Source: Bacteriovoracaceae bacterium (lineage in GTDB: Bacteria; Bdellovibrionota; Bacteriovoracia; Bacteriovoracales; Bacteriovoracaceae). Taken from it: DNA of 49,118 nucleotides. The stretch spans positions 1 to 49,118 of the forward strand of contig CANFHC010000025.1 in assembly GCA_947446575.1 (NCBI GenBank), in the 5' to 3' direction. The notes under the pieces are model-generated. The model worked only from the letters and a program-made list of their open reading frames with translations. It made no database searches and was not told the origin of the DNA. The position numbers were made by a program, and so were the translations under genes. Positions 1-49,118 of this stretch are shown piece after piece (the first letter of the stretch is position 1; every line of letters starts with the position of its first letter).

Positions 1-89
1 AAAAGTCGAAAACTCTAATTTAATTTTTGATTCCACAATACCTTTTAAGACTTTGCACTTATCAAAGAAAAGAGCAAGGGAGATAGGCC

Positions 90-275
90 ATGATTCATGT
101 TTTGAGGCATACTTAGGAACTAGAGAAGCTAGGATTTTCTACCGAACAGGCTAAAAAGTTTGTACAACTTTGGAATGGAACTTATGGATCAAAACTTTGC
201 AACGAAGGCGGATTTTTAATGAAGGATTTAAAAACGGAGCTTCAAACAGAAATCAAAGATTTTAGAGTGCGCCCT
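90..275 (+). pseudogene. Decayed DUF1640-like coiled-coil gene
   Basis: The frame beginning at 117 reads ELEKLGFSTEQAKKFVQLWNG and continues through the ATG at 219 into KDLKTELQTEIKDF. This resembles the DUF1640/Bdr-type coiled-coil family, in which a helix with a GF-S-EQA motif is followed by ATK-D-L-K-ELK repeats. The reading frame is broken. An in-frame TAG lies at 114. The ATG at 184 opens a second frame (MDQNFATKADF) that stops at 217, and one extra T in the T-run at 212-216 would join that frame to the frame used from 219. A plausible original start is the ATG at 90 after a GGGAG-type ribosome site. I see no continuing homology past about 275. The rest of 1-348 holds no gene I can support. 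The family assignment comes from pattern memory only. Confidence 0.42.
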
Positions 276-348
276 TCTGATCAGACCCTGTTTTTTTCCA
301 GTTTCGACACAACCCTCAAAACTAACCATTTAAAGATTTACATTAGAC

Positions 349-762
349 CTAAAAAAAACGGCTTAAAAAACCCTTCTTTTTTCTTTCGATATTTTCCATG
401 ACATTACCTTTCTCGACTAGGTCTCGGTGAAAATCCGAGGCCAGTTGAGAGCTTTCTAATAAAGCATTATATTCTTGGACAGAAAGTAGACTAACCTTCT
501 CCGCATTTAATTCTTCACATAATTGAAAAGCAAATTGATTTAAATGATCAGTGGAATCAAATGGGCCAATCATCTTTTGATGAATATTGGCGCTTGAGAG
601 TTCCGATTTAAATTTTTCATCATATAAAATATGTGCGGCCGCTGGGTCTAATAAACCTTTTTCATCTAAAAGATAAAGAAGATAGTAGGCAGAGTCACTA
701 TGAAGCTCAGGAAAAGCGTTTATATAGTTATAGACGCCTACAATATATTCTATATCTTTCAT
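349..762 (-). CDS. Conserved-looking hypothetical protein, partner of the upstream TIM-barrel gene
   Basis: This 137-residue soluble protein has no signal peptide or membrane segment, and I do not recognise the family. It looks all-helical with a basic C-terminus (IERKKKGFLSRFF). The region around residues 85-110 (AEKVSLLSVQEYNALLESS) has typical amphipathic helix spacing. Its ATG overlaps the stop of the upstream gene in an ATGA junction (759-762), so the two are almost certainly translationally coupled and probably work together. No terminator is visible downstream. It is a real gene on coding character and coupling; its function is unknown. Confidence 0.7.
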   Translation of the reverse strand: MKDIEYIVGVYNYINAFPELHSDSAYYLLYLLDEKGLLDPAAAHILYDEKFKSELSSANIHQKMIGPFDSTDHLNQFAFQLCEELNAEKVSLLSVQEYNALLESSQLASDFHRDLVEKGNVMENIERKKKGFLSRFF

Positions 763-2486
763 GAGAAAACTCCAAAGTCGACGATGACAGAACCTTCTGG
801 AGAAAGCTCAACTTCTAGTTCATTAGGATAAGTTTGAACAATAACATTAATTTCATCTAAAACTTTATAAACAACAAAATTTTTAGAAAGATTCATTTTA
901 ACTTTTTTGCGATAGCTAGTCGGATTATAAAGCGAGAGTCTTCTGACTTCTTCAAATTTTAATTCGTTCGTAGAACTTGGTCTAGTTCGCCAGTAATAGT
1001 CTATTCCTTCAACATTTTGAATTGGAACATGCATAAGGGAAAAAGTTTCAACAATATTTTTCCAAAATTCAGCATAATCATCTACAGACATTTCTCCAAA
1101 GTTATCACCTTCTATGAGAATTAGACGACCTTCGCCCAATGAAATATTTTGAATTTGAGTTTTGTAATTTACTTTTTCGACGACGAGAGAATTTTCCAGA
1201 AAGAAAGTTTCAAAACGCTTGGCATACTCTTCTGATAAACCAGAGCGGTTTAAGATGACTCGGCCTCCGTTCATGAATGTTTTTAACATATAATTAAAAA
1301 GTGTTCTGTCGACATCGTGACCATGGAAAAGATGGACGTACTCTTGGTATGGACTTTTATTTTCGTGCAACTTTAATGTATCGCTAGAAATAACTTTATA
1401 ACTCCAGCCGAAATTTGCATGCAGGTAGCTCCATAACCCAAGGTGCTCCCAACTTTGGAACATGGCACTGACGCCGTCGATTTTTTCGTAAACTTTAAAA
1501 AAAGAAAGTGGAGTAAAAACAGAGATATCTTCGTATTCATAAGCTGAATTGGCAGATAGTCTCGCAGGCAAATAAGAATTGGCCACCAGATCATTAAGTT
1601 CGCGTGTGAGTACACCTTTTTTCATTCTATGAGAAATTAAAACAGATGAAGGAATAATGTCTTTTGCCAACGATTCATAGAGTTCTGCAGTATAATCAAT
1701 GGTAGAAATAGTTCCCGATAAACGTTTTAAAAATTTAGAAGTCGATGCACCCAAAAAGGCTACATCTAAAGTGCCTTCAAAATTTGCACCAATCGATTCA
1801 CGAGCATTCGTTGTATATAAGTCTTGAACCGTTTTATTAAACTCAAATACGAATTGTTTTTCTTCAATCGGAGAAAGGGTCTCTCCTTCTCTTTTTTTAC
1901 CTTGAAGAAAACGGCCAAAGGCTGAATCAAAAGTTTTTGAAGAATCTTCTAAAAAACTTCTGTATTGCCCATCTTGGAAATATCCTGAGCGAATTCCCCA
2001 AACATCCTCTGCGATCTTATTAGCAGCAAAATATTGACCTAATTTTTTTACGAAACGGTCAAAAGCTTCGAATACGCGAGGATCAAAAAAAGAATAAATT
2101 TTAATTAAATTGTCGTCTGCATCGATAATTCCATAGGCCATCTGTTCTATGTTTAGTGCTAACCCGCGAGCGAGCAAATGGGGCAGGCCGCCATTGGGAA
2201 GAAAAGGAGCTGGCGTCAAAGGAAGAAAAAAAACTACCTGTTTTCCAACTTCTTTAGCGATTTCAACCAATTTTTTTAAATTTGTCTCTGGGCGGTGCTC
2301 ATCAAAATCAAATTGGTCTCCTGTATCAGAGTGAAAAGACCAATTTAATGGAATAATAATTCGCGTTCCAGGAAACTCCTGAAGCTTGGTTCTCCATAAG
2401 CTCGCAGAAGTTTTCCAATAGAAAAACCAATTTTCGCCAGGAAATACTGTGTCTAGGTCGCGTGGGACGGGGGTCGTGAGAGTCAC
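759..2486 (-). CDS. Glycoside-hydrolase-like TIM-barrel protein
   Basis: About 575 residues, with no signal peptide. The N-terminal part resembles clan GH-A enzymes of the GH35/GH42 beta-galactosidase type. A strand ending in IIIPLNWSFHSD is followed by a helix (NLKKLVEIAKEVGKQVVFFL) and then by NGGLPHLLAR near residues 98-107, which recalls the GGLPxWL segment of those families. A later segment (HGHDVDRTLFNYMLKTFMNGGRVILNRSGL, about 395-425) resembles the GATase-like trimerisation domain of GH42. I cannot place the two catalytic glutamates, so activity is uncertain. The start is taken as the GTG at 2486 because GAGGTG lies six bases upstream; a GTG at 2495 is the alternative. The gene is coupled to the small gene behind it. 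A cytoplasmic role in polysaccharide or glycoside processing is inference. Confidence 0.6.
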   Translation of the reverse strand: MTLTTPVPRDLDTVFPGENWFFYWKTSASLWRTKLQEFPGTRIIIPLNWSFHSDTGDQFDFDEHRPETNLKKLVEIAKEVGKQVVFFLPLTPAPFLPNGGLPHLLARGLALNIEQMAYGIIDADDNLIKIYSFFDPRVFEAFDRFVKKLGQYFAANKIAEDVWGIRSGYFQDGQYRSFLEDSSKTFDSAFGRFLQGKKREGETLSPIEEKQFVFEFNKTVQDLYTTNARESIGANFEGTLDVAFLGASTSKFLKRLSGTISTIDYTAELYESLAKDIIPSSVLISHRMKKGVLTRELNDLVANSYLPARLSANSAYEYEDISVFTPLSFFKVYEKIDGVSAMFQSWEHLGLWSYLHANFGWSYKVISSDTLKLHENKSPYQEYVHLFHGHDVDRTLFNYMLKTFMNGGRVILNRSGLSEEYAKRFETFFLENSLVVEKVNYKTQIQNISLGEGRLILIEGDNFGEMSVDDYAEFWKNIVETFSLMHVPIQNVEGIDYYWRTRPSSTNELKFEEVRRLSLYNPTSYRKKVKMNLSKNFVVYKVLDEINVIVQTYPNELEVELSPEGSVIVDFGVFS

Positions 2487-2584
2487 TACTAACACCTCAT
2501 GTCTTACAGTGTCTGTCTAAATTTGTTATAAATTCAGGACTTAATAATTACAAAAATTATAATCTGCAAAAAGGCGGTAAAGCA

Positions 2585-3730
2585 ATGTGGTTTTTCACTC
2601 AAGAAGAAAAAGACCTCCAGAGACTCTGTAAAGATTTCGCGAGCAAAGAATTAGCTCCATTTGCAGAAATGCATGATGAAAAAGAATCATTCAACTTGGC
2701 TGCCTTTAAAAAAATGGGGGAGCTAGGTGTTCTTGGTATTACAGCTGACCCGGAATATGGCGGAGCTGGCATGGGTGCAGTGGCTGCAACAATTGTGATG
2801 GAAGAATTTGGTAAAGCGTGTGCTGGCTCAACTCTTTCCTATCTTGCTCACTCTATTTTGTGTGTAAATAATATTCAAAATAATGGTTCAGCAGAACAAA
2901 AAGCAAAATATCTTCCAAAACTTATCTCTGGTGAGCATGTTGGATGTATGGGAATGAGTGAACCTGAATATGGTTCTGATGCTGTTGGAATTCAAACGAA
3001 AGCGACTAAAAATGCTGACGGAACTTTTTCTATCAATGGTGCAAAAATGTGGATCACAAACGCTCAGTACGCTGATGTCGCTTATGTTTACACTCGCACT
3101 GGAGCTGAGAAAAAAAATCTTTCGACTTTTATTGTGGAAAAAGGAACTCCGGGATTTTCTGTTGGAAAGCCAATTCACAAGATGGGAATGAGATCTTCTC
3201 CTACAGGTGAATTAGTTTTTGAAAATGCCAAAGTTGAAAGTTCTCAATTAGTAGGTAACGTTGGTGATTCTGTTTATCACATGATGAAAAACCTAGATAT
3301 TGAACGCATCACGATTTCAGGAATTTCTCTTGGCATTGCTCAAGCTTGTGTTGAACAATGTGTGAAATATTCTGGTGAGAGAAAACAATTCGGAAAACAT
3401 ATTGGCTCATACCAATTGATTCAAAAAATGCTTGCTGAAATGGCAACAGAAACTGAAATGATGAGAAGTTTTCTTTATACGACTGCTAAAAAATACGATA
3501 TGGGAGAGCGCGGTCCTTCTATGGCCGCACAAGTAAAATTAGCTTTGCCCAAAATGGCAACGAAAATTGCTCTTGATGCAATCCAACTCCATGGCGGTTA
3601 CGGTTACTCTCGTGAGTTTCCTCTTGAGCGCATGATGAGAGATAATAAATTAAATGAAATTGGCGCTGGAACAAATGAAGTCATGATTATGATCATTGCA
3701 AAAAATCTTTTAAAGGGACTAGAAAGCTAA
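2585..3730 (+). CDS. Isovaleryl-CoA dehydrogenase-type acyl-CoA dehydrogenase
   Basis: This 381-residue FAD flavoprotein removes two hydrogens at the alpha-beta carbons of an acyl-CoA and passes electrons to ETF. The family pattern is complete: N-terminal helices, the FAD-binding MGMSEPEYGSD and WITNAQYADV segments, and the C-terminal QLHGGYGYSREFPLERMMRD. The usual catalytic Glu in the C-terminal (I/Y)EGT motif is Ala361 (NEIGAGTNEV). A Glu is instead present at residue 240 in NLDIERITISG. That combination is the isovaleryl-CoA dehydrogenase arrangement, where the base sits in helix G. Leucine catabolism is therefore the best guess, although no other leucine-degradation gene is in the window. 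A second dehydrogenase follows after one base. The ribosome site AAGGCGG precedes the ATG. Confidence 0.88.
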   Translation: MWFFTQEEKDLQRLCKDFASKELAPFAEMHDEKESFNLAAFKKMGELGVLGITADPEYGGAGMGAVAATIVMEEFGKACAGSTLSYLAHSILCVNNIQNNGSAEQKAKYLPKLISGEHVGCMGMSEPEYGSDAVGIQTKATKNADGTFSINGAKMWITNAQYADVAYVYTRTGAEKKNLSTFIVEKGTPGFSVGKPIHKMGMRSSPTGELVFENAKVESSQLVGNVGDSVYHMMKNLDIERITISGISLGIAQACVEQCVKYSGERKQFGKHIGSYQLIQKMLAEMATETEMMRSFLYTTAKKYDMGERGPSMAAQVKLALPKMATKIALDAIQLHGGYGYSREFPLERMMRDNKLNEIGAGTNEVMIMIIAKNLLKGLES

Positions 3731-3731
3731 G

Positions 3732-4880
3732 ATGAATGAATTACAACTTGAATTAAAAAACCAATTAGAAAAATACCGTTTACAAAAAATTGAGCCCCAT
3801 ATGGAGCACGATGACGAGACGGAAAATTTTCGCATGGATATTTTTAACGAACTAGGCGCTCTTGGTTTTACTGGAATGACTCTTCCAGAAGAATTTGGAG
3901 GTATGGGATTATCTTATGAAGATTTTTCCATCGCACTTTGTGAGATCGCTAAATCTTCTGTGAGTTATGCCGTAACAATTTCTGTTTCAAGCATGGTTCA
4001 AGCTATTCTTAATGAATTTGGAAATGCCGATCAAAAGAAAAAATACCTTCCGGCCCTGACTTCTGGAGCTGAGATTGGAGCTTTTTGCTTAAGTGAATCA
4101 GGAGCTGGATCAGATGCTGCTGCTCTTATTTCAACAGCAAAAAAATCTAATCAAAATGGAATAGATGGATACGTTTTAAATGGATCAAAAATTTGGATTA
4201 CTTCTGGGGGAATTGCTAAAACATATATCGTCATGGCACGCACTGGAGCTTCGGGAGGATCCGGCGTATCTGCTTTTATCGTCAGAGACGGCACACCAGG
4301 ATTTAGTTACGGAAAAAAAGAAAAAAAGATGGGATGGAGAATTAGTCCAACTCGCGAACTTATTTTTCACAACTGTTTTATACCTGCCGAAAATCTTCTC
4401 GCAAGTGAAGGTGAAGGGTTTAAAATAGCTATGGCGGCACTTGAAAAAGGGCGCTTTACGATAGGGGCCATTGCAGTCGGGTGTGCAGAGAGAGCTCTAG
4501 ATGAATCAGTTCGCTACGCCCTTACTCGTCAGCAATTTAAGCAAGCCATTTTCGATTTTCAAGGTTTGCAATTTATGATGGCCGATATGGCCACAGAAAT
4601 TGAATGCTCAAGACTTTTAGTTCTGCAATCAGCAAGAGACTATGACAACCAAACTCCCAACGCAAAGCTTGCTTGTATGGCAAAGTTAAAAGCAACTGAT
4701 ACGGCAATGAAAGTCACAACTGATGCTGTTCAGATTTTAGGTGGTGTTGGTTATACGCGCGAATATCCTGTTGAACGTTTCATGAGAGATGCCAAAGTTC
4801 TGCAAATTGTCGAAGGGACTAATCAGATTCAACGAGTCGTTATTGCTCGCAATCTAAAAAAAGAATACACGACTCATTAA
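3732..4880 (+). CDS. Acyl-CoA dehydrogenase
   Basis: This 382-residue paralogue of the preceding gene starts one base after its stop, so they form one operon. Family motifs are FCLSESGAGSD (substrate and FAD region), the WITSGG strand, the QFKQAIFDFQGLQFMMADM helix and QILGGVGYTREYPVERFMRD. The catalytic Glu is in the normal C-terminal place, Glu361 of QIVEGTNQIQ, unlike its neighbour. It is expected to oxidise short or medium-chain acyl-CoA, probably of a different chain type from the upstream enzyme. The tandem may represent successive or alternative substrates in branched-chain or fatty-acid breakdown. The specific substrate cannot be read from the sequence. Confidence 0.9.
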   Translation: MNELQLELKNQLEKYRLQKIEPHMEHDDETENFRMDIFNELGALGFTGMTLPEEFGGMGLSYEDFSIALCEIAKSSVSYAVTISVSSMVQAILNEFGNADQKKKYLPALTSGAEIGAFCLSESGAGSDAAALISTAKKSNQNGIDGYVLNGSKIWITSGGIAKTYIVMARTGASGGSGVSAFIVRDGTPGFSYGKKEKKMGWRISPTRELIFHNCFIPAENLLASEGEGFKIAMAALEKGRFTIGAIAVGCAERALDESVRYALTRQQFKQAIFDFQGLQFMMADMATEIECSRLLVLQSARDYDNQTPNAKLACMAKLKATDTAMKVTTDAVQILGGVGYTREYPVERFMRDAKVLQIVEGTNQIQRVVIARNLKKEYTTH

Positions 4881-4899
4881 TTTTTTTTGAAAGGTATCT

Positions 4900-6153
4900 A
4901 TGAGCTTAAATTTTATTTTTTCTGGGAAGCCTAAAAATATTGATTTGAAAAAGTTAGACTCTTTTAAGAACATTATTAAAAATCCCGCGACTCAATTTTT
5001 TCATACGTTCGAACGAACAGATTTAATTGAGAGTTCAAAAAATATTTTTAATCTTTTCAAAGAAAAAAAAGTGTTTGTCCACATTGGAATTGGCGGCTCT
5101 AGCCTTGGTCCAGAAATGCTTGTTAATGCTCTTAAAAAAAATGATCAAGAATTTATTTTTGTTAATAATATTGACCCTGACGAAATTCATTCTCAACTAA
5201 AAAATCTAAACATCAATGAATGCCTATTTTATTTTGTTTCGAAGTCAGGTGGGACAGCTGAAACAATGGCTGCCCTTGCAATCATCACAAATTTTCTCAC
5301 AGACAAAAATGTCGCAAAAGCTAATTTAAGAAATTATTTTGTTTTTGCTACTGATCCAAACAAGAGTGAACTTCTCGACATGGCTCGCGAGTTAAATATA
5401 TTGCACCTTGAAGTTCCCAGTGATGTTGGAGGCCGATTTTGTGCGCTTACTCCAGTGGGTTACCTCCCTGCTCTTTTTGCAGGAATAAATATCGATCAAC
5501 TTATTATTGGTGCAAAATCAGCTCAGAAACTTTGCCTGTTGGAATCTAAAGAGAATCTACTTTTAAAAACTGCTGAATTTTTATATGAGTTAAAACAAAA
5601 TAATCAGATTGATCAAACAGTAATGATGCCCTATTCATCAAAATTGCGCTCCTTTTCTTTTTGGTTTGCCCAATTATGGGCTGAAAGTTTAGGAAAAAAA
5701 ATGAATCGCCTTGGTGAAACCGTCAATATTGGATTCACGCCAATTGTTGGATATGGGGCTACAGATCAACACTCTCAGATGCAACTTTTTATGGAAGGTC
5801 CAAAGAATAAATGCCTTTTCTTGATTGAAGTTTTAAATTTTGATCACGACTATTTGCTTTCTTCAGTTTTAACGGGAAAAACCCAAGATAAATTATCAAG
5901 TTTTAGTTTATCCCAATTGATGAGAGCAGAGTTAAACGGAACGATTAAAGCATTAGCAGAAAATAGCCGGCCAACAATCCATATCCAAATAGAAAGAAAT
6001 GACGAATTTCATTTGGGAGAGCTTATTGTATTCTTCGAATCTCTAACGGCCTTAATGGGTGAGTATCTAATGATTGATCCTTTTGATCAACCAGGAGTTG
6101 AGGCAGGAAAGATTTATGCATTTCATTTTTTGAACCAGTTGAAAAAATTCTAG
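4900..6153 (+). CDS. pgi: Glucose-6-phosphate isomerase
   Basis: It interconverts glucose 6-phosphate and fructose 6-phosphate in glycolysis and gluconeogenesis in the cytoplasm. Both SIS sugar-phosphate sites are visible: HIGIGGSSLGPEML near residues 62-75 and FVSKSGGTAETMAAL near 108-122. The signature-like ESLGKKMNRLGETVNIG is near 265, followed by GYGATDQHSQMQLFMEGP, which contains the conserved Gln-His pair. At 417 residues it is a compact bacterial form, shorter than the roughly 550-residue E. coli type. The GAAAGG ribosome site lies just before the ATG, and the gene follows the acyl-CoA dehydrogenase pair by 19 bases, so co-transcription is likely. Confidence 0.93.
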   Translation: MSLNFIFSGKPKNIDLKKLDSFKNIIKNPATQFFHTFERTDLIESSKNIFNLFKEKKVFVHIGIGGSSLGPEMLVNALKKNDQEFIFVNNIDPDEIHSQLKNLNINECLFYFVSKSGGTAETMAALAIITNFLTDKNVAKANLRNYFVFATDPNKSELLDMARELNILHLEVPSDVGGRFCALTPVGYLPALFAGINIDQLIIGAKSAQKLCLLESKENLLLKTAEFLYELKQNNQIDQTVMMPYSSKLRSFSFWFAQLWAESLGKKMNRLGETVNIGFTPIVGYGATDQHSQMQLFMEGPKNKCLFLIEVLNFDHDYLLSSVLTGKTQDKLSSFSLSQLMRAELNGTIKALAENSRPTIHIQIERNDEFHLGELIVFFESLTALMGEYLMIDPFDQPGVEAGKIYAFHFLNQLKKF

Positions 6154-6207
6154 CTTCCAGTTAAAATTATAGCCTAGTAATCGTTTTTTTATAAGGATCA
6201 AACTTTA

Positions 6208-7119
6208 ATGAGTACTGATGATACAACCATCGTCTTAACAGATATAAGAGCAGCTTTGCAAGCTTCAGAAAAAGAAGCGCAACTAAAACCTGCGGCACTT
6301 CTGGTTGTTGGTGGCGATTTAAATGGAACTCTCTTTGATTTAATTGGACCGCAAGTTGGAATCGGAAGAAATGCTGACAATACAATTGCATTGGAATTCA
6401 ATGGTGTTTCAAGATACCACTTCAAACTTTTAGCAAGTGGTGAAACACATGTATTAGAAGATTGTGGATCAAAAAACGGAACTTATCTCAATAATAAAAA
6501 AGTAGAGATGCTCACTCCCCTTGCTAAGGGTGACATTATCAAAATTGGAAGTATCGCCCTTAAGTATTTACCTAAAGGTGACCCAGAACGATTAACTTAC
6601 GATAAATTAAATCTTGAAGCTAATACTGATAAACATACTGGTTGCTATAACAAAGGTTATTTCAACAACCGCATCACCCTAGAAGTAAACAAATGCAAAG
6701 TAACAGGTGAGCCGCTTTCACTTATTATTTTTGACTTGGATCATTTTAAAAAATTAAATGATGGTTACGGACACGATGCTGGTGACTATGTTTTAAAAGA
6801 AATGGCCGCTATTATTCGAGCAAACGGCATTCGTGAGCAAGATGTATTTGCTCGCTACGGTGGAGAAGAATTCGTCATTCTTCTTCCAAAAACAAATCTA
6901 AAGCAATCATTCGAAATCGCTGAACGACTTAGAAAATTGATTGAGAACAAAGAATTTCTTTACGATGGGAAAAGACTTCCTGTTACAGCATCTATCGGAG
7001 TTGCAGATTATCGCCAAGGCGTTGTCACCGGAACAGATCTTTTCAAAAGAGCTGACGAGGCCGTCTATAAAGCTAAGGAAGGCGGCAGAAATCAAGTACA
7101 ATTCTATAGGGGCCAATGA
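6208..7119 (+). CDS. FHA-GGDEF diguanylate cyclase
   Basis: Makes the second messenger c-di-GMP from two GTP. Residues about 30-115 form an FHA phosphothreonine-binding domain, with the conserved GIGR, VSRYH and SKNGTYLN motifs. Residues about 130-303 form the GGDEF domain, with the active-site loop GGEEF at 218-222 and the FDLDHFKKLND metal-binding strand. An inhibitory RxxD site (R209 to D212) lies five residues before the loop, so product inhibition is expected. There is no membrane segment. The FHA domain implies that activity or location is set by a phosphorylated partner; a Ser/Thr kinase is encoded at 13288-15291. FHA-GGDEF cyclases are known in Bdellovibrio, where they govern predation decisions; a similar role here is inference. 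The stop overlaps the mutL start by four bases. Confidence 0.93.
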   Translation: MSTDDTTIVLTDIRAALQASEKEAQLKPAALLVVGGDLNGTLFDLIGPQVGIGRNADNTIALEFNGVSRYHFKLLASGETHVLEDCGSKNGTYLNNKKVEMLTPLAKGDIIKIGSIALKYLPKGDPERLTYDKLNLEANTDKHTGCYNKGYFNNRITLEVNKCKVTGEPLSLIIFDLDHFKKLNDGYGHDAGDYVLKEMAAIIRANGIREQDVFARYGGEEFVILLPKTNLKQSFEIAERLRKLIENKEFLYDGKRLPVTASIGVADYRQGVVTGTDLFKRADEAVYKAKEGGRNQVQFYRGQ

Positions 7120-8816
7120 GTCTAGAGAAACGCGACTTTTCTAATCCAAAAATTGAAATTTTGCCCGAACATATTATCGACCAAATCAAGGCCGGAGAAG
7201 TCTTAGAGCGCCCTGCCTCTTTAGTTAAAGAGTTGATAGAGAATTCGCTAGACGCTGGATCAACTGAAATCAATTTACACCTCATCGAAAATGGTCTCGA
7301 CCTCTTGTCTATTGAAGACAATGGGCATGGGATGAATTTTGAAAATCTTCCGTATGCTTTTCTACGCCATGCTACATCTAAATTAAAAACTTACGACGAT
7401 CTTTATCGTCTTCATAGTTTTGGTTTTAGAGGAGAAGCACTAGCAAGTGTAGCAGCTTCAGCAAGAGTGACATGCACGAGTCAGCCTCATGATTTAAATG
7501 TTGATGGTGGAAAACTTATAATTAATGGAGGCGCACAAGAATTATTAATTCCTAACCGTGCTAGCTCGCAAGGAACAAGTCTTTATATCAAAGATTTGTT
7601 TTACAATACACCTGCTCGCTTAAAATTTATTAAATCAAAAGTCAGCGAAAAATCTGCACTCAAAAAAATGCTTTATGCTTTCGTTTTGTCTAATCCTCAT
7701 ACTCATTTTTCCATAAAATGGGATGAAAAAGAGAGAGAGATTTTTAAGCCTGAAACAAGTATTGCGAGAGCTGCCCAAGTTTTTTTCGGAAGGGCCGCAA
7801 AAGATGGAAGTTTACAACTTTGGAATTCCTACGAAGAATATGACAACTATAAAGTAGAAGTTTATTTTTCACCGACTACTCACACGACTCCTCAATACCG
7901 CCACCATTATCTTTTTGCCAACAATCGTTTTTTTCAAGATAAGTCCTTGCACTCGGCAGTTCTTAGAACTCTTGAGCCACTTTGGCGCTTTGGTGAAAGT
8001 GGCCATTATATGGTCAAAATAACAGTCCCTCCCACCGACATCGATGTAAATGTACATCCTAATAAAACTCAAATAAAATTTTTAAAAGCAGATGTCATTT
8101 ATTCTTTATTGGTCACGGGTTTAAAGTCTGCAATGAAAAAAAATGCAGTGGCTGAAGCAGATCCAACTCCAGCTTACAAGCAAGATCAGTTTTTTTCGAG
8201 AGATGAAAATCAAACTTTCGATCTTATGAATATGACAAATCAGACAGGCTCGATGGATGTCTCTGATCAGTCTTCCCTATTTTCTCAAGCATCAGAGAGT
8301 TCATCCCCTCTGATAGGTTTTATAGACACATCCATTGTACTCTTAAAACTAGATGGATCATTTTACGTTTGTGATTTAAACAAAATGATGGCTGAATATA
8401 TTTCTACTTCACTTGCACAATTTAGAGAAAAAGAAGAAGTCTCAGGGCCATTGCTTATAAGTGAGCCTTTTAAAATTTCTAAGGGAAAAATTGATAATCA
8501 CTTTGAAGATTTAAAAAACTTAGGTTTTGAATTAGATCGATTAAATTCTGAAGTTATCGCTCTCAGAACTCTCCCTCGATTCGTTCCCCAAGCTCTCTCT
8601 CGCGATATAACTAACACTCTCATAAATTTTTTTGATCAAGCAAAAAATCGTGAGTACAGTCTCGATCAAGTAAATCTTTTCCTTCAAGCCAATTACCCAA
8701 AGGTCTTTTCTATTCCAGAACATCTTATTGTTTTAATAGTTGAAAGACTTCACCAGGCTAAAGGAAGTTCATTAGTTCTTTTGTCTGAAAAAAACGTTAA
8801 AGGACTATTGAAATGA
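7116..8816 (+). CDS. mutL: DNA mismatch repair protein MutL
   Basis: 566 residues. The N-terminal GHKL ATPase domain is intact: IENSLDAGS, the ATP-lid IEDNGHGM, FLRHATSKL and HSFGFRGEALASVA. It is followed by the transducer domain, with LFYNTPARLKF and the DVNVHPNKTQIKF signature. After a polar linker the C-terminal dimerisation domain (about 405-566) is present but has lost the endonuclease signature. Where DQHAxxE is expected there is D420-LNKMMAEY, and no C-terminal metal-binding Cys/His cluster is seen. MutL couples MutS mismatch recognition to strand removal; nicking by this protein itself looks unlikely. It overlaps the cyclase gene upstream and miaA downstream by four bases each. The mutL-miaA order is conserved in many proteobacteria. 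Confidence 0.95.
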   Translation: MSLEKRDFSNPKIEILPEHIIDQIKAGEVLERPASLVKELIENSLDAGSTEINLHLIENGLDLLSIEDNGHGMNFENLPYAFLRHATSKLKTYDDLYRLHSFGFRGEALASVAASARVTCTSQPHDLNVDGGKLIINGGAQELLIPNRASSQGTSLYIKDLFYNTPARLKFIKSKVSEKSALKKMLYAFVLSNPHTHFSIKWDEKEREIFKPETSIARAAQVFFGRAAKDGSLQLWNSYEEYDNYKVEVYFSPTTHTTPQYRHHYLFANNRFFQDKSLHSAVLRTLEPLWRFGESGHYMVKITVPPTDIDVNVHPNKTQIKFLKADVIYSLLVTGLKSAMKKNAVAEADPTPAYKQDQFFSRDENQTFDLMNMTNQTGSMDVSDQSSLFSQASESSSPLIGFIDTSIVLLKLDGSFYVCDLNKMMAEYISTSLAQFREKEEVSGPLLISEPFKISKGKIDNHFEDLKNLGFELDRLNSEVIALRTLPRFVPQALSRDITNTLINFFDQAKNREYSLDQVNLFLQANYPKVFSIPEHLIVLIVERLHQAKGSSLVLLSEKNVKGLLK

Positions 8817-9781
8817 GTCATGCCAATAAGCTGATTATCATCTCAGGCCCAACTGCTTCAGGTAAAACAAAAACCAGCATCGATTTAGCAGAAAAAATAA
8901 TGAATCAATTAAAAATTCCAACGGCCATCGTTAATTTTGACTCGCTCTTATTTTATAAAGAACTTTCAATTGGGACAGCTAAACCTACTCTCGATGAACA
9001 AAAAGGCATACCTCACTTCATGATAGACATTGAATCAATCTGTTCTCCGATGAACGCATCTGATTTTATTAAAATTTGCGAAAATAAAATCACTGAATTA
9101 TTAAATAAAAATATTTGTGTGATTTTAGTTGGGGGAAGTGCTTTTTATCTGCGTGCTCTATTAAAAGGTATGTACGAATCGACATCTCCAAGCAAAGAAA
9201 TAAAAAATAAATATGACCAAATTTTAAAAGATAAAGGGATTGACGCCATAGTTGATTATTTACAACTGCATGATCCCGAATCTCTGAAAAATTTGCATTT
9301 AAATGATCATTACAGATTATCGAGGGCCGCTATCCACTTCGAGATGACAGGGACAAAAATCTCTGAGCAAAAGCAGAACTTAGACGACCTTTTCCCCTAT
9401 GACTTTAACGAAATCGTTCACCCATGGAAATTTATTCACTTTTATCTAGATTTACCGAAGGATGAACATTTTAAAATCATTACAAGTCGTACAGAAAAAA
9501 TGTTTGCTGATGGACTTATGTCTGAAATTCAAAAATTACAAGACGACGGCTTCTCATTAGATGAAAAACCACTAAGTTCTATCGGGTATAAAGAGGCCAT
9601 TGAACTAAGAAATGGTCAATTTCCAAGTGAAGAAGCCTGCATTGAGCGAATCTCAATATCCACACGCCAGTTGGCCAAATCACAACGCACTTTTTTTAAA
9701 AGAATTATACCTAAGTACAACTGCAATCCCCTAAAAGATCAAGACAAAATTTTCTCTCTCGTGGAGCTATTCCTCAGATAG
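8813..9781 (+). CDS. miaA: tRNA dimethylallyltransferase MiaA
   Basis: It transfers a dimethylallyl group to A37 of tRNAs that read codons starting with U. The P-loop GPTASGKTKTS lies at residues 11-21. The substrate-binding NFDSLLFYKELSIGTAKPT replaces the more usual DSMQVYRGLDIGTAKP, with the Gln-Val pair substituted. VGGSAFYLRALLKG and SIGYKEAIELRNG follow. The C-terminal RQLAKSQRTFFKR matches the conserved tRNA-contact helix (normally RQLAKRQxTWFR). The length of 322 residues is typical. It is translationally coupled to mutL by a four-base overlap. Confidence 0.94.
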   Translation: MSHANKLIIISGPTASGKTKTSIDLAEKIMNQLKIPTAIVNFDSLLFYKELSIGTAKPTLDEQKGIPHFMIDIESICSPMNASDFIKICENKITELLNKNICVILVGGSAFYLRALLKGMYESTSPSKEIKNKYDQILKDKGIDAIVDYLQLHDPESLKNLHLNDHYRLSRAAIHFEMTGTKISEQKQNLDDLFPYDFNEIVHPWKFIHFYLDLPKDEHFKIITSRTEKMFADGLMSEIQKLQDDGFSLDEKPLSSIGYKEAIELRNGQFPSEEACIERISISTRQLAKSQRTFFKRIIPKYNCNPLKDQDKIFSLVELFLR

Positions 9782-9828
9782 TGATAAAATAAACTTATGT
9801 TTATACAGGCACAAGTAAAGGAATAGTC

Positions 9829-10692
9829 ATGTCACTAGAAACTCAACGTTTAAAAATTATTGTAATTTCTGATGGTACCGGCGAAACGGCAACGGCGATC
9901 TCAAGAGCAGTTATGGCACAATTTAAAGATCGTGAAGTTTATTTTACTCGTTATAAAAATATTAGAACCATTGAACAAATTGATGCCATTTTTAATGAAG
10001 CGGCGATTCATCACGATCTTGTTATTCATACAATTGTTTCTGGAAAATTGCGTGAATATATTGCAGAACTTTCTCGAACTAAACATGTGCGAACTCTCGA
10101 TCTTATAGGCCCTGCTCTAACTGCATTTTCAAATTATTTTAATCAAGAACCTATGTCTGAGCCTGGTCTTCTTCGTGCCGTAAACGAAGAGTACTATAAA
10201 AGAGTGGAGGCGATGGAGTTTACCCTTAATCATGATGATGGAAGAAACCTAGCGTCACTTCATTTAGCTGATGTTATTTTGGTTGGCGTTTCTCGTACTT
10301 CAAAAACTCCATTGTCTGTTTATCTCTCTCAACATGGGATTAAAGTTGTCAATATTCCCATGATTAAAGATCAGCCGCTTCCACTTGAATTGCTGGAAGT
10401 TGATCAAAGAAAAATTTTTGCATTAACAATTGATCCTGATTCTCTTTCTGAAATCAGAAAAAACAGACTTCAACGACTGGGCGCTGATAAACATCAAGGT
10501 GAATACGCTGAACATCATAAAATTGTAGAAGAAATTGAATGGGCCAATAAAATATTTAAAGAAAATAAGCGTTGGCCTGTTTTTAATGTTACAGATAAAG
10601 CCTTAGAAGAAACGGCTGCAGATATTTTGAAACTTCTCAATATGAGAAAGAATAATATTTTTAAACAAACAAAAAATGAGCCTACGGAATAA
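9829..10692 (+). CDS. Pyruvate phosphate dikinase / PEP synthase regulatory protein (DUF299)
   Basis: This 287-residue bifunctional regulator uses ADP to phosphorylate, and phosphate to dephosphorylate, a threonine of pyruvate-phosphate dikinase or PEP synthase, switching that enzyme off or on. The N-terminal VISDGTGETATAISRAV and the P-loop-like VGVSRTSKTPLSVYLSQHG near residues 150-170 are the family hallmarks. IPMIKDQPLP and the C-terminal SLSEIRKNRLQRLG also fit. The gene has its own AAAGGAA ribosome site 47 bases after miaA. The target enzyme is not in this window. Which of PPDK or PEPS it controls cannot be told from sequence by eye. Confidence 0.92.
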   Translation: MSLETQRLKIIVISDGTGETATAISRAVMAQFKDREVYFTRYKNIRTIEQIDAIFNEAAIHHDLVIHTIVSGKLREYIAELSRTKHVRTLDLIGPALTAFSNYFNQEPMSEPGLLRAVNEEYYKRVEAMEFTLNHDDGRNLASLHLADVILVGVSRTSKTPLSVYLSQHGIKVVNIPMIKDQPLPLELLEVDQRKIFALTIDPDSLSEIRKNRLQRLGADKHQGEYAEHHKIVEEIEWANKIFKENKRWPVFNVTDKALEETAADILKLLNMRKNNIFKQTKNEPTE

Positions 10693-10694
10693 AG

Positions 10695-12026
10695 ATGGAA
10701 ATCTTTAAAGACTTAAATGATATTACTTTGCACTTCTCTAAGACGGTGGGAACTAATATATACAATGAACAAGGCCAGAAGCTCGGAAGACTTTCTGATT
10801 TTTTTATTGATTACGAAGAAATTTATCCTTCAGTTTTGGCACTACAGTATAAACGCAGTGGCGTTGTTTTTTATATTTTATGGTCAGAAGTTTTAAATTT
10901 TTCTTATAAAAAAATTATCATTAAAAATGATGCTTTCCCGAGAAGAAGTCGAACATTTCCAAAAACTCTTAATACTAAGACAGTAACAAGTATTTTAGCG
11001 AATCAATTCGCTGGCCCAACAGTTGAGTATCCTCCCCTGGGACAAATCGTTCTTGATAAACAAATTGTCGACACTCATGGAAAAAAAGTTGTTCGTGTCA
11101 ATGACATTCAGTTTATCCGAGCAGGAAAAGATCTGCGTGTCACTCATGCCGAAGTTGGATTGCGCAGTTTTGTGAGACGATTAAGTCTTGAATCACCTAT
11201 TGATTTCTTTGTTAAAGTCATTCGTCCAACATCTAAATATCTAAGTAATGACACTACTATTAATTGGAAATATGTTCATGCTATTCCCAATAGAAATATT
11301 CAAAAGAGTGTTCGCTTAAATCTTACCAACGAAGATTTAAGAGAATTGCATCCAGCGGATCTTGCAGACATTCTAGAAGATTTAGATAGTCATGGTAGAG
11401 AGATGATTTTCTCTAACCTTGACCCAAAACTTGCGGCTGAAACTCTTTCTGAAGTTGACGAAGATTTGCAAGCCTCTTTACTGGAAAATGAAAATCCAGA
11501 AAAAGCTGCTGAAATTATCGAGAACATGGACACCGATGATGCTGCTGATTTATTGAATGAACTAGATGAGGATAAAGCAGATGCCATCATTTCCAATATC
11601 GACGACTTGGAAATCCAAGAAGAAATCCAAGAGCTCCTAGAACATGACGAAGACACTGCCGGTGGTCTTATGACTTCTGAAATTTTTGAAGTCAATGCTG
11701 ACTTAACTAAATCAGAAGTATTAAAATTAATTCAAGAAAAGCATGATGAGGTTGTCTCTTTTTTTGATATTTATGTAATTGATGAAAACAAAAAATTAAT
11801 AGGAACTCTGTCATTGCAAGAAATGCTTATTCATCAAGAAAACTTAACCGTTTTAGAAATGATGAACGATTCCGATATCAAATTTATGAATGTAGATACA
11901 CACTGGAAAGAAGTTGCTAACTTCATGAATAAATATAACATGATCACTGTACCTATTGTTTCCGATGATAATGAACTTCTTGGAATGGTTTCAGTTGATG
12001 ATATTCTCGATAGGCTCCTTTCATGA
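10695..12026 (+). CDS. Soluble PRC-barrel / MgtE_N / CBS protein, likely regulator of the adjacent Nramp-type transporter
   Basis: 443 residues with no membrane segment. Residues about 12-75 and 115-165 look like two PRC-barrel beta domains. Residues about 215-325 are the acidic helical MgtE_N superhelix: LHPADLADILEDLD, then repeats such as ENPEKAAEIIENMDTDDAADLL. LLEHDEDTAGGLMTSEI then matches the start of the MgtE CBS region, and two CBS motifs follow (about 325-443, ending LLGMVSVDDILDRLL). In MgtE this cytosolic half senses Mg2+ and gates a C-terminal membrane pore. The pore is absent here; a separate Nramp-family gene overlaps the 3' end by four bases. Many Asp/Glu residues suit divalent-cation sensing. 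A function as cation-sensing gate or partner of that transporter is inference. The gene begins two bases after the regulator gene upstream. Confidence 0.85.
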   Translation: MEIFKDLNDITLHFSKTVGTNIYNEQGQKLGRLSDFFIDYEEIYPSVLALQYKRSGVVFYILWSEVLNFSYKKIIIKNDAFPRRSRTFPKTLNTKTVTSILANQFAGPTVEYPPLGQIVLDKQIVDTHGKKVVRVNDIQFIRAGKDLRVTHAEVGLRSFVRRLSLESPIDFFVKVIRPTSKYLSNDTTINWKYVHAIPNRNIQKSVRLNLTNEDLRELHPADLADILEDLDSHGREMIFSNLDPKLAAETLSEVDEDLQASLLENENPEKAAEIIENMDTDDAADLLNELDEDKADAIISNIDDLEIQEEIQELLEHDEDTAGGLMTSEIFEVNADLTKSEVLKLIQEKHDEVVSFFDIYVIDENKKLIGTLSLQEMLIHQENLTVLEMMNDSDIKFMNVDTHWKEVANFMNKYNMITVPIVSDDNELLGMVSVDDILDRLLS

Positions 12027-13282
12027 AAATAGAATCTAAGAAAAAATTCTTATCTCCTTTTTGGATAAAATTAACTTTATTTTTAAGTATTGTTGGCCCT
12101 GGTCTCGTTACTGCGAATCTTGATAATGACGCCGGAGGAATTGCCACTTACTCTCTTGCTGGTGCCCAAACGGGATATCGATTTTTATGGCTACTCCTTC
12201 CCGTAACTGTGGCATTGGTCATGTTTCAAGAAATGTCTGCGCGTATGGGGATTGTTTCCGGAAAAGGATTGGCCGATTTAATCCGTGAAAAATTTGGACT
12301 TCGGATTACTTTCTATGCTCTTTTCTTTCTCCTATTTGCAGATCTTGGAAATACGATGGCGGAGTTTGCTGGGATTGCCTCGTCTGGAGAAATTTTTGGA
12401 GTTTCTCGTTATTTTACAGTACCTATTTGTGCCACTCTCGTTTGGCTATTAGTTTTAAAAAGCGATTACAAAGGTGTAGAGCGAATTTTTATTCTTGGCT
12501 GCTGTGTATTTCTCACTTATATAGTTTCAGGATTTTTAGTTGGTCCAGACTGGGGAGAGATTACAACTTCAATAATTAAACCCAACTTCACTTCTATTTC
12601 CATAAAAGACTTACCAATCATGGTGGGTTTAATGGGAACTTCTATAACCCCATGGATGCAATTTTATATTCAGGCCGCTGTGGTAGAAAAAGGAATTCCG
12701 ACTAAACATCTTTGGCATTCTAAAATTGATGTTATCGCTGGATGCACTCTAACATTAATCGTTTCGATGTTTATTATGATTTGTTGTGCGGCAACTATTC
12801 ATAAGGCCGGCATAAGTATCACAGATGCAAAAGATGCGGCCATTGCTTTGCAGCCGCTCGCTGGAAAATATGCTTCTATGCTTTTTGGCTTTGGTTTATT
12901 TAATGCTTCATTTTTTGCAGCGGCAATTTTACCACTCGCTGCCAGCTATTACATATGCGAAGGAATGGGTTGGGAGTCTGGAGTCGATAAAACTTTTAAA
13001 GAAGCTCCACATTTTTTTTCCGTGTTTACTTTTATGATTGTTATCGGTGGAGCTATTACACTGATTCCGAATATCAATCTCTTTAATATTCTCTATTACT
13101 CACAAGTCATTGATGGATTACTTATACCAATTGTTATACTTTTTATTATTAAACTTTGTAATGATCCAGATATCATGGGTGAGTTTACCAACTCTCCCAC
13201 TCAAAACTTTATTAGTTATATATTGGTATTTTTGATGTTTTTATTAAACATTCCTATGATCTATTATACTTTTTTCCATTAA
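12023..13282 (+). CDS. Nramp-related divalent metal (probably Mg2+/Mn2+) transporter
   Basis: This 419-residue inner-membrane protein has about eleven hydrophobic segments of LeuT fold. In the Nramp family two unwound helices bind the ion through DPGN (helix 1) and a Met-Pro-His (helix 6). Here helix 1 reads GPGLVTANLDNDAGG, so the aspartate is kept at 36 but Pro and Asn are Ala37 and Gly39. Helix 6 reads GTSITPWMQFY, so the transition-metal-selective Met is Thr209 before Pro210. Loss of that methionine is the hallmark of Nramp-related Mg2+ transporters, which prefer hard ions. The overlapping upstream gene carries the MgtE Mg2+-sensing half, which independently points to Mg2+. The start ATG lies inside the end of that gene. 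Confidence 0.88.
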   Translation: MKIESKKKFLSPFWIKLTLFLSIVGPGLVTANLDNDAGGIATYSLAGAQTGYRFLWLLLPVTVALVMFQEMSARMGIVSGKGLADLIREKFGLRITFYALFFLLFADLGNTMAEFAGIASSGEIFGVSRYFTVPICATLVWLLVLKSDYKGVERIFILGCCVFLTYIVSGFLVGPDWGEITTSIIKPNFTSISIKDLPIMVGLMGTSITPWMQFYIQAAVVEKGIPTKHLWHSKIDVIAGCTLTLIVSMFIMICCAATIHKAGISITDAKDAAIALQPLAGKYASMLFGFGLFNASFFAAAILPLAASYYICEGMGWESGVDKTFKEAPHFFSVFTFMIVIGGAITLIPNINLFNILYYSQVIDGLLIPIVILFIIKLCNDPDIMGEFTNSPTQNFISYILVFLMFLLNIPMIYYTFFH

Positions 13283-13287
13283 AATTT

Positions 13288-15291
13288 TTAGAGTTGATCA
13301 CAAAGATCAATTGTTTGATCTTCGCGGTTGAGGGTAATTTCAAGCTTGTGCTCAATGTCTTCCCCTTTCTTTTTAAAGAATATTTCATATGACTGTGGAG
13401 TTAGTTGTCCTTTATCATCTAGAGCTAAAGGGAATGCAATCCCAAATGTTTCTGCCATAGGAATAGGACTTACACGCTTTTCTCCATATAGTTCAAAACG
13501 TATTTCACCTTGAGCGCAGGCTGAGGATGTATTTAAGTAACCATAAGCGATTGCAGGCATGTCTGGAACTTCCACTTCTACTGCTGAAGCATTATCTACG
13601 CGCATTTCTTTTATAAAATGTTTTTTCCCTTCGATTTGAACTCTTAGAGAAAATTCCTTCGACATCGGAACTTTAATATTGCTTAGAAGATCAACTTCTC
13701 TTTTTTGTCCATCGACGAACACTTGCATTTTTTGTTTATCAAAATGGGACAAAACGATATTACCTTTATCAAAAGAATTATGAGCATCATTGGCCGGTTC
13801 ACGAGCCCCATCAGATTTAACATTTTTAGTCTTAACGACAGGAGCATCAACAACAACAGGTGATTGTGCAGGCTCTTGCAATGAAATATAAAGGTATGCC
13901 CCACTTCCGACAACGACTGCAAGTAAAGCGGCTATCGTGCCCGATGAAGATTTTTTAGTTGGTGAACTTTTCTTCAATTCATTTTTCAGCATTCTTGTTT
14001 TTGTACTATCTATTTTTTTTCCGAGAGTAGACTTTGTTTGTCCCGGCTTAGTAGCCTTAGAAACATCTTCGATAATACGCGATGCCGTCATGTCATTTCC
14101 GGCTAGGTTTTTGTCCTTACTCGCTGTGTTGGATTTTTTTACAGTCTGAGTTTGTTTACCTTTCGACTTCTCTTCATCAAAACCAAAATCTAATATTTGT
14201 TCGCGTTCACGCGCCTTCTCACTAGACACTGAATTATTGGTGCTTGTGGATTCGCGAGCGTTTGTTCCGCTTTCAGTTTCTTTTTTTACTTCTTCTAAGT
14301 AGGGCTTAATGTCAATTTTTCCAAATTCAAACATTTTCTCGCGATCTTTTTTTATTTCATCTCTAAAAAGTTCTTGAGAAAAATAAGATAAGTCAGTCGC
14401 ATTGAAATCTGGAAATTTCGCATAAAGAAATTTCATCAATGCTCTATTCATTTGGTCTAGGTTATCAAATCGTTTTGTACGATCTTTACTTAAAGCTTTT
14501 AGAACAATCTCATCTAGTTCTTTTGGGACATTGGGATTGATTGAAGAAGGTACTGGAATTTTACATTCCTGAATTTTTTTTAAGACTGCGAGGTCATTAT
14601 TTTCTTTAAATAATTTTCTTGAACAAAGCATTTCCCAAAGGGTAATCCCCACGGCAAATTGATCATAACGGGAATCAAGCTCCATTCCCTCAAGATATTC
14701 AGGCGCCAGGTAAGAAAGTTTACCCTTTATCGTTCCTGCTTGAGTTGATTCTGTATTTGTTTGTGATTTTGCAATACCAAAGTCGATGATTTTAACTGCA
14801 CCGTCATACGTGAGCATGATATTGTGCGGAGAAATATCACGGTGAATGATATTTGCTTCCTGTCCAGTTAACTTATCTCTAAAAGTGTGGGCGTAATAAA
14901 GTCCCTGACAAGCTTGAGAAATAATATAAGTTGATATTTCGACCGGGAATACAAATTTTCTCTCTTTTAATTTGTCTAAAAATTCTTTGAGGTTTCTGCC
15001 ATCAGCGTATTCCATAGCAACAAAAAGTTGCCCCTTATTCATACCATAATCGTAAGTCTGAATAACGTTGGGGTGAAGTAATCCAAAAGTAACTTTGATC
15101 TCATCCATAAACATAGTTTTGAATGCTTCATCTTTTGAAAATTGGGGTTGAACCATTTTAATAGCAACAACTTTATCTGCTTGTTCCCCAAGAAAGCGTG
15201 CACGACAAATTTTTGCCATACCACCATCGACCAAATGATCTAGGATCAAATAGCGGCCGAAGCGTTCACGTTTTGTTGTTTCACTACTCAT
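13288..15291 (-). CDS. Membrane-anchored Ser/Thr protein kinase
   Basis: 667 residues. The N-terminal Hanks-type kinase domain (about 11-290) has the glycine loop (LVDGGMAKICRARFLG), the ATP lysine in VVAIKMV, catalytic HRDISPHNIML and IDFGIAK. HRDxSPxN rather than HRDLKPxN is common in myxobacterial and Bdellovibrio kinases. A polar Lys/Ser/Thr-rich linker follows. One membrane helix lies at about 448-469 (GTIAALLAVVVGSGAYLYI). An extracytoplasmic C-terminal domain of about 190 residues with a PEGA-like beta pattern contains one Cys near each end. It is the last gene of a leftward overlapping group. It converges on the Nramp gene with five bases between them. Confidence 0.92.
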   Translation of the reverse strand: MSSETTKRERFGRYLILDHLVDGGMAKICRARFLGEQADKVVAIKMVQPQFSKDEAFKTMFMDEIKVTFGLLHPNVIQTYDYGMNKGQLFVAMEYADGRNLKEFLDKLKERKFVFPVEISTYIISQACQGLYYAHTFRDKLTGQEANIIHRDISPHNIMLTYDGAVKIIDFGIAKSQTNTESTQAGTIKGKLSYLAPEYLEGMELDSRYDQFAVGITLWEMLCSRKLFKENNDLAVLKKIQECKIPVPSSINPNVPKELDEIVLKALSKDRTKRFDNLDQMNRALMKFLYAKFPDFNATDLSYFSQELFRDEIKKDREKMFEFGKIDIKPYLEEVKKETESGTNARESTSTNNSVSSEKAREREQILDFGFDEEKSKGKQTQTVKKSNTASKDKNLAGNDMTASRIIEDVSKATKPGQTKSTLGKKIDSTKTRMLKNELKKSSPTKKSSSGTIAALLAVVVGSGAYLYISLQEPAQSPVVVDAPVVKTKNVKSDGAREPANDAHNSFDKGNIVLSHFDKQKMQVFVDGQKREVDLLSNIKVPMSKEFSLRVQIEGKKHFIKEMRVDNASAVEVEVPDMPAIAYGYLNTSSACAQGEIRFELYGEKRVSPIPMAETFGIAFPLALDDKGQLTPQSYEIFFKKKGEDIEHKLEITLNREDQTIDLCDQL

Positions 15292-15345
15292 TTTTTCTTC
15301 TACTCCTGATACTTTTTATCGGAATAGAGTCTCAAAAGCTTAAGT

Positions 15346-15870
15346 TTATTTTATCAATTTTTCTGAATACCCCGGAAAGTTCATTATCAAGGGTTTATGA
15401 TCAGGGTCTTTCTTGCAAATACCGAAAATGTGGTAAAGTCGAAAACCATTAAGTTGAGAATCGGGGTGCTGTAATATGTGCTTTTTGAACTCTATAAGTT
15501 CAAATCGAGTATAGCCTGACTTCTCTAATTGTTCGTATAACGAAGAATAAGGAATGTCCTTTGTATCAAGTGAATAAGCCAAAACAACTCGAGAGTCACC
15601 ACATTTAATCATTTGGTCTAGTTCATCTTTTGAAAACCAAAAATTAAATGCCGACTGAGGAGCCACGTGGGCCATCATCACATCTAGTTGCAAAGTCAAT
15701 TCGTGAAACCAAGAAACACGAGTAAAAACTAAATCTTCTTTCCACGTTTTATCTGTAAAAGTTCCATTTCTTAATAAGAAATTATCTTCTTTCACAATAT
15801 TCTTACTCAAGTTTGAGCAAGAGAAAGAAATAATTAAAATTAATAGTAAAGAGATATTTTTAAATTTCAT
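15346..15870 (-). CDS. Putative lipoprotein
   Basis: This 174-residue protein starts with a lipoprotein signal (MKFKNISLLLILIISFSC, lipobox cysteine at 18), so it is probably anchored in an envelope membrane. The mature part is mixed alpha/beta with no family I recognise. SRVVLAYSLDTKDIPYSSLYEQL and HILQHPDSQLNGFRLYHIFG are the better-formed segments. The gene overlaps the end of the hydrolase-like gene upstream by 11 bases and precedes the kinase gene by 54 bases, so it is likely made together with them. A link to kinase signalling is possible from context only. Confidence 0.72.
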   Translation of the reverse strand: MKFKNISLLLILIISFSCSNLSKNIVKEDNFLLRNGTFTDKTWKEDLVFTRVSWFHELTLQLDVMMAHVAPQSAFNFWFSKDELDQMIKCGDSRVVLAYSLDTKDIPYSSLYEQLEKSGYTRFELIEFKKHILQHPDSQLNGFRLYHIFGICKKDPDHKPLIMNFPGYSEKLIK

Positions 15871-16807
15871 AAAGCTTCATCCAATTCATTATGTCCAAAT
15901 AGACTTTTTCTTTTTCTCTTTCATTATACAAGTCGTGCTTCATAAGGGAATATATCTTTTCTGTAAGTAGCTCTTTTTTTATTCCTTTAGAAAAATATTC
16001 AATACCACCAGAGGACACTACGTCACCATAATCTGATTTCATGATAAGCAAAGGTTTACCTAGAAAATACGACTCTTGATAAATATTGCTCACTTTTTTT
16101 TGAATTTCTTTGAGACTATTAAATGTCGGACGGTGAATCACCAAAGGATCTTGTTCATAATTTAAAATAGAATCCGGCCCTGTTAAAACACTTTCACCTT
16201 TTAATATTCTTAGAGGTCTTGAGTGTCCTAATATTTTTTTTATTCCTGACTTTGACATAAAAGGCTGTTCTTCTAGTTGTAAAAGCAAAGAATTAAATTT
16301 TAAAATAAAATTAGAAAGAATAAGTCCATCAATTTTATGACCGAATGAATCTTGAAATTGGTTCATTAAATCGAGAGCGACCAAGCCCCCCATACCGTGT
16401 CCTGCGATTATCCATTTTTCATCTGCCGTTTTATCTTCGTAATGTTCTAGAAAGTAATGAAAATCTCGAGCCAAATGATCGAACTGCTCAAAGTGCCCTC
16501 GAGTCCCTGAACTTAATCCATGGCCGACGAAATCCATCGCCACAAAAGTAATTCCTGGATTATTTTTTCTACTCCAATCTATAAAATCTTGGAATCTTCC
16601 ATGATATTGCCCGATATCATGTAAAAGAAAAACCGTTACATTTTTTTTAACATCAGATTGAAGAGCTTCATATTTTTTTACATAAATTTGACTTGGATTA
16701 TATCCAGGAGTGGGATTAGAAGACGAAAAGTGGCTCACAGAAATTTTCTGATCTAATTTTTTCCAGCTCATAGAGCTTGTCGTAGAACTTTCTATTTCAT
16801 TCTGCAT
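15860..16807 (-). CDS. Alpha/beta-hydrolase (monoacylglycerol-lipase-like) lacking the nucleophile serine
   Basis: This 315-residue protein resembles the serine aminopeptidase S33 / lysophospholipase group. FLLHDIGQYHGRFQDFIDW stands in place of the usual HGxxEHsxRY, and MDFVGHGLSSG is the canonical DxxGHGxSxG strand. The nucleophile elbow, normally GHSMGG, is GHGMGG with Gly138 (codon GGT at 16394-16396) in place of serine. The acid (SDYGD, about 265) and the histidine (LMKHDLYNEREKEKV, about 290) remain. One transition (AGT to GGT) would explain the change, so this is either a recent inactivation, a pseudoenzyme with a binding role, or a base-call error. There is no signal peptide. It overlaps its neighbours on both sides by 11 bases. 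Confidence 0.82.
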   Translation of the reverse strand: MQNEIESSTTSSMSWKKLDQKISVSHFSSSNPTPGYNPSQIYVKKYEALQSDVKKNVTVFLLHDIGQYHGRFQDFIDWSRKNNPGITFVAMDFVGHGLSSGTRGHFEQFDHLARDFHYFLEHYEDKTADEKWIIAGHGMGGLVALDLMNQFQDSFGHKIDGLILSNFILKFNSLLLQLEEQPFMSKSGIKKILGHSRPLRILKGESVLTGPDSILNYEQDPLVIHRPTFNSLKEIQKKVSNIYQESYFLGKPLLIMKSDYGDVVSSGGIEYFSKGIKKELLTEKIYSLMKHDLYNEREKEKVYLDIMNWMKLYEI

Positions 16808-17567
16808 AATTTAACATAATTTTTTTTGCTTGATCATTGATTTCAACAATTCGACAAATCGCCATCTGTGATTTTGGACTATATTCTTTAATATTCACTT
16901 TAATATTTTTTGCTTTTAGAGTTGATCCTGCATAGATAGAACATAGCAGATCACTCCCTGTTTGAAATGCTCCAGCACCAAGCAGTGTACACTCTTTAAT
17001 TCCTGCTTTATTTATTAATGCAACCAATGGAAGTGGATCGTGTTGAACTACCATTAATAATGGAGCCGGCTCTCTAATATTTGATAAATTAACAGACATT
17101 TTTTTTGGATCTAGAGGCGTTTCTCCAATTTCAATCCAACCTGGCATTCCTGCTGAAAATATTAGAGTGTGATTATTTATTCTTTTATCGTCTATTGCTT
17201 CTTTTAATTCTGTAATAGAAAATGGACCAAATTTATCTTCTACGACAGTACTCTTTCTATCTAAGCCTATTTTGATAAAAAACAATTCTTCTTCATCTCT
17301 AACTTTTTTCCAATCAAAATGAAAAATTAATTCTGGTGAACTCTCATCTATTGCTTCTGCTTCTTTTTTATCATTTTTCCTTTTACCAGTATCTGGTGAT
17401 TTAAAATCCAACTCCGTAACATCTTTTAAACGTTCCCAGTTTTGAAAACCTTTTTTCCAAATATAGGATTCAATATTAATGTCACCTTTAACGAATAATT
17501 CTCTTAGTGTCTCTTCACCAACAGGACCTAGTCGCTCTGAACCTTGAACATAATACCAGTTGGACAT
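16797..17567 (-). CDS. Tandem GYF_2-domain protein with PilZ-like C-terminal region
   Basis: 256 residues, cytoplasmic. Residues 1-50 form a GYF_2 domain: WYYVQGSERLGPVGEETL, then the WKKGFQNWERL helix. A second, degenerate copy lies at about 105-160 (EDKFGPFSITELKEAI, then SAGMPGWIEIGETPL). The last 90 residues (REPAPLLMVVQHDPLPLVAL, CTLLGAGAFQTGSDLLCSIY, KSQMAICRIVEIND) are all-beta and have the rhythm of a PilZ domain, but the RxxxR and DxSxxG c-di-GMP motifs are poor, so that call is weak. GYF_2 domains are protein-interaction modules, frequent in this bacterial group. It is the first gene of the leftward group ending in the kinase. Confidence 0.75.
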   Translation of the reverse strand: MSNWYYVQGSERLGPVGEETLRELFVKGDINIESYIWKKGFQNWERLKDVTELDFKSPDTGKRKNDKKEAEAIDESSPELIFHFDWKKVRDEEELFFIKIGLDRKSTVVEDKFGPFSITELKEAIDDKRINNHTLIFSAGMPGWIEIGETPLDPKKMSVNLSNIREPAPLLMVVQHDPLPLVALINKAGIKECTLLGAGAFQTGSDLLCSIYAGSTLKAKNIKVNIKEYSPKSQMAICRIVEINDQAKKIMLNYAE

Positions 17568-17706
17568 CTGACTCTCCTCTCTTTATCTACCAATTCTTTT
17601 TTTATCTAATTTTATTTTAACCTTTTGAAAAGACGATAACAGCGCGAAGATTTTGCCCTATCTTAATGAAAAAGCTCGGTTATTGAAAAGTGTTCGAGTC
17701 TCCTAC

Positions 17707-17733
17707 TCAAGAAATCGAAGCATTTGACGATAA
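17707..17733 (+). promoter_or_regulatory. Candidate FliA (sigma-28)-type promoter
   Basis: TCAAGAAA at 17707-17714 and GACGATAA at 17726-17733 are separated by exactly 11 bases. This is the spacing of the flagellar sigma-28 consensus TAAAGTTT-N11-GCCGATAA; the -10 matches 7 of 8 and the -35 about 4 of 8. A transcript would start near 17740, about 40 bases before the vWA-like lipoprotein gene. A second GACGATAA at 17632-17639 lacks a suitable -35. No better sigma-70 promoter is apparent in this gap. Confidence 0.35.
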
Positions 17734-17780
17734 GTCTAAAGATAACTGTGAGTAAAAAATTTTCTGGAAAAGGTATAACT

Positions 17781-19274
17781 ATGAAGAACACACTCTTTTT
17801 AATCGCCATCTTCTTATTGGTAGCATGTGCTAAGGAAGAATTTGCTGCGAATAAGGCCAGTCAAAATAGTGCAATCAATGCAGTTGCAAGCACCTCACTC
17901 ACTAGTTGTGCTCAACATACTTTAGTCAGTCCCAAAGTTGATATTTTAATGTTGTGGGATAATAGTTCCAGTGCTCTTTTTATTAACTCAGCAACAAAAG
18001 CTTCAATGGGTTCACTTATTTCCAGTGTTTCAGAGAAATTCGACTATCACATTCTTTCAGCACCTCTTATTTCTTCAAACAGCAATACGCTTAATGAAGC
18101 TTCTTTAATTTTAAAAGACTCAGCAAGTGTATCAGGAACAGCTTCGGGAATTGTAAAAACAAAAGACTCGGCTATTGCTTCACTGGGATTTTCTCAAGCA
18201 ACAGGATCAATGGAGTTTGGTGTAGATCGCGCGACAGCTATTATCGAAGCCAATAAGGCCAATGGAATTTTTAGATCAGATGCATATACAATTATCGTAT
18301 TAATGTCTAATGGTGATGACACAAGTTGTGAGCTCGCAACTGGATATAATTCTTGTGCAACAAAAGATTGGAATGCTTTAATAGATTCAAAAATTAATAA
18401 ACTTCTTTGCATACGCGGAAGTGCTCCTGGCATAAATTGTTCAGGAACGAGTTCATTAAATTCTACAATGATGAGATTTATAAATATCTCTGCCTTAACA
18501 AGCTGTTCAACTGGATTAGGCAAAGTTAACTCTCGCTATAGAAAAGTAGCAAAAACTATTTATGAGACAAACTATACAAATGGATGGCCGACATCGAATG
18601 ATAACTTAAATCCATTCGTAAGTGGTGGTGTAGCCTACCCTGATAACTACGATATCTGCTCAATCGATTTCAATCATATCTTTGATGGAGTTAATACCGC
18701 GATCAAGCAAACTCTCGTCAAACACGTTTACGATTTCTGGCCTGTGGCCGGAACTAATGACTCTGTAGATGCGACAACTCTTGTAGTTCGTAAAACAGAT
18801 GGTACGGTTCTTACTCACCAAGCAGATGGTTCAACTCCGGCCAATGGTTACACATTTATTGGAAACCAAGTTAACCACAGCACTCGTAGCTTTCCGACGG
18901 CTGGAGAGAATTTCACAGGTAAAATGATTCAACTTTTTGGATCTAACGGAGCTGATAAAGTTATTTATCCAGAATGCTTAAGCATTACCTACAATACTTT
19001 CAAGGCCCATTACGGATATATTTATTTGCAAAATGGTAAGCCCGATGTCACGACGATAGAAGTTTATGTAAACGGAGTTAAGGTTGTTCAAAACGCAACC
19101 AATGGTTGGGATTATTTAGGATTGCAGTTTACTTCTGCACTAGATGCCAATTACAAAGTTGCCAATCTTCCTAACGGAACGACATCAGGATATTTCCTAA
19201 GATTAAATGGAACAGCAAAATTTGATAATACTAACAGTTCTTCTGTAACTGTGTATTACACTTCTGCACCGTAA
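17781..19274 (+). CDS. vWA-like lipoprotein with duplicated C-terminal beta domain
   Basis: About 497 residues. The ATG at 17781 is chosen because it begins a clean lipoprotein signal (MKNTLFLIAIFLLVAC, Cys16) and follows an AAAAGG ribosome site; an upstream ATG at 17724 would bury that signal. Residues about 55-200 have von Willebrand A character: DILMLWDNSSSA supplies DxSxS, and TIIVLMSNGDD stands where TDG is normal, so the metal site is partly degraded. The last 190 residues contain two similar beta units, one starting TTLVVRKTDGTVL and one starting TTIEVYVNGVKVV. Both run through a (N)G-W/Y-F/L-G-Q segment to a GK/LxLNG-like strand. It is probably a surface-attached adhesion or binding protein, which is inference. 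It converges with the next gene after 15 bases. Confidence 0.82.
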   Translation: MKNTLFLIAIFLLVACAKEEFAANKASQNSAINAVASTSLTSCAQHTLVSPKVDILMLWDNSSSALFINSATKASMGSLISSVSEKFDYHILSAPLISSNSNTLNEASLILKDSASVSGTASGIVKTKDSAIASLGFSQATGSMEFGVDRATAIIEANKANGIFRSDAYTIIVLMSNGDDTSCELATGYNSCATKDWNALIDSKINKLLCIRGSAPGINCSGTSSLNSTMMRFINISALTSCSTGLGKVNSRYRKVAKTIYETNYTNGWPTSNDNLNPFVSGGVAYPDNYDICSIDFNHIFDGVNTAIKQTLVKHVYDFWPVAGTNDSVDATTLVVRKTDGTVLTHQADGSTPANGYTFIGNQVNHSTRSFPTAGENFTGKMIQLFGSNGADKVIYPECLSITYNTFKAHYGYIYLQNGKPDVTTIEVYVNGVKVVQNATNGWDYLGLQFTSALDANYKVANLPNGTTSGYFLRLNGTAKFDNTNSSSVTVYYTSAP

Positions 19275-19289
19275 ATTTAAGAATATTTT

Positions 19290-20339
19290 TTAACGAACTG
19301 GTTGCGCCTTCGCATCGTTTACTCGATTGAGGGCGTTCATGAAACGCACGACTGGAAACATTGTTCGCACGTAATCTAAATTAAGAAGCGTCGTCACTCT
19401 TCCACTATCTTCCATTTTATACTCGCCACAAAACTTTGCTTTTTGTGCACCTTGGAAATCTTCCAAGGAAATGGCAATATTGTATTCTTTAAAATAGCTA
19501 ACAACAGCGGTGAGATCTACTTCAACTTTTCCACCTTCTGGCTGAAGACTTACTGCTTGCTCCATTACTTTAATAAGAAATTTTTCACATTTATTTGAAA
19601 TAAGAAGTTTTTTATCATCCTTCATCGATCTTTGCGTATTAAAAAAAACTTGAAAAATTCTCAGCGTTTCAGGCTCTTTTATTAACAAATTTTTTGGAGA
19701 TCCGTCAGCATCCATTGCCACTTCAATAATTTTTTCTGTTATTAAGAGTTGAACGAATTCTTCTAATTTCGCTTCATTGACGGTGAAAATTTCCACTGCG
19801 TAATTTTTGAGCTTGCTCATGTGCAAAACCCATTTTCCCTCTTTGCTTTCTCCTAAACTTTTAAAACATAAAAATAAGAGAGACAAAATTTTTACGACAT
19901 CCGCAGATTGAAAAAATTTAAACTCTCCGGAAAATCCTATTGAATTGTTTTCAAGAGCTTTTACTTTCTCGTTACTTTTGCGAAGTCTTTCTGCCAGAGT
20001 GTTGATCAAAGTTTTGAACCACGGGTTTAGTGCCGCCATCGTTTTTTCAAGAGCGGTAAAAGAAATTTCGATAACTTCTGTATAAGCAATTGCTGCTGCT
20101 GAAGCACTTCTTTTTTTGGAATCGGGATCAAAATATGACATCTCGCCTAGCACCTCTCCAGAGCGAAGAACAGCGAGTTCAATAAAACCTTTTCCTTTGG
20201 GACGAAAAAGTCTGAGTTGACCTTTTTGAATAATATACATTGAAACAGCTGGATCCCCTTCATTGAAGAGAAGTTCCCCGGGTTGCAATGCTTTGATACC
20301 CGATTTTTTCTGTGTCGATCCAGCTGTCGTTACTGTCAT
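19290..20339 (-). CDS. Cyclic-nucleotide-binding domain protein
   Basis: 349 residues, soluble. Residues about 15-125 form a Crp/cNMP-binding fold: LQPGELLFNEGDPAVSMYII, GQLRLFRP, then the phosphate-binding cassette VLGEMSYFDPDSKKRSASAAA, which keeps the Gly-Glu and the Arg before Ser-Ala needed to hold a cyclic nucleotide. A helix that resembles the dimer helix follows (TLINTLAERLRKSNEKVKALE). The C-terminal 220 residues are unfamiliar and contain no clear helix-turn-helix, so this is probably not a classical transcription factor. It has an AAGGA ribosome site and lies 37 bases behind the thiolase gene, which suggests shared transcription. Confidence 0.85.
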   Translation of the reverse strand: MTVTTAGSTQKKSGIKALQPGELLFNEGDPAVSMYIIQKGQLRLFRPKGKGFIELAVLRSGEVLGEMSYFDPDSKKRSASAAAIAYTEVIEISFTALEKTMAALNPWFKTLINTLAERLRKSNEKVKALENNSIGFSGEFKFFQSADVVKILSLLFLCFKSLGESKEGKWVLHMSKLKNYAVEIFTVNEAKLEEFVQLLITEKIIEVAMDADGSPKNLLIKEPETLRIFQVFFNTQRSMKDDKKLLISNKCEKFLIKVMEQAVSLQPEGGKVEVDLTAVVSYFKEYNIAISLEDFQGAQKAKFCGEYKMEDSGRVTTLLNLDYVRTMFPVVRFMNALNRVNDAKAQPVR

Positions 20340-20376
20340 TTAGAATCCTTCTAAATTATTTGCATATAAGTATATA

Positions 20377-21534
20377 TTAAAGTCTTTCTAGTATAAGCGA
20401 AAGGGCCTCTCCACCACCAATACAAATTGCGGCCATACCATATTTTGATTTCTTATTTTCCATAGCGGTCATAAGCGTCACAACAATTCTGGTTCCACTG
20501 CATCCTATGGGATGTCCCAAGCTCACACCGCCACCGTAGATGTTCACTTTATTATGATCTAATTTTAACTCTTTCATAGCAGCGAGTGCAACTATTGCAA
20601 AAGCTTCGTTAATTTCAAAAAGATCAATTTGATCAAGCTTTAAGTTAGCTTTAGATAGAGCTTTATTCATCGCCTCGATTGGTGCTGTTGTAAACCAAGT
20701 TGGGTTCCCTGCGTGACTAGCGTACGATACGATTTTAAATTTTGCGTGAGATTTATACTCTTCTCCACCAAGAACAACTGCCGCGGCTCCATCATTGATA
20801 GTTGAAGCATTCGCAGCTGTAATAGTTCCAGCTTTATCAAAAGCAGGCTTTAGCTGAGGCATTTTTTCAAAGTTTGCTTTCCCGGGCCCTTCGTCAGTTG
20901 AAACAACTACATCCCCTTTAGGACCTTTAATCGTAACAGCTGCAATTTCTGAATTAAAAATTCCATCTTTAATGGCCGCTTGAGCACGCTTAAAAGATTC
21001 AATAGAAAATGCGTCTTGCTCTTCACGATTAGAATATTTTGCCGCTGCTTCTTCAGCACAATTCCCCATCGGTCTATTTGTATACACATCCCACAGACCA
21101 TCCCATTGCATAGAATCTTTCATGGCCCCATCACCAAACTTGATTCCATTTCTAGAATTCATTAGTAGATGTGGTGCCATCGACATATTTTCCATTCCAC
21201 CTGCGATAACTAATTTGTTATCACCAGCTAGAATTGTTTGAGCTCCAGTAATAATTGTTTTTAATCCTGATCCGCATACTTTATTTAAAGTAGTGCAAGG
21301 AACTGATTCTGGAAGGCCCGCGAAGATCGCTGCCTGGCGAGCTGGAGCTTGTCCAACACCTGCCGCAACAACATTTCCCATAAATACTTCATCAACTTTT
21401 GAGGCTTCTATTTCAGCTTTTTTTAAAGCTGCCTCAATTGCCACTGCACCTAATTTTGGTGCCGAAACGCCAGAGAGTGAGCCCATAAAACTGCCATTTG
21501 GTGTACGTGCGCCTGAAAGAATATAAACACTCAT
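20377..21534 (-). CDS. Acetyl-CoA acetyltransferase (thiolase)
   Basis: About 385 residues. It catalyses reversible condensation of two acetyl-CoA to acetoacetyl-CoA, or thiolytic cleavage of 3-ketoacyl-CoA. The nucleophile Cys lies in TLNKVCGSGLK, the NEAFA box is present, and the second Cys/His pair is in GGGVSLGHPIGCSGTR and ICIGGGEA. The start is the ATG at 21534 (MSVYILSGARTP, the usual thiolase N-terminus), preceded by AAAGGAGA at good spacing; an ATG 18 bases upstream has no such site. With the crotonase, 3-hydroxyacyl-CoA dehydrogenase and acyl-CoA dehydrogenase encoded at 23379-26171 it completes a beta-oxidation or acetoacetyl-CoA cycle. Confidence 0.94.
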   Translation of the reverse strand: MSVYILSGARTPNGSFMGSLSGVSAPKLGAVAIEAALKKAEIEASKVDEVFMGNVVAAGVGQAPARQAAIFAGLPESVPCTTLNKVCGSGLKTIITGAQTILAGDNKLVIAGGMENMSMAPHLLMNSRNGIKFGDGAMKDSMQWDGLWDVYTNRPMGNCAEEAAAKYSNREEQDAFSIESFKRAQAAIKDGIFNSEIAAVTIKGPKGDVVVSTDEGPGKANFEKMPQLKPAFDKAGTITAANASTINDGAAAVVLGGEEYKSHAKFKIVSYASHAGNPTWFTTAPIEAMNKALSKANLKLDQIDLFEINEAFAIVALAAMKELKLDHNKVNIYGGGVSLGHPIGCSGTRIVVTLMTAMENKKSKYGMAAICIGGGEALSLILERL

Positions 21535-21575
21535 AAAGTCTCCTTTTTCCATTGGTAAATTTAAAAATTGGAAAC

Positions 21576-21603
21576 ATTAAAACACACTCAACACTCGTTG
21601 CAA
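21576..21603 (-). promoter_or_regulatory. Predicted promoter of the thiolase gene
   Basis: Read on the minus strand, TTGCAA (21603-21598) and TTTAAT (21581-21576) are 16 bases apart, which fits sigma-70. The start would be near 21569, leaving a leader of about 35 bases that includes the AAAGGAGA ribosome site. The -35 hexamer is self-complementary and is shared with the opposite promoter. Confidence 0.45.
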
Positions 21604-21609
21604 ACGAGT
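21593..21609. promoter_or_regulatory. Palindromic candidate operator over a shared -35
   Basis: Perfect inverted repeat ACTCGTT-GCA-AACGAGT (7-base arms, 3-base centre) between the divergent thiolase and 21657 genes. It covers the TTGCAA hexamer usable as -35 in both directions. The size and symmetry fit a TetR-type operator such as those that control fatty-acid oxidation genes. The five T residues at 21611-21615 also allow a terminator reading, but no transcript from the left should need stopping here. Confidence 0.45.
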
Positions 21610-21627
21610 CTTTTTCCGGCTATACCT
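21598..21627 (+). promoter_or_regulatory. Predicted promoter of the 149-residue gene
   Basis: TTGCAA (21598-21603) and TATACC (21621-21626) are 17 bases apart on the plus strand. A start near 21633 leaves about 24 bases to the ATG at 21657, with AGGAG in between. Confidence 0.42.
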
Positions 21628-21656
21628 AAGCACATTAAAAACTATTAGGAGCTCCA

Positions 21657-22106
21657 ATGTTTTCTAGATTAGACCACGAAATCCCTGCAGTACTTTTCCC
21701 GAATGATTGGGCAGAGGGTTTAAAGCAAATTCTATTAAATATTTATGGTGATAAGTGTTTAAAAGACGATAGAACATTTGAGGTTTATGGTTTTTCATTT
21801 CCGAATGAAGTACTCATGATTATTTCGTATGTCGGAATGGATAAAATAACTTCACCTGTTACACTTTTTTTATCATCAGACTTAGCAGCTGCTACAAAGA
21901 CTGATGAAATCATTAACGACATGTTTGATTTTGCTGGGGTGTTTTTAGATAGCTATTTTGCCAAAGAGACAAGTGATGACGAAATATGGGAAGATTATGT
22001 TCTCGATTGGGAAGAAACTGAATTTAACGAAAAAAATTTTTTCTGCAAAGTAACGAGAGAAAATATCGGATTATCTATTCAAGCTAACTTACTTTTAGGT
22101 GAATAA
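21657..22106 (+). CDS. Hypothetical acidic protein
   Basis: This 149-residue soluble acidic protein has no recognised family. It looks alpha/beta: EVYGFSFPNEVLMIISYVG and VTLFLSSDLAAATKTDEIINDMF resemble alternating strands and helices, and the C-terminus (WEDYVLDWEETEFN, then KVTRENIGLSIQANLLLGE) is beta-like. A strong AGGAG ribosome site precedes the ATG. It is divergent from the thiolase gene and ends in a strong terminator shared with the convergent Lys-rich gene, so it is a single-gene unit. Function unknown. Confidence 0.72.
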   Translation: MFSRLDHEIPAVLFPNDWAEGLKQILLNIYGDKCLKDDRTFEVYGFSFPNEVLMIISYVGMDKITSPVTLFLSSDLAAATKTDEIINDMFDFAGVFLDSYFAKETSDDEIWEDYVLDWEETEFNEKNFFCKVTRENIGLSIQANLLLGE

Positions 22107-22116
22107 AAAAATTAAT

Positions 22117-22146
22117 AAAAAAAGGCTCCGATAGGAGCCTTTTTTT
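22117..22146. terminator. Bidirectional rho-independent terminator
   Basis: A perfect 13-base stem (AAAAAAAGGCTCC / GGAGCCTTTTTTT) with a GATA loop. A and T runs on both sides let it stop transcription from the plus-strand gene ending at 22106 and the minus-strand gene ending at 22151. Confidence 0.93.
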
Positions 22147-22150
22147 ATAT

Positions 22151-23317
22151 TTAATCGTCAAATGACGGCTTAACAACTTTAGTTTCAAACGCGATATCTT
22201 GATCATCGTCTAATAATTCATCATCATCAAATGCATCAATTTCAGCTTCATCAGTTTCAATGTCGAGATCTTTTAACACGTGATTAAATGCTTTATCGTC
22301 AGCTAGATCGTGAATAATTGTTTCGATATATTTCATCGGATACTTGCGAACAAGTTCTTCGATGATTTTAGCAAGACGCCCTTCTGAAAGAATCAGTTCT
22401 TTCTTCTTCACATCTTTCCAAAGTTTAATGTAATGGTAACGACAGTATCCTGAAGTCGTAGCTGGGTTATCACAACCTCTTACCACACACTCATCAGATT
22501 CAACTTTAAAGAGTTCCATACTTCTTATCGAATTGAACACTTCATCAATTGAGAAATCTTCGGCTAAAGCCAGAATTTCCTCTGCAAGATTTTCTTTAAT
22601 ATCATCATCAAGACCAGATTTACTTTTCTTTCTTACTGGAACGACTTCTTCTTCGATATCTTCATCGAAAACCATTTTTACTTTTTTCGGTGCAGCGGAC
22701 TCAAGATCATCTTCTTCTTCGTCTTCGTCTTTGCGAGGTTTCCCTGCTTCTTCTTCCATTTCTTCTTCAAAACTTAAGTTCTTTTTTCCTTTCGCTTTTA
22801 GAAGTTCTTTCTCTTCTTTTTTTGATAATTTCTTTGGTGGTTTTGCGGCTTCAATTGCAGCTTTTTTTGCAGCTTTTTCTGCAGCTTTCATTTCAGCTTT
22901 TGAAATTAATGGAGCTGCTTTAACAGGAGCTTCTTTTTTTGAAGTTACTTTCGGAGCAACAACATTTTTTGATGTTTTTACTTCTACTTTTGCTGGAGCT
23001 TTTGTTTTTACAGGGGCCGGTGCTGTTTTTTTCACTAGTCCCTTTTTTACTGCTATTTCTTTTTTTGCAGCTTTCATGGCCACAGCTTTTTTACTCGCTG
23101 CAATTTTATCCTGAATTTTTTTCTGAATATTTTTTTGTGGAGCTTTAGCTTTTAAAGTGGCTTTTACTGCAGGTTTTGCAACAGCTTTTTTGGCCACTGG
23201 TTTTGCAACCACTTTTTTAGCCGCAGGTTTAGCTGCCGCTTTTTTTGCAGATTTAGCAGGTGCCGATTTTTTGGCAGGCGCCGCTTTTTTGCTTGCTGGT
23301 TTTGCAGGCTTCTTCAT
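22151..23317 (-). CDS. Lys/Ala/Pro-rich histone-H1-like protein with C-terminal Cys/His motif domain
   Basis: About 388 residues. The N-terminal half is a low-complexity tail of AKK, PAKK and KKAVAK repeats typical of histone-H1-like or AlgP/HU-tail proteins and probably binds DNA or RNA. The middle (about 190-250) is acidic (FEEEMEEEAGKPRKDEDEEEDD). The last 130 residues are folded and carry C-x4-C-x9-C-x2-H (CVVRGCDNPATTSGYCRYHY), then a WKDVKKKELILSEGRLAKIIEELV helix, then an acidic tail. The start is the ATG at 23317 (MKKPAKPAS) with GGAG upstream; a TTG at 23347 is possible. It lies behind the acyl-CoA dehydrogenase gene by 61 bases. A nucleoid or RNA-associated role is inference. Confidence 0.82.
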   Translation of the reverse strand: MKKPAKPASKKAAPAKKSAPAKSAKKAAAKPAAKKVVAKPVAKKAVAKPAVKATLKAKAPQKNIQKKIQDKIAASKKAVAMKAAKKEIAVKKGLVKKTAPAPVKTKAPAKVEVKTSKNVVAPKVTSKKEAPVKAAPLISKAEMKAAEKAAKKAAIEAAKPPKKLSKKEEKELLKAKGKKNLSFEEEMEEEAGKPRKDEDEEEDDLESAAPKKVKMVFDEDIEEEVVPVRKKSKSGLDDDIKENLAEEILALAEDFSIDEVFNSIRSMELFKVESDECVVRGCDNPATTSGYCRYHYIKLWKDVKKKELILSEGRLAKIIEELVRKYPMKYIETIIHDLADDKAFNHVLKDLDIETDEAEIDAFDDDELLDDDQDIAFETKVVKPSFDD

Positions 23318-23378
23318 ACCTAAATTCTCCAATATTTTTTTTATCAATTAAATACCTTCGCGTTAAATCAAGTCAAGA

Positions 23379-24524
23379 CTATAAGCCCTTTAGCTCATTA
23401 GCTGCAATGACAATTCTTTGAATTTCAGATGTCCCTTCATAAATTTCAGTAATTTTAGCATCTCTAAAGTGACGTTCTACGGGATATTCCTTGCTGTAAC
23501 CATTTCCCCCTAAAACTTGAATCGCTTTAGTCGTGATCGACATACAAGACTCTGAAGCAAAAAGTTTTGCTTGAGCCGCTTCTTTCGAATAAGGTAGCCC
23601 ATTATCTTTTAAAAAACTCGCATTCATAATTAAAAGTTTAGAAGCTGCAATTTTTGTCGACATGTCAGCTAACATAAATTGAATAGCTTGAAGTTCAGAA
23701 ATTGGCTTTCCGAACTGGATGCGTTGTTTTGAATACTCTTTAGCGTATCTAAAAGCGGCTTCAGCAATTCCTAGTGCTTGAGCTGCGATTCCAATGCGTC
23801 CGCCATCAAGAGTTGAAAGAGCTACACCAAAGCCTTTTCCAACAACACCAATAACATTTTCTTTTGGAACACGAACTTTATCTAACCAAATTTGAGCTGT
23901 ACTAGAGCCCTTAATTCCCAATTTTTCTTCAACTTTTTGAACGCTAAATCCTGCAGAATTAGTCTCAACTATAAATGCTGTTACGCCCTTGTGATCTGTT
24001 GTCTTAGTCGTTTTTGCCATAACAATGGCAATCCCGGCATCTCGACCGTTCGTGATCCAATTTTTAACTCCAGAAATTTCGTAATAATCACCCTTATCTT
24101 CTGCAAAAGTAGTCAATCCACCAGGATCAGAACCAGCGTTAGGCTCTGATAAGCAGAAACATCCAATCACTCCACCGCTAGCAAGTTTTGGGAGGTATTT
24201 CTGTTTTTGTTCTTCAGTTCCAAAATTTAGAATTGGCCACATACAAAGTGAGGTATGAGCAGAAATCAAAACGCCAGTTGAAGCACATCCGCGAGAGATT
24301 TCTTCGACAATTACTGCATATGAGGAGTAATCCATCCCTGCTCCGCCATATTCTTCTGGAATATAAGATCCCATAAACCCATTTTCAAATAGTTTATCAA
24401 TCAATGCTTGAGGTATTTTTTCGTCATGGTCGATGGCCCTAGCTAAGGGAGCTACTTCCGAATCAGAAAATTTAGAAACCATGTCGCGAATTTCTTTGTA
24501 CTGTGCTTCAAAAATTGATTGCAT
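23379..24524 (-). CDS. Short-chain (butyryl-CoA-type) acyl-CoA dehydrogenase
   Basis: This 381-residue FAD enzyme oxidises saturated acyl-CoA to trans-2-enoyl-CoA using ETF. All family segments are present: FCLSEPNAGSDPGG, WITNGRDAGIAIVMA, KLGIKGSSTAQIW, RIQFGKPISELQAIQFMLADM and QVLGGNGYSKEYPVERHFRD. Catalytic Glu363 is in the standard IYEGTSEIQ. The sequence has the look of bcd/ACADS-type enzymes. The ATG follows AAAGG and starts three bases after the crotonase stop, so crotonase and dehydrogenase are one transcript. It supplies the first step for the downstream hydratase and 3-hydroxyacyl-CoA dehydrogenase. Confidence 0.94.
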   Translation of the reverse strand: MQSIFEAQYKEIRDMVSKFSDSEVAPLARAIDHDEKIPQALIDKLFENGFMGSYIPEEYGGAGMDYSSYAVIVEEISRGCASTGVLISAHTSLCMWPILNFGTEEQKQKYLPKLASGGVIGCFCLSEPNAGSDPGGLTTFAEDKGDYYEISGVKNWITNGRDAGIAIVMAKTTKTTDHKGVTAFIVETNSAGFSVQKVEEKLGIKGSSTAQIWLDKVRVPKENVIGVVGKGFGVALSTLDGGRIGIAAQALGIAEAAFRYAKEYSKQRIQFGKPISELQAIQFMLADMSTKIAASKLLIMNASFLKDNGLPYSKEAAQAKLFASESCMSITTKAIQVLGGNGYSKEYPVERHFRDAKITEIYEGTSEIQRIVIAANELKGL

Positions 24525-24526
24525 AA

Positions 24527-25330
24527 CTATTTACCTTTGAAATTTGGAATTCTTTTTTCTAAAAAGGCTCGAGTCCCTTCACGCATATCTTCCGAAGTGA
24601 ATATACCTGAAAACTGTCTCTTCTCTAGCTGTAATCCTTCAGTGGTAGTTAAGTCAATACCTTCGTTCATAACTTTTTTCGCAATTGACACTGCAAAAGA
24701 AGAATTCGTCGAAATGGCCTTAAGTGTCTTAATTGCTTCAGCCAACATTTCAGCTTTAGTAGCAAAGGTTTTAAGGACAAGTCCCAATGATTGAGCTTCA
24801 ACAGCTGTTACATTTCTTCCAGTGTAAATAATTTCTTTCGCATGATTTCTTCCTACTAATTTAGCTAAACGTTGTGTTCCACCAAATCCTGGAATTAATC
24901 CTAATTTAACTTCTGGTTGACCAAAAAGAGCATTGTTAGTTGCATAAATAAAATCGCAGCTCATGGCCATTTCACAACCACCACCTAAAGCAAATCCATT
25001 CACACAAGCAATAACAGGAATTTGAAGTGTTTCCAAAAGAACAGATACCTGTTGCCCTAGATGCCCTAGAGTATATGCATCACTAGCAGTCATATCACTC
25101 ATTTCAAGAATATCTGCCCCAGCGATAAAAGCCTTTTCGCCTTCGCCCGTAACAATCAACCCTTTAATCGCAAAAGTTTCATCTTTTTTAAGCTCAGTTA
25201 GAACTTCTTTTAACTCGCTTAAAAGTTCAACATTAAGTGCATTTAACTTTGTAGGTCGATTAATAGTAATAGTCGCAAAAGATTCTGCAACTTCAATTTT
25301 TAGTGTGCTCCATTCTTTATTTATATTCAT
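24527..25330 (-). CDS. Enoyl-CoA hydratase (crotonase)
   Basis: About 267 residues; hydrates trans-2-enoyl-CoA to 3-hydroxyacyl-CoA. The oxyanion-hole [11 protein letters not shown] and the [16 protein letters not shown] segment are present. Both catalytic glutamates are found, in GGGCEMA and in [20 protein letters not shown]. The start is the ATG at 25330 ([10 protein letters not shown]), with GGGAGAGG upstream; an in-frame ATG at 25375 would make a long unusual N-terminus inside the neighbouring gene. It overlaps the end of the 3-hydroxyacyl-CoA dehydrogenase gene by 14 bases, indicating translational coupling. Confidence 0.94.
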
Positions 25331-26171
25331 AAAATCCTCTCCCTGATTTGCGTCCCATTCTTCCGGCCAATACATATTTTTTTAACAGCGGACACGGACG
25401 GTATTTTGTGTCTCCCAATCCTTCATTTAAAACATTCATAATCGCTAAGCACGTATCAAGTCCAATAAAATCTGCCAACTCTAGTGGCCCCATTGGTTGA
25501 TTTGTTCCTAATTTCATTGCTTGATCAATGTCAGAAACAGACGCTACACCTTCATAAAGCGCGTATACCGCTTCGTTAATCATAGGCATTAGGATTCTAT
25601 TGACTGCAAATCCTGGAACGTCATTGGCGCGAACAAAGACCTTTCCCATCTTCTCAGCAACTGCTGCCACTGTATTAAAAGTTGCATCACTTGTCTCAAG
25701 CCCTCTGATGCCTTCAACTAACTTCATTACCGGAACTGGATTCATAAAATGCATTCCTGCTACAAGTTCAGGACGCTTAGTAACGGCTGCAATCTCAGTA
25801 ATCGAAATCGAAGAAGTATTAGTCGCTAATATAGCGCCAGCTTTAGCTACTTCATCTAATTTCTTAAAAATATCAAATTTAATGGCCTTATTTTCTGTAG
25901 CCGCTTCAATTAAAAGGTCACAGGTTTTAAATGATGATATTTCAGCAGAAGTTGAAATCATGCTCATCGTTTTTGTCACAAAGGCTTCATCCCACTTTGC
26001 TTTTTCGACCCCTTTTTTTAATTGGGCTTCGATAAACTCCACCCCTTTTTTCAAACCTTCTGGAGATACGTCGTAAATTTGGACTTGAAAGCCAGACATA
26101 GCAGCTACTTGAGCGATTCCTCGTCCCATTTGCCCTGCGCCAACAATCCCAATGCTTTGGATATTTTGCAT
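25317..26171 (-). CDS. 3-hydroxybutyryl-CoA dehydrogenase
   Basis: 284 residues; NAD(P)-dependent interconversion of 3-hydroxyacyl-CoA and 3-ketoacyl-CoA. The Rossmann [17 protein letters not shown] is at residues 7-23. The catalytic region is intact: [13 protein letters not shown], then [17 protein letters not shown] with the catalytic His, and the closing KSGRGFYEY. The stand-alone 284-residue form is the short-chain Hbd type, not the fused FadB type. First gene of a leftward operon hbd-crotonase-acyl-CoA dehydrogenase, with AGAGG ahead of the ATG. Confidence 0.95.
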
Positions 26172-26216
26172 TTTAAACCTCTTTAGTAATTAAAATTTAG
26201 TAAGTAAAATCGGTAT

Positions 26217-26245
26217 ATGATACAAACAGGAGGCAAGATTCACAA
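26217..26245 (-). promoter_or_regulatory. Predicted promoter of the hbd operon
   Basis: On the minus strand TTGTGA (26245-26240) and TATCAT (26222-26217) are 17 bases apart. A start near 26210 gives a leader of about 39 bases. It lies inside the inverted repeat listed separately. Confidence 0.5.
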
Positions 26246-26258
26246 ATAAAACCTTGCC
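26232..26258. repeat. Inverted repeat overlapping the hbd promoter
   Basis: GGCAAG at 26232-26237 and CTTGCC at 26253-26258 form arms whose centres are 21 bases apart, about two helical turns. They flank the predicted -35 of the hbd operon, so a dimeric repressor site is possible. A weak hairpin followed by GTTTTTC on the plus strand is an alternative reading. Confidence 0.35.
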
Positions 26259-26344
26259 AAGTTTTTCAAATTAGAATAAAAAATGAATCTCATAAAAATT
26301 GCTAGTTGCAAAAGTTATAATATATCTAACGGTAGGAGTTTATT

Positions 26345-26608
26345 GTGGCAAACCACAAATCATCAGAAAAAAGAGCAAGACAAGATATCAAAAAAAATCT
26401 TGTGAACAAAACTAACGAGTCTAAGACTAAAACTGCTGTTAAAAAAGTAAGAGATGCAATCACTGCTGGCGATAAAAAAGCTGCTGCTGAGTCTTTCACT
26501 TCTGCTCAAGCTGAACTAAGAAAACTTGCTAAAACTGGAGTTATTAAACCTAACACAGCTGCAAGAAGAACTTCTCGTCTAGCTGCTCAACTTAACGGCC
26601 TAAAGTAA
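26345..26608 (+). CDS. rpsT: 30S ribosomal protein S20
   Basis: This 87-residue basic helical protein binds 16S rRNA in the small ribosomal subunit. The N-terminus ANHKSSEKRARQDIKKNLVNK and the C-terminal GVIKPNTAARRTSRLAAQLN are characteristic. The start codon is GTG, preceded by TAGGAG at 7-base spacing; non-ATG starts are known for rpsT and relate to autoregulation in E. coli. A TATAAT at 26316-26321 without a good -35, or TTGCTA-16-TATATC (299-326 of this kilobase), may be the promoter. It is a single-gene unit closed by a terminator. Confidence 0.97.
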   Translation: MANHKSSEKRARQDIKKNLVNKTNESKTKTAVKKVRDAITAGDKKAAAESFTSAQAELRKLAKTGVIKPNTAARRTSRLAAQLNGLK

Positions 26609-26643
26609 TATTTTTAACCTCGAAAGAGTTTAATATATAAGAG

Positions 26644-26667
26644 AAGCCTCCAAGATGGAGGCTTTTT
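26644..26667 (+). terminator. Rho-independent terminator of rpsT
   Basis: Eight-base stem AAGCCTCC / GGAGGCTT with loop AAGAT, then TTT and a T-rich tail. It ends the rpsT transcript just before the convergent holA gene; the A-run for the other direction is poorer. Confidence 0.88.
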
Positions 26668-26690
26668 CTATTTGTATGAAGTTAAAAATG

Positions 26691-27623
26691 CTATTTAAGG
26701 CTTTCTAACCTTAAGCGATTCACCAATAAGACATCGCTTGATTTCGACAAGATTTCCAACTCAGAGAAGAAATTCAAATAATACATCACCATATCGCGAT
26801 TAAGTTTTTCACTCATCTCTAAAATACCCTGATCGTACTTAGATAACTTCCCTTTTGCTTTGAGCTCTTCGGGGAAAAGAATTTTAACAAGATGTGACTG
26901 CATAAACGCACTAAGAGTTCTCATCCAATCGAAATCCATTTCTTTTTTTAGAACTTCTTGGAAGAAGAATTTTGGACCTTTATGAAATAAATCGATAAGT
27001 TCAAAAAAATCGTAGCGCTCACGACGAACGAGATCCTGCAGTTCTTTGAAATTGACTATCCCATTGGCAAAATTAGTTTTTATAGTATCTATTAGCCAAA
27101 AAAACGATTCGAAATTATGTTCTAAATTTTCCAGTGCAAAACGACTAACAGTTCCGTCCAAGTTAACTTCGCGCGCTTTTTGGCAAAACTGCCACATCTT
27201 AGCACCTTCCCAAAAACGCGGCATTTCTAACTCTACAGCTTGAACCTTTTTATCTTTAGCTAGGCTTGTGAATTGTTTGCTGGTTTTGGTGAAAAATAAA
27301 AGTAAAAAACGCTCAGCCCAATCAATTTGAGTTTCTAATAAAAACTCAAGCGCATTAGAGGGAATATTTTCAGCATTCATTATTAAAACATGATCGTTTG
27401 ATGAAAAAAAAGAAAGGTTCACAAAATGCTCTTCTATAAAATCACGAGTGAATTCATTGCCAGAATAAAGCGAGAAAGAAATCTCTTTTTTGGGCAATCG
27501 ATCAAGAATGACTCTTTCAATATAAGGTTCATCAATTAAAAAAGCATGAATTCCAAAACCTTTCGGATCAATCGTTTTAGGAAATTTAGTCAGAAAATCC
27601 CAAGGTAGAATTTTAGAAAGCAT
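26691..27623 (-). CDS. holA: DNA polymerase III delta subunit-like protein
   Basis: 310 residues. Clamp-loader delta opens the beta sliding clamp during replication. The sequence is divergent but has the HolA shape: an N-terminal domain with HAFLIDEPYIERVILDRL, the core strand DHVLIMNAENIPSNALEFLL, a middle helical region (TVSRFALENLEHNFESFFWLIDT) matching the domain II part of HolA, and a collar-like C-terminal helical domain. The location directly after lptE is the well-known conserved lptE-holA order and strengthens the call. It overlaps lptE by 11 bases. Confidence 0.78.
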   Translation of the reverse strand: MLSKILPWDFLTKFPKTIDPKGFGIHAFLIDEPYIERVILDRLPKKEISFSLYSGNEFTRDFIEEHFVNLSFFSSNDHVLIMNAENIPSNALEFLLETQIDWAERFLLLFFTKTSKQFTSLAKDKKVQAVELEMPRFWEGAKMWQFCQKAREVNLDGTVSRFALENLEHNFESFFWLIDTIKTNFANGIVNFKELQDLVRRERYDFFELIDLFHKGPKFFFQEVLKKEMDFDWMRTLSAFMQSHLVKILFPEELKAKGKLSKYDQGILEMSEKLNRDMVMYYLNFFSELEILSKSSDVLLVNRLRLESLK

Positions 27624-28299
27624 TGAGAACTACCTGTTTAAAAGACTGGGCAGCTTGATAACAAGTGTCTTGCAAACTCTTTTCAAAGATCCCTTTATTT
27701 TTTACAAAGTTTACTTCACCAGGAGCTAGAGTTGTCGTTGTGGGACGGGCCACTCGAGAGAATGTTCCCGTTAAATCGATTCGGTCTTGTAAAACAACTT
27801 TGGGATGAATAGTGTTTACGCCTACATTTCCAGCTAACTCACTGGTGAAAAAATCTAGCTCTTCTTTAGTTGGTCTTTTTATTAAAATAATTCGCAATGA
27901 AAAATTATATGTCGTTTGAACAGGATAATAAAAAGGAGATCGATTTCCGATAGTTTTTAAAACATCACCGTCGGTAAAAAGCGTTTGCGTTGTATTGACT
28001 ACATCGTTGTAATGATCTCTTGATTCTATAATTCCAATAAGAATAGCATCAGCAGCTCCATTGTCATTGCTCACCACTCTTAATCCAGAATAATCATTTA
28101 GGGCCAGAGTGATTTCTTTAGTTAGTGGCGCAGCTAGTTGAGGAATAACTGAGCGATTGATAAACATTGGAACCGTTACGGTTTTAATGTCATAACCTAT
28201 CAAGGGGTTATTATTTGTATTGAAATGATACCCCGAGCAACCCGCCGCCAAAATAGCAGCAAGTAAGTATAGAATGGGATAAAAAAATCGCACTTTCAT
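27613..28299 (-). CDS. lptE: LPS-assembly lipoprotein LptE
   Basis: This 228-residue lipoprotein has signal and lipobox LLAAILAAGC with Cys21, followed by SGYHF, the classic start of mature LptE. It plugs the LptD barrel in the outer membrane and helps LPS insertion. The IKTVTVPMFINRSVIPQLAAPLTKEITLAL segment is the conserved alpha/beta core. It is placed before holA, as in many Gram-negatives. It is divergent from the DUF721 gene with only 28 bases between start codons, so the two promoters must overlap or lie in coding sequence. Its presence implies an LPS-bearing outer membrane. Confidence 0.88.
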   Translation of the reverse strand: MKVRFFYPILYLLAAILAAGCSGYHFNTNNNPLIGYDIKTVTVPMFINRSVIPQLAAPLTKEITLALNDYSGLRVVSNDNGAADAILIGIIESRDHYNDVVNTTQTLFTDGDVLKTIGNRSPFYYPVQTTYNFSLRIILIKRPTKEELDFFTSELAGNVGVNTIHPKVVLQDRIDLTGTFSRVARPTTTTLAPGEVNFVKNKGIFEKSLQDTCYQAAQSFKQVVLNAF

Positions 28300-28327
28300 A
28301 GTCCAAATGCTACCCTAAAAAACAACC

Positions 28328-28828
28328 ATGTTAAAGAAGCTTTCACAATTTATTGATACGTCTAACACTCAGACAAATTCTTTTAAAAAAGAAAAGGCGC
28401 ACATTCACGAAAGTTTTGATTTCCTGGCCTTGATCCGCGGCTGGAAAGACATTGCAGGGGCTAAACTTTCAGAACATACCATACCCCTAAAAAATCAAAG
28501 TGGAGTACTCATCATTCTTTCAAATCATTCTGCGTTTGCCAGTGAACTAAGCTATATGGAGCTTACTTTAAAAAGAAAAATCTTTGAAAAATTCCCAGCA
28601 CTTGAAAAATCAATTCTCTCTATTAAATTCATCGTCGATAGCACTCATTTCTCACAACAGTATGAGCAATTTATCGCTCCAATTGAAAAGAAAAAAGCCC
28701 AAGTACTTCATCCTTACTCTCCAGAATTTCGAAGGCTTAAAAAAGAAGCAGAAGAAATGTTTGCAGATGTTGAAGATCCCGAAGTAAAAGAAAAAATGAT
28801 TTCACTTTTTATTCAATCAGCAAAATAA
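28328..28828 (+). CDS. DUF721/DciA-like protein
   Basis: 166 residues. The N-terminal domain (about 25-105) matches the DUF721/DciA family: LIRGWKDIAGAKLSEHTIPL, then the strand GVLIILSNHSAFASELSYMEL and a helix. DciA loads the replicative helicase in bacteria without DnaC; small DUF721 proteins of this type are often left unannotated. The C-terminal 60 residues are charged and helical (RLKKEAEEMFADVEDPEVKEKM). Its 3' end overlaps the convergent TsaC-like gene by 12 bases. Helicase loading is inference from family. Confidence 0.72.
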   Translation: MLKKLSQFIDTSNTQTNSFKKEKAHIHESFDFLALIRGWKDIAGAKLSEHTIPLKNQSGVLIILSNHSAFASELSYMELTLKRKIFEKFPALEKSILSIKFIVDSTHFSQQYEQFIAPIEKKKAQVLHPYSPEFRRLKKEAEEMFADVEDPEVKEKMISLFIQSAK

Positions 28829-29419
28829 TTTCATAAGATGATTTTTGACTTCATCAACACGACGCCCTTCGCGTTTGATTTCAAAATTTAAATTTTCGTT
28901 CAAAAAAATAATCGTTGAAGAAAATCCTGAAAGTTCTTTCAAATTTTGCCCCTCTATTAAATGAGTAGAAGATGCATGAGCAATATGAAACTGGCGTGCC
29001 TCATTCAATGTTGTGATCGGTGGCTCACCGGTTAGATTTAAACTCGTTGTAAAAAAAGGTGTTTTAATTTCATTATAGATTGATTTTATGATCTCGGAAT
29101 CTAAACAACGTAAACTAATATAATCACTTTCAGCAGTGGCCCATTTGGGAATTTTTATTTTAGCCGATACTAAGGGAAGACCTAAAGTTGTCTCTAATTT
29201 AAAAAAATCCTCTAACCAATCGAGAGTCACTTCTTCGGGAAAACGAAAACTTGAAAAGATATCATGAACACTGCTAAACATAACTGAAAGCGGTTTGTTT
29301 TTTGCTGTGTTTTTTATCTCTGCAATTTGAGCGTAACCCTCTTCGCTGTAGAGTGAACATCCAATGCCCCAGACTGTGTCTGTAGGATAAATAAAAACAT
29401 CATTTTTTTTAAAATTCAT
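28817..29419 (-). CDS. L-threonylcarbamoyladenylate synthase (TsaC/Sua5/YrdC family)
   Basis: 200 residues; first step of t6A37 tRNA modification, making threonylcarbamoyl-AMP from threonine, bicarbonate and ATP. Family features are VFIYPTDTVWGIGCSLYSEEGY, IKNTAKNKPLSVMFSSV, the SLRCLDSEIIKSI region and TTSLNLTGEPPITTLNEA. The start is the ATG at 29419, as the preceding TTG lacks a ribosome site. It lacks the extra Sua5 domain. It begins five bases after the stop of the GYF gene. The convergent overlap with the DUF721 gene is 12 bases. Confidence 0.87.
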   Translation of the reverse strand: MNFKKNDVFIYPTDTVWGIGCSLYSEEGYAQIAEIKNTAKNKPLSVMFSSVHDIFSSFRFPEEVTLDWLEDFFKLETTLGLPLVSAKIKIPKWATAESDYISLRCLDSEIIKSIYNEIKTPFFTTSLNLTGEPPITTLNEARQFHIAHASSTHLIEGQNLKELSGFSSTIIFLNENLNFEIKREGRRVDEVKNHLMKLFC

Positions 29420-29424
29420 CAAAA

Positions 29425-30582
29425 TTAAACCGGAAGAGGTTTGTTTAAAATAGTGCGATAGTAATAAAAAAAGAGGCTAAGGATAATGAGTACAAGAATC
29501 ACTAACATATACATTAGATAATTATCATTGCGTTTCTTTAAGTGCTCTGGCATCGACCTTGGAGGTAATTCCTGTGGCAGATCACCGGTCGTCGCTTCTT
29601 TTTGTAACATTGTTTGCGCTGAAATTTTAACTTTTCTTTCATGCAAAAGCTTCTTGTCATCGTTTTGATGTGAACTTTGATCTCTTGGTTTTTCTTTTTT
29701 TACCAAAGAAATTGCAGGCTCAGCTTTTTCAACCTTTTCACTCTTAATTTCTTTATTAGGATTTATTGTTACGAGAGTTAAGCCAGAGCCATCTTCGAAA
29801 TCATTTTTAAAACTTTGATTAACTTTTTTTGTTTCAACTTTATTGGCTTCTGGAGCCGATTGAGGAATATTAACTTTAAAATCAAACTCTTCTTTCTCTT
29901 CTAATGCTTTTTCATCTTTTGCTTCGGCTTTAGTTGAGCTCATATCGGGATAAGCGAGGTCATCATCTTCTGGATAACTTGCTGGCCCATCTGAAGATGG
30001 CGTTGAATCAACTACTTTTTCAACTGGCCTAGATTTCATTTCAATCGGTCTATTTTCATAAACCTGAGTTTGAACATTGCCCATTGAAGAATTGATAGTA
30101 CTGGAAATCATCGCCATATCTGGAAATTCTAAATCATCATTAGCTGGCAATTTTATTTCATCTGGAGGAAATGCTTGTGCTACAGCTGACAGCTGACTCG
30201 TGAGAGTTGGATTAACCAAAGCAATATCTGGATATTCTAAATCTTCAGAAGGTGGAATTACGGCAGGACCAGTGTTGCCTAATTTCATTACCTGAGTTTT
30301 ATTAGCAGGAGCAGTGTTTAGAGAAGTTGTCTTATCTGGGTTATCTCTTCTAGAAAGAACACTTTTTGATTCTGAAATGGGATTATAACCTTGAGGAATA
30401 TCACCATAAAGATATTTTTCTACCAGGTCTTTTTCTTTTAAAGAAAACCAATAACCATTGCCACTCGTCACTTCATCATTTAAGCCAAGCGCGCCTTTTT
30501 GCAAAAACTCCAGCACCTTTGACTTTGCAACGGGTCCCAGAATTTGGTTTTGAGTTGTACGAATAAGCCAGCTTCGTTCCAT
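29425..30582 (-). CDS. Tail-anchored GYF_2 protein with three DLxYPDM-type motifs
   Basis: 385 residues. The N-terminal GYF_2 domain (about 1-60) reads SWLIRTTQNQILGPVAKSKV, GALGLNDEVTSGNGYWFSL. A long disordered linker follows, carrying three copies of a short acidic motif: DLEYPDIALV (about 114), DLEFPDMAMI (about 150) and DLAYPDMSS (about 208). A C-terminal membrane helix (YLMYMLVILVLIILSLFFYYY, about 357-376) is followed by only nine residues, so the protein is tail-anchored with its domains in the cytoplasm. It sits between the Mla genes and the TsaC gene. A scaffold role at the inner membrane is inference. Confidence 0.78.
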   Translation of the reverse strand: MERSWLIRTTQNQILGPVAKSKVLEFLQKGALGLNDEVTSGNGYWFSLKEKDLVEKYLYGDIPQGYNPISESKSVLSRRDNPDKTTSLNTAPANKTQVMKLGNTGPAVIPPSEDLEYPDIALVNPTLTSQLSAVAQAFPPDEIKLPANDDLEFPDMAMISSTINSSMGNVQTQVYENRPIEMKSRPVEKVVDSTPSSDGPASYPEDDDLAYPDMSSTKAEAKDEKALEEKEEFDFKVNIPQSAPEANKVETKKVNQSFKNDFEDGSGLTLVTINPNKEIKSEKVEKAEPAISLVKKEKPRDQSSHQNDDKKLLHERKVKISAQTMLQKEATTGDLPQELPPRSMPEHLKKRNDNYLMYMLVILVLIILSLFFYYYRTILNKPLPV

Positions 30583-30591
30583 TATATTTTT

Positions 30592-31962
30592 TTACCAAAA
30601 AAATCCGATGAGACCTTTTAAGTCTTCATCATTAAATCTTAATCCACCAGCGACAGTACCACTACGTCCTTTTCTAAACGCATCATTGAAAGTAGCTTTA
30701 CCATATAAGACATTCCAAATTTGTGTCTCGGCAGCAAATCTAACGTTTGCCCCAAGATGCTTTTTATAATCAAAAGCTTCCATTGTGAATTTGGTACTAA
30801 TTGGTTGAATACGATAATCGATTCCCAATCCACCAGTCGTTTCTATCAACCCACCACGGAAATCAAAATCATTTATACGACGACCAATCTGAGCATTAAA
30901 ACGTAGAGTGTTCTTATCATTTTCTTTTGTATTTTGTGTTACTGTTACACCGTTAGTTGTTGTGACAATTGTTTTTTCTTTATCTGGTCCAAGCTCAGAG
31001 CTAACAACACCTAAGTGATAAAATCTCTCCGGGCTTGGAAAAATTCGAAGTGAAGCTTCTGTATCTCCACCTGAAACTGTGTTGACACCAGTAAAGATAG
31101 AAAGTTCAGTTCTCAAAGCATCCGCCTTACCAACGATTTTTTGAACACTCGCTAAAGTATCTTTTACTTGATCAGCTATTTCATCTTCAACTAACATTTT
31201 TCCCAATGTCCCTTTTCCTTTTTTAAGGTCAGCAACAATGGCCTGCATATCGCCTGTTAATTTTTTTGTATTAGCGAGAACTTCTTTGATATCAGACATA
31301 GCGCTATCGCCATTATTTTTATCAACTTGATAAGCAAGATCTTCTGAGAACGCTTGGAGGTTATCCATCATTGCGTTCATCTTTTCTTCATTTCCAGTTG
31401 TCACTCGTTTTAGACTTGCAGTTACCTCTTTAGTGTTGGCTACAAGTTCAGCAACATCTGCTAAGATTTTTTTCAATGGAGAGACTTCACCTGTTGGTGC
31501 AATTGAATCTTTCATGGAGCGAACGATAAGTTTTACATCAGCTAAAACTTCTGAAGTATCTTTAATTAAATTTTCTAACCCAGCAGCTTCTTCAGAGTCG
31601 ATAAAATCGTATTTACGTAACAATTCGGGTGAATCACCGACAAAAATCTCAATGTATTTATCACCTAAAAAACCCACTGATTTTATTCTAAGCTTAGAAT
31701 TTTTAGTCACTTGGATTTGTTTTAAAATTTCAAAAGTAATAAGGGCCGTGTTTCCTTGAAGTTCAATTGTTACGATTCTACCGGCATTAATACCAGCAAC
31801 TTTGATTGGCGTTTTTGGAAAAATTCCAGAAGCGTCTTTAACAATAGTTCTGTACGTAACATACTGGCCAAAGCCAGATTGATTGGAGGTTACTTTTAAG
31901 GACATAACAACTACTGCAATCATTGTAGCAATAGCGAGGAGTCCAACTTTAAATTCATTCAT
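30592..31962 (-). CDS. mlaD: MlaD-type MCE protein with C-terminal beta domain
   Basis: 456 residues. One N-terminal membrane helix (KVGLLAIATMIAVVVMSL) is followed by the MCE domain at about 38-115 (GIFPKTPIKVAGINAGRIVTIEL, then KIKSVGFLGDKYIEIFVG). The region about 130-275 is a long helical coil (KLTGDMQAIVADLKKGKGTLGKML). The last 170 residues are strand-rich with alternating aromatics (FYHLGVVSSELG, RFNAQIGRRINDFDFRGGL, KLGANVRF-like strands) and end GLIGFFW, like an outer-membrane beta-barrel end. E. coli MlaD is about 180 residues and lacks this. Such a protein could span the envelope. It is part of mlaE-mlaF-mlaD. Confidence 0.88.
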   Translation of the reverse strand: MNEFKVGLLAIATMIAVVVMSLKVTSNQSGFGQYVTYRTIVKDASGIFPKTPIKVAGINAGRIVTIELQGNTALITFEILKQIQVTKNSKLRIKSVGFLGDKYIEIFVGDSPELLRKYDFIDSEEAAGLENLIKDTSEVLADVKLIVRSMKDSIAPTGEVSPLKKILADVAELVANTKEVTASLKRVTTGNEEKMNAMMDNLQAFSEDLAYQVDKNNGDSAMSDIKEVLANTKKLTGDMQAIVADLKKGKGTLGKMLVEDEIADQVKDTLASVQKIVGKADALRTELSIFTGVNTVSGGDTEASLRIFPSPERFYHLGVVSSELGPDKEKTIVTTTNGVTVTQNTKENDKNTLRFNAQIGRRINDFDFRGGLIETTGGLGIDYRIQPISTKFTMEAFDYKKHLGANVRFAAETQIWNVLYGKATFNDAFRKGRSGTVAGGLRFNDEDLKGLIGFFW

Positions 31963-32002
31963 CGAAATCTATACCTTTTTAAAAATAAGTATCAAAATTG
32001 TT

Positions 32003-32755
32003 TTAGAGTCTAAGAAATTCTTGAACTAATGGATTAGTTGAATTCTTAAATTCTGAAACTGGTAAATACTCAATAATCTTACCACGGTCCAAAAATGCTA
32101 TATAGTCGGAAATTTCTAACGTGGCCTTTACGTCGTGAGAAATAATAACCGAAGTCATTTCTCGGTCACTGTGATTAGTCGCAGTCTCGACGATTAAATT
32201 GTTTACCATTTTAGTCGTGATTGGATCTAGACCTGTAGTCGGTTCATCGTACAACATAATATTGGGAGTAAGTGCTAGAGCTCGAGCAAGCCCTACTCTC
32301 TTTCTCATCCCTCCAGAAAGTTCAGAAGGTAATTTTTGAAAGGATTCTTCTTTAATTCCAACGGAAATTAAGAGGTCGTGCACTTTAGTTTTTATTTCTT
32401 CGTTTTTTAATTCTGTAAATTCGCGAAGAGGAAATGCAACATTTTCTTCAGCAGTAAAAGAATCAAAGAGGGCTGCATATTGAAAAAGCATCCCAAAATT
32501 TCTTCTAAAATCTCGCAATTCTTCTTTTGAGAGCTCTTCTAAGTTTTTTCCTAGAACAATAACCGTTCCCTCACTGGGATGGAGAATTCCTAAAATATGC
32601 TTAAGTAAAGTGGACTTTCCGGCCCCAGAAAATCCTAAGATTGTTACAATTTTATTTCTTGGGATATCAAAATTGAGATTATGCAAAATGACATGCTCAC
32701 CAAATTTTTTGGTAACATTTTTAAAAGAGATGGCCGGGTTTTCAAAAGTTAACAA
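32003..32755 (-). CDS. mlaF: Phospholipid-transport ABC ATPase MlaF
   Basis: This 250-residue ABC ATPase drives the Mla lipid transporter. Motifs are Walker A GFSGAGKST (about 39-47), the Q-loop FQYAALFDS, signature LSGGMRKR, Walker B IMLYDEPTTGLDP and the H-loop ISHD. SGGMRKRVGLARALAL and the Q-loop context are typical of MlaF rather than general importers. The start is a TTG with AGGAG five bases upstream. It lies between mlaE and mlaD, ten bases behind mlaE. Confidence 0.95.
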   Translation of the reverse strand: MLTFENPAISFKNVTKKFGEHVILHNLNFDIPRNKIVTILGFSGAGKSTLLKHILGILHPSEGTVIVLGKNLEELSKEELRDFRRNFGMLFQYAALFDSFTAEENVAFPLREFTELKNEEIKTKVHDLLISVGIKEESFQKLPSELSGGMRKRVGLARALALTPNIMLYDEPTTGLDPITTKMVNNLIVETATNHSDREMTSVIISHDVKATLEISDYIAFLDRGKIIEYLPVSEFKNSTNPLVQEFLRL

Positions 32756-32765
32756 ATATTCTCCT

Positions 32766-33572
32766 CTAAAGTATTTTCACCAAAAATGATGTGAGGAAAT
32801 AATCGAGGATGAGAACTGAAATCATTCCCCAAACAACTGCGAGATTGGTACCACGTCCAACTCCCACTGCTCCTTTTTCAACTTGAAATCCAAAATATGT
32901 ACCAATGACTGCGATAACAAATCCAAACACTGAAGCTTTGATGACCCCTTGAGCGATATCTGAAACGTACATGAAATCGCCGAGCTTTGAAAAAAAGAGT
33001 GCTTCATCAATTAAAAGAGTTTTTGTTCCAACTAACCAAGAACCAAAATTTCCAATAAAAAGAAAAACAATCGAAAGCATTGGAACGGCAATGGTTGCTG
33101 CAATAATTCTTGGAACGGCTAAGTATTGAACGCTGTTTATTCCCATGACTTCTAATGCATCAATTTGTTCAGTAACTTTCATTGAACCAATTTGAGCGGC
33201 CATCGCCGACCCAGCTCTTCCAGCGACAATCAATCCAGTCAAAACGGGAGCGAGCTCTTTTGATAATGAAATCGCAACAATCGCTCCGACGAGGGAGTCG
33301 ACATTAATTAATTTAAAACCAAAATAAGTTTGTGTCGCGAGCACCATTCCCGTAAACATCCCTGCTAACAGAATGATAAGAAGACTTTTATTTCCAATAA
33401 AAAAAAGTTGCTCAAATAAAAGGTGATTTCTATATGGTCTTTTAAAGGACCAATAAAAAAAGCGAGACGTAAATAATGAAATAGCCCCTAGGCCGTTGAT
33501 TCCATCAATGACGGTTGCACCAAGATCTTGGATCTTGTGTTCCAGTATAGTAGTTACTTTTTGTATGTTCAC
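32766..33572 (-). CDS. mlaE: Phospholipid-transport ABC permease MlaE
   Basis: This 268-residue inner-membrane permease has about five hydrophobic segments. The family-typical SLLIILLAGMFTGMVLATQTYFGF, SLSKELAPVLTGLIVAGRAGSAMAAQIGSM and EQIDALEVMGINSVQYLAVPRIIA are all present. It dimerises and carries MlaF on the cytoplasmic side and MlaD on the periplasmic side. The start is GTG with a weak ribosome site, four bases after the alr stop, so translation may be coupled to alr. No MlaA, MlaB or MlaC gene is nearby. Confidence 0.95.
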   Translation of the reverse strand: MNIQKVTTILEHKIQDLGATVIDGINGLGAISLFTSRFFYWSFKRPYRNHLLFEQLFFIGNKSLLIILLAGMFTGMVLATQTYFGFKLINVDSLVGAIVAISLSKELAPVLTGLIVAGRAGSAMAAQIGSMKVTEQIDALEVMGINSVQYLAVPRIIAATIAVPMLSIVFLFIGNFGSWLVGTKTLLIDEALFFSKLGDFMYVSDIAQGVIKASVFGFVIAVIGTYFGFQVEKGAVGVGRGTNLAVVWGMISVLILDYFLTSFLVKIL

Positions 33573-33576
33573 TGAA

Positions 33577-34710
33577 TTAGTTTAAACGATAAACTCGTGG
33601 AATGCGAGGGAGAAGAGCGCAAAAAAGTTCATAAGGAATAGTTTTTGTCTCGAGAGAAAAGTTGAGTAAATCACCAACCTGTTCTCCCCAGATTGTAAAA
33701 ATCTCATGGGCGCGAATCTTGCCCTTAGACTCTATTGGAAAAAACACATGTGTCATATCCATGCTGACTCTGCCAATAATCGTTCCGGTGAATCCTTTAT
33801 GGTATAAATGAGCTCCAGAGTAACGATTAAAAAAACCATCTCCGTAGCCAATTGCAAGAATGGCAATAATCCCATCGGCTAGAGCTGGAGTAGAGTTATA
33901 GCCAACAACCTCACCTTTTTTTACTTCAAAAACTCGAAGAATATAAGTTTCCAATTTAGATACAAGTTTGCCTTGAAAATGCCCTTCACTTTTAACCTCT
34001 GAACTTAGTGAAGTTGGTCCATACATCATAAGACCTGGTCTTATATGTGTATCTTCAAATCCAAAATTTTGCTCAATGGCCCCAGAGTTTGATTGGGAAG
34101 TGCGCTCTAGTTGAATACCTGAATCGAGGAAAAATTGTTTGATTTCCGTAAAACGAGTCCGCTGAAGAATATTTCGCTCATTAGTATTCATGGAAAAAGA
34201 GGCATTTGCGTAATGACTAATTAAGTGATGAACACTTGATCGCCCATGTTGTTTTAATTTAGTCACTATTAAAGGCGCTTCGCTAGGATCTAATCCCAAT
34301 CGATTCATTCCGGTATTGAATTTTAAACAGATAGGAAAATTTTTAAATTCAGAAGTGTGAAGAATATAATCTAACTCACTGACGTTCGAAATAACTGGAA
34401 CAATTCTGCGTTTTAAATAAATATCGGCATTTTCTATAAGCTCCAACTGGATGTCGGAGAAAACATAAATATCAAATTCTAAATCGTTTAATTCTTCGCG
34501 AAGCTTTAAGGCTTCACCAATTGTGGCACAACCAAATTCTTTTATTCCCAATTCCGTAATTGCGAAACGTGCGACTGGAATCATTCCGTGTCCGTATCCA
34601 TCGGCTTTTACCATGAAAAGGACTTCTGAATTCGGGGCCATCTTTTTGATTTCGGAATAATTAAAGGCAAGATTGTCGAGACTGACAACTAAGCGACTTC
34701 TAAATTTCAT
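33577..34710 (-). CDS. alr: Alanine racemase
   Basis: This 377-residue PLP enzyme interconverts L- and D-alanine for peptidoglycan. PLP lysine 35 lies in MVKADGYGHGM. The ADGIIAILAIGYGDGFFNRYSG region and GRVSMDMTHVFFP, close to the usual GRVCMDQ, are in the C-terminal barrel. The MDM form departs from the common MDQ. Residues LKFNTGMNRLGL match the conserved helix contact. The 5' end overlaps the receiver-like gene by 11 bases. It supplies D-Ala for a wall or prey-independent growth; in this operon it sits among other envelope genes. Confidence 0.93.
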   Translation of the reverse strand: MKFRSRLVVSLDNLAFNYSEIKKMAPNSEVLFMVKADGYGHGMIPVARFAITELGIKEFGCATIGEALKLREELNDLEFDIYVFSDIQLELIENADIYLKRRIVPVISNVSELDYILHTSEFKNFPICLKFNTGMNRLGLDPSEAPLIVTKLKQHGRSSVHHLISHYANASFSMNTNERNILQRTRFTEIKQFFLDSGIQLERTSQSNSGAIEQNFGFEDTHIRPGLMMYGPTSLSSEVKSEGHFQGKLVSKLETYILRVFEVKKGEVVGYNSTPALADGIIAILAIGYGDGFFNRYSGAHLYHKGFTGTIIGRVSMDMTHVFFPIESKGKIRAHEIFTIWGEQVGDLLNFSLETKTIPYELFCALLPRIPRVYRLN

Positions 34711-36184
34711 GTGTGGTCTCTTTGCCCCAAATTAATTCGCGTGTTTTTAATTTCGCTAATGCTTCTTTGTCTGCAACTTTTTCGTTGGCAGAAAGCATAG
34801 CTGTTTGCACTGATTTTAAATAAGCAAAAGCGGAAAGAGGAACCATTGTAACTTTTGGTTTAACGATCTGAGATAGAACGCCTTCACTTTCTTCAAAATA
34901 TTTCCAATAAGAAAACTTCGCTGCAAAATCTTTTAATTCATCGAAAAAAGAATCTAGTTCACCTGCTAGAATTAAAAAACCCAAGTGATTAACTCCAAAA
35001 TCAAACACTCTAAAATCTACACGCGATTGAATTTCTAGGCGATTGATAAATTCTTTTTCAAATTTACCCCAAAAAAATCTATTGCTGCTTTTTTTCAAAA
35101 TAACATCAACTAAATTTGTTAAATCTAAATCAATTAAACGGTAATCCATTTTTTTATTTAATTTAGTTTCTTCAGAAGATATTATGGTTGAACCAAAAAG
35201 AAATTGGTCTAAAAAACTCATCGCTTGAAATGCTGAAGAAAATTTCTTTTCTACTCTGGGCTCACTAATAAGTTTATTGCTAAAACTTGCATAAAATCCA
35301 TTTAAGTAGGCCTCCAACATATTCCAATCAAATTGATTAAAAAATAAATCGTTCTTAGCTTTGATAAACATAATTTTATCTGGGCGAGTGAGATTCCCTT
35401 TTATCAACAAAGAGACCAAATCTCCCCCCATAATATCAATTGCCACCTGAGTGGCCATATTTTGAGCAAATAATTCAATTCCATTCGGACAAGCTTGTCC
35501 CAGCCATAAAGATGGGATGGCACGAAATTTTTGTACATGGGATAAAGGTGAAATTAATTTTTGTCCATTAAAGCTTAACTCCATCATGGCAAATTCAGCA
35601 ATCTCATCTATTCCTTGAAATACATTCTCTATTGCTTTAAAAAAATCTGTTTCACCACGCAGTTCTTCTAGTTGTAAACAAACACTTTTTACCATTGATT
35701 GGTATTGATCTGTTTGTTGCATGGTTAAATTTTCGTTTTTTAATTTTTCAATTTGATTATGCTTTAGCTGTACATCACTTTTTAGCGTTTTATTTTCATG
35801 TTCCAACTTCATTAAGTGATTAAGTCTTGTTAAAAGTGTGCGTAGTGGAGCTTCGTAATTATCTGTTTTTTTCAAAACACCTAGATGGAAAAAATCATGC
35901 GTCGACATTAAAAGTGGTTCAGTATTTGTAGTATAATAAAAAACCAACGGCAATTTTTCAGAGGCAATGTGCGGATGATTGCGAAGAACTAAATCTCCTT
36001 CACTCATTTTTTTAACATCGACAATACAAAGCGAGGGAATGCGCTCAAGAGTTCCCGCCCAAAAAGTTTTCAAATCTTCATAAAAATGAGGAATGATTCC
36101 CAGTTTTCTAAACACAGCTGAAATTTCTTTAACTTCGTTAATGTCAGAAAAGAGTAATGCAACTGATATTTGTCCTTCGCTCAC
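34700..36184 (-). CDS. Receiver-like protein with central coiled coil, function unknown
   Basis: 494 residues, soluble. Residues 1-125 have a response-regulator receiver layout (SVALLFSDINEVKEISAVFRKLG, then SLCIVDVKK, then KLPLVFYYTT). The acidic pair at the end of strand 1 is weak and the phosphate-site context is VDVKKMSEG, so phosphorylation is doubtful. Residues about 128-165 form a coiled coil (LMKLEHENKTLKSDVQLKHN). The remaining 330 residues are unfamiliar. The GTG start has AGAGG upstream. It is 26 bases after aroK and overlaps alr by 11 bases. It may be a cell-state regulator or scaffold; no assignment. Confidence 0.68.
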   Translation of the reverse strand: MSEGQISVALLFSDINEVKEISAVFRKLGIIPHFYEDLKTFWAGTLERIPSLCIVDVKKMSEGDLVLRNHPHIASEKLPLVFYYTTNTEPLLMSTHDFFHLGVLKKTDNYEAPLRTLLTRLNHLMKLEHENKTLKSDVQLKHNQIEKLKNENLTMQQTDQYQSMVKSVCLQLEELRGETDFFKAIENVFQGIDEIAEFAMMELSFNGQKLISPLSHVQKFRAIPSLWLGQACPNGIELFAQNMATQVAIDIMGGDLVSLLIKGNLTRPDKIMFIKAKNDLFFNQFDWNMLEAYLNGFYASFSNKLISEPRVEKKFSSAFQAMSFLDQFLFGSTIISSEETKLNKKMDYRLIDLDLTNLVDVILKKSSNRFFWGKFEKEFINRLEIQSRVDFRVFDFGVNHLGFLILAGELDSFFDELKDFAAKFSYWKYFEESEGVLSQIVKPKVTMVPLSAFAYLKSVQTAMLSANEKVADKEALAKLKTRELIWGKETTHEI

Positions 36185-36210
36185 TTCTATACCTCTTAAG
36201 GTTTTTTGGA

Positions 36211-36726
36211 TTAGCTACCTAATAAATTATGCACTAAAGCCTCTAGGCCTTCAATCTCTTTTATCTCTTGCTCGTTGAGACGGATATCTGCTTTTTCATA
36301 GTCCTGCGCCCTAGATTCATACAGCGCGAAAAGTTCAGACTCTGAAATATTGCTCAAAGGACGATTTTTTTCCCCTCGTATTCTCTCAATGCAAACTTCT
36401 ATGCTCGTATCTAAAAAAACTAAATAACAATCACTTGTTTTTTCAATCATAGAGAAAATTTCAGGATTTAGTGATCCACCGCCTAAAGCAATAACTAAAG
36501 AATTATCGTGGCGAATTAGCTTTTTGAGCTTGGTTTTTTCTTTATCTCTAAAAAGGGGAAACCCATTTTGTAATATCCACTCCCCTAAACGATCGGGATG
36601 AATTCCAAAATCATTGGCCAGGGCATGGTCCAAGTCAATGCAATCATAGCCCAATTTATTAGGTTGCATTTTTTTTAGGAAGGTTGATTTCCCCGCTCCC
36701 ATGAATCCACAAATTAAGATTTTCAT
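36211..36726 (-). CDS. aroK: Shikimate kinase
   Basis: About 171 residues; phosphorylates shikimate at O3 in aromatic amino-acid synthesis. Walker A GFMGAGKSTF lies at residues 6-15, the DLD motif in YDCIDLDHALA, substrate-binding LFRDKEK, GGG in VIALGGGSLN, and the lid arginine in GEKNRPLS. The start is the ATG at 36726 (MKILICGFMG), as expected for the family; an upstream ATG at 36774 would enter the divergent gene. No ribosome site precedes it, and the predicted -10 lies only seven bases upstream, so the message may be leaderless. First gene of a long leftward group. Confidence 0.9.
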   Translation of the reverse strand: MKILICGFMGAGKSTFLKKMQPNKLGYDCIDLDHALANDFGIHPDRLGEWILQNGFPLFRDKEKTKLKKLIRHDNSLVIALGGGSLNPEIFSMIEKTSDCYLVFLDTSIEVCIERIRGEKNRPLSNISESELFALYESRAQDYEKADIRLNEQEIKEIEGLEALVHNLLGS

Positions 36727-36733
36727 GCTTTGG

Positions 36734-36763
36734 ATTGTACTTTTAAAAACACTTGAGTTAAAT
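36734..36763. promoter_or_regulatory. Overlapping divergent promoters of aroK and yceD
   Basis: On the plus strand TTGTAC (36735-36740) and TTAAAT (36758-36763) are 17 bases apart and would start yceD near 36770. On the minus strand TTTAAC (36762-36757) and TACAAT (36739-36734) are also 17 apart and would start aroK near 36727. The same 30 bases serve both directions, so they should exclude each other. Confidence 0.5.
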
Positions 36764-36800
36764 GAATTCTTCACAAAATTATGTAGATGGATTCCAAATT

Positions 36801-37316
36801 ATGAGCAAAATTAATACTCACCTAGATGCCCAAGTTTTCGTAAACAAGTACAGCTTCGATATTATCGAAGAATACGAAATTGATAAAAAAACTCCATGGG
36901 TTAACGATCTTTTAGTAGAACTTGAAGAAGACAATGATGACGAAGCCGAATATCCGGTTGCGACAATGGAAATTAAGGCTCAAATTACAAGAAAAACAAA
37001 TACTTTTTTAAATGACCACTTAATAGTTCGCGCTCAACTTACCAGTCATTTCCACTTGCCTTGCGGACGATGCTTATTCCCTTTGGCCCAAGAACTTGAA
37101 CTCTCTTTAAGTGCCGCTTTTTTACATGAGTCCCAAGAGAAAAAACCAGAGTACGCCGAAGTCACAACGGTCTTTGCTGATGGACATGAAATGGAGCTTT
37201 ATTTCTACAAAAAAGGCATGGCAGATATTAATGAATTCATCCATGAACAAATTTATATAGAAGTCACTCCTTTTCCGCGCTGCGAAGGGGAATGTAAAAA
37301 CCCGGTTCTCTATTAG
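36801..37316 (+). CDS. yceD: YceD/DUF177 protein
   Basis: About 171 residues. This family is nearly always encoded just before rpmF and is linked to 23S rRNA/ribosome assembly in plants and bacteria. The conserved CGRC centre (FHLPCGRCLFPLAQELELSL) is present, with a second Cys pair near the end (FPRCEGECKNP); the four cysteines could bind a metal. The start is taken at the ATG at 36801 (MSKINTHLDAQ) because the predicted transcript begins near 36770; the in-frame ATG at 36762 would lie inside the promoter. Confidence 0.85.
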   Translation: MSKINTHLDAQVFVNKYSFDIIEEYEIDKKTPWVNDLLVELEEDNDDEAEYPVATMEIKAQITRKTNTFLNDHLIVRAQLTSHFHLPCGRCLFPLAQELELSLSAAFLHESQEKKPEYAEVTTVFADGHEMELYFYKKGMADINEFIHEQIYIEVTPFPRCEGECKNPVLY

Positions 37317-37477
37317 ATTTAATGGCCTTCGACAATTATGAGTAGGTTAATTGTAATACGCAACGCATTGAGCGAAAAAAAACTTGCCGAAACACCCTCA
37401 TTAACGTAAAGATATGTCCTTCATATTTGAAAAAATTTAGAACAGTTAAAGTTTAATAAATTGTCGCGGAGTATACA

Positions 37478-37684
37478 ATGGCAGTTCCTAAGAAGAAAAA
37501 TTCAGTTTCAAGAAAAGGTTTAAGAAGAGCTGGTCAACACCATAAACTTTATAGAAAACACCCTATGACATGTTCAAACTGTGGAGTGCATGTAATGCCT
37601 CACGCTGTTTGTAATGCTTGTGGATTCTACAAAGGGAAACAAGTTGTTACTGTAAAAGCTCCTACTGAAGCTACGGCAGAATAA
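37478..37684 (+). CDS. rpmF: 50S ribosomal protein L32
   Basis: 68 residues. The N-terminus AVPKKKNSVSRKGLRRAGQH and the two Cys pairs in TCSNCGVHVMPHAVCNACGFYKG (zinc-ribbon form) are diagnostic. It is part of the large ribosomal subunit. The order yceD-rpmF-fab is conserved across bacteria. A gap of 161 bases separates it from yceD and may hold its own promoter (TTGAAA at 37427, weak -10 about 19 bases on). GCGGAG precedes the ATG. Confidence 0.96.
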   Translation: MAVPKKKNSVSRKGLRRAGQHHKLYRKHPMTCSNCGVHVMPHAVCNACGFYKGKQVVTVKAPTEATAE

Positions 37685-37713
37685 TTTTAAATAAAAAAGC
37701 AAAGCTTTAATAA

Positions 37714-37757
37714 AGGCCCTTAGATTCGCAAGAAAATAAGGGCCTCTTTATTTTTGC
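37714..37757 (+). terminator. Rho-independent terminator after rpmF
   Basis: Nine-base stem AGGCCCTTA / TAAGGGCCT around a 14-base loop, followed by CTTTATTTTT. It lies between rpmF and fabH where plsX usually lies, so fabH either has readthrough or its own promoter. Confidence 0.8.
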
Positions 37758-37774
37758 CTTACAAGGACATCACT

Positions 37775-38776
37775 ATGCAAACCTATGAGTCAAAAATTCT
37801 AGGGACCGGGATGTACGCTCCCAAAAAAGTTGTAACCAATTTTGACCTAGAAAAAATTGTTGAAACAAACGACCAATGGATATTTGAAAGGACAGGAATT
37901 AGAGAACGTCATATTTCTTCAACTGAAGGCGGAGAATTTCCAACAGATATGGCCCTCTACGCTACTCGCGATGCTCTTAAAGCAGCCAACTTAGTACCAA
38001 ACGATATCGACTTCATCATATTTGCCTCTGTTACTCCAGATGTGAAACTTCCAAACTCTGCCTGTATTTTACAAGTGAAACTTGGGATCACAAATAATTG
38101 TACTTGCTTAGATATCTCTGTTGCATGTTCGGGATTTGTTTACGGCGTAAACATGGCCAATTCTTTTATAAAAACAGGAATGGCAAAAAATATTCTCGTA
38201 GTGGGAAGTGAAATGCTTTCTCGCGAAGTGAATTGGAAAGACAGAAATAGCTGCATTCTTTTTGGAGATGGTTGTGGAGTTGCGATTATCGGTCGCGCTG
38301 ATACTGCTTCAGAATCTAAAATTCTTTCTACTATCTTAAACTCTGACGGAACTGGGGGAGAATTTTTTGACCAACCAATCGGTGGAGCTGTTACTCCCAT
38401 TACTCCTGAGCATATCGCAGAAGGATCTCACTTCATGCAAATGAAGGGAAAAGAAATGTTCAAAGTTGCAACTAGAACACTTGCCGAAAACGGCAAAAAA
38501 GTTTTGGAAATGGCCGGCATGACAAAAGAAGATATCAATTGGGTTGTCCCTCACCAAGCCAACATCAGAATCATTGAAACGACTGCAAACCTTTTAGGAA
38601 TGAGTATGGAAAAAATGATTGTGAATATTGATAAATACGGAAACACTTCAGCAGCAACTGTTCCAATTGCTTTTCACGAAGCCATTATGGATGGAAGAAT
38701 CAAGCGCGGAGACATCGTTCTCTTTGATGCTTTCGGAGCGGGCCTCACTGCAGGAGCAACACTCCTTAAATATTAA
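37775..38776 (+). CDS. fabH: Beta-ketoacyl-ACP synthase III
   Basis: About 333 residues. Starts fatty-acid synthesis by condensing acetyl-CoA with malonyl-ACP. The triad is visible: Cys in DISVACSGFVYG, His in WVVPHQANIRI and Asn in KYGNTSAATVP. The GTGMYAPKKVVTN start and WIFERTGIRERH are typical. The start is the ATG at 37775, with AAGGA eight bases upstream; a TTG at 37754 is inside the terminator tail. It opens fabH-fabD-fabG-acpP-fabF. Confidence 0.96.
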   Translation: MQTYESKILGTGMYAPKKVVTNFDLEKIVETNDQWIFERTGIRERHISSTEGGEFPTDMALYATRDALKAANLVPNDIDFIIFASVTPDVKLPNSACILQVKLGITNNCTCLDISVACSGFVYGVNMANSFIKTGMAKNILVVGSEMLSREVNWKDRNSCILFGDGCGVAIIGRADTASESKILSTILNSDGTGGEFFDQPIGGAVTPITPEHIAEGSHFMQMKGKEMFKVATRTLAENGKKVLEMAGMTKEDINWVVPHQANIRIIETTANLLGMSMEKMIVNIDKYGNTSAATVPIAFHEAIMDGRIKRGDIVLFDAFGAGLTAGATLLKY

Positions 38777-38794
38777 TTTAACAAGGACTTGTTA

Positions 38795-39745
38795 ATGACT
38801 AAATCAGTAACTTTATTATTTCCCGGCCAAGGATCACAATACGTAGGAATGGGAAAAAATCTAGATCACGCACTTTTTGATAAAGGAAATGAGATCTTAG
38901 GATACGACTTAAAAAAATTAATGCACGAAGGACCGGATGAAGAATTAAAACTGACTCATAATACTCAGCCGGCCATTCTTAAGCATTCAATCACTCTTTA
39001 TAATCACCTGTTACCGCTACTCGAAAAATATAATATTAAAATCGACCGCGTCCTTGGCCACTCAGTGGGCGAGTACGCAGCCCTTGTCGCTGCTGGAGTT
39101 CTTTCTCCTTATGATGCTATTCATGCCGTTCATTTACGCGGAAAATATATGCAGGAAGCAGTTCCTGTCGGTATGGGAAAAATGTTTGCGATCTTAAAGG
39201 TACCTGCAAACATTGTAGAAGAAGCTTGCAAGGCTGTTTCTGAGCCAGGATCTGAGGTAATGCCAGCTAACTTTAATGATCCTTCACAAATTGTTATTTC
39301 TGGTGAGAGTGCTGCGTGTACACGTGCAGTTGCATGGCTCGCTGAAAATTTTAAGGAAGCTCATCGTGCGATGGAATTAAATGTTTCGGCTCCTTTTCAC
39401 TCTTCCCTCATGAAACCTGCCGCAGATCAATTAAAGTCAGCATTTGCTAAGTTTAAATGGCATGAAAACAAGGTTCCTTATATTGCTAATATTGATGCCC
39501 ATGAATATGCAGTTGGAACAAATCCAGAAACGATAATCAATAATCTTTATCACCAAGCTTACGGGCCAGTGCTTTGGACTCAATCAATTGAAAAATTACC
39601 TGCTGACACTCTTTGTATTGAAGTTGGTCCGGGAAAAGTTTTAATGGGGCTTGTTCGTAAAATTAATAAAGACATTAAAGTTGTGACTCTTGATAAAGAC
39701 GAAGCTTTAGTAGAGCTAGAAACCCTTTTTAGTGGAGCAAATTAA
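38795..39745 (+). CDS. fabD: Malonyl-CoA:ACP transacylase
   Basis: About 316 residues; moves malonyl from CoA to ACP. LFPGQGSQYVGMG at the N-terminus, nucleophile Ser in LGHSVGEYAALVAAG, a conserved Arg in HAVHLRGKYMQEAVP and the catalytic His in VSAPFHSSLMKPA are all present. The start is the ATG at 38795 after AAGGA. It lies 18 bases behind fabH, and the fabG start follows immediately. Confidence 0.95.
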   Translation: MTKSVTLLFPGQGSQYVGMGKNLDHALFDKGNEILGYDLKKLMHEGPDEELKLTHNTQPAILKHSITLYNHLLPLLEKYNIKIDRVLGHSVGEYAALVAAGVLSPYDAIHAVHLRGKYMQEAVPVGMGKMFAILKVPANIVEEACKAVSEPGSEVMPANFNDPSQIVISGESAACTRAVAWLAENFKEAHRAMELNVSAPFHSSLMKPAADQLKSAFAKFKWHENKVPYIANIDAHEYAVGTNPETIINNLYHQAYGPVLWTQSIEKLPADTLCIEVGPGKVLMGLVRKINKDIKVVTLDKDEALVELETLFSGAN

Positions 39746-39746
39746 A

Positions 39747-40508
39747 ATGATCGCAACATACAATGACCTAAAAGATAAAACTGTTTTAATTACTGGAGCT
39801 TCAAGAGGCTTAGGAAGAAAAATGGCTGATGCTCTAGCCGCTCAAGGAGCGCATGTCGTTTTTAATTATAGAGGCGACGAAGCTGCAGCGATGAAACTAA
39901 AAGAAGAACTGACAAACTTAGGCGCTTCTAAAGTTACAGCACTTTTGTTTGATGTAACTAATACGGCGCAAATGAAAGAAGCCGTAGAAAAATTTATTGA
40001 AGCTAATGGGCCAATCACTGGACTTGTGAACAATGCGGGTATTTCAAAAGACCAAATTGTACTACGTATGAAAGAAGAAGATGTGACGCAGACAATTAAC
40101 ACAAATCTTACTTCTGCGATTATGCTGACTCAAATTCTCTCTCGTAGCTTTTTAAAAGCAGAAAACGTTTCTGTTGTTAACATAAGCTCGATAGTTGGTC
40201 TTATGGGAAATGCCTCTCAAATTGCTTATTCCGCTTCTAAAGCTGGATTAATTGGTTTTACTAAATCTTATGCCAAAGAATTAGCTTCAAGAAATATACG
40301 CTGTAATGCAATCTGCCCGGGATTTATTACAACAGACATGACTCACGCTCTAGATGAGAAAGTTAAGGAAGCATACCTAACTTCTATCCCTCTAAAACGC
40401 ATGGGTGAAGCGGAAGAAGTGGCGAGCCTAGTTTGTTTTTTATTGAGCAAAGCATCGTCATATATCACTGGAGAAACGATTAAAATTGACGGCGGACTGT
40501 ACATCTAA
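39747..40508 (+). CDS. fabG: 3-oxoacyl-ACP reductase
   Basis: About 253 residues; an SDR enzyme that reduces 3-oxoacyl-ACP with NADPH. It has TGASRGLGRKMADAL at the nucleotide site, the NNAG motif in GLVNNAGISKDQ, Ser in NISSIVGLMGNAS and the YSASKAGLIGFTKSYAKEL active site. The start is the ATG at 39747 with GGAG at good spacing, one base after the fabD stop; a GTG at 39732 is less likely. The C-terminal SSYITGETIKIDGGLYI is canonical. Confidence 0.96.
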   Translation: MIATYNDLKDKTVLITGASRGLGRKMADALAAQGAHVVFNYRGDEAAAMKLKEELTNLGASKVTALLFDVTNTAQMKEAVEKFIEANGPITGLVNNAGISKDQIVLRMKEEDVTQTINTNLTSAIMLTQILSRSFLKAENVSVVNISSIVGLMGNASQIAYSASKAGLIGFTKSYAKELASRNIRCNAICPGFITTDMTHALDEKVKEAYLTSIPLKRMGEAEEVASLVCFLLSKASSYITGETIKIDGGLYI

Positions 40509-40547
40509 TAAAACTATTACTTATTTTAGATTATTTTAGGAGTTATA

Positions 40548-40775
40548 ATGAAAGACAAGGTAATCAAACTTATCAGCGACGCAACTAAAATTGATATTTC
40601 AAAGATCAATCTTGAAACTAGTTTCGTTGACGACCTTAACCTCGATTCACTTGATATCGTAGAATTGATGATGAAAATGGAAGATGAATTCGGTGTTGAA
40701 ATTCCTGAAGAAGACGCTGAAGGATTAAAAACTGTAAAAGATATCGTTACTTACTTAGAAAAAAAACAAGCCTAG
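40548..40775 (+). CDS. acpP: Acyl carrier protein
   Basis: This 75-residue acidic four-helix carrier has the phosphopantetheine serine at 34 in DLNLDSLDIVELMM. Length, acidity and the EDEFGVEIPEEDAE helix are standard for AcpP. AGGAG sits before the ATG. It is encoded between fabG and fabF in the usual order, but a terminator separates it from fabF. Confidence 0.97.
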   Translation: MKDKVIKLISDATKIDISKINLETSFVDDLNLDSLDIVELMMKMEDEFGVEIPEEDAEGLKTVKDIVTYLEKKQA

Positions 40776-40785
40776 TTTTAAATAT

Positions 40786-40810
40786 AAAGGCCCCTAACGG
40801 GGCCTTTGTT
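40786..40810 (+). terminator. Rho-independent terminator between acpP and fabF
   Basis: Perfect nine-base stem AAAGGCCCC / GGGGCCTTT with loop TAAC, then a T-rich GTTGTTTTA. It should favour high acpP output with partial readthrough into fabF, as described for other fab clusters. Confidence 0.85.
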
Positions 40811-40841
40811 GTTTTACGACACAAAAAATCGGAGACCAACT

Positions 40842-42113
40842 ATGACCCAAAATAATATTTTGCTCAATAGAGTTGCAATAACAGGAATGGGAATGATCAA
40901 TGGTCTTGGTCATACTCTTAAAGATACATGGGAAAATGCAGTAGCGGGTAAATCAGGCGTTAGTTTGATTGAACAAGCAAACACAGAACAAATGCTAACT
41001 AAGATCGCTGGCGAAGTAAAAAATTTTACTATTGCTGATCATATTTTAGAACCAAAAGAGGCTCCTCGCTATGACCGCTTTATTCACTTTGCTATGCACT
41101 CGGCATACGAAGCACTTAACGATGCGGGACTCATTACAAATAATCAAATGAACAGCACGTATGATCCTCACCGCATGGGAAGCATCATGGGTGTTGGCAT
41201 TGGTGGATTCCCGGAAATTGAGCGCACAGCTCATACGATGTTTGAAAAAGGACCAAAAAGAGTTTCTCCTTTTTTCATTCCGGCCGTTATTCCAAATATG
41301 TCTACAGGATTAATTTCAATTCGCTTTGGACTTCGTGGTTTAAATTACACGATCTCATCTGCGTGCGCTTCTGCAGCTCATGCGCTGACAGCTGCAAGCT
41401 ATGAAATTATGTTCGGTCGCCAAGACGTAATGGTCTCAGGTGGAGCTGAAGCAGTTGTCGGACAACTTGGTATGTCTGGCTTCATTACAATGAAAGCACT
41501 TTCTCGTCGTAACGATGAACCTCATAGAGCTTCTCGTCCATTCGATGTTGATCGCGATGGATTTGTTTTAGGTGAAGGCGCGGGAGTTTTAATTTTAGAA
41601 AATTACGACAAAGCAGTTGCTCGTGGAGCAAAAATTTATGCTGAGATCGTAGGCCACGGAGCAACGAGTGATGCTTACCATATAACTGCTCCTCATCCGG
41701 AAGGAGAAGGTGCATGCAACTCAATGAGAATGGCCGTGGAAAACGCGGGAATTAATTTCAATGAAGTTGGTTACGTAAATGCTCACGGAACTTCTACTCC
41801 ATTGGGAGATATTGGTGAAACCAAAGCTATTAAAAAAACTTTTGGTGATCATGCAAAAAATCTTTACGTATCTTCAACAAAATCGATGACTGGTCACCTT
41901 TTAGGTGCTGCTGGTGGGATTGAAACGATTTATTGTGCAATGGCACTTCATACTGGAATCATTCCTCCAACGATCAACTTAGAAAATCAAGATCCGGAAT
42001 GCGATTTAAATTATGTGCCGAATAAGGCGATCAAAGCAGATATTAAATATGCTCTTAATAATTCATTCGGTTTCGGTGGGACTAACTCATCACTTGTTTT
42101 AAGGAAGGTATAA
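40842..42113 (+). CDS. fabF: Beta-ketoacyl-ACP synthase II
   Basis: About 423 residues; elongates acyl-ACP. Catalytic Cys lies in [14 protein letters not shown], the first His in [14 protein letters not shown], the Lys in [14 protein letters not shown] with the second His, and the [14 protein letters not shown] end is canonical. The start is the ATG at 40842 ([17 protein letters not shown]) with GGAG upstream. Downstream glyA begins one base after the stop and its ribosome site lies in the fabF end. Confidence 0.96.
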
Positions 42114-42114
42114 T

Positions 42115-43377
42115 ATGTTTCCTGCAAACTCTAATGACCTCTCTAAGATGGATCCAGAAATTTTCGGAATCATTGAAAAAGAAAGAACTCGTCAAGAAGA
42201 AGGCCTTGAGCTGATTGCTTCTGAAAATTACACGAGCCAAGCTGTCATGCAAGCGCAGGGATCTATTCTCACAAATAAATATGCTGAAGGTCTTCCAAAC
42301 AAACGTTATTACGGTGGATGTGAGTTTGTTGACCTATCAGAAACTTTAGCTATTGAGCGAGCTACAAAACTCTTCAATGCAAAATTCTCCAACGTTCAAC
42401 CTCACTCTGGATCTCAAGCTAACATGGGAGCTTATTTCTCAATGTTGGAATACGGGGACAAAGTTTTGGGAATGAATTTAGCTGAAGGTGGACACTTAAC
42501 TCATGGTTCACCCGTAAACTTTTCTGGAAAACTTTTTAAATTTTGTGCATATGGATTACACCCTGAGACGGAAAGACTTGATTACAATTTAATCCGTGAA
42601 ATCGCTAAGGCTGAAAGACCAAAACTATTAGTTGCTGGAGCTTCGTCTTACGCTCGTGAAATTGATTTTAAAATCATGCGCGAGATTGCTGACGAAGTTG
42701 GAGCAATGTTTATGGTAGATATGGCCCATATCGCTGGATTAGTAGCAGCGGGCATTCATAACTCTCCTATCCCTCATGCTCATGTCACAACTTCAACAAC
42801 ACATAAAACTCTTCGTGGACCTCGTGGTGGAATAATCCTCACAAACGATGAAGATTTATTTAAAAAATTAAATTCAAATATTTTTCCAGGTATTCAAGGT
42901 GGACCACTTGAACATGTGATTGCAGCTAAGGCAGTTTCTTTTAAAGAAGCCTTAATGCCAGAATTTATCACTTATCAAAAACAAGTTGTACTAAATTCAA
43001 AAACATTAGCAGCTAACTTAATGAATAAAGGGATTGAGCTCGTCTCCGGTGGAACAGACAACCATTTGGTTCTTGTCAAAACAGACTCCGTTGGATTATC
43101 TGGAAAAGAAGCAGAAAAAGCTCTTGAGCACGCAGGCATTACTTGTAATAAAAATATGATTCCAAAAGATAAACGCTCTCCATTTATTACTAGTGGTGTT
43201 CGTTTAGGAACTCCTGCGATCACAACTCGTGGGCTAAAAGAAAATCATATGGTGATGTTGGCAGATTGGATTCACTCAGCATTAACAAACAGTACAAATG
43301 AAGAGCAGTTACTCAAAATAAAAATGCAAGTTGTAGAACTTTGCAAATCGTATCCCGTTTATCCCCAAGGATTATAA
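42115..43377 (+). CDS. glyA: Serine hydroxymethyltransferase
   Basis: 420 residues; a PLP enzyme that moves a one-carbon unit between serine and tetrahydrofolate. [36 protein letters not shown] and the PLP lysine in [15 protein letters not shown] are diagnostic. It has the standard bacterial length. The start overlaps the AAGGAAGG of the fabF tail. It is followed by nrdR after three bases, a known glyA-nrdR-nusB arrangement here without rib genes in between. Confidence 0.97.
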
Positions 43378-43380
43378 GAC

Positions 43381-43875
43381 ATGTATTGTCCGAGTTGTAA
43401 CGCCCAAGACACGCGAGTAATAGATTCAAGAATGCTTCTTGAAGAAAACTCCGTGCGCCGTCGTCGCAAATGCGATGCTTGCGAAATCCGTTTTACAACT
43501 TATGAGAACATTCATATTCAAATGCCGTTAATTGTAAAAAAAGACGGTCGTAGAGAAAATTATAATCGCGAAAAAATAATGAAAGGTTTGAAGAAAGCCT
43601 GTCAAAAAAGACCAGTTTCTATTGATGATATTAATCTTCTCATTAATGGAGTTGAAAAATCGTTATTAGAAATTTCTCAAACTGAAGTAAAGGCCGGCGA
43701 TCTTGGTGAAATCATCATGGATCGTTTGAAAAAAGTAGATGGTGTCTCTTATGTTCGTTTTGCCTCATTCTATTGGGACTTTAGCGACGTTGAAGATTTT
43801 GTCTATGGGCTAAAAAACAATCTCCACTCAGAAAAATCCATCAGTGATAAAGGTGAAAAACGTGAATACCAATAA
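43381..43875 (+). CDS. nrdR: Transcriptional repressor NrdR
   Basis: 164 residues; an ATP/dATP-sensing repressor of ribonucleotide reductase genes. The zinc ribbon MYCPSCNAQDTRVIDSR and RRRRKCDACEIRFTTYE are at the N-terminus; the ATP-cone starts with VIKKDGRRENYNREK-like residues (PLIVKKDGRRENYNREKI). The C-terminal SYVRFASFYWDFSDVEDF is canonical. It overlaps nusB by 14 bases, so the two are probably coupled. No reductase gene lies in the window. Confidence 0.96.
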   Translation: MYCPSCNAQDTRVIDSRMLLEENSVRRRRKCDACEIRFTTYENIHIQMPLIVKKDGRRENYNREKIMKGLKKACQKRPVSIDDINLLINGVEKSLLEISQTEVKAGDLGEIIMDRLKKVDGVSYVRFASFYWDFSDVEDFVYGLKNNLHSEKSISDKGEKREYQ

Positions 43876-44356
43876 TGCAAAACCGCAAAAAAGATCTGTT
43901 GGTCGTGAATACGCCTTCAAATTTATTTATAAACATTTGCTTTCAGATTTCGTGCGCGAAAAAACTCAAATCATCAGCGACGAAAAAGCTCTTCAAGATG
44001 CAATGACTCTTTTTGATACTTCTTACTATGAAGAAGATTCTGAACATCCTGATAACGTAATTGATGCGCATACAAAAATATTTGCTCGCGATCTAATTTT
44101 AGGTTCTCTTCGTCACGAAGAAGAAAATTCAGAAATGATTGAAAAATATCTTACCAATGGAAACTTAGCTAAAGTTGACCGTATGAACTTAGCTGTTCTT
44201 CTTCTTGGTACATATGAAATTTTAAATGACCGTGATACTTCGCCTGGCGTTTTTATTAATGAGTATGTGAATATTGCTAAAAAATATTGTCCTAATGACT
44301 CTCAGGGCTTTATCAACAGTATTTTAGATAAGCTTGCAAAAGATCATGCCGTCTAA
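43862..44356 (+). CDS. nusB: Transcription antitermination protein NusB
   Basis: About 164 residues, all-helical; binds NusE and boxA RNA for rRNA antitermination. The N-terminal SVGREYAFKFIYKHLL matches the NusB RR-A--LYQ pattern, and the C-terminal VDRMNLAVLLLGTYEILN, PGVFINEYVNIAKKYC and QGFINSILDKLAK are diagnostic. The start is the GTG at 43862 with AAAGGTG at proper distance; two other in-frame GTG codons (43844, 43853) are possible. Confidence 0.93.
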   Translation: MNTNNAKPQKRSVGREYAFKFIYKHLLSDFVREKTQIISDEKALQDAMTLFDTSYYEEDSEHPDNVIDAHTKIFARDLILGSLRHEEENSEMIEKYLTNGNLAKVDRMNLAVLLLGTYEILNDRDTSPGVFINEYVNIAKKYCPNDSQGFINSILDKLAKDHAV

Positions 44357-44768
44357 AGCACCCTCGCATTTAAAATCAGTTATCGATCAATTTACTCCTG
44401 ATATTTTAGGATTATTTTGGATTACTGAAGAAGAACTAACTCGTGACCTTGAAGGCTTTGATGAATTTAACTACCTCTTCGATGGTTTGATTTCTCAATA
44501 CCTTTATGGTCAAAGTACTCAGCACGACTCTGCACTTCCTAGATCAAATATTTTTTTCACAAATAATTTTAATAAAAAACTTTTTTTAGCCCATATTAAA
44601 CAAGATAGTGAGATTGCGGGTGTCTTAGATGAACAGATCGCACTGATTCAAGAAAATTCAGTTGATAGAAAAAAAGTTTTGATTTTAAATCGAACATCAA
44701 AAAACTGGGTGCAGGATTTACAAAAACGTTACCCTAAATTTGAGTTTCATGCCTTGGAACTTGTCTAG
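44346..44768 (+). CDS. Hypothetical protein
   Basis: About 140 residues with no recognised family, soluble and mixed alpha/beta. The C-terminal part (KKVLILNRTSKNWVQDLQKRYPKFEFHAL) resembles one alpha/beta unit. The start is the ATG at 44346, 11 bases inside the nusB end, favoured over a TTG at 44334. The 3' end overlaps the CPBP gene by 20 bases. Coding character and tight packing support a real gene. Function unknown. Confidence 0.68.
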   Translation: MPSKAPSHLKSVIDQFTPDILGLFWITEEELTRDLEGFDEFNYLFDGLISQYLYGQSTQHDSALPRSNIFFTNNFNKKLFLAHIKQDSEIAGVLDEQIALIQENSVDRKKVLILNRTSKNWVQDLQKRYPKFEFHALELV

Positions 44769-45393
44769 TTTGGAAACAAAATCAGGAAAAATCACGGCAA
44801 TTATTCTGCTAGTGGTTTTTATCTTTGTCCGAATTCTCCTTGAAACAATCTGGCGCTCTCTTTCAGAGTACTACTCATATTTTTTCGAACTCTTTTTTAT
44901 TGCACTCACTTTTTTCATTTATCGAAAAAGAATAACCGTCTGGAAAAAGCTGCGCCTCAAAGATTGGTTAATTGCACTTCTCTCGTTAGCTTCGGGCCTA
45001 GTCATTTATAAACTGGCAAGTCCTTTAGGACTTATTGTTCCGTTTGATTTCAAAGCTAGAGAGACACTTTTTTTTCTTCTTATAGTTGCTCCGCTACTAG
45101 AAGAAGCGCTCTTTAGAGGGGCCTTATGGGAAACATTAAAAGGATTTAGTAGTCGGGGATGGTTTTTGATAATAGGTTCGACTTTTCTTTTTTCAATCGG
45201 ACATTTGGCAAGTTTTTGGTTTGTGCCAGAAGAATTCAAATCTTTTGTTTTGTACCAGGCTACTTATGTAATTTTTCTGGCATTAGTACTTGGGAGACAA
45301 AGATTAAAAACTAATTCTCTCAGTGTCCCCGTCGTCATTCATTTTGTGTTTAATTTGGGTTTTTACTTGGGATTTTACCTGAGCGCGCGCTAA
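44749..45393 (+). CDS. CPBP-family intramembrane metalloprotease
   Basis: About 214 residues with six or so membrane helices. The CAAX-processing/bacteriocin-processing (Abi) motifs are present: APLLEEALFRGALWE (EExxxR), FLFSIGHLAS (FxxxH) and VIHFVFNLGFY (HxxxN-like). Family members cleave within membranes; targets are unknown in most bacteria. The start is the ATG at 44749, inside the preceding gene. It ends one base before the convergent methyltransferase gene, with no intergenic DNA. Confidence 0.9.
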   Translation: MPWNLSSLETKSGKITAIILLVVFIFVRILLETIWRSLSEYYSYFFELFFIALTFFIYRKRITVWKKLRLKDWLIALLSLASGLVIYKLASPLGLIVPFDFKARETLFFLLIVAPLLEEALFRGALWETLKGFSSRGWFLIIGSTFLFSIGHLASFWFVPEEFKSFVLYQATYVIFLALVLGRQRLKTNSLSVPVVIHFVFNLGFYLGFYLSAR

Positions 45394-46188
45394 TCACGGA
45401 GTCGCACAAATATAAGTTACCCATGATTCGCAATTTTCTTCTGCTTTAGTAGATCGGTAGAAAACTCCATTTCCTAATCCTTCTTTATCCACTCCTTCCC
45501 AATAAATATGAGTTGAACCAAAACCAGCATCTTGTAAAATGTCTAAAAGTTCACGTGCATCCCACATACGCCACTCGTAAGTGAAAACTTTTTCAAATTT
45601 TGTAGTACCTTTTTTAAAGTGAATATAATATTTGCACTCTGCTGTTAATGGATTATATGAATTGCAATCCCAGTAATACGTATGTGTTTTGTGTTTTACT
45701 GATTCTTCTAATGGTTTGCGTGTTTCAGTTCCACCAAAAAGATCGATAAAAAAAGCACCATCTTTTTTTAAATGCTTTCTTACTTGAGTAAAATATTTTA
45801 CGAGGTCAGTTCTTTTTTTGAAAAGAAAATAAGAAAAATTAAAAGCGACAATAACATCAGCTTTAAAATTATATGAACTCATAACGTTACCTAGGATGTA
45901 TTCCATGCGCGTTTGTTCTTCTTCTTTTAATTTAAATAAATGGTTTTCCACTCCGTAAGAAATGGGTTCCATATCTAGGTCAATTCCGTGGGCTTTGTGC
46001 TCTTTACTTTGCTCAACCCATGCACATGCCATTGATCCAGTTCCACAAAAATCTTCGCGTAAAACTAATGGCTTTTTTCCGTAAAGTTTTTTGAACTCAC
46101 GATTGATGAAATTGATGTCTGCTTCTGGGTTTTGTACAGAACCTAAATAAAGTTCGTACTTTTCATCGCGAGTTAATTTTTTAGGCAT
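45394..46188 (-). CDS. Class I SAM-dependent methyltransferase
   Basis: 264 residues. The Rossmann-type SAM site is REDFCGTGSMACAW followed by HGIDLDMEPISYG. VIVAFNFSYFLFKKRTDLVKYFTQVR and DGAFFIDLFGGTE match motifs II-III. The C-terminal strands (YEWRMWDARELLDILQDAGF) complete the fold. The substrate is unknown. Its 3' end abuts that of the CPBP gene. The DUF6165 gene ends 11 bases before its start and is probably co-transcribed. Confidence 0.85.
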   Translation of the reverse strand: MPKKLTRDEKYELYLGSVQNPEADINFINREFKKLYGKKPLVLREDFCGTGSMACAWVEQSKEHKAHGIDLDMEPISYGVENHLFKLKEEEQTRMEYILGNVMSSYNFKADVIVAFNFSYFLFKKRTDLVKYFTQVRKHLKKDGAFFIDLFGGTETRKPLEESVKHKTHTYYWDCNSYNPLTAECKYYIHFKKGTTKFEKVFTYEWRMWDARELLDILQDAGFGSTHIYWEGVDKEGLGNGVFYRSTKAEENCESWVTYICATP

Positions 46189-46199
46189 CGGTTTTTTCC

Positions 46200-46580
46200 T
46201 TAATAGTCTTTATATGATTTGACCTCAATGAGGCCTGAGCTGTATTCAGCATTGATACTATTTTTTCTCTTAAATCTTTCGTCATTCGTAAAATAAACAG
46301 CTCTAGCTAATTTAATAAATTCTTGATTAAAATCTTGAGCGCGTTCTAAATCTCTTATATCGTCTTCTATTTTCCACAATTCTGAGTTTACTTCAATCAT
46401 TTGATTCATGCGATGATCAATGTCAGGAAGTTTTAGTGCAGCCAGCGTTTGTGATAAACTCTGTTCTTCTTTTTTGACGTGAATTAGTTTTATTGGATCA
46501 GAAATTTTTTGCAATTTTATTCTTAAAATAGAAATTTTATCTACTAATTCACCCAGCGAAATTTCACATTCTATTTTCAC
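46200..46580 (-). CDS. DUF6165-like protein
   Basis: This 126-residue helical protein opens ISLGELVDKISILRIKLQKI, the DUF6165 signature, followed by NSELWKIEDDIRDLERAQDF and ARAVYFTNDERFKRKNSINAEYSSGL. The family is found in cell-surface polysaccharide loci of other bacteria; its role is unknown. It lies between greB and the methyltransferase in one leftward group. Confidence 0.8.
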   Translation of the reverse strand: MKIECEISLGELVDKISILRIKLQKISDPIKLIHVKKEEQSLSQTLAALKLPDIDHRMNQMIEVNSELWKIEDDIRDLERAQDFNQEFIKLARAVYFTNDERFKRKNSINAEYSSGLIEVKSYKDY

Positions 46581-46596
46581 GCTTAATAATTTTCCG

Positions 46597-47097
46597 TTAT
46601 ATGTCCCGGTAAGTGATCACTACAATTTCGTAGGAGACTAAACCTTGTGGAGTTTGGACCTCTATAGTATCACCAACCTCCTTGCCGATCAAAGAACTTC
46701 CGATGGGGGAACGCCAACTAATTAAACCTTTTGTCGTATTAATTTCATCAACTCCAACGATGGAGATGCGTTTTGTAATACCTTCATCATCGAGAAGTTC
46801 GACACTGGCCCCAAATTGAACTTTGGTGGTATTAATCCCTGCAGGATCAATAACTACAGCGGCATCAATTCTTTGTGTTAAAAATCGAACTCGCCGATCT
46901 ATTTCTCTAAGTCTTTTTTTGCCGTATATATAATCGGCATTTTCTGATCGATCTCCATTACCTGCTGCCCAGGAAACAGTCTTGGTTACTTCCGGCCTTT
47001 CCACTCGCGCCAATTGATGAAGCTCCTGTTGTAAAACCTTAAAACCTTTAGGCGTAATGTAGTTTTTTTCTTTGAGTTTATTGTTGGGTTTTTCCAT
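46597..47097 (-). CDS. greB: Transcription elongation factor GreB
   Basis: This 166-residue protein rescues backtracked RNA polymerase by RNA cleavage in the secondary channel. The N-terminal coiled coil carries the tip acidic residues in GNGDRSENADYIYGKKRLREIDRRV, which is the GreB form; the C-terminal domain ends GDTIEVQTPQGLVSYEI. It is divergent from def, with 47 bases between the starts. Confidence 0.93.
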   Translation of the reverse strand: MEKPNNKLKEKNYITPKGFKVLQQELHQLARVERPEVTKTVSWAAGNGDRSENADYIYGKKRLREIDRRVRFLTQRIDAAVVIDPAGINTTKVQFGASVELLDDEGITKRISIVGVDEINTTKGLISWRSPIGSSLIGKEVGDTIEVQTPQGLVSYEIVVITYRDI

Positions 47098-47144
47098 GAT
47101 AATAATTTAAACCGAAGACGAAAGACTACAAGAGGAAAATACCA

Positions 47145-47702
47145 ATGGCCGCAAGAAAAGTTATCCGCATGGGACACCCAACGTTAAGAAAAGTTGCGGC
47201 CCTAGTTGAAATCCATGAAATTGGAACACCAGAATTTCAAGAATTACTTGTAGACCTTTATGACACAATGAAAGTTGAGGGTGGAATTGGCATTGCCGCT
47301 CCTCAAATAAATATTTCTAAACAAGTCACACTTATTGAACTTCCAGCTAATAGCGAACGTTATGGAACGCTCGAATCATCACCACTTTTTACCATTATCA
47401 ATCCAGTATTAAGCGTAAAAGACTCTAGCCTTCAAGGTTTCTGGGAAGGCTGCTTATCGGTACCTGGCCTTCGCGGTTTTGTAGAACGACCGCGTATGAT
47501 TCATATTGATTACATCAATGAATTAGGTGAGAAAAAAGAAATTGTTGTTGATGATTTCTTAGCAACAGTTTTTCAACATGAACTCGATCATTTATTTGGA
47601 AAACTTTATATCGATCGCATTACTGATATTTCGAAATTAAGTTACCTCGAAGAATTTGCAGAGTTTAATGGTGCAAAAAAAGAAGATTCACTAGACGAAT
47701 AG
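47145..47702 (+). CDS. def: Peptide deformylase
   Basis: This 185-residue metalloenzyme removes formyl from nascent proteins. All three motifs are present: GGIGIAAPQ (about 46), EGCLSVPG (about 105) and QHELDHLFG (about 145), the last giving the HExxH-like metal site. AGAGG precedes the ATG. It ends five bases from the convergent lipoprotein gene. A longer spacing between motifs 1 and 2, with the ERYGTLESSP insert, is seen in type 3 or delta-group forms. Confidence 0.95.
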   Translation: MAARKVIRMGHPTLRKVAALVEIHEIGTPEFQELLVDLYDTMKVEGGIGIAAPQINISKQVTLIELPANSERYGTLESSPLFTIINPVLSVKDSSLQGFWEGCLSVPGLRGFVERPRMIHIDYINELGEKKEIVVDDFLATVFQHELDHLFGKLYIDRITDISKLSYLEEFAEFNGAKKEDSLDE

Positions 47703-47707
47703 GCCAA

Positions 47708-47947
47708 TTATTTAATTTTGCATCCAGTGTCGCCACCTTGCAGACTGAATCCTTTGCCTTTTTCAGCTTCAGCTTTTTTCTTTTCTTCTAATTTTTTTAG
47801 AAGGTCTTCTTTGCTGTCACAAGGAATTTCTGATTTAGTTTCAGCTTGAATAACTGCCGATTTTTTATCTGTAACTTTTTTTTCTGCTTCTTTTGAACAA
47901 GCGAGAAATGATAGTAAAGACAATGATACGATAACTGCAAATTTCAT
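47708..47947 (-). CDS. Small lipoprotein
   Basis: 79 residues. The lipobox LSFLACSKE (Cys17) follows a hydrophobic signal. The mature peptide is highly charged (KEAEKKVTDKKSAVIQ, LEEKKKAEAEKGKG) and contains two further cysteines (about 43 and 76, IPCDSK and DTGCKI) that could pair. AGGAG precedes the ATG. It follows the SDR gene by nine bases in the same direction. Function unknown. Confidence 0.75.
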   Translation of the reverse strand: MKFAVIVSLSLLSFLACSKEAEKKVTDKKSAVIQAETKSEIPCDSKEDLLKKLEEKKKAEAEKGKGFSLQGGDTGCKIK

Positions 47948-47956
47948 TTTAAACTC

Positions 47957-48706
47957 CTATTCTTCCGAACTGTAATTTAACATTTTTAATCCCATTAATT
48001 TTCTATACCAACTTCGTGGCATTTTTTCTAAAATTGCTACGATGATTTTCATGCGCAAAGGAAAAACGTAAAGAACTTTTTTCTTTTCCAGAGCTCGCTT
48101 AATTAATTTTGCCGCTTTTTCTGAACTCATCAAAAAAGGCATCTTGTGATTATTTTGTTTTGTCAGTGGAGTATCGATAAAGCCCGGTGCAATCGCTGAT
48201 ACATTTATTCCATAGCGCTTTAAATCGAGTGAATAAGACTCACAAAGTTTTAAGACTGCAGCTTTTGAAGCACTATAAGCACCTGCTCCAGGAAGCCCCA
48301 TAAAACCTGCGACAGATGCAGTTGCAACGAGATGCCCTTTCTTTTTTGGCATCATTAACTCAAGGGCTGCTTCAAATGTATTGAGCACACCCTTAACGTT
48401 GATATCGATAATATCGTTAGCAACAGAAAATTGTGGAGTCTTAGATTTTGCACCAACTGATCTTCCCGCATTAGCGATAATCATATCTAAATCACCATTA
48501 GCAAAATCAAGAATGGCAGCACGCAATTCGTCGCGATTAACGACGTCGACCTGGTAACATTTTAAGAGTTTGTATTTGTTGCTAATTTCAGTAGGAAATT
48601 TTTCTAGGTTTCTTGCACAAATTCCAACGCGATGGCCTTCCTCTAAATAGAGTTTTGCTAACGCAAGGCCTATCCCCGTAGTTCCGCCAGTAATGAAAAT
48701 GTTCAC
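47957..48706 (-). CDS. Short-chain dehydrogenase/reductase
   Basis: This 249-residue SDR of the DltE/YqjQ-like group has TGGTTGIGLALAKLYLEEG at the nucleotide site, NAGRSVG in place of NNAG, Ser in VATASVAGF and the YSASKAAVLKL active site. The C-terminal ERKVLYVF-like stretch (KKKVLYVFPLRMKIIVAILEKMP) is hydrophobic and basic and may touch the membrane. The start is GTG. Substrate unknown. Confidence 0.88.
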   Translation of the reverse strand: MNIFITGGTTGIGLALAKLYLEEGHRVGICARNLEKFPTEISNKYKLLKCYQVDVVNRDELRAAILDFANGDLDMIIANAGRSVGAKSKTPQFSVANDIIDINVKGVLNTFEAALELMMPKKKGHLVATASVAGFMGLPGAGAYSASKAAVLKLCESYSLDLKRYGINVSAIAPGFIDTPLTKQNNHKMPFLMSSEKAAKLIKRALEKKKVLYVFPLRMKIIVAILEKMPRSWYRKLMGLKMLNYSSEE

Positions 48707-48737
48707 AAGACCCCAACATGTACGAAATAATAATTAG

Positions 48738-48767
48738 CAATAGTCTTCAATAGTCTTCAATAGTCTA
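48738..48767. repeat. Three tandem 10-base repeats
   Basis: CAATAGTCTT occurs at 48738-48747 and 48748-48757, and CAATAGTCTA at 48758-48767. The 10-base period is about one helical turn. It lies 30-60 bases upstream of the SDR start and just before a weak ORF on the other strand. Confidence 0.75.
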
Positions 48768-48845
48768 AGATGAATATTTCGTGGGGACAATCCCCTGCTA
48801 GGAGAAATCCAGTGAACTTTTTTACTCAGAAAACCATTTTTTAAC

Positions 48846-48874
48846 TTGACGATAGGGCCCGTTATTCTTATATT
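48846..48874 (+). promoter_or_regulatory. Promoter of tRNA-Asp
   Basis: TTGACG (48846-48851) and TATATT (48869-48874) are 17 bases apart. A start near 48881 is 24 bases before the mature tRNA. The spacer holds a GC-rich AGGGCCCG, which could act as a stringent-control discriminator-like feature only if the start lay nearer; that point is weak. Confidence 0.72.
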
Positions 48875-48904
48875 TTAGCTTCATTTGAATTCAGCTACAT
48901 CCAC

Positions 48905-48981
48905 GGGGGCGTAGTTAAGTTGGTTATAACGTCTGCCTGTCACGCAGAAGGCCAAGGGTTCGAGTCCCTTCGCTCCCGCCA
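48905..48981 (+). tRNA. tRNA-Asp (anticodon GUC)
   Basis: A 77-base cloverleaf. The acceptor stem GGGGGCG pairs with CGCTCCC (one G-U), the anticodon arm is TCTGC-CTGTCAC-GCAGA with anticodon GTC, and the T arm is AAGGG-TTCGAGT-CCCTT. CCA is encoded and is followed at once by a run of five T. It is a single tRNA with its own promoter. Confidence 0.97.
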
Positions 48982-49030
48982 TTTTTACACTCATTATTTT
49001 CATTTTATTACTTAGTCGTAAATGCAATTC

Positions 49031-49117
49031 TTAGTGCAGATTTTCAACATTGGCATTCACCTTTTCTCTTGTCTGGTCCTTGATTAGATCAAATAACTGA
49101 TTGTTTGTTTCCGCTAA
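49031..49117 (-). CDS. Partial CDS at the window edge, unknown
   Basis: Reading leftward from the edge, one frame stays open for 28 codons to a TAA at 49031-49033, ending helical residues TNNQLFDLIKDQTREKVNANV and four more. Its composition resembles a real C-terminus, but the length is too short for a family call. The stretch between it and the tRNA (48982-49030) holds only T-rich sequence. Confidence 0.35.
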   Translation of the reverse strand, partial: LAETNNQLFDLIKDQTREKVNANVENLH

Positions 49118-49118
49118 T

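Follow-up and report, generated by a model that had tools for sequence, protein, structure and literature searches.

An NRMT-type Nramp-fold transporter and its conserved MgtE-like soluble partner in Bacteriovoracaceae: a probable Mg2+ (or Mn2+) uniporter paired with a putative cytosolic sensor

The closest described systems are the NrmT/NRMT loci of Shin et al. (2014; PMC4072509), who named NrmT and proposed NRMTs as a fourth class of bacterial Mg2+ importer. Most NrmT genes, which encode Nramp-outgroup transporters, adjoin a gene for a soluble homolog of the N-terminal cytoplasmic domain of MgtE, and a role in cytoplasmic feedback or as a chaperone was proposed for this partner (PMC4072509). 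Two NrmT members from Clostridium acetobutylicum transported Mg2+ without the partner. The NrmT of Acidobacterium capsulatum, whose partner gene is adjacent, acted as a Mn2+ transporter, rescuing Mn2+ uptake but not high-affinity Mg2+ uptake, and co-expression of the partial MgtE gene made Mg2+ rescue no better (PMC4072509). NRMTs are now recognized as a clade of Mg2+ transporters, one of which, EleNRMT, has a solved structure (PDB 7qia; Ramanadane et al. 2022, PMC8806188) and transports both Mg2+ and Mn2+. MgtE is closed by Mg2+ bridging its N domain, CBS domains and plug helix (PMC5882242), and the residues of the ATP site of TtMgtE are known (PMC5529423). In the literature searched we found neither a post-2014 paper on the NRMT partner nor a study of how NRMTs avoid overloading the cell.

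The window analysed here is a 49,118-nt stretch of a Bacteriovoracaceae genome, and all coordinates below are window positions on the plus strand. It holds two intact ORFs of this kind. Gene 1 (10695–12026, 443 aa) is the NRMT partner, a soluble protein with the layout PRC, PRC-like, MgtE_N, CBS, CBS, whose best PDB matches are MgtE cytosolic domains. Gene 2 (12023–13282, 419 aa) is an NRMT-type Nramp-fold transporter by its Pfam Nramp and EleNRMT matches. The two genes overlap by a shared stop/start, ATGA, at 12023–12026; the sequence-only reading had these ORFs, their coordinates and the shared bases right. It had also presented the genes as a swapped sensor-pore pair. Homology and neighborhood uphold the combination of an MgtE-type sensor with an Nramp pore, but not its novelty: the pair is real, well conserved and of a kind already reported in 2014 (PMC4072509). 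The two genes form the tail of a same-strand run, mutL-miaA-PSRP-like-partner-NRMT (7116–13282). Across Bacteriovoracaceae miaA, usually together with a PSRP-like gene, lies upstream of the pair, an odd home for a Mg2+ transporter.

Gene 2 matched the Pfam Nramp profile (PF01566) at E 7e-94, and its best solved match was EleNRMT (7qia) at E 6.7e-105, the next match reaching only 2.7e-20; the fold of a 66%-identical relative aligned to 7qia with a TM score of 0.93 on the target. Its metal-site positions are D36, G39, T206, T209, W211, E114 and Q361. In helix 1, D36-A-G-G39 (12128–12139) stands for the classical Nramp DPGN, and in helix 6, T206...T209-P-W211 (12638–12655) stands for the classical A...M-P-H, so that Thr206 takes the place of the Ala and Thr209 that of the Met. 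This register, including DAGG for DPGN and Thr209 for Met as originally read, was confirmed by alignments to EleNRMT, to DraNramp and to about 150 homologs, which rule out a misread site. Gene 2 thus carries the NRMT signature, with Asp kept, helix-1 Asn changed to Gly and helix-6 Ala changed to Thr. It shares these states and the Nramp fold with EleNRMT, along with Trp replacing His and the conserved Glu and Gln; the two differ at the Met position, where EleNRMT has Ala. With classical Nramp/MntH proteins (DraNramp, EcoDMT) it shares the LeuT-like fold and the helix-1 Asp, but not the DPGN/Met/His site, and classical copies lack a partner gene.

Site states were tallied more widely. All eight classical Nramps read DPGN/A...M/H. 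Among 139 paired NRMTs, 95 had DAGG with Thr...Ala (in 15 of these Asn replaces the helix-3 Glu), and the other 44 had DAGG or DASG with Thr...Thr and otherwise the NRMT signature. Judged from these alignments, DAGG is the usual NRMT signature of PMC8806188 and nothing odd. At the Met position Thr is found in a minority of NRMTs, less often than Ala, and occurs in Bacteriovoracaceae, some Bacillota and other lineages. Both helix-6b histidines of gene 2 are replaced (by W211 and a Gln), a change that fits a loss of proton coupling. The segment C312–F331 (12956–13015), in predicted cytoplasmic loop 8–9, is a candidate docking surface; it includes a short insertion (about FKEAP) that NRMTs conserve and that aligns to a gap in classical Nramps.

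Pfam placed a PRC domain at residues 15–52 of gene 1 (PF05239, E 1e-6), MgtE_N at 218–320 (E 3e-24) and two CBS domains (E 4e-15). There was no Pfam match to the MgtE membrane domain and no transmembrane segment, the maximum 19-residue hydropathy being 1.04. A structure model of mean pLDDT 83 was confident within domains, but not between them (pTM 0.52), and contained beta-barrels at about 10–80 and 115–196, an MgtE_N superhelix at 212–316 and a CBS pair at 320–442. The first barrel (residues about 10–80; 10722–10934) encompasses the Pfam PRC match, with strands and a pLDDT mostly above 85. The second (residues about 115–196; 11037–11282) is a putative PRC-like barrel, drawn from the secondary structure of the model and having no separate Pfam match. 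The initial description of PRC-like domains, MgtE_N and two CBS motifs with no membrane helix therefore agrees with Pfam and hydropathy, the second barrel coming from the model. In a fold search, residues 213–443 matched MgtE cytosolic structures at Z about 20; the matches listed were filled by the CBS domain and included no separate PDB match to the PRC barrels, and so were uninformative on the PRC-barrel fold. Many of the most invariant partner residues are not in the sensor but in the second barrel and linker (D121–D137, R161, R162, W191). Of these, the D121–D137 motif (DKQIVDTHGKKVVRVND; 11055–11105) contributes D121, Q123, D126, R134, N136 and D137, all invariant columns in 67 homologs and 96–99% conserved in 139 paired homologs.

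The remainder of gene 1, an MgtE_N superhelix (residues 218–320; 11346–11654) and a CBS pair (residues 324–442; 11664–12020), resembles the TtMgtE cytosolic domain (2yvy/2zy9), including acidic residues of the Mg4, Mg6 and Mg7 sites. TtMgtE residues mapped to E249 (Mg7), D281 (Mg4) and D285 (Mg6) in the superhelix, and to D436 (Mg4), N415 and D439 (both Mg5) in the CBS pair. The positions of E249, D281, D285 and D436 (TtMgtE E59, D91, D95 and D247) were acidic in 95, 86, 100 and 86% of partners. Random sets of acidic TtMgtE positions reached this four-position mean in 0.3% of draws (p about 0.003), a result that is supporting, not decisive, as the subset was picked after seeing the data. The Mg5 site was not retained across partners (25% and 54% acidic), and for all six mapped Mg-site positions together the excess over chance was not clear (p about 0.1). 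Gene 1 ends four residues past D439, the equivalent of D250, and the plug helix with its Mg2 and Mg3 residues is absent. Gating by plug insertion is therefore excluded, and any gating needs another contact.

The ATP site has diverged as well. Gene 1 shows the changes Y170D, R187Q, V207K and F227M relative to TtMgtE, so that most ATP-binding residues are lost, and at the F227 position 120 of 139 partners have Leu or Met. MgtE-like ATP regulation of gene 1 was considered and is unlikely: a second, complete MgtE in the same genome (L003, about 51.7 kb) retains the ATP-site Y, R, N, V and F, whereas gene 1 does not keep most of the site. No match to CorA was found in this genome. Calling gene 1 the same sensor as that of MgtE was thus too strong. 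The MgtE_N/CBS architecture and the Mg4, Mg6 and Mg7 residues are kept, but the plug helix and MgtE membrane domain are missing, ATP-site residues are changed and PRC barrels are added.

The survey of neighborhoods that the sequence-only reading had proposed showed the neighborhood to be conserved. The partner gene adjoined the NRMT at 139 of 143 distinct NRMT loci, which strengthens the association noted by Shin et al. (2014). These loci were collected by their resemblance to the window proteins and over-represent the subclade of those proteins; scans of other phyla extended the pattern. Three of the four unpaired NRMTs were cut by contig ends and one was a real exception. This exception, a Nitrospirae NRMT without a neighboring partner (L114, 1141–2382), is a useful natural control. 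No partner was found beside any of the eight classical DPGN Nramps or the four stand-alone DPSG paralogs. In the reverse direction, an NRMT adjoined the partner at 30 of the 30 best partner loci in Desulfobacterota. Among 57 relatives, the partner lay beside all 14 close orthologs (not counting that of the window), and the more distant Nramp paralogs had no adjacent partner. Gene order was partner-first in 126 cases and partner-second in three, with opposite strands in eight; with order and orientation so variable, one frozen operon does not explain the adjacency. No natural partner-NRMT fusion, of the kind whose search had been suggested, was present in any locus retrieved.

The four-base overlap had been taken to imply coupled translation. 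The overlap is real, but it is restricted to close relatives; other pairs have a gap between the genes, the reverse order or one gene on each strand, and translational coupling is therefore not a conserved feature. In many Geobacterales pairs the genes share one frame with a single TAG between them (L070, L079, L083, L084, L094, L095 and others). Stop-codon read-through joining the two was considered there and rejected, since the downstream gene begins at a start of its own beyond an intergenic stretch, and the stop seems particular to the lineage.

Four plasmid regions, from Alicyclobacillus, Citrobacter, Cellulomonas and Mycolicibacterium, were inspected and carry related pairs; a similar partner gene is present on a plasmid of Serratia. 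The Citrobacter and Cellulomonas plasmid pairs (L117, L118) adjoin an ArsR/SmtB regulator and a heavy-metal P-type ATPase, which suggests a context of metal resistance; in the Cellulomonas copy DAGG is replaced by DAGA. Among 16 long loci drawn from several phyla, five had an aptamer of the M-box Mg2+ riboswitch upstream of the pair, as did four of 39 further loci, many of which had short flanks. No M-box was found in the window; this, together with the mutL-miaA-PSRP run and the four-base overlap, distinguishes the Bacteriovoracaceae copy from the NrmT loci of Shin et al.

To probe association, the pair of a relative (L048; carrier 66% identical to that of the window) was folded as one chain, reading its single in-frame TAA as Gln. 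The two proteins were fused artificially for this purpose, with no claim that the organism itself reads through. It gave pTM 0.74 and mean pLDDT 88.9, from mostly unpaired alignment rows and with no interface coordinates or PAE to inspect; a rough calculation puts the pTM expected of two freely floating halves at about 0.54. The predicted fold thus weakly favors a complex. Relative to the lone partner, pLDDT rose most in the PRC module, by about 8 points compared with 3 for MgtE_N and 5 for CBS, although sequence and alignment also differed between the two models. Contact in such a complex may possibly run through the PRC barrels.

We consider it most likely that gene 2 is a uniporter for Mg2+ (or Mn2+) and gene 1 a sensor in the cytosol; homology and the conserved neighborhood support the assignment to these two ions made at the outset. 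We lean, with moderate confidence, to a joint reading in which gene 2 is an NRMT Mg2+ carrier and gene 1 a dedicated sensor partner that slows the carrier at high Mg2+. Gene 2 would pass hydrated Mg2+ (and Mn2+) inward down the electrochemical gradient without proton coupling. Gene 1 would act as its dedicated cytosolic partner, with the tandem PRC barrels as docking module and the MgtE_N/CBS part as divalent-cation sensor. High cytosolic Mg2+ would bridge MgtE_N to the CBS pair through the Mg4, Mg6 and Mg7 equivalents, and the sensor, so compacted, would slow the carrier via a contact other than the MgtE plug helix. The more specific proposal, that gene 1 supplies a separable gating subunit whose PRC barrels dock on the cytoplasmic side of an Nramp fold and which provides Mg2+ feedback without a plug, is tentative and may well be wrong. 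Several results count against a sensor gate: Mg2+ transport without the partner, the lack of gain on co-expression and the Mn2+ rescue by the A. capsulatum protein (PMC4072509), besides the lost Mg5 site, the six-position p of about 0.1 and the lack both of any fusion and of an M-box in the window.

Alternatively, the pair could be regulated in the same way, with Mn2+ or some other divalent metal taking the place of Mg2+ as physiological ion and signal. The A. capsulatum result, obtained with an NrmT whose partner is adjacent, points this way (PMC4072509), as does transport of both ions by EleNRMT (PMC8806188). The genome around the window adds that a complete MgtE is present and a classical Nramp is not, so that the NRMT may be the Mn2+ route; the window itself lacks an M-box, and gene 2 has Thr, not Ala, at the Met position. 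Yet the acidic sites retained in the partner are Mg2+ sites in MgtE, riboswitch-linked relatives point to Mg2+, and gene 2 is without the Met that selects transition metals. On balance we regard a switch of ion as rather unlikely.

Two further explanations give the partner no gating role. As a Mg2+ buffer or chaperone, the latter a role named by Shin et al. (2014), or as an assembly factor for the carrier, it would account for transport proceeding without it (PMC4072509), for the absent plug helix, and for the placement of many top-invariant residues in the second barrel and linker instead of the sensor. Its MgtE_N/CBS architecture and its Mg4, Mg6 and Mg7 residues are nonetheless those of a known gating sensor. 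An ion at millimolar concentration hardly needs a chaperone, which we also count against this explanation, and we hold it to be unlikely. Mere co-expression, with both genes responding to Mg2+ stress and their proteins not interacting, could draw on the riboswitch leaders common to both genes in some lineages and on the functionally unrelated operonic neighbors in the window (mutL, miaA, PSRP-like). Near one-to-one adjacency in several phyla despite rearranged order, the absence of the partner beside classical Nramps and the pTM of 0.74 for the read-through pair all argue against it, making it quite improbable.

As the association was already published in 2014, the value of these results lies in mechanism, not in discovery of the pair. 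That nearly every NRMT surveyed has an MgtE-type sensor as neighbor suggests an answer to how NRMTs avoid overloading the cell. The pairing also lends itself, as found in nature, to testing whether a single regulatory module can govern two membrane folds unrelated to each other. If gene 1 is indeed a separable gate, one sensor module would have been reused on an unrelated membrane fold with a different coupling mechanism.
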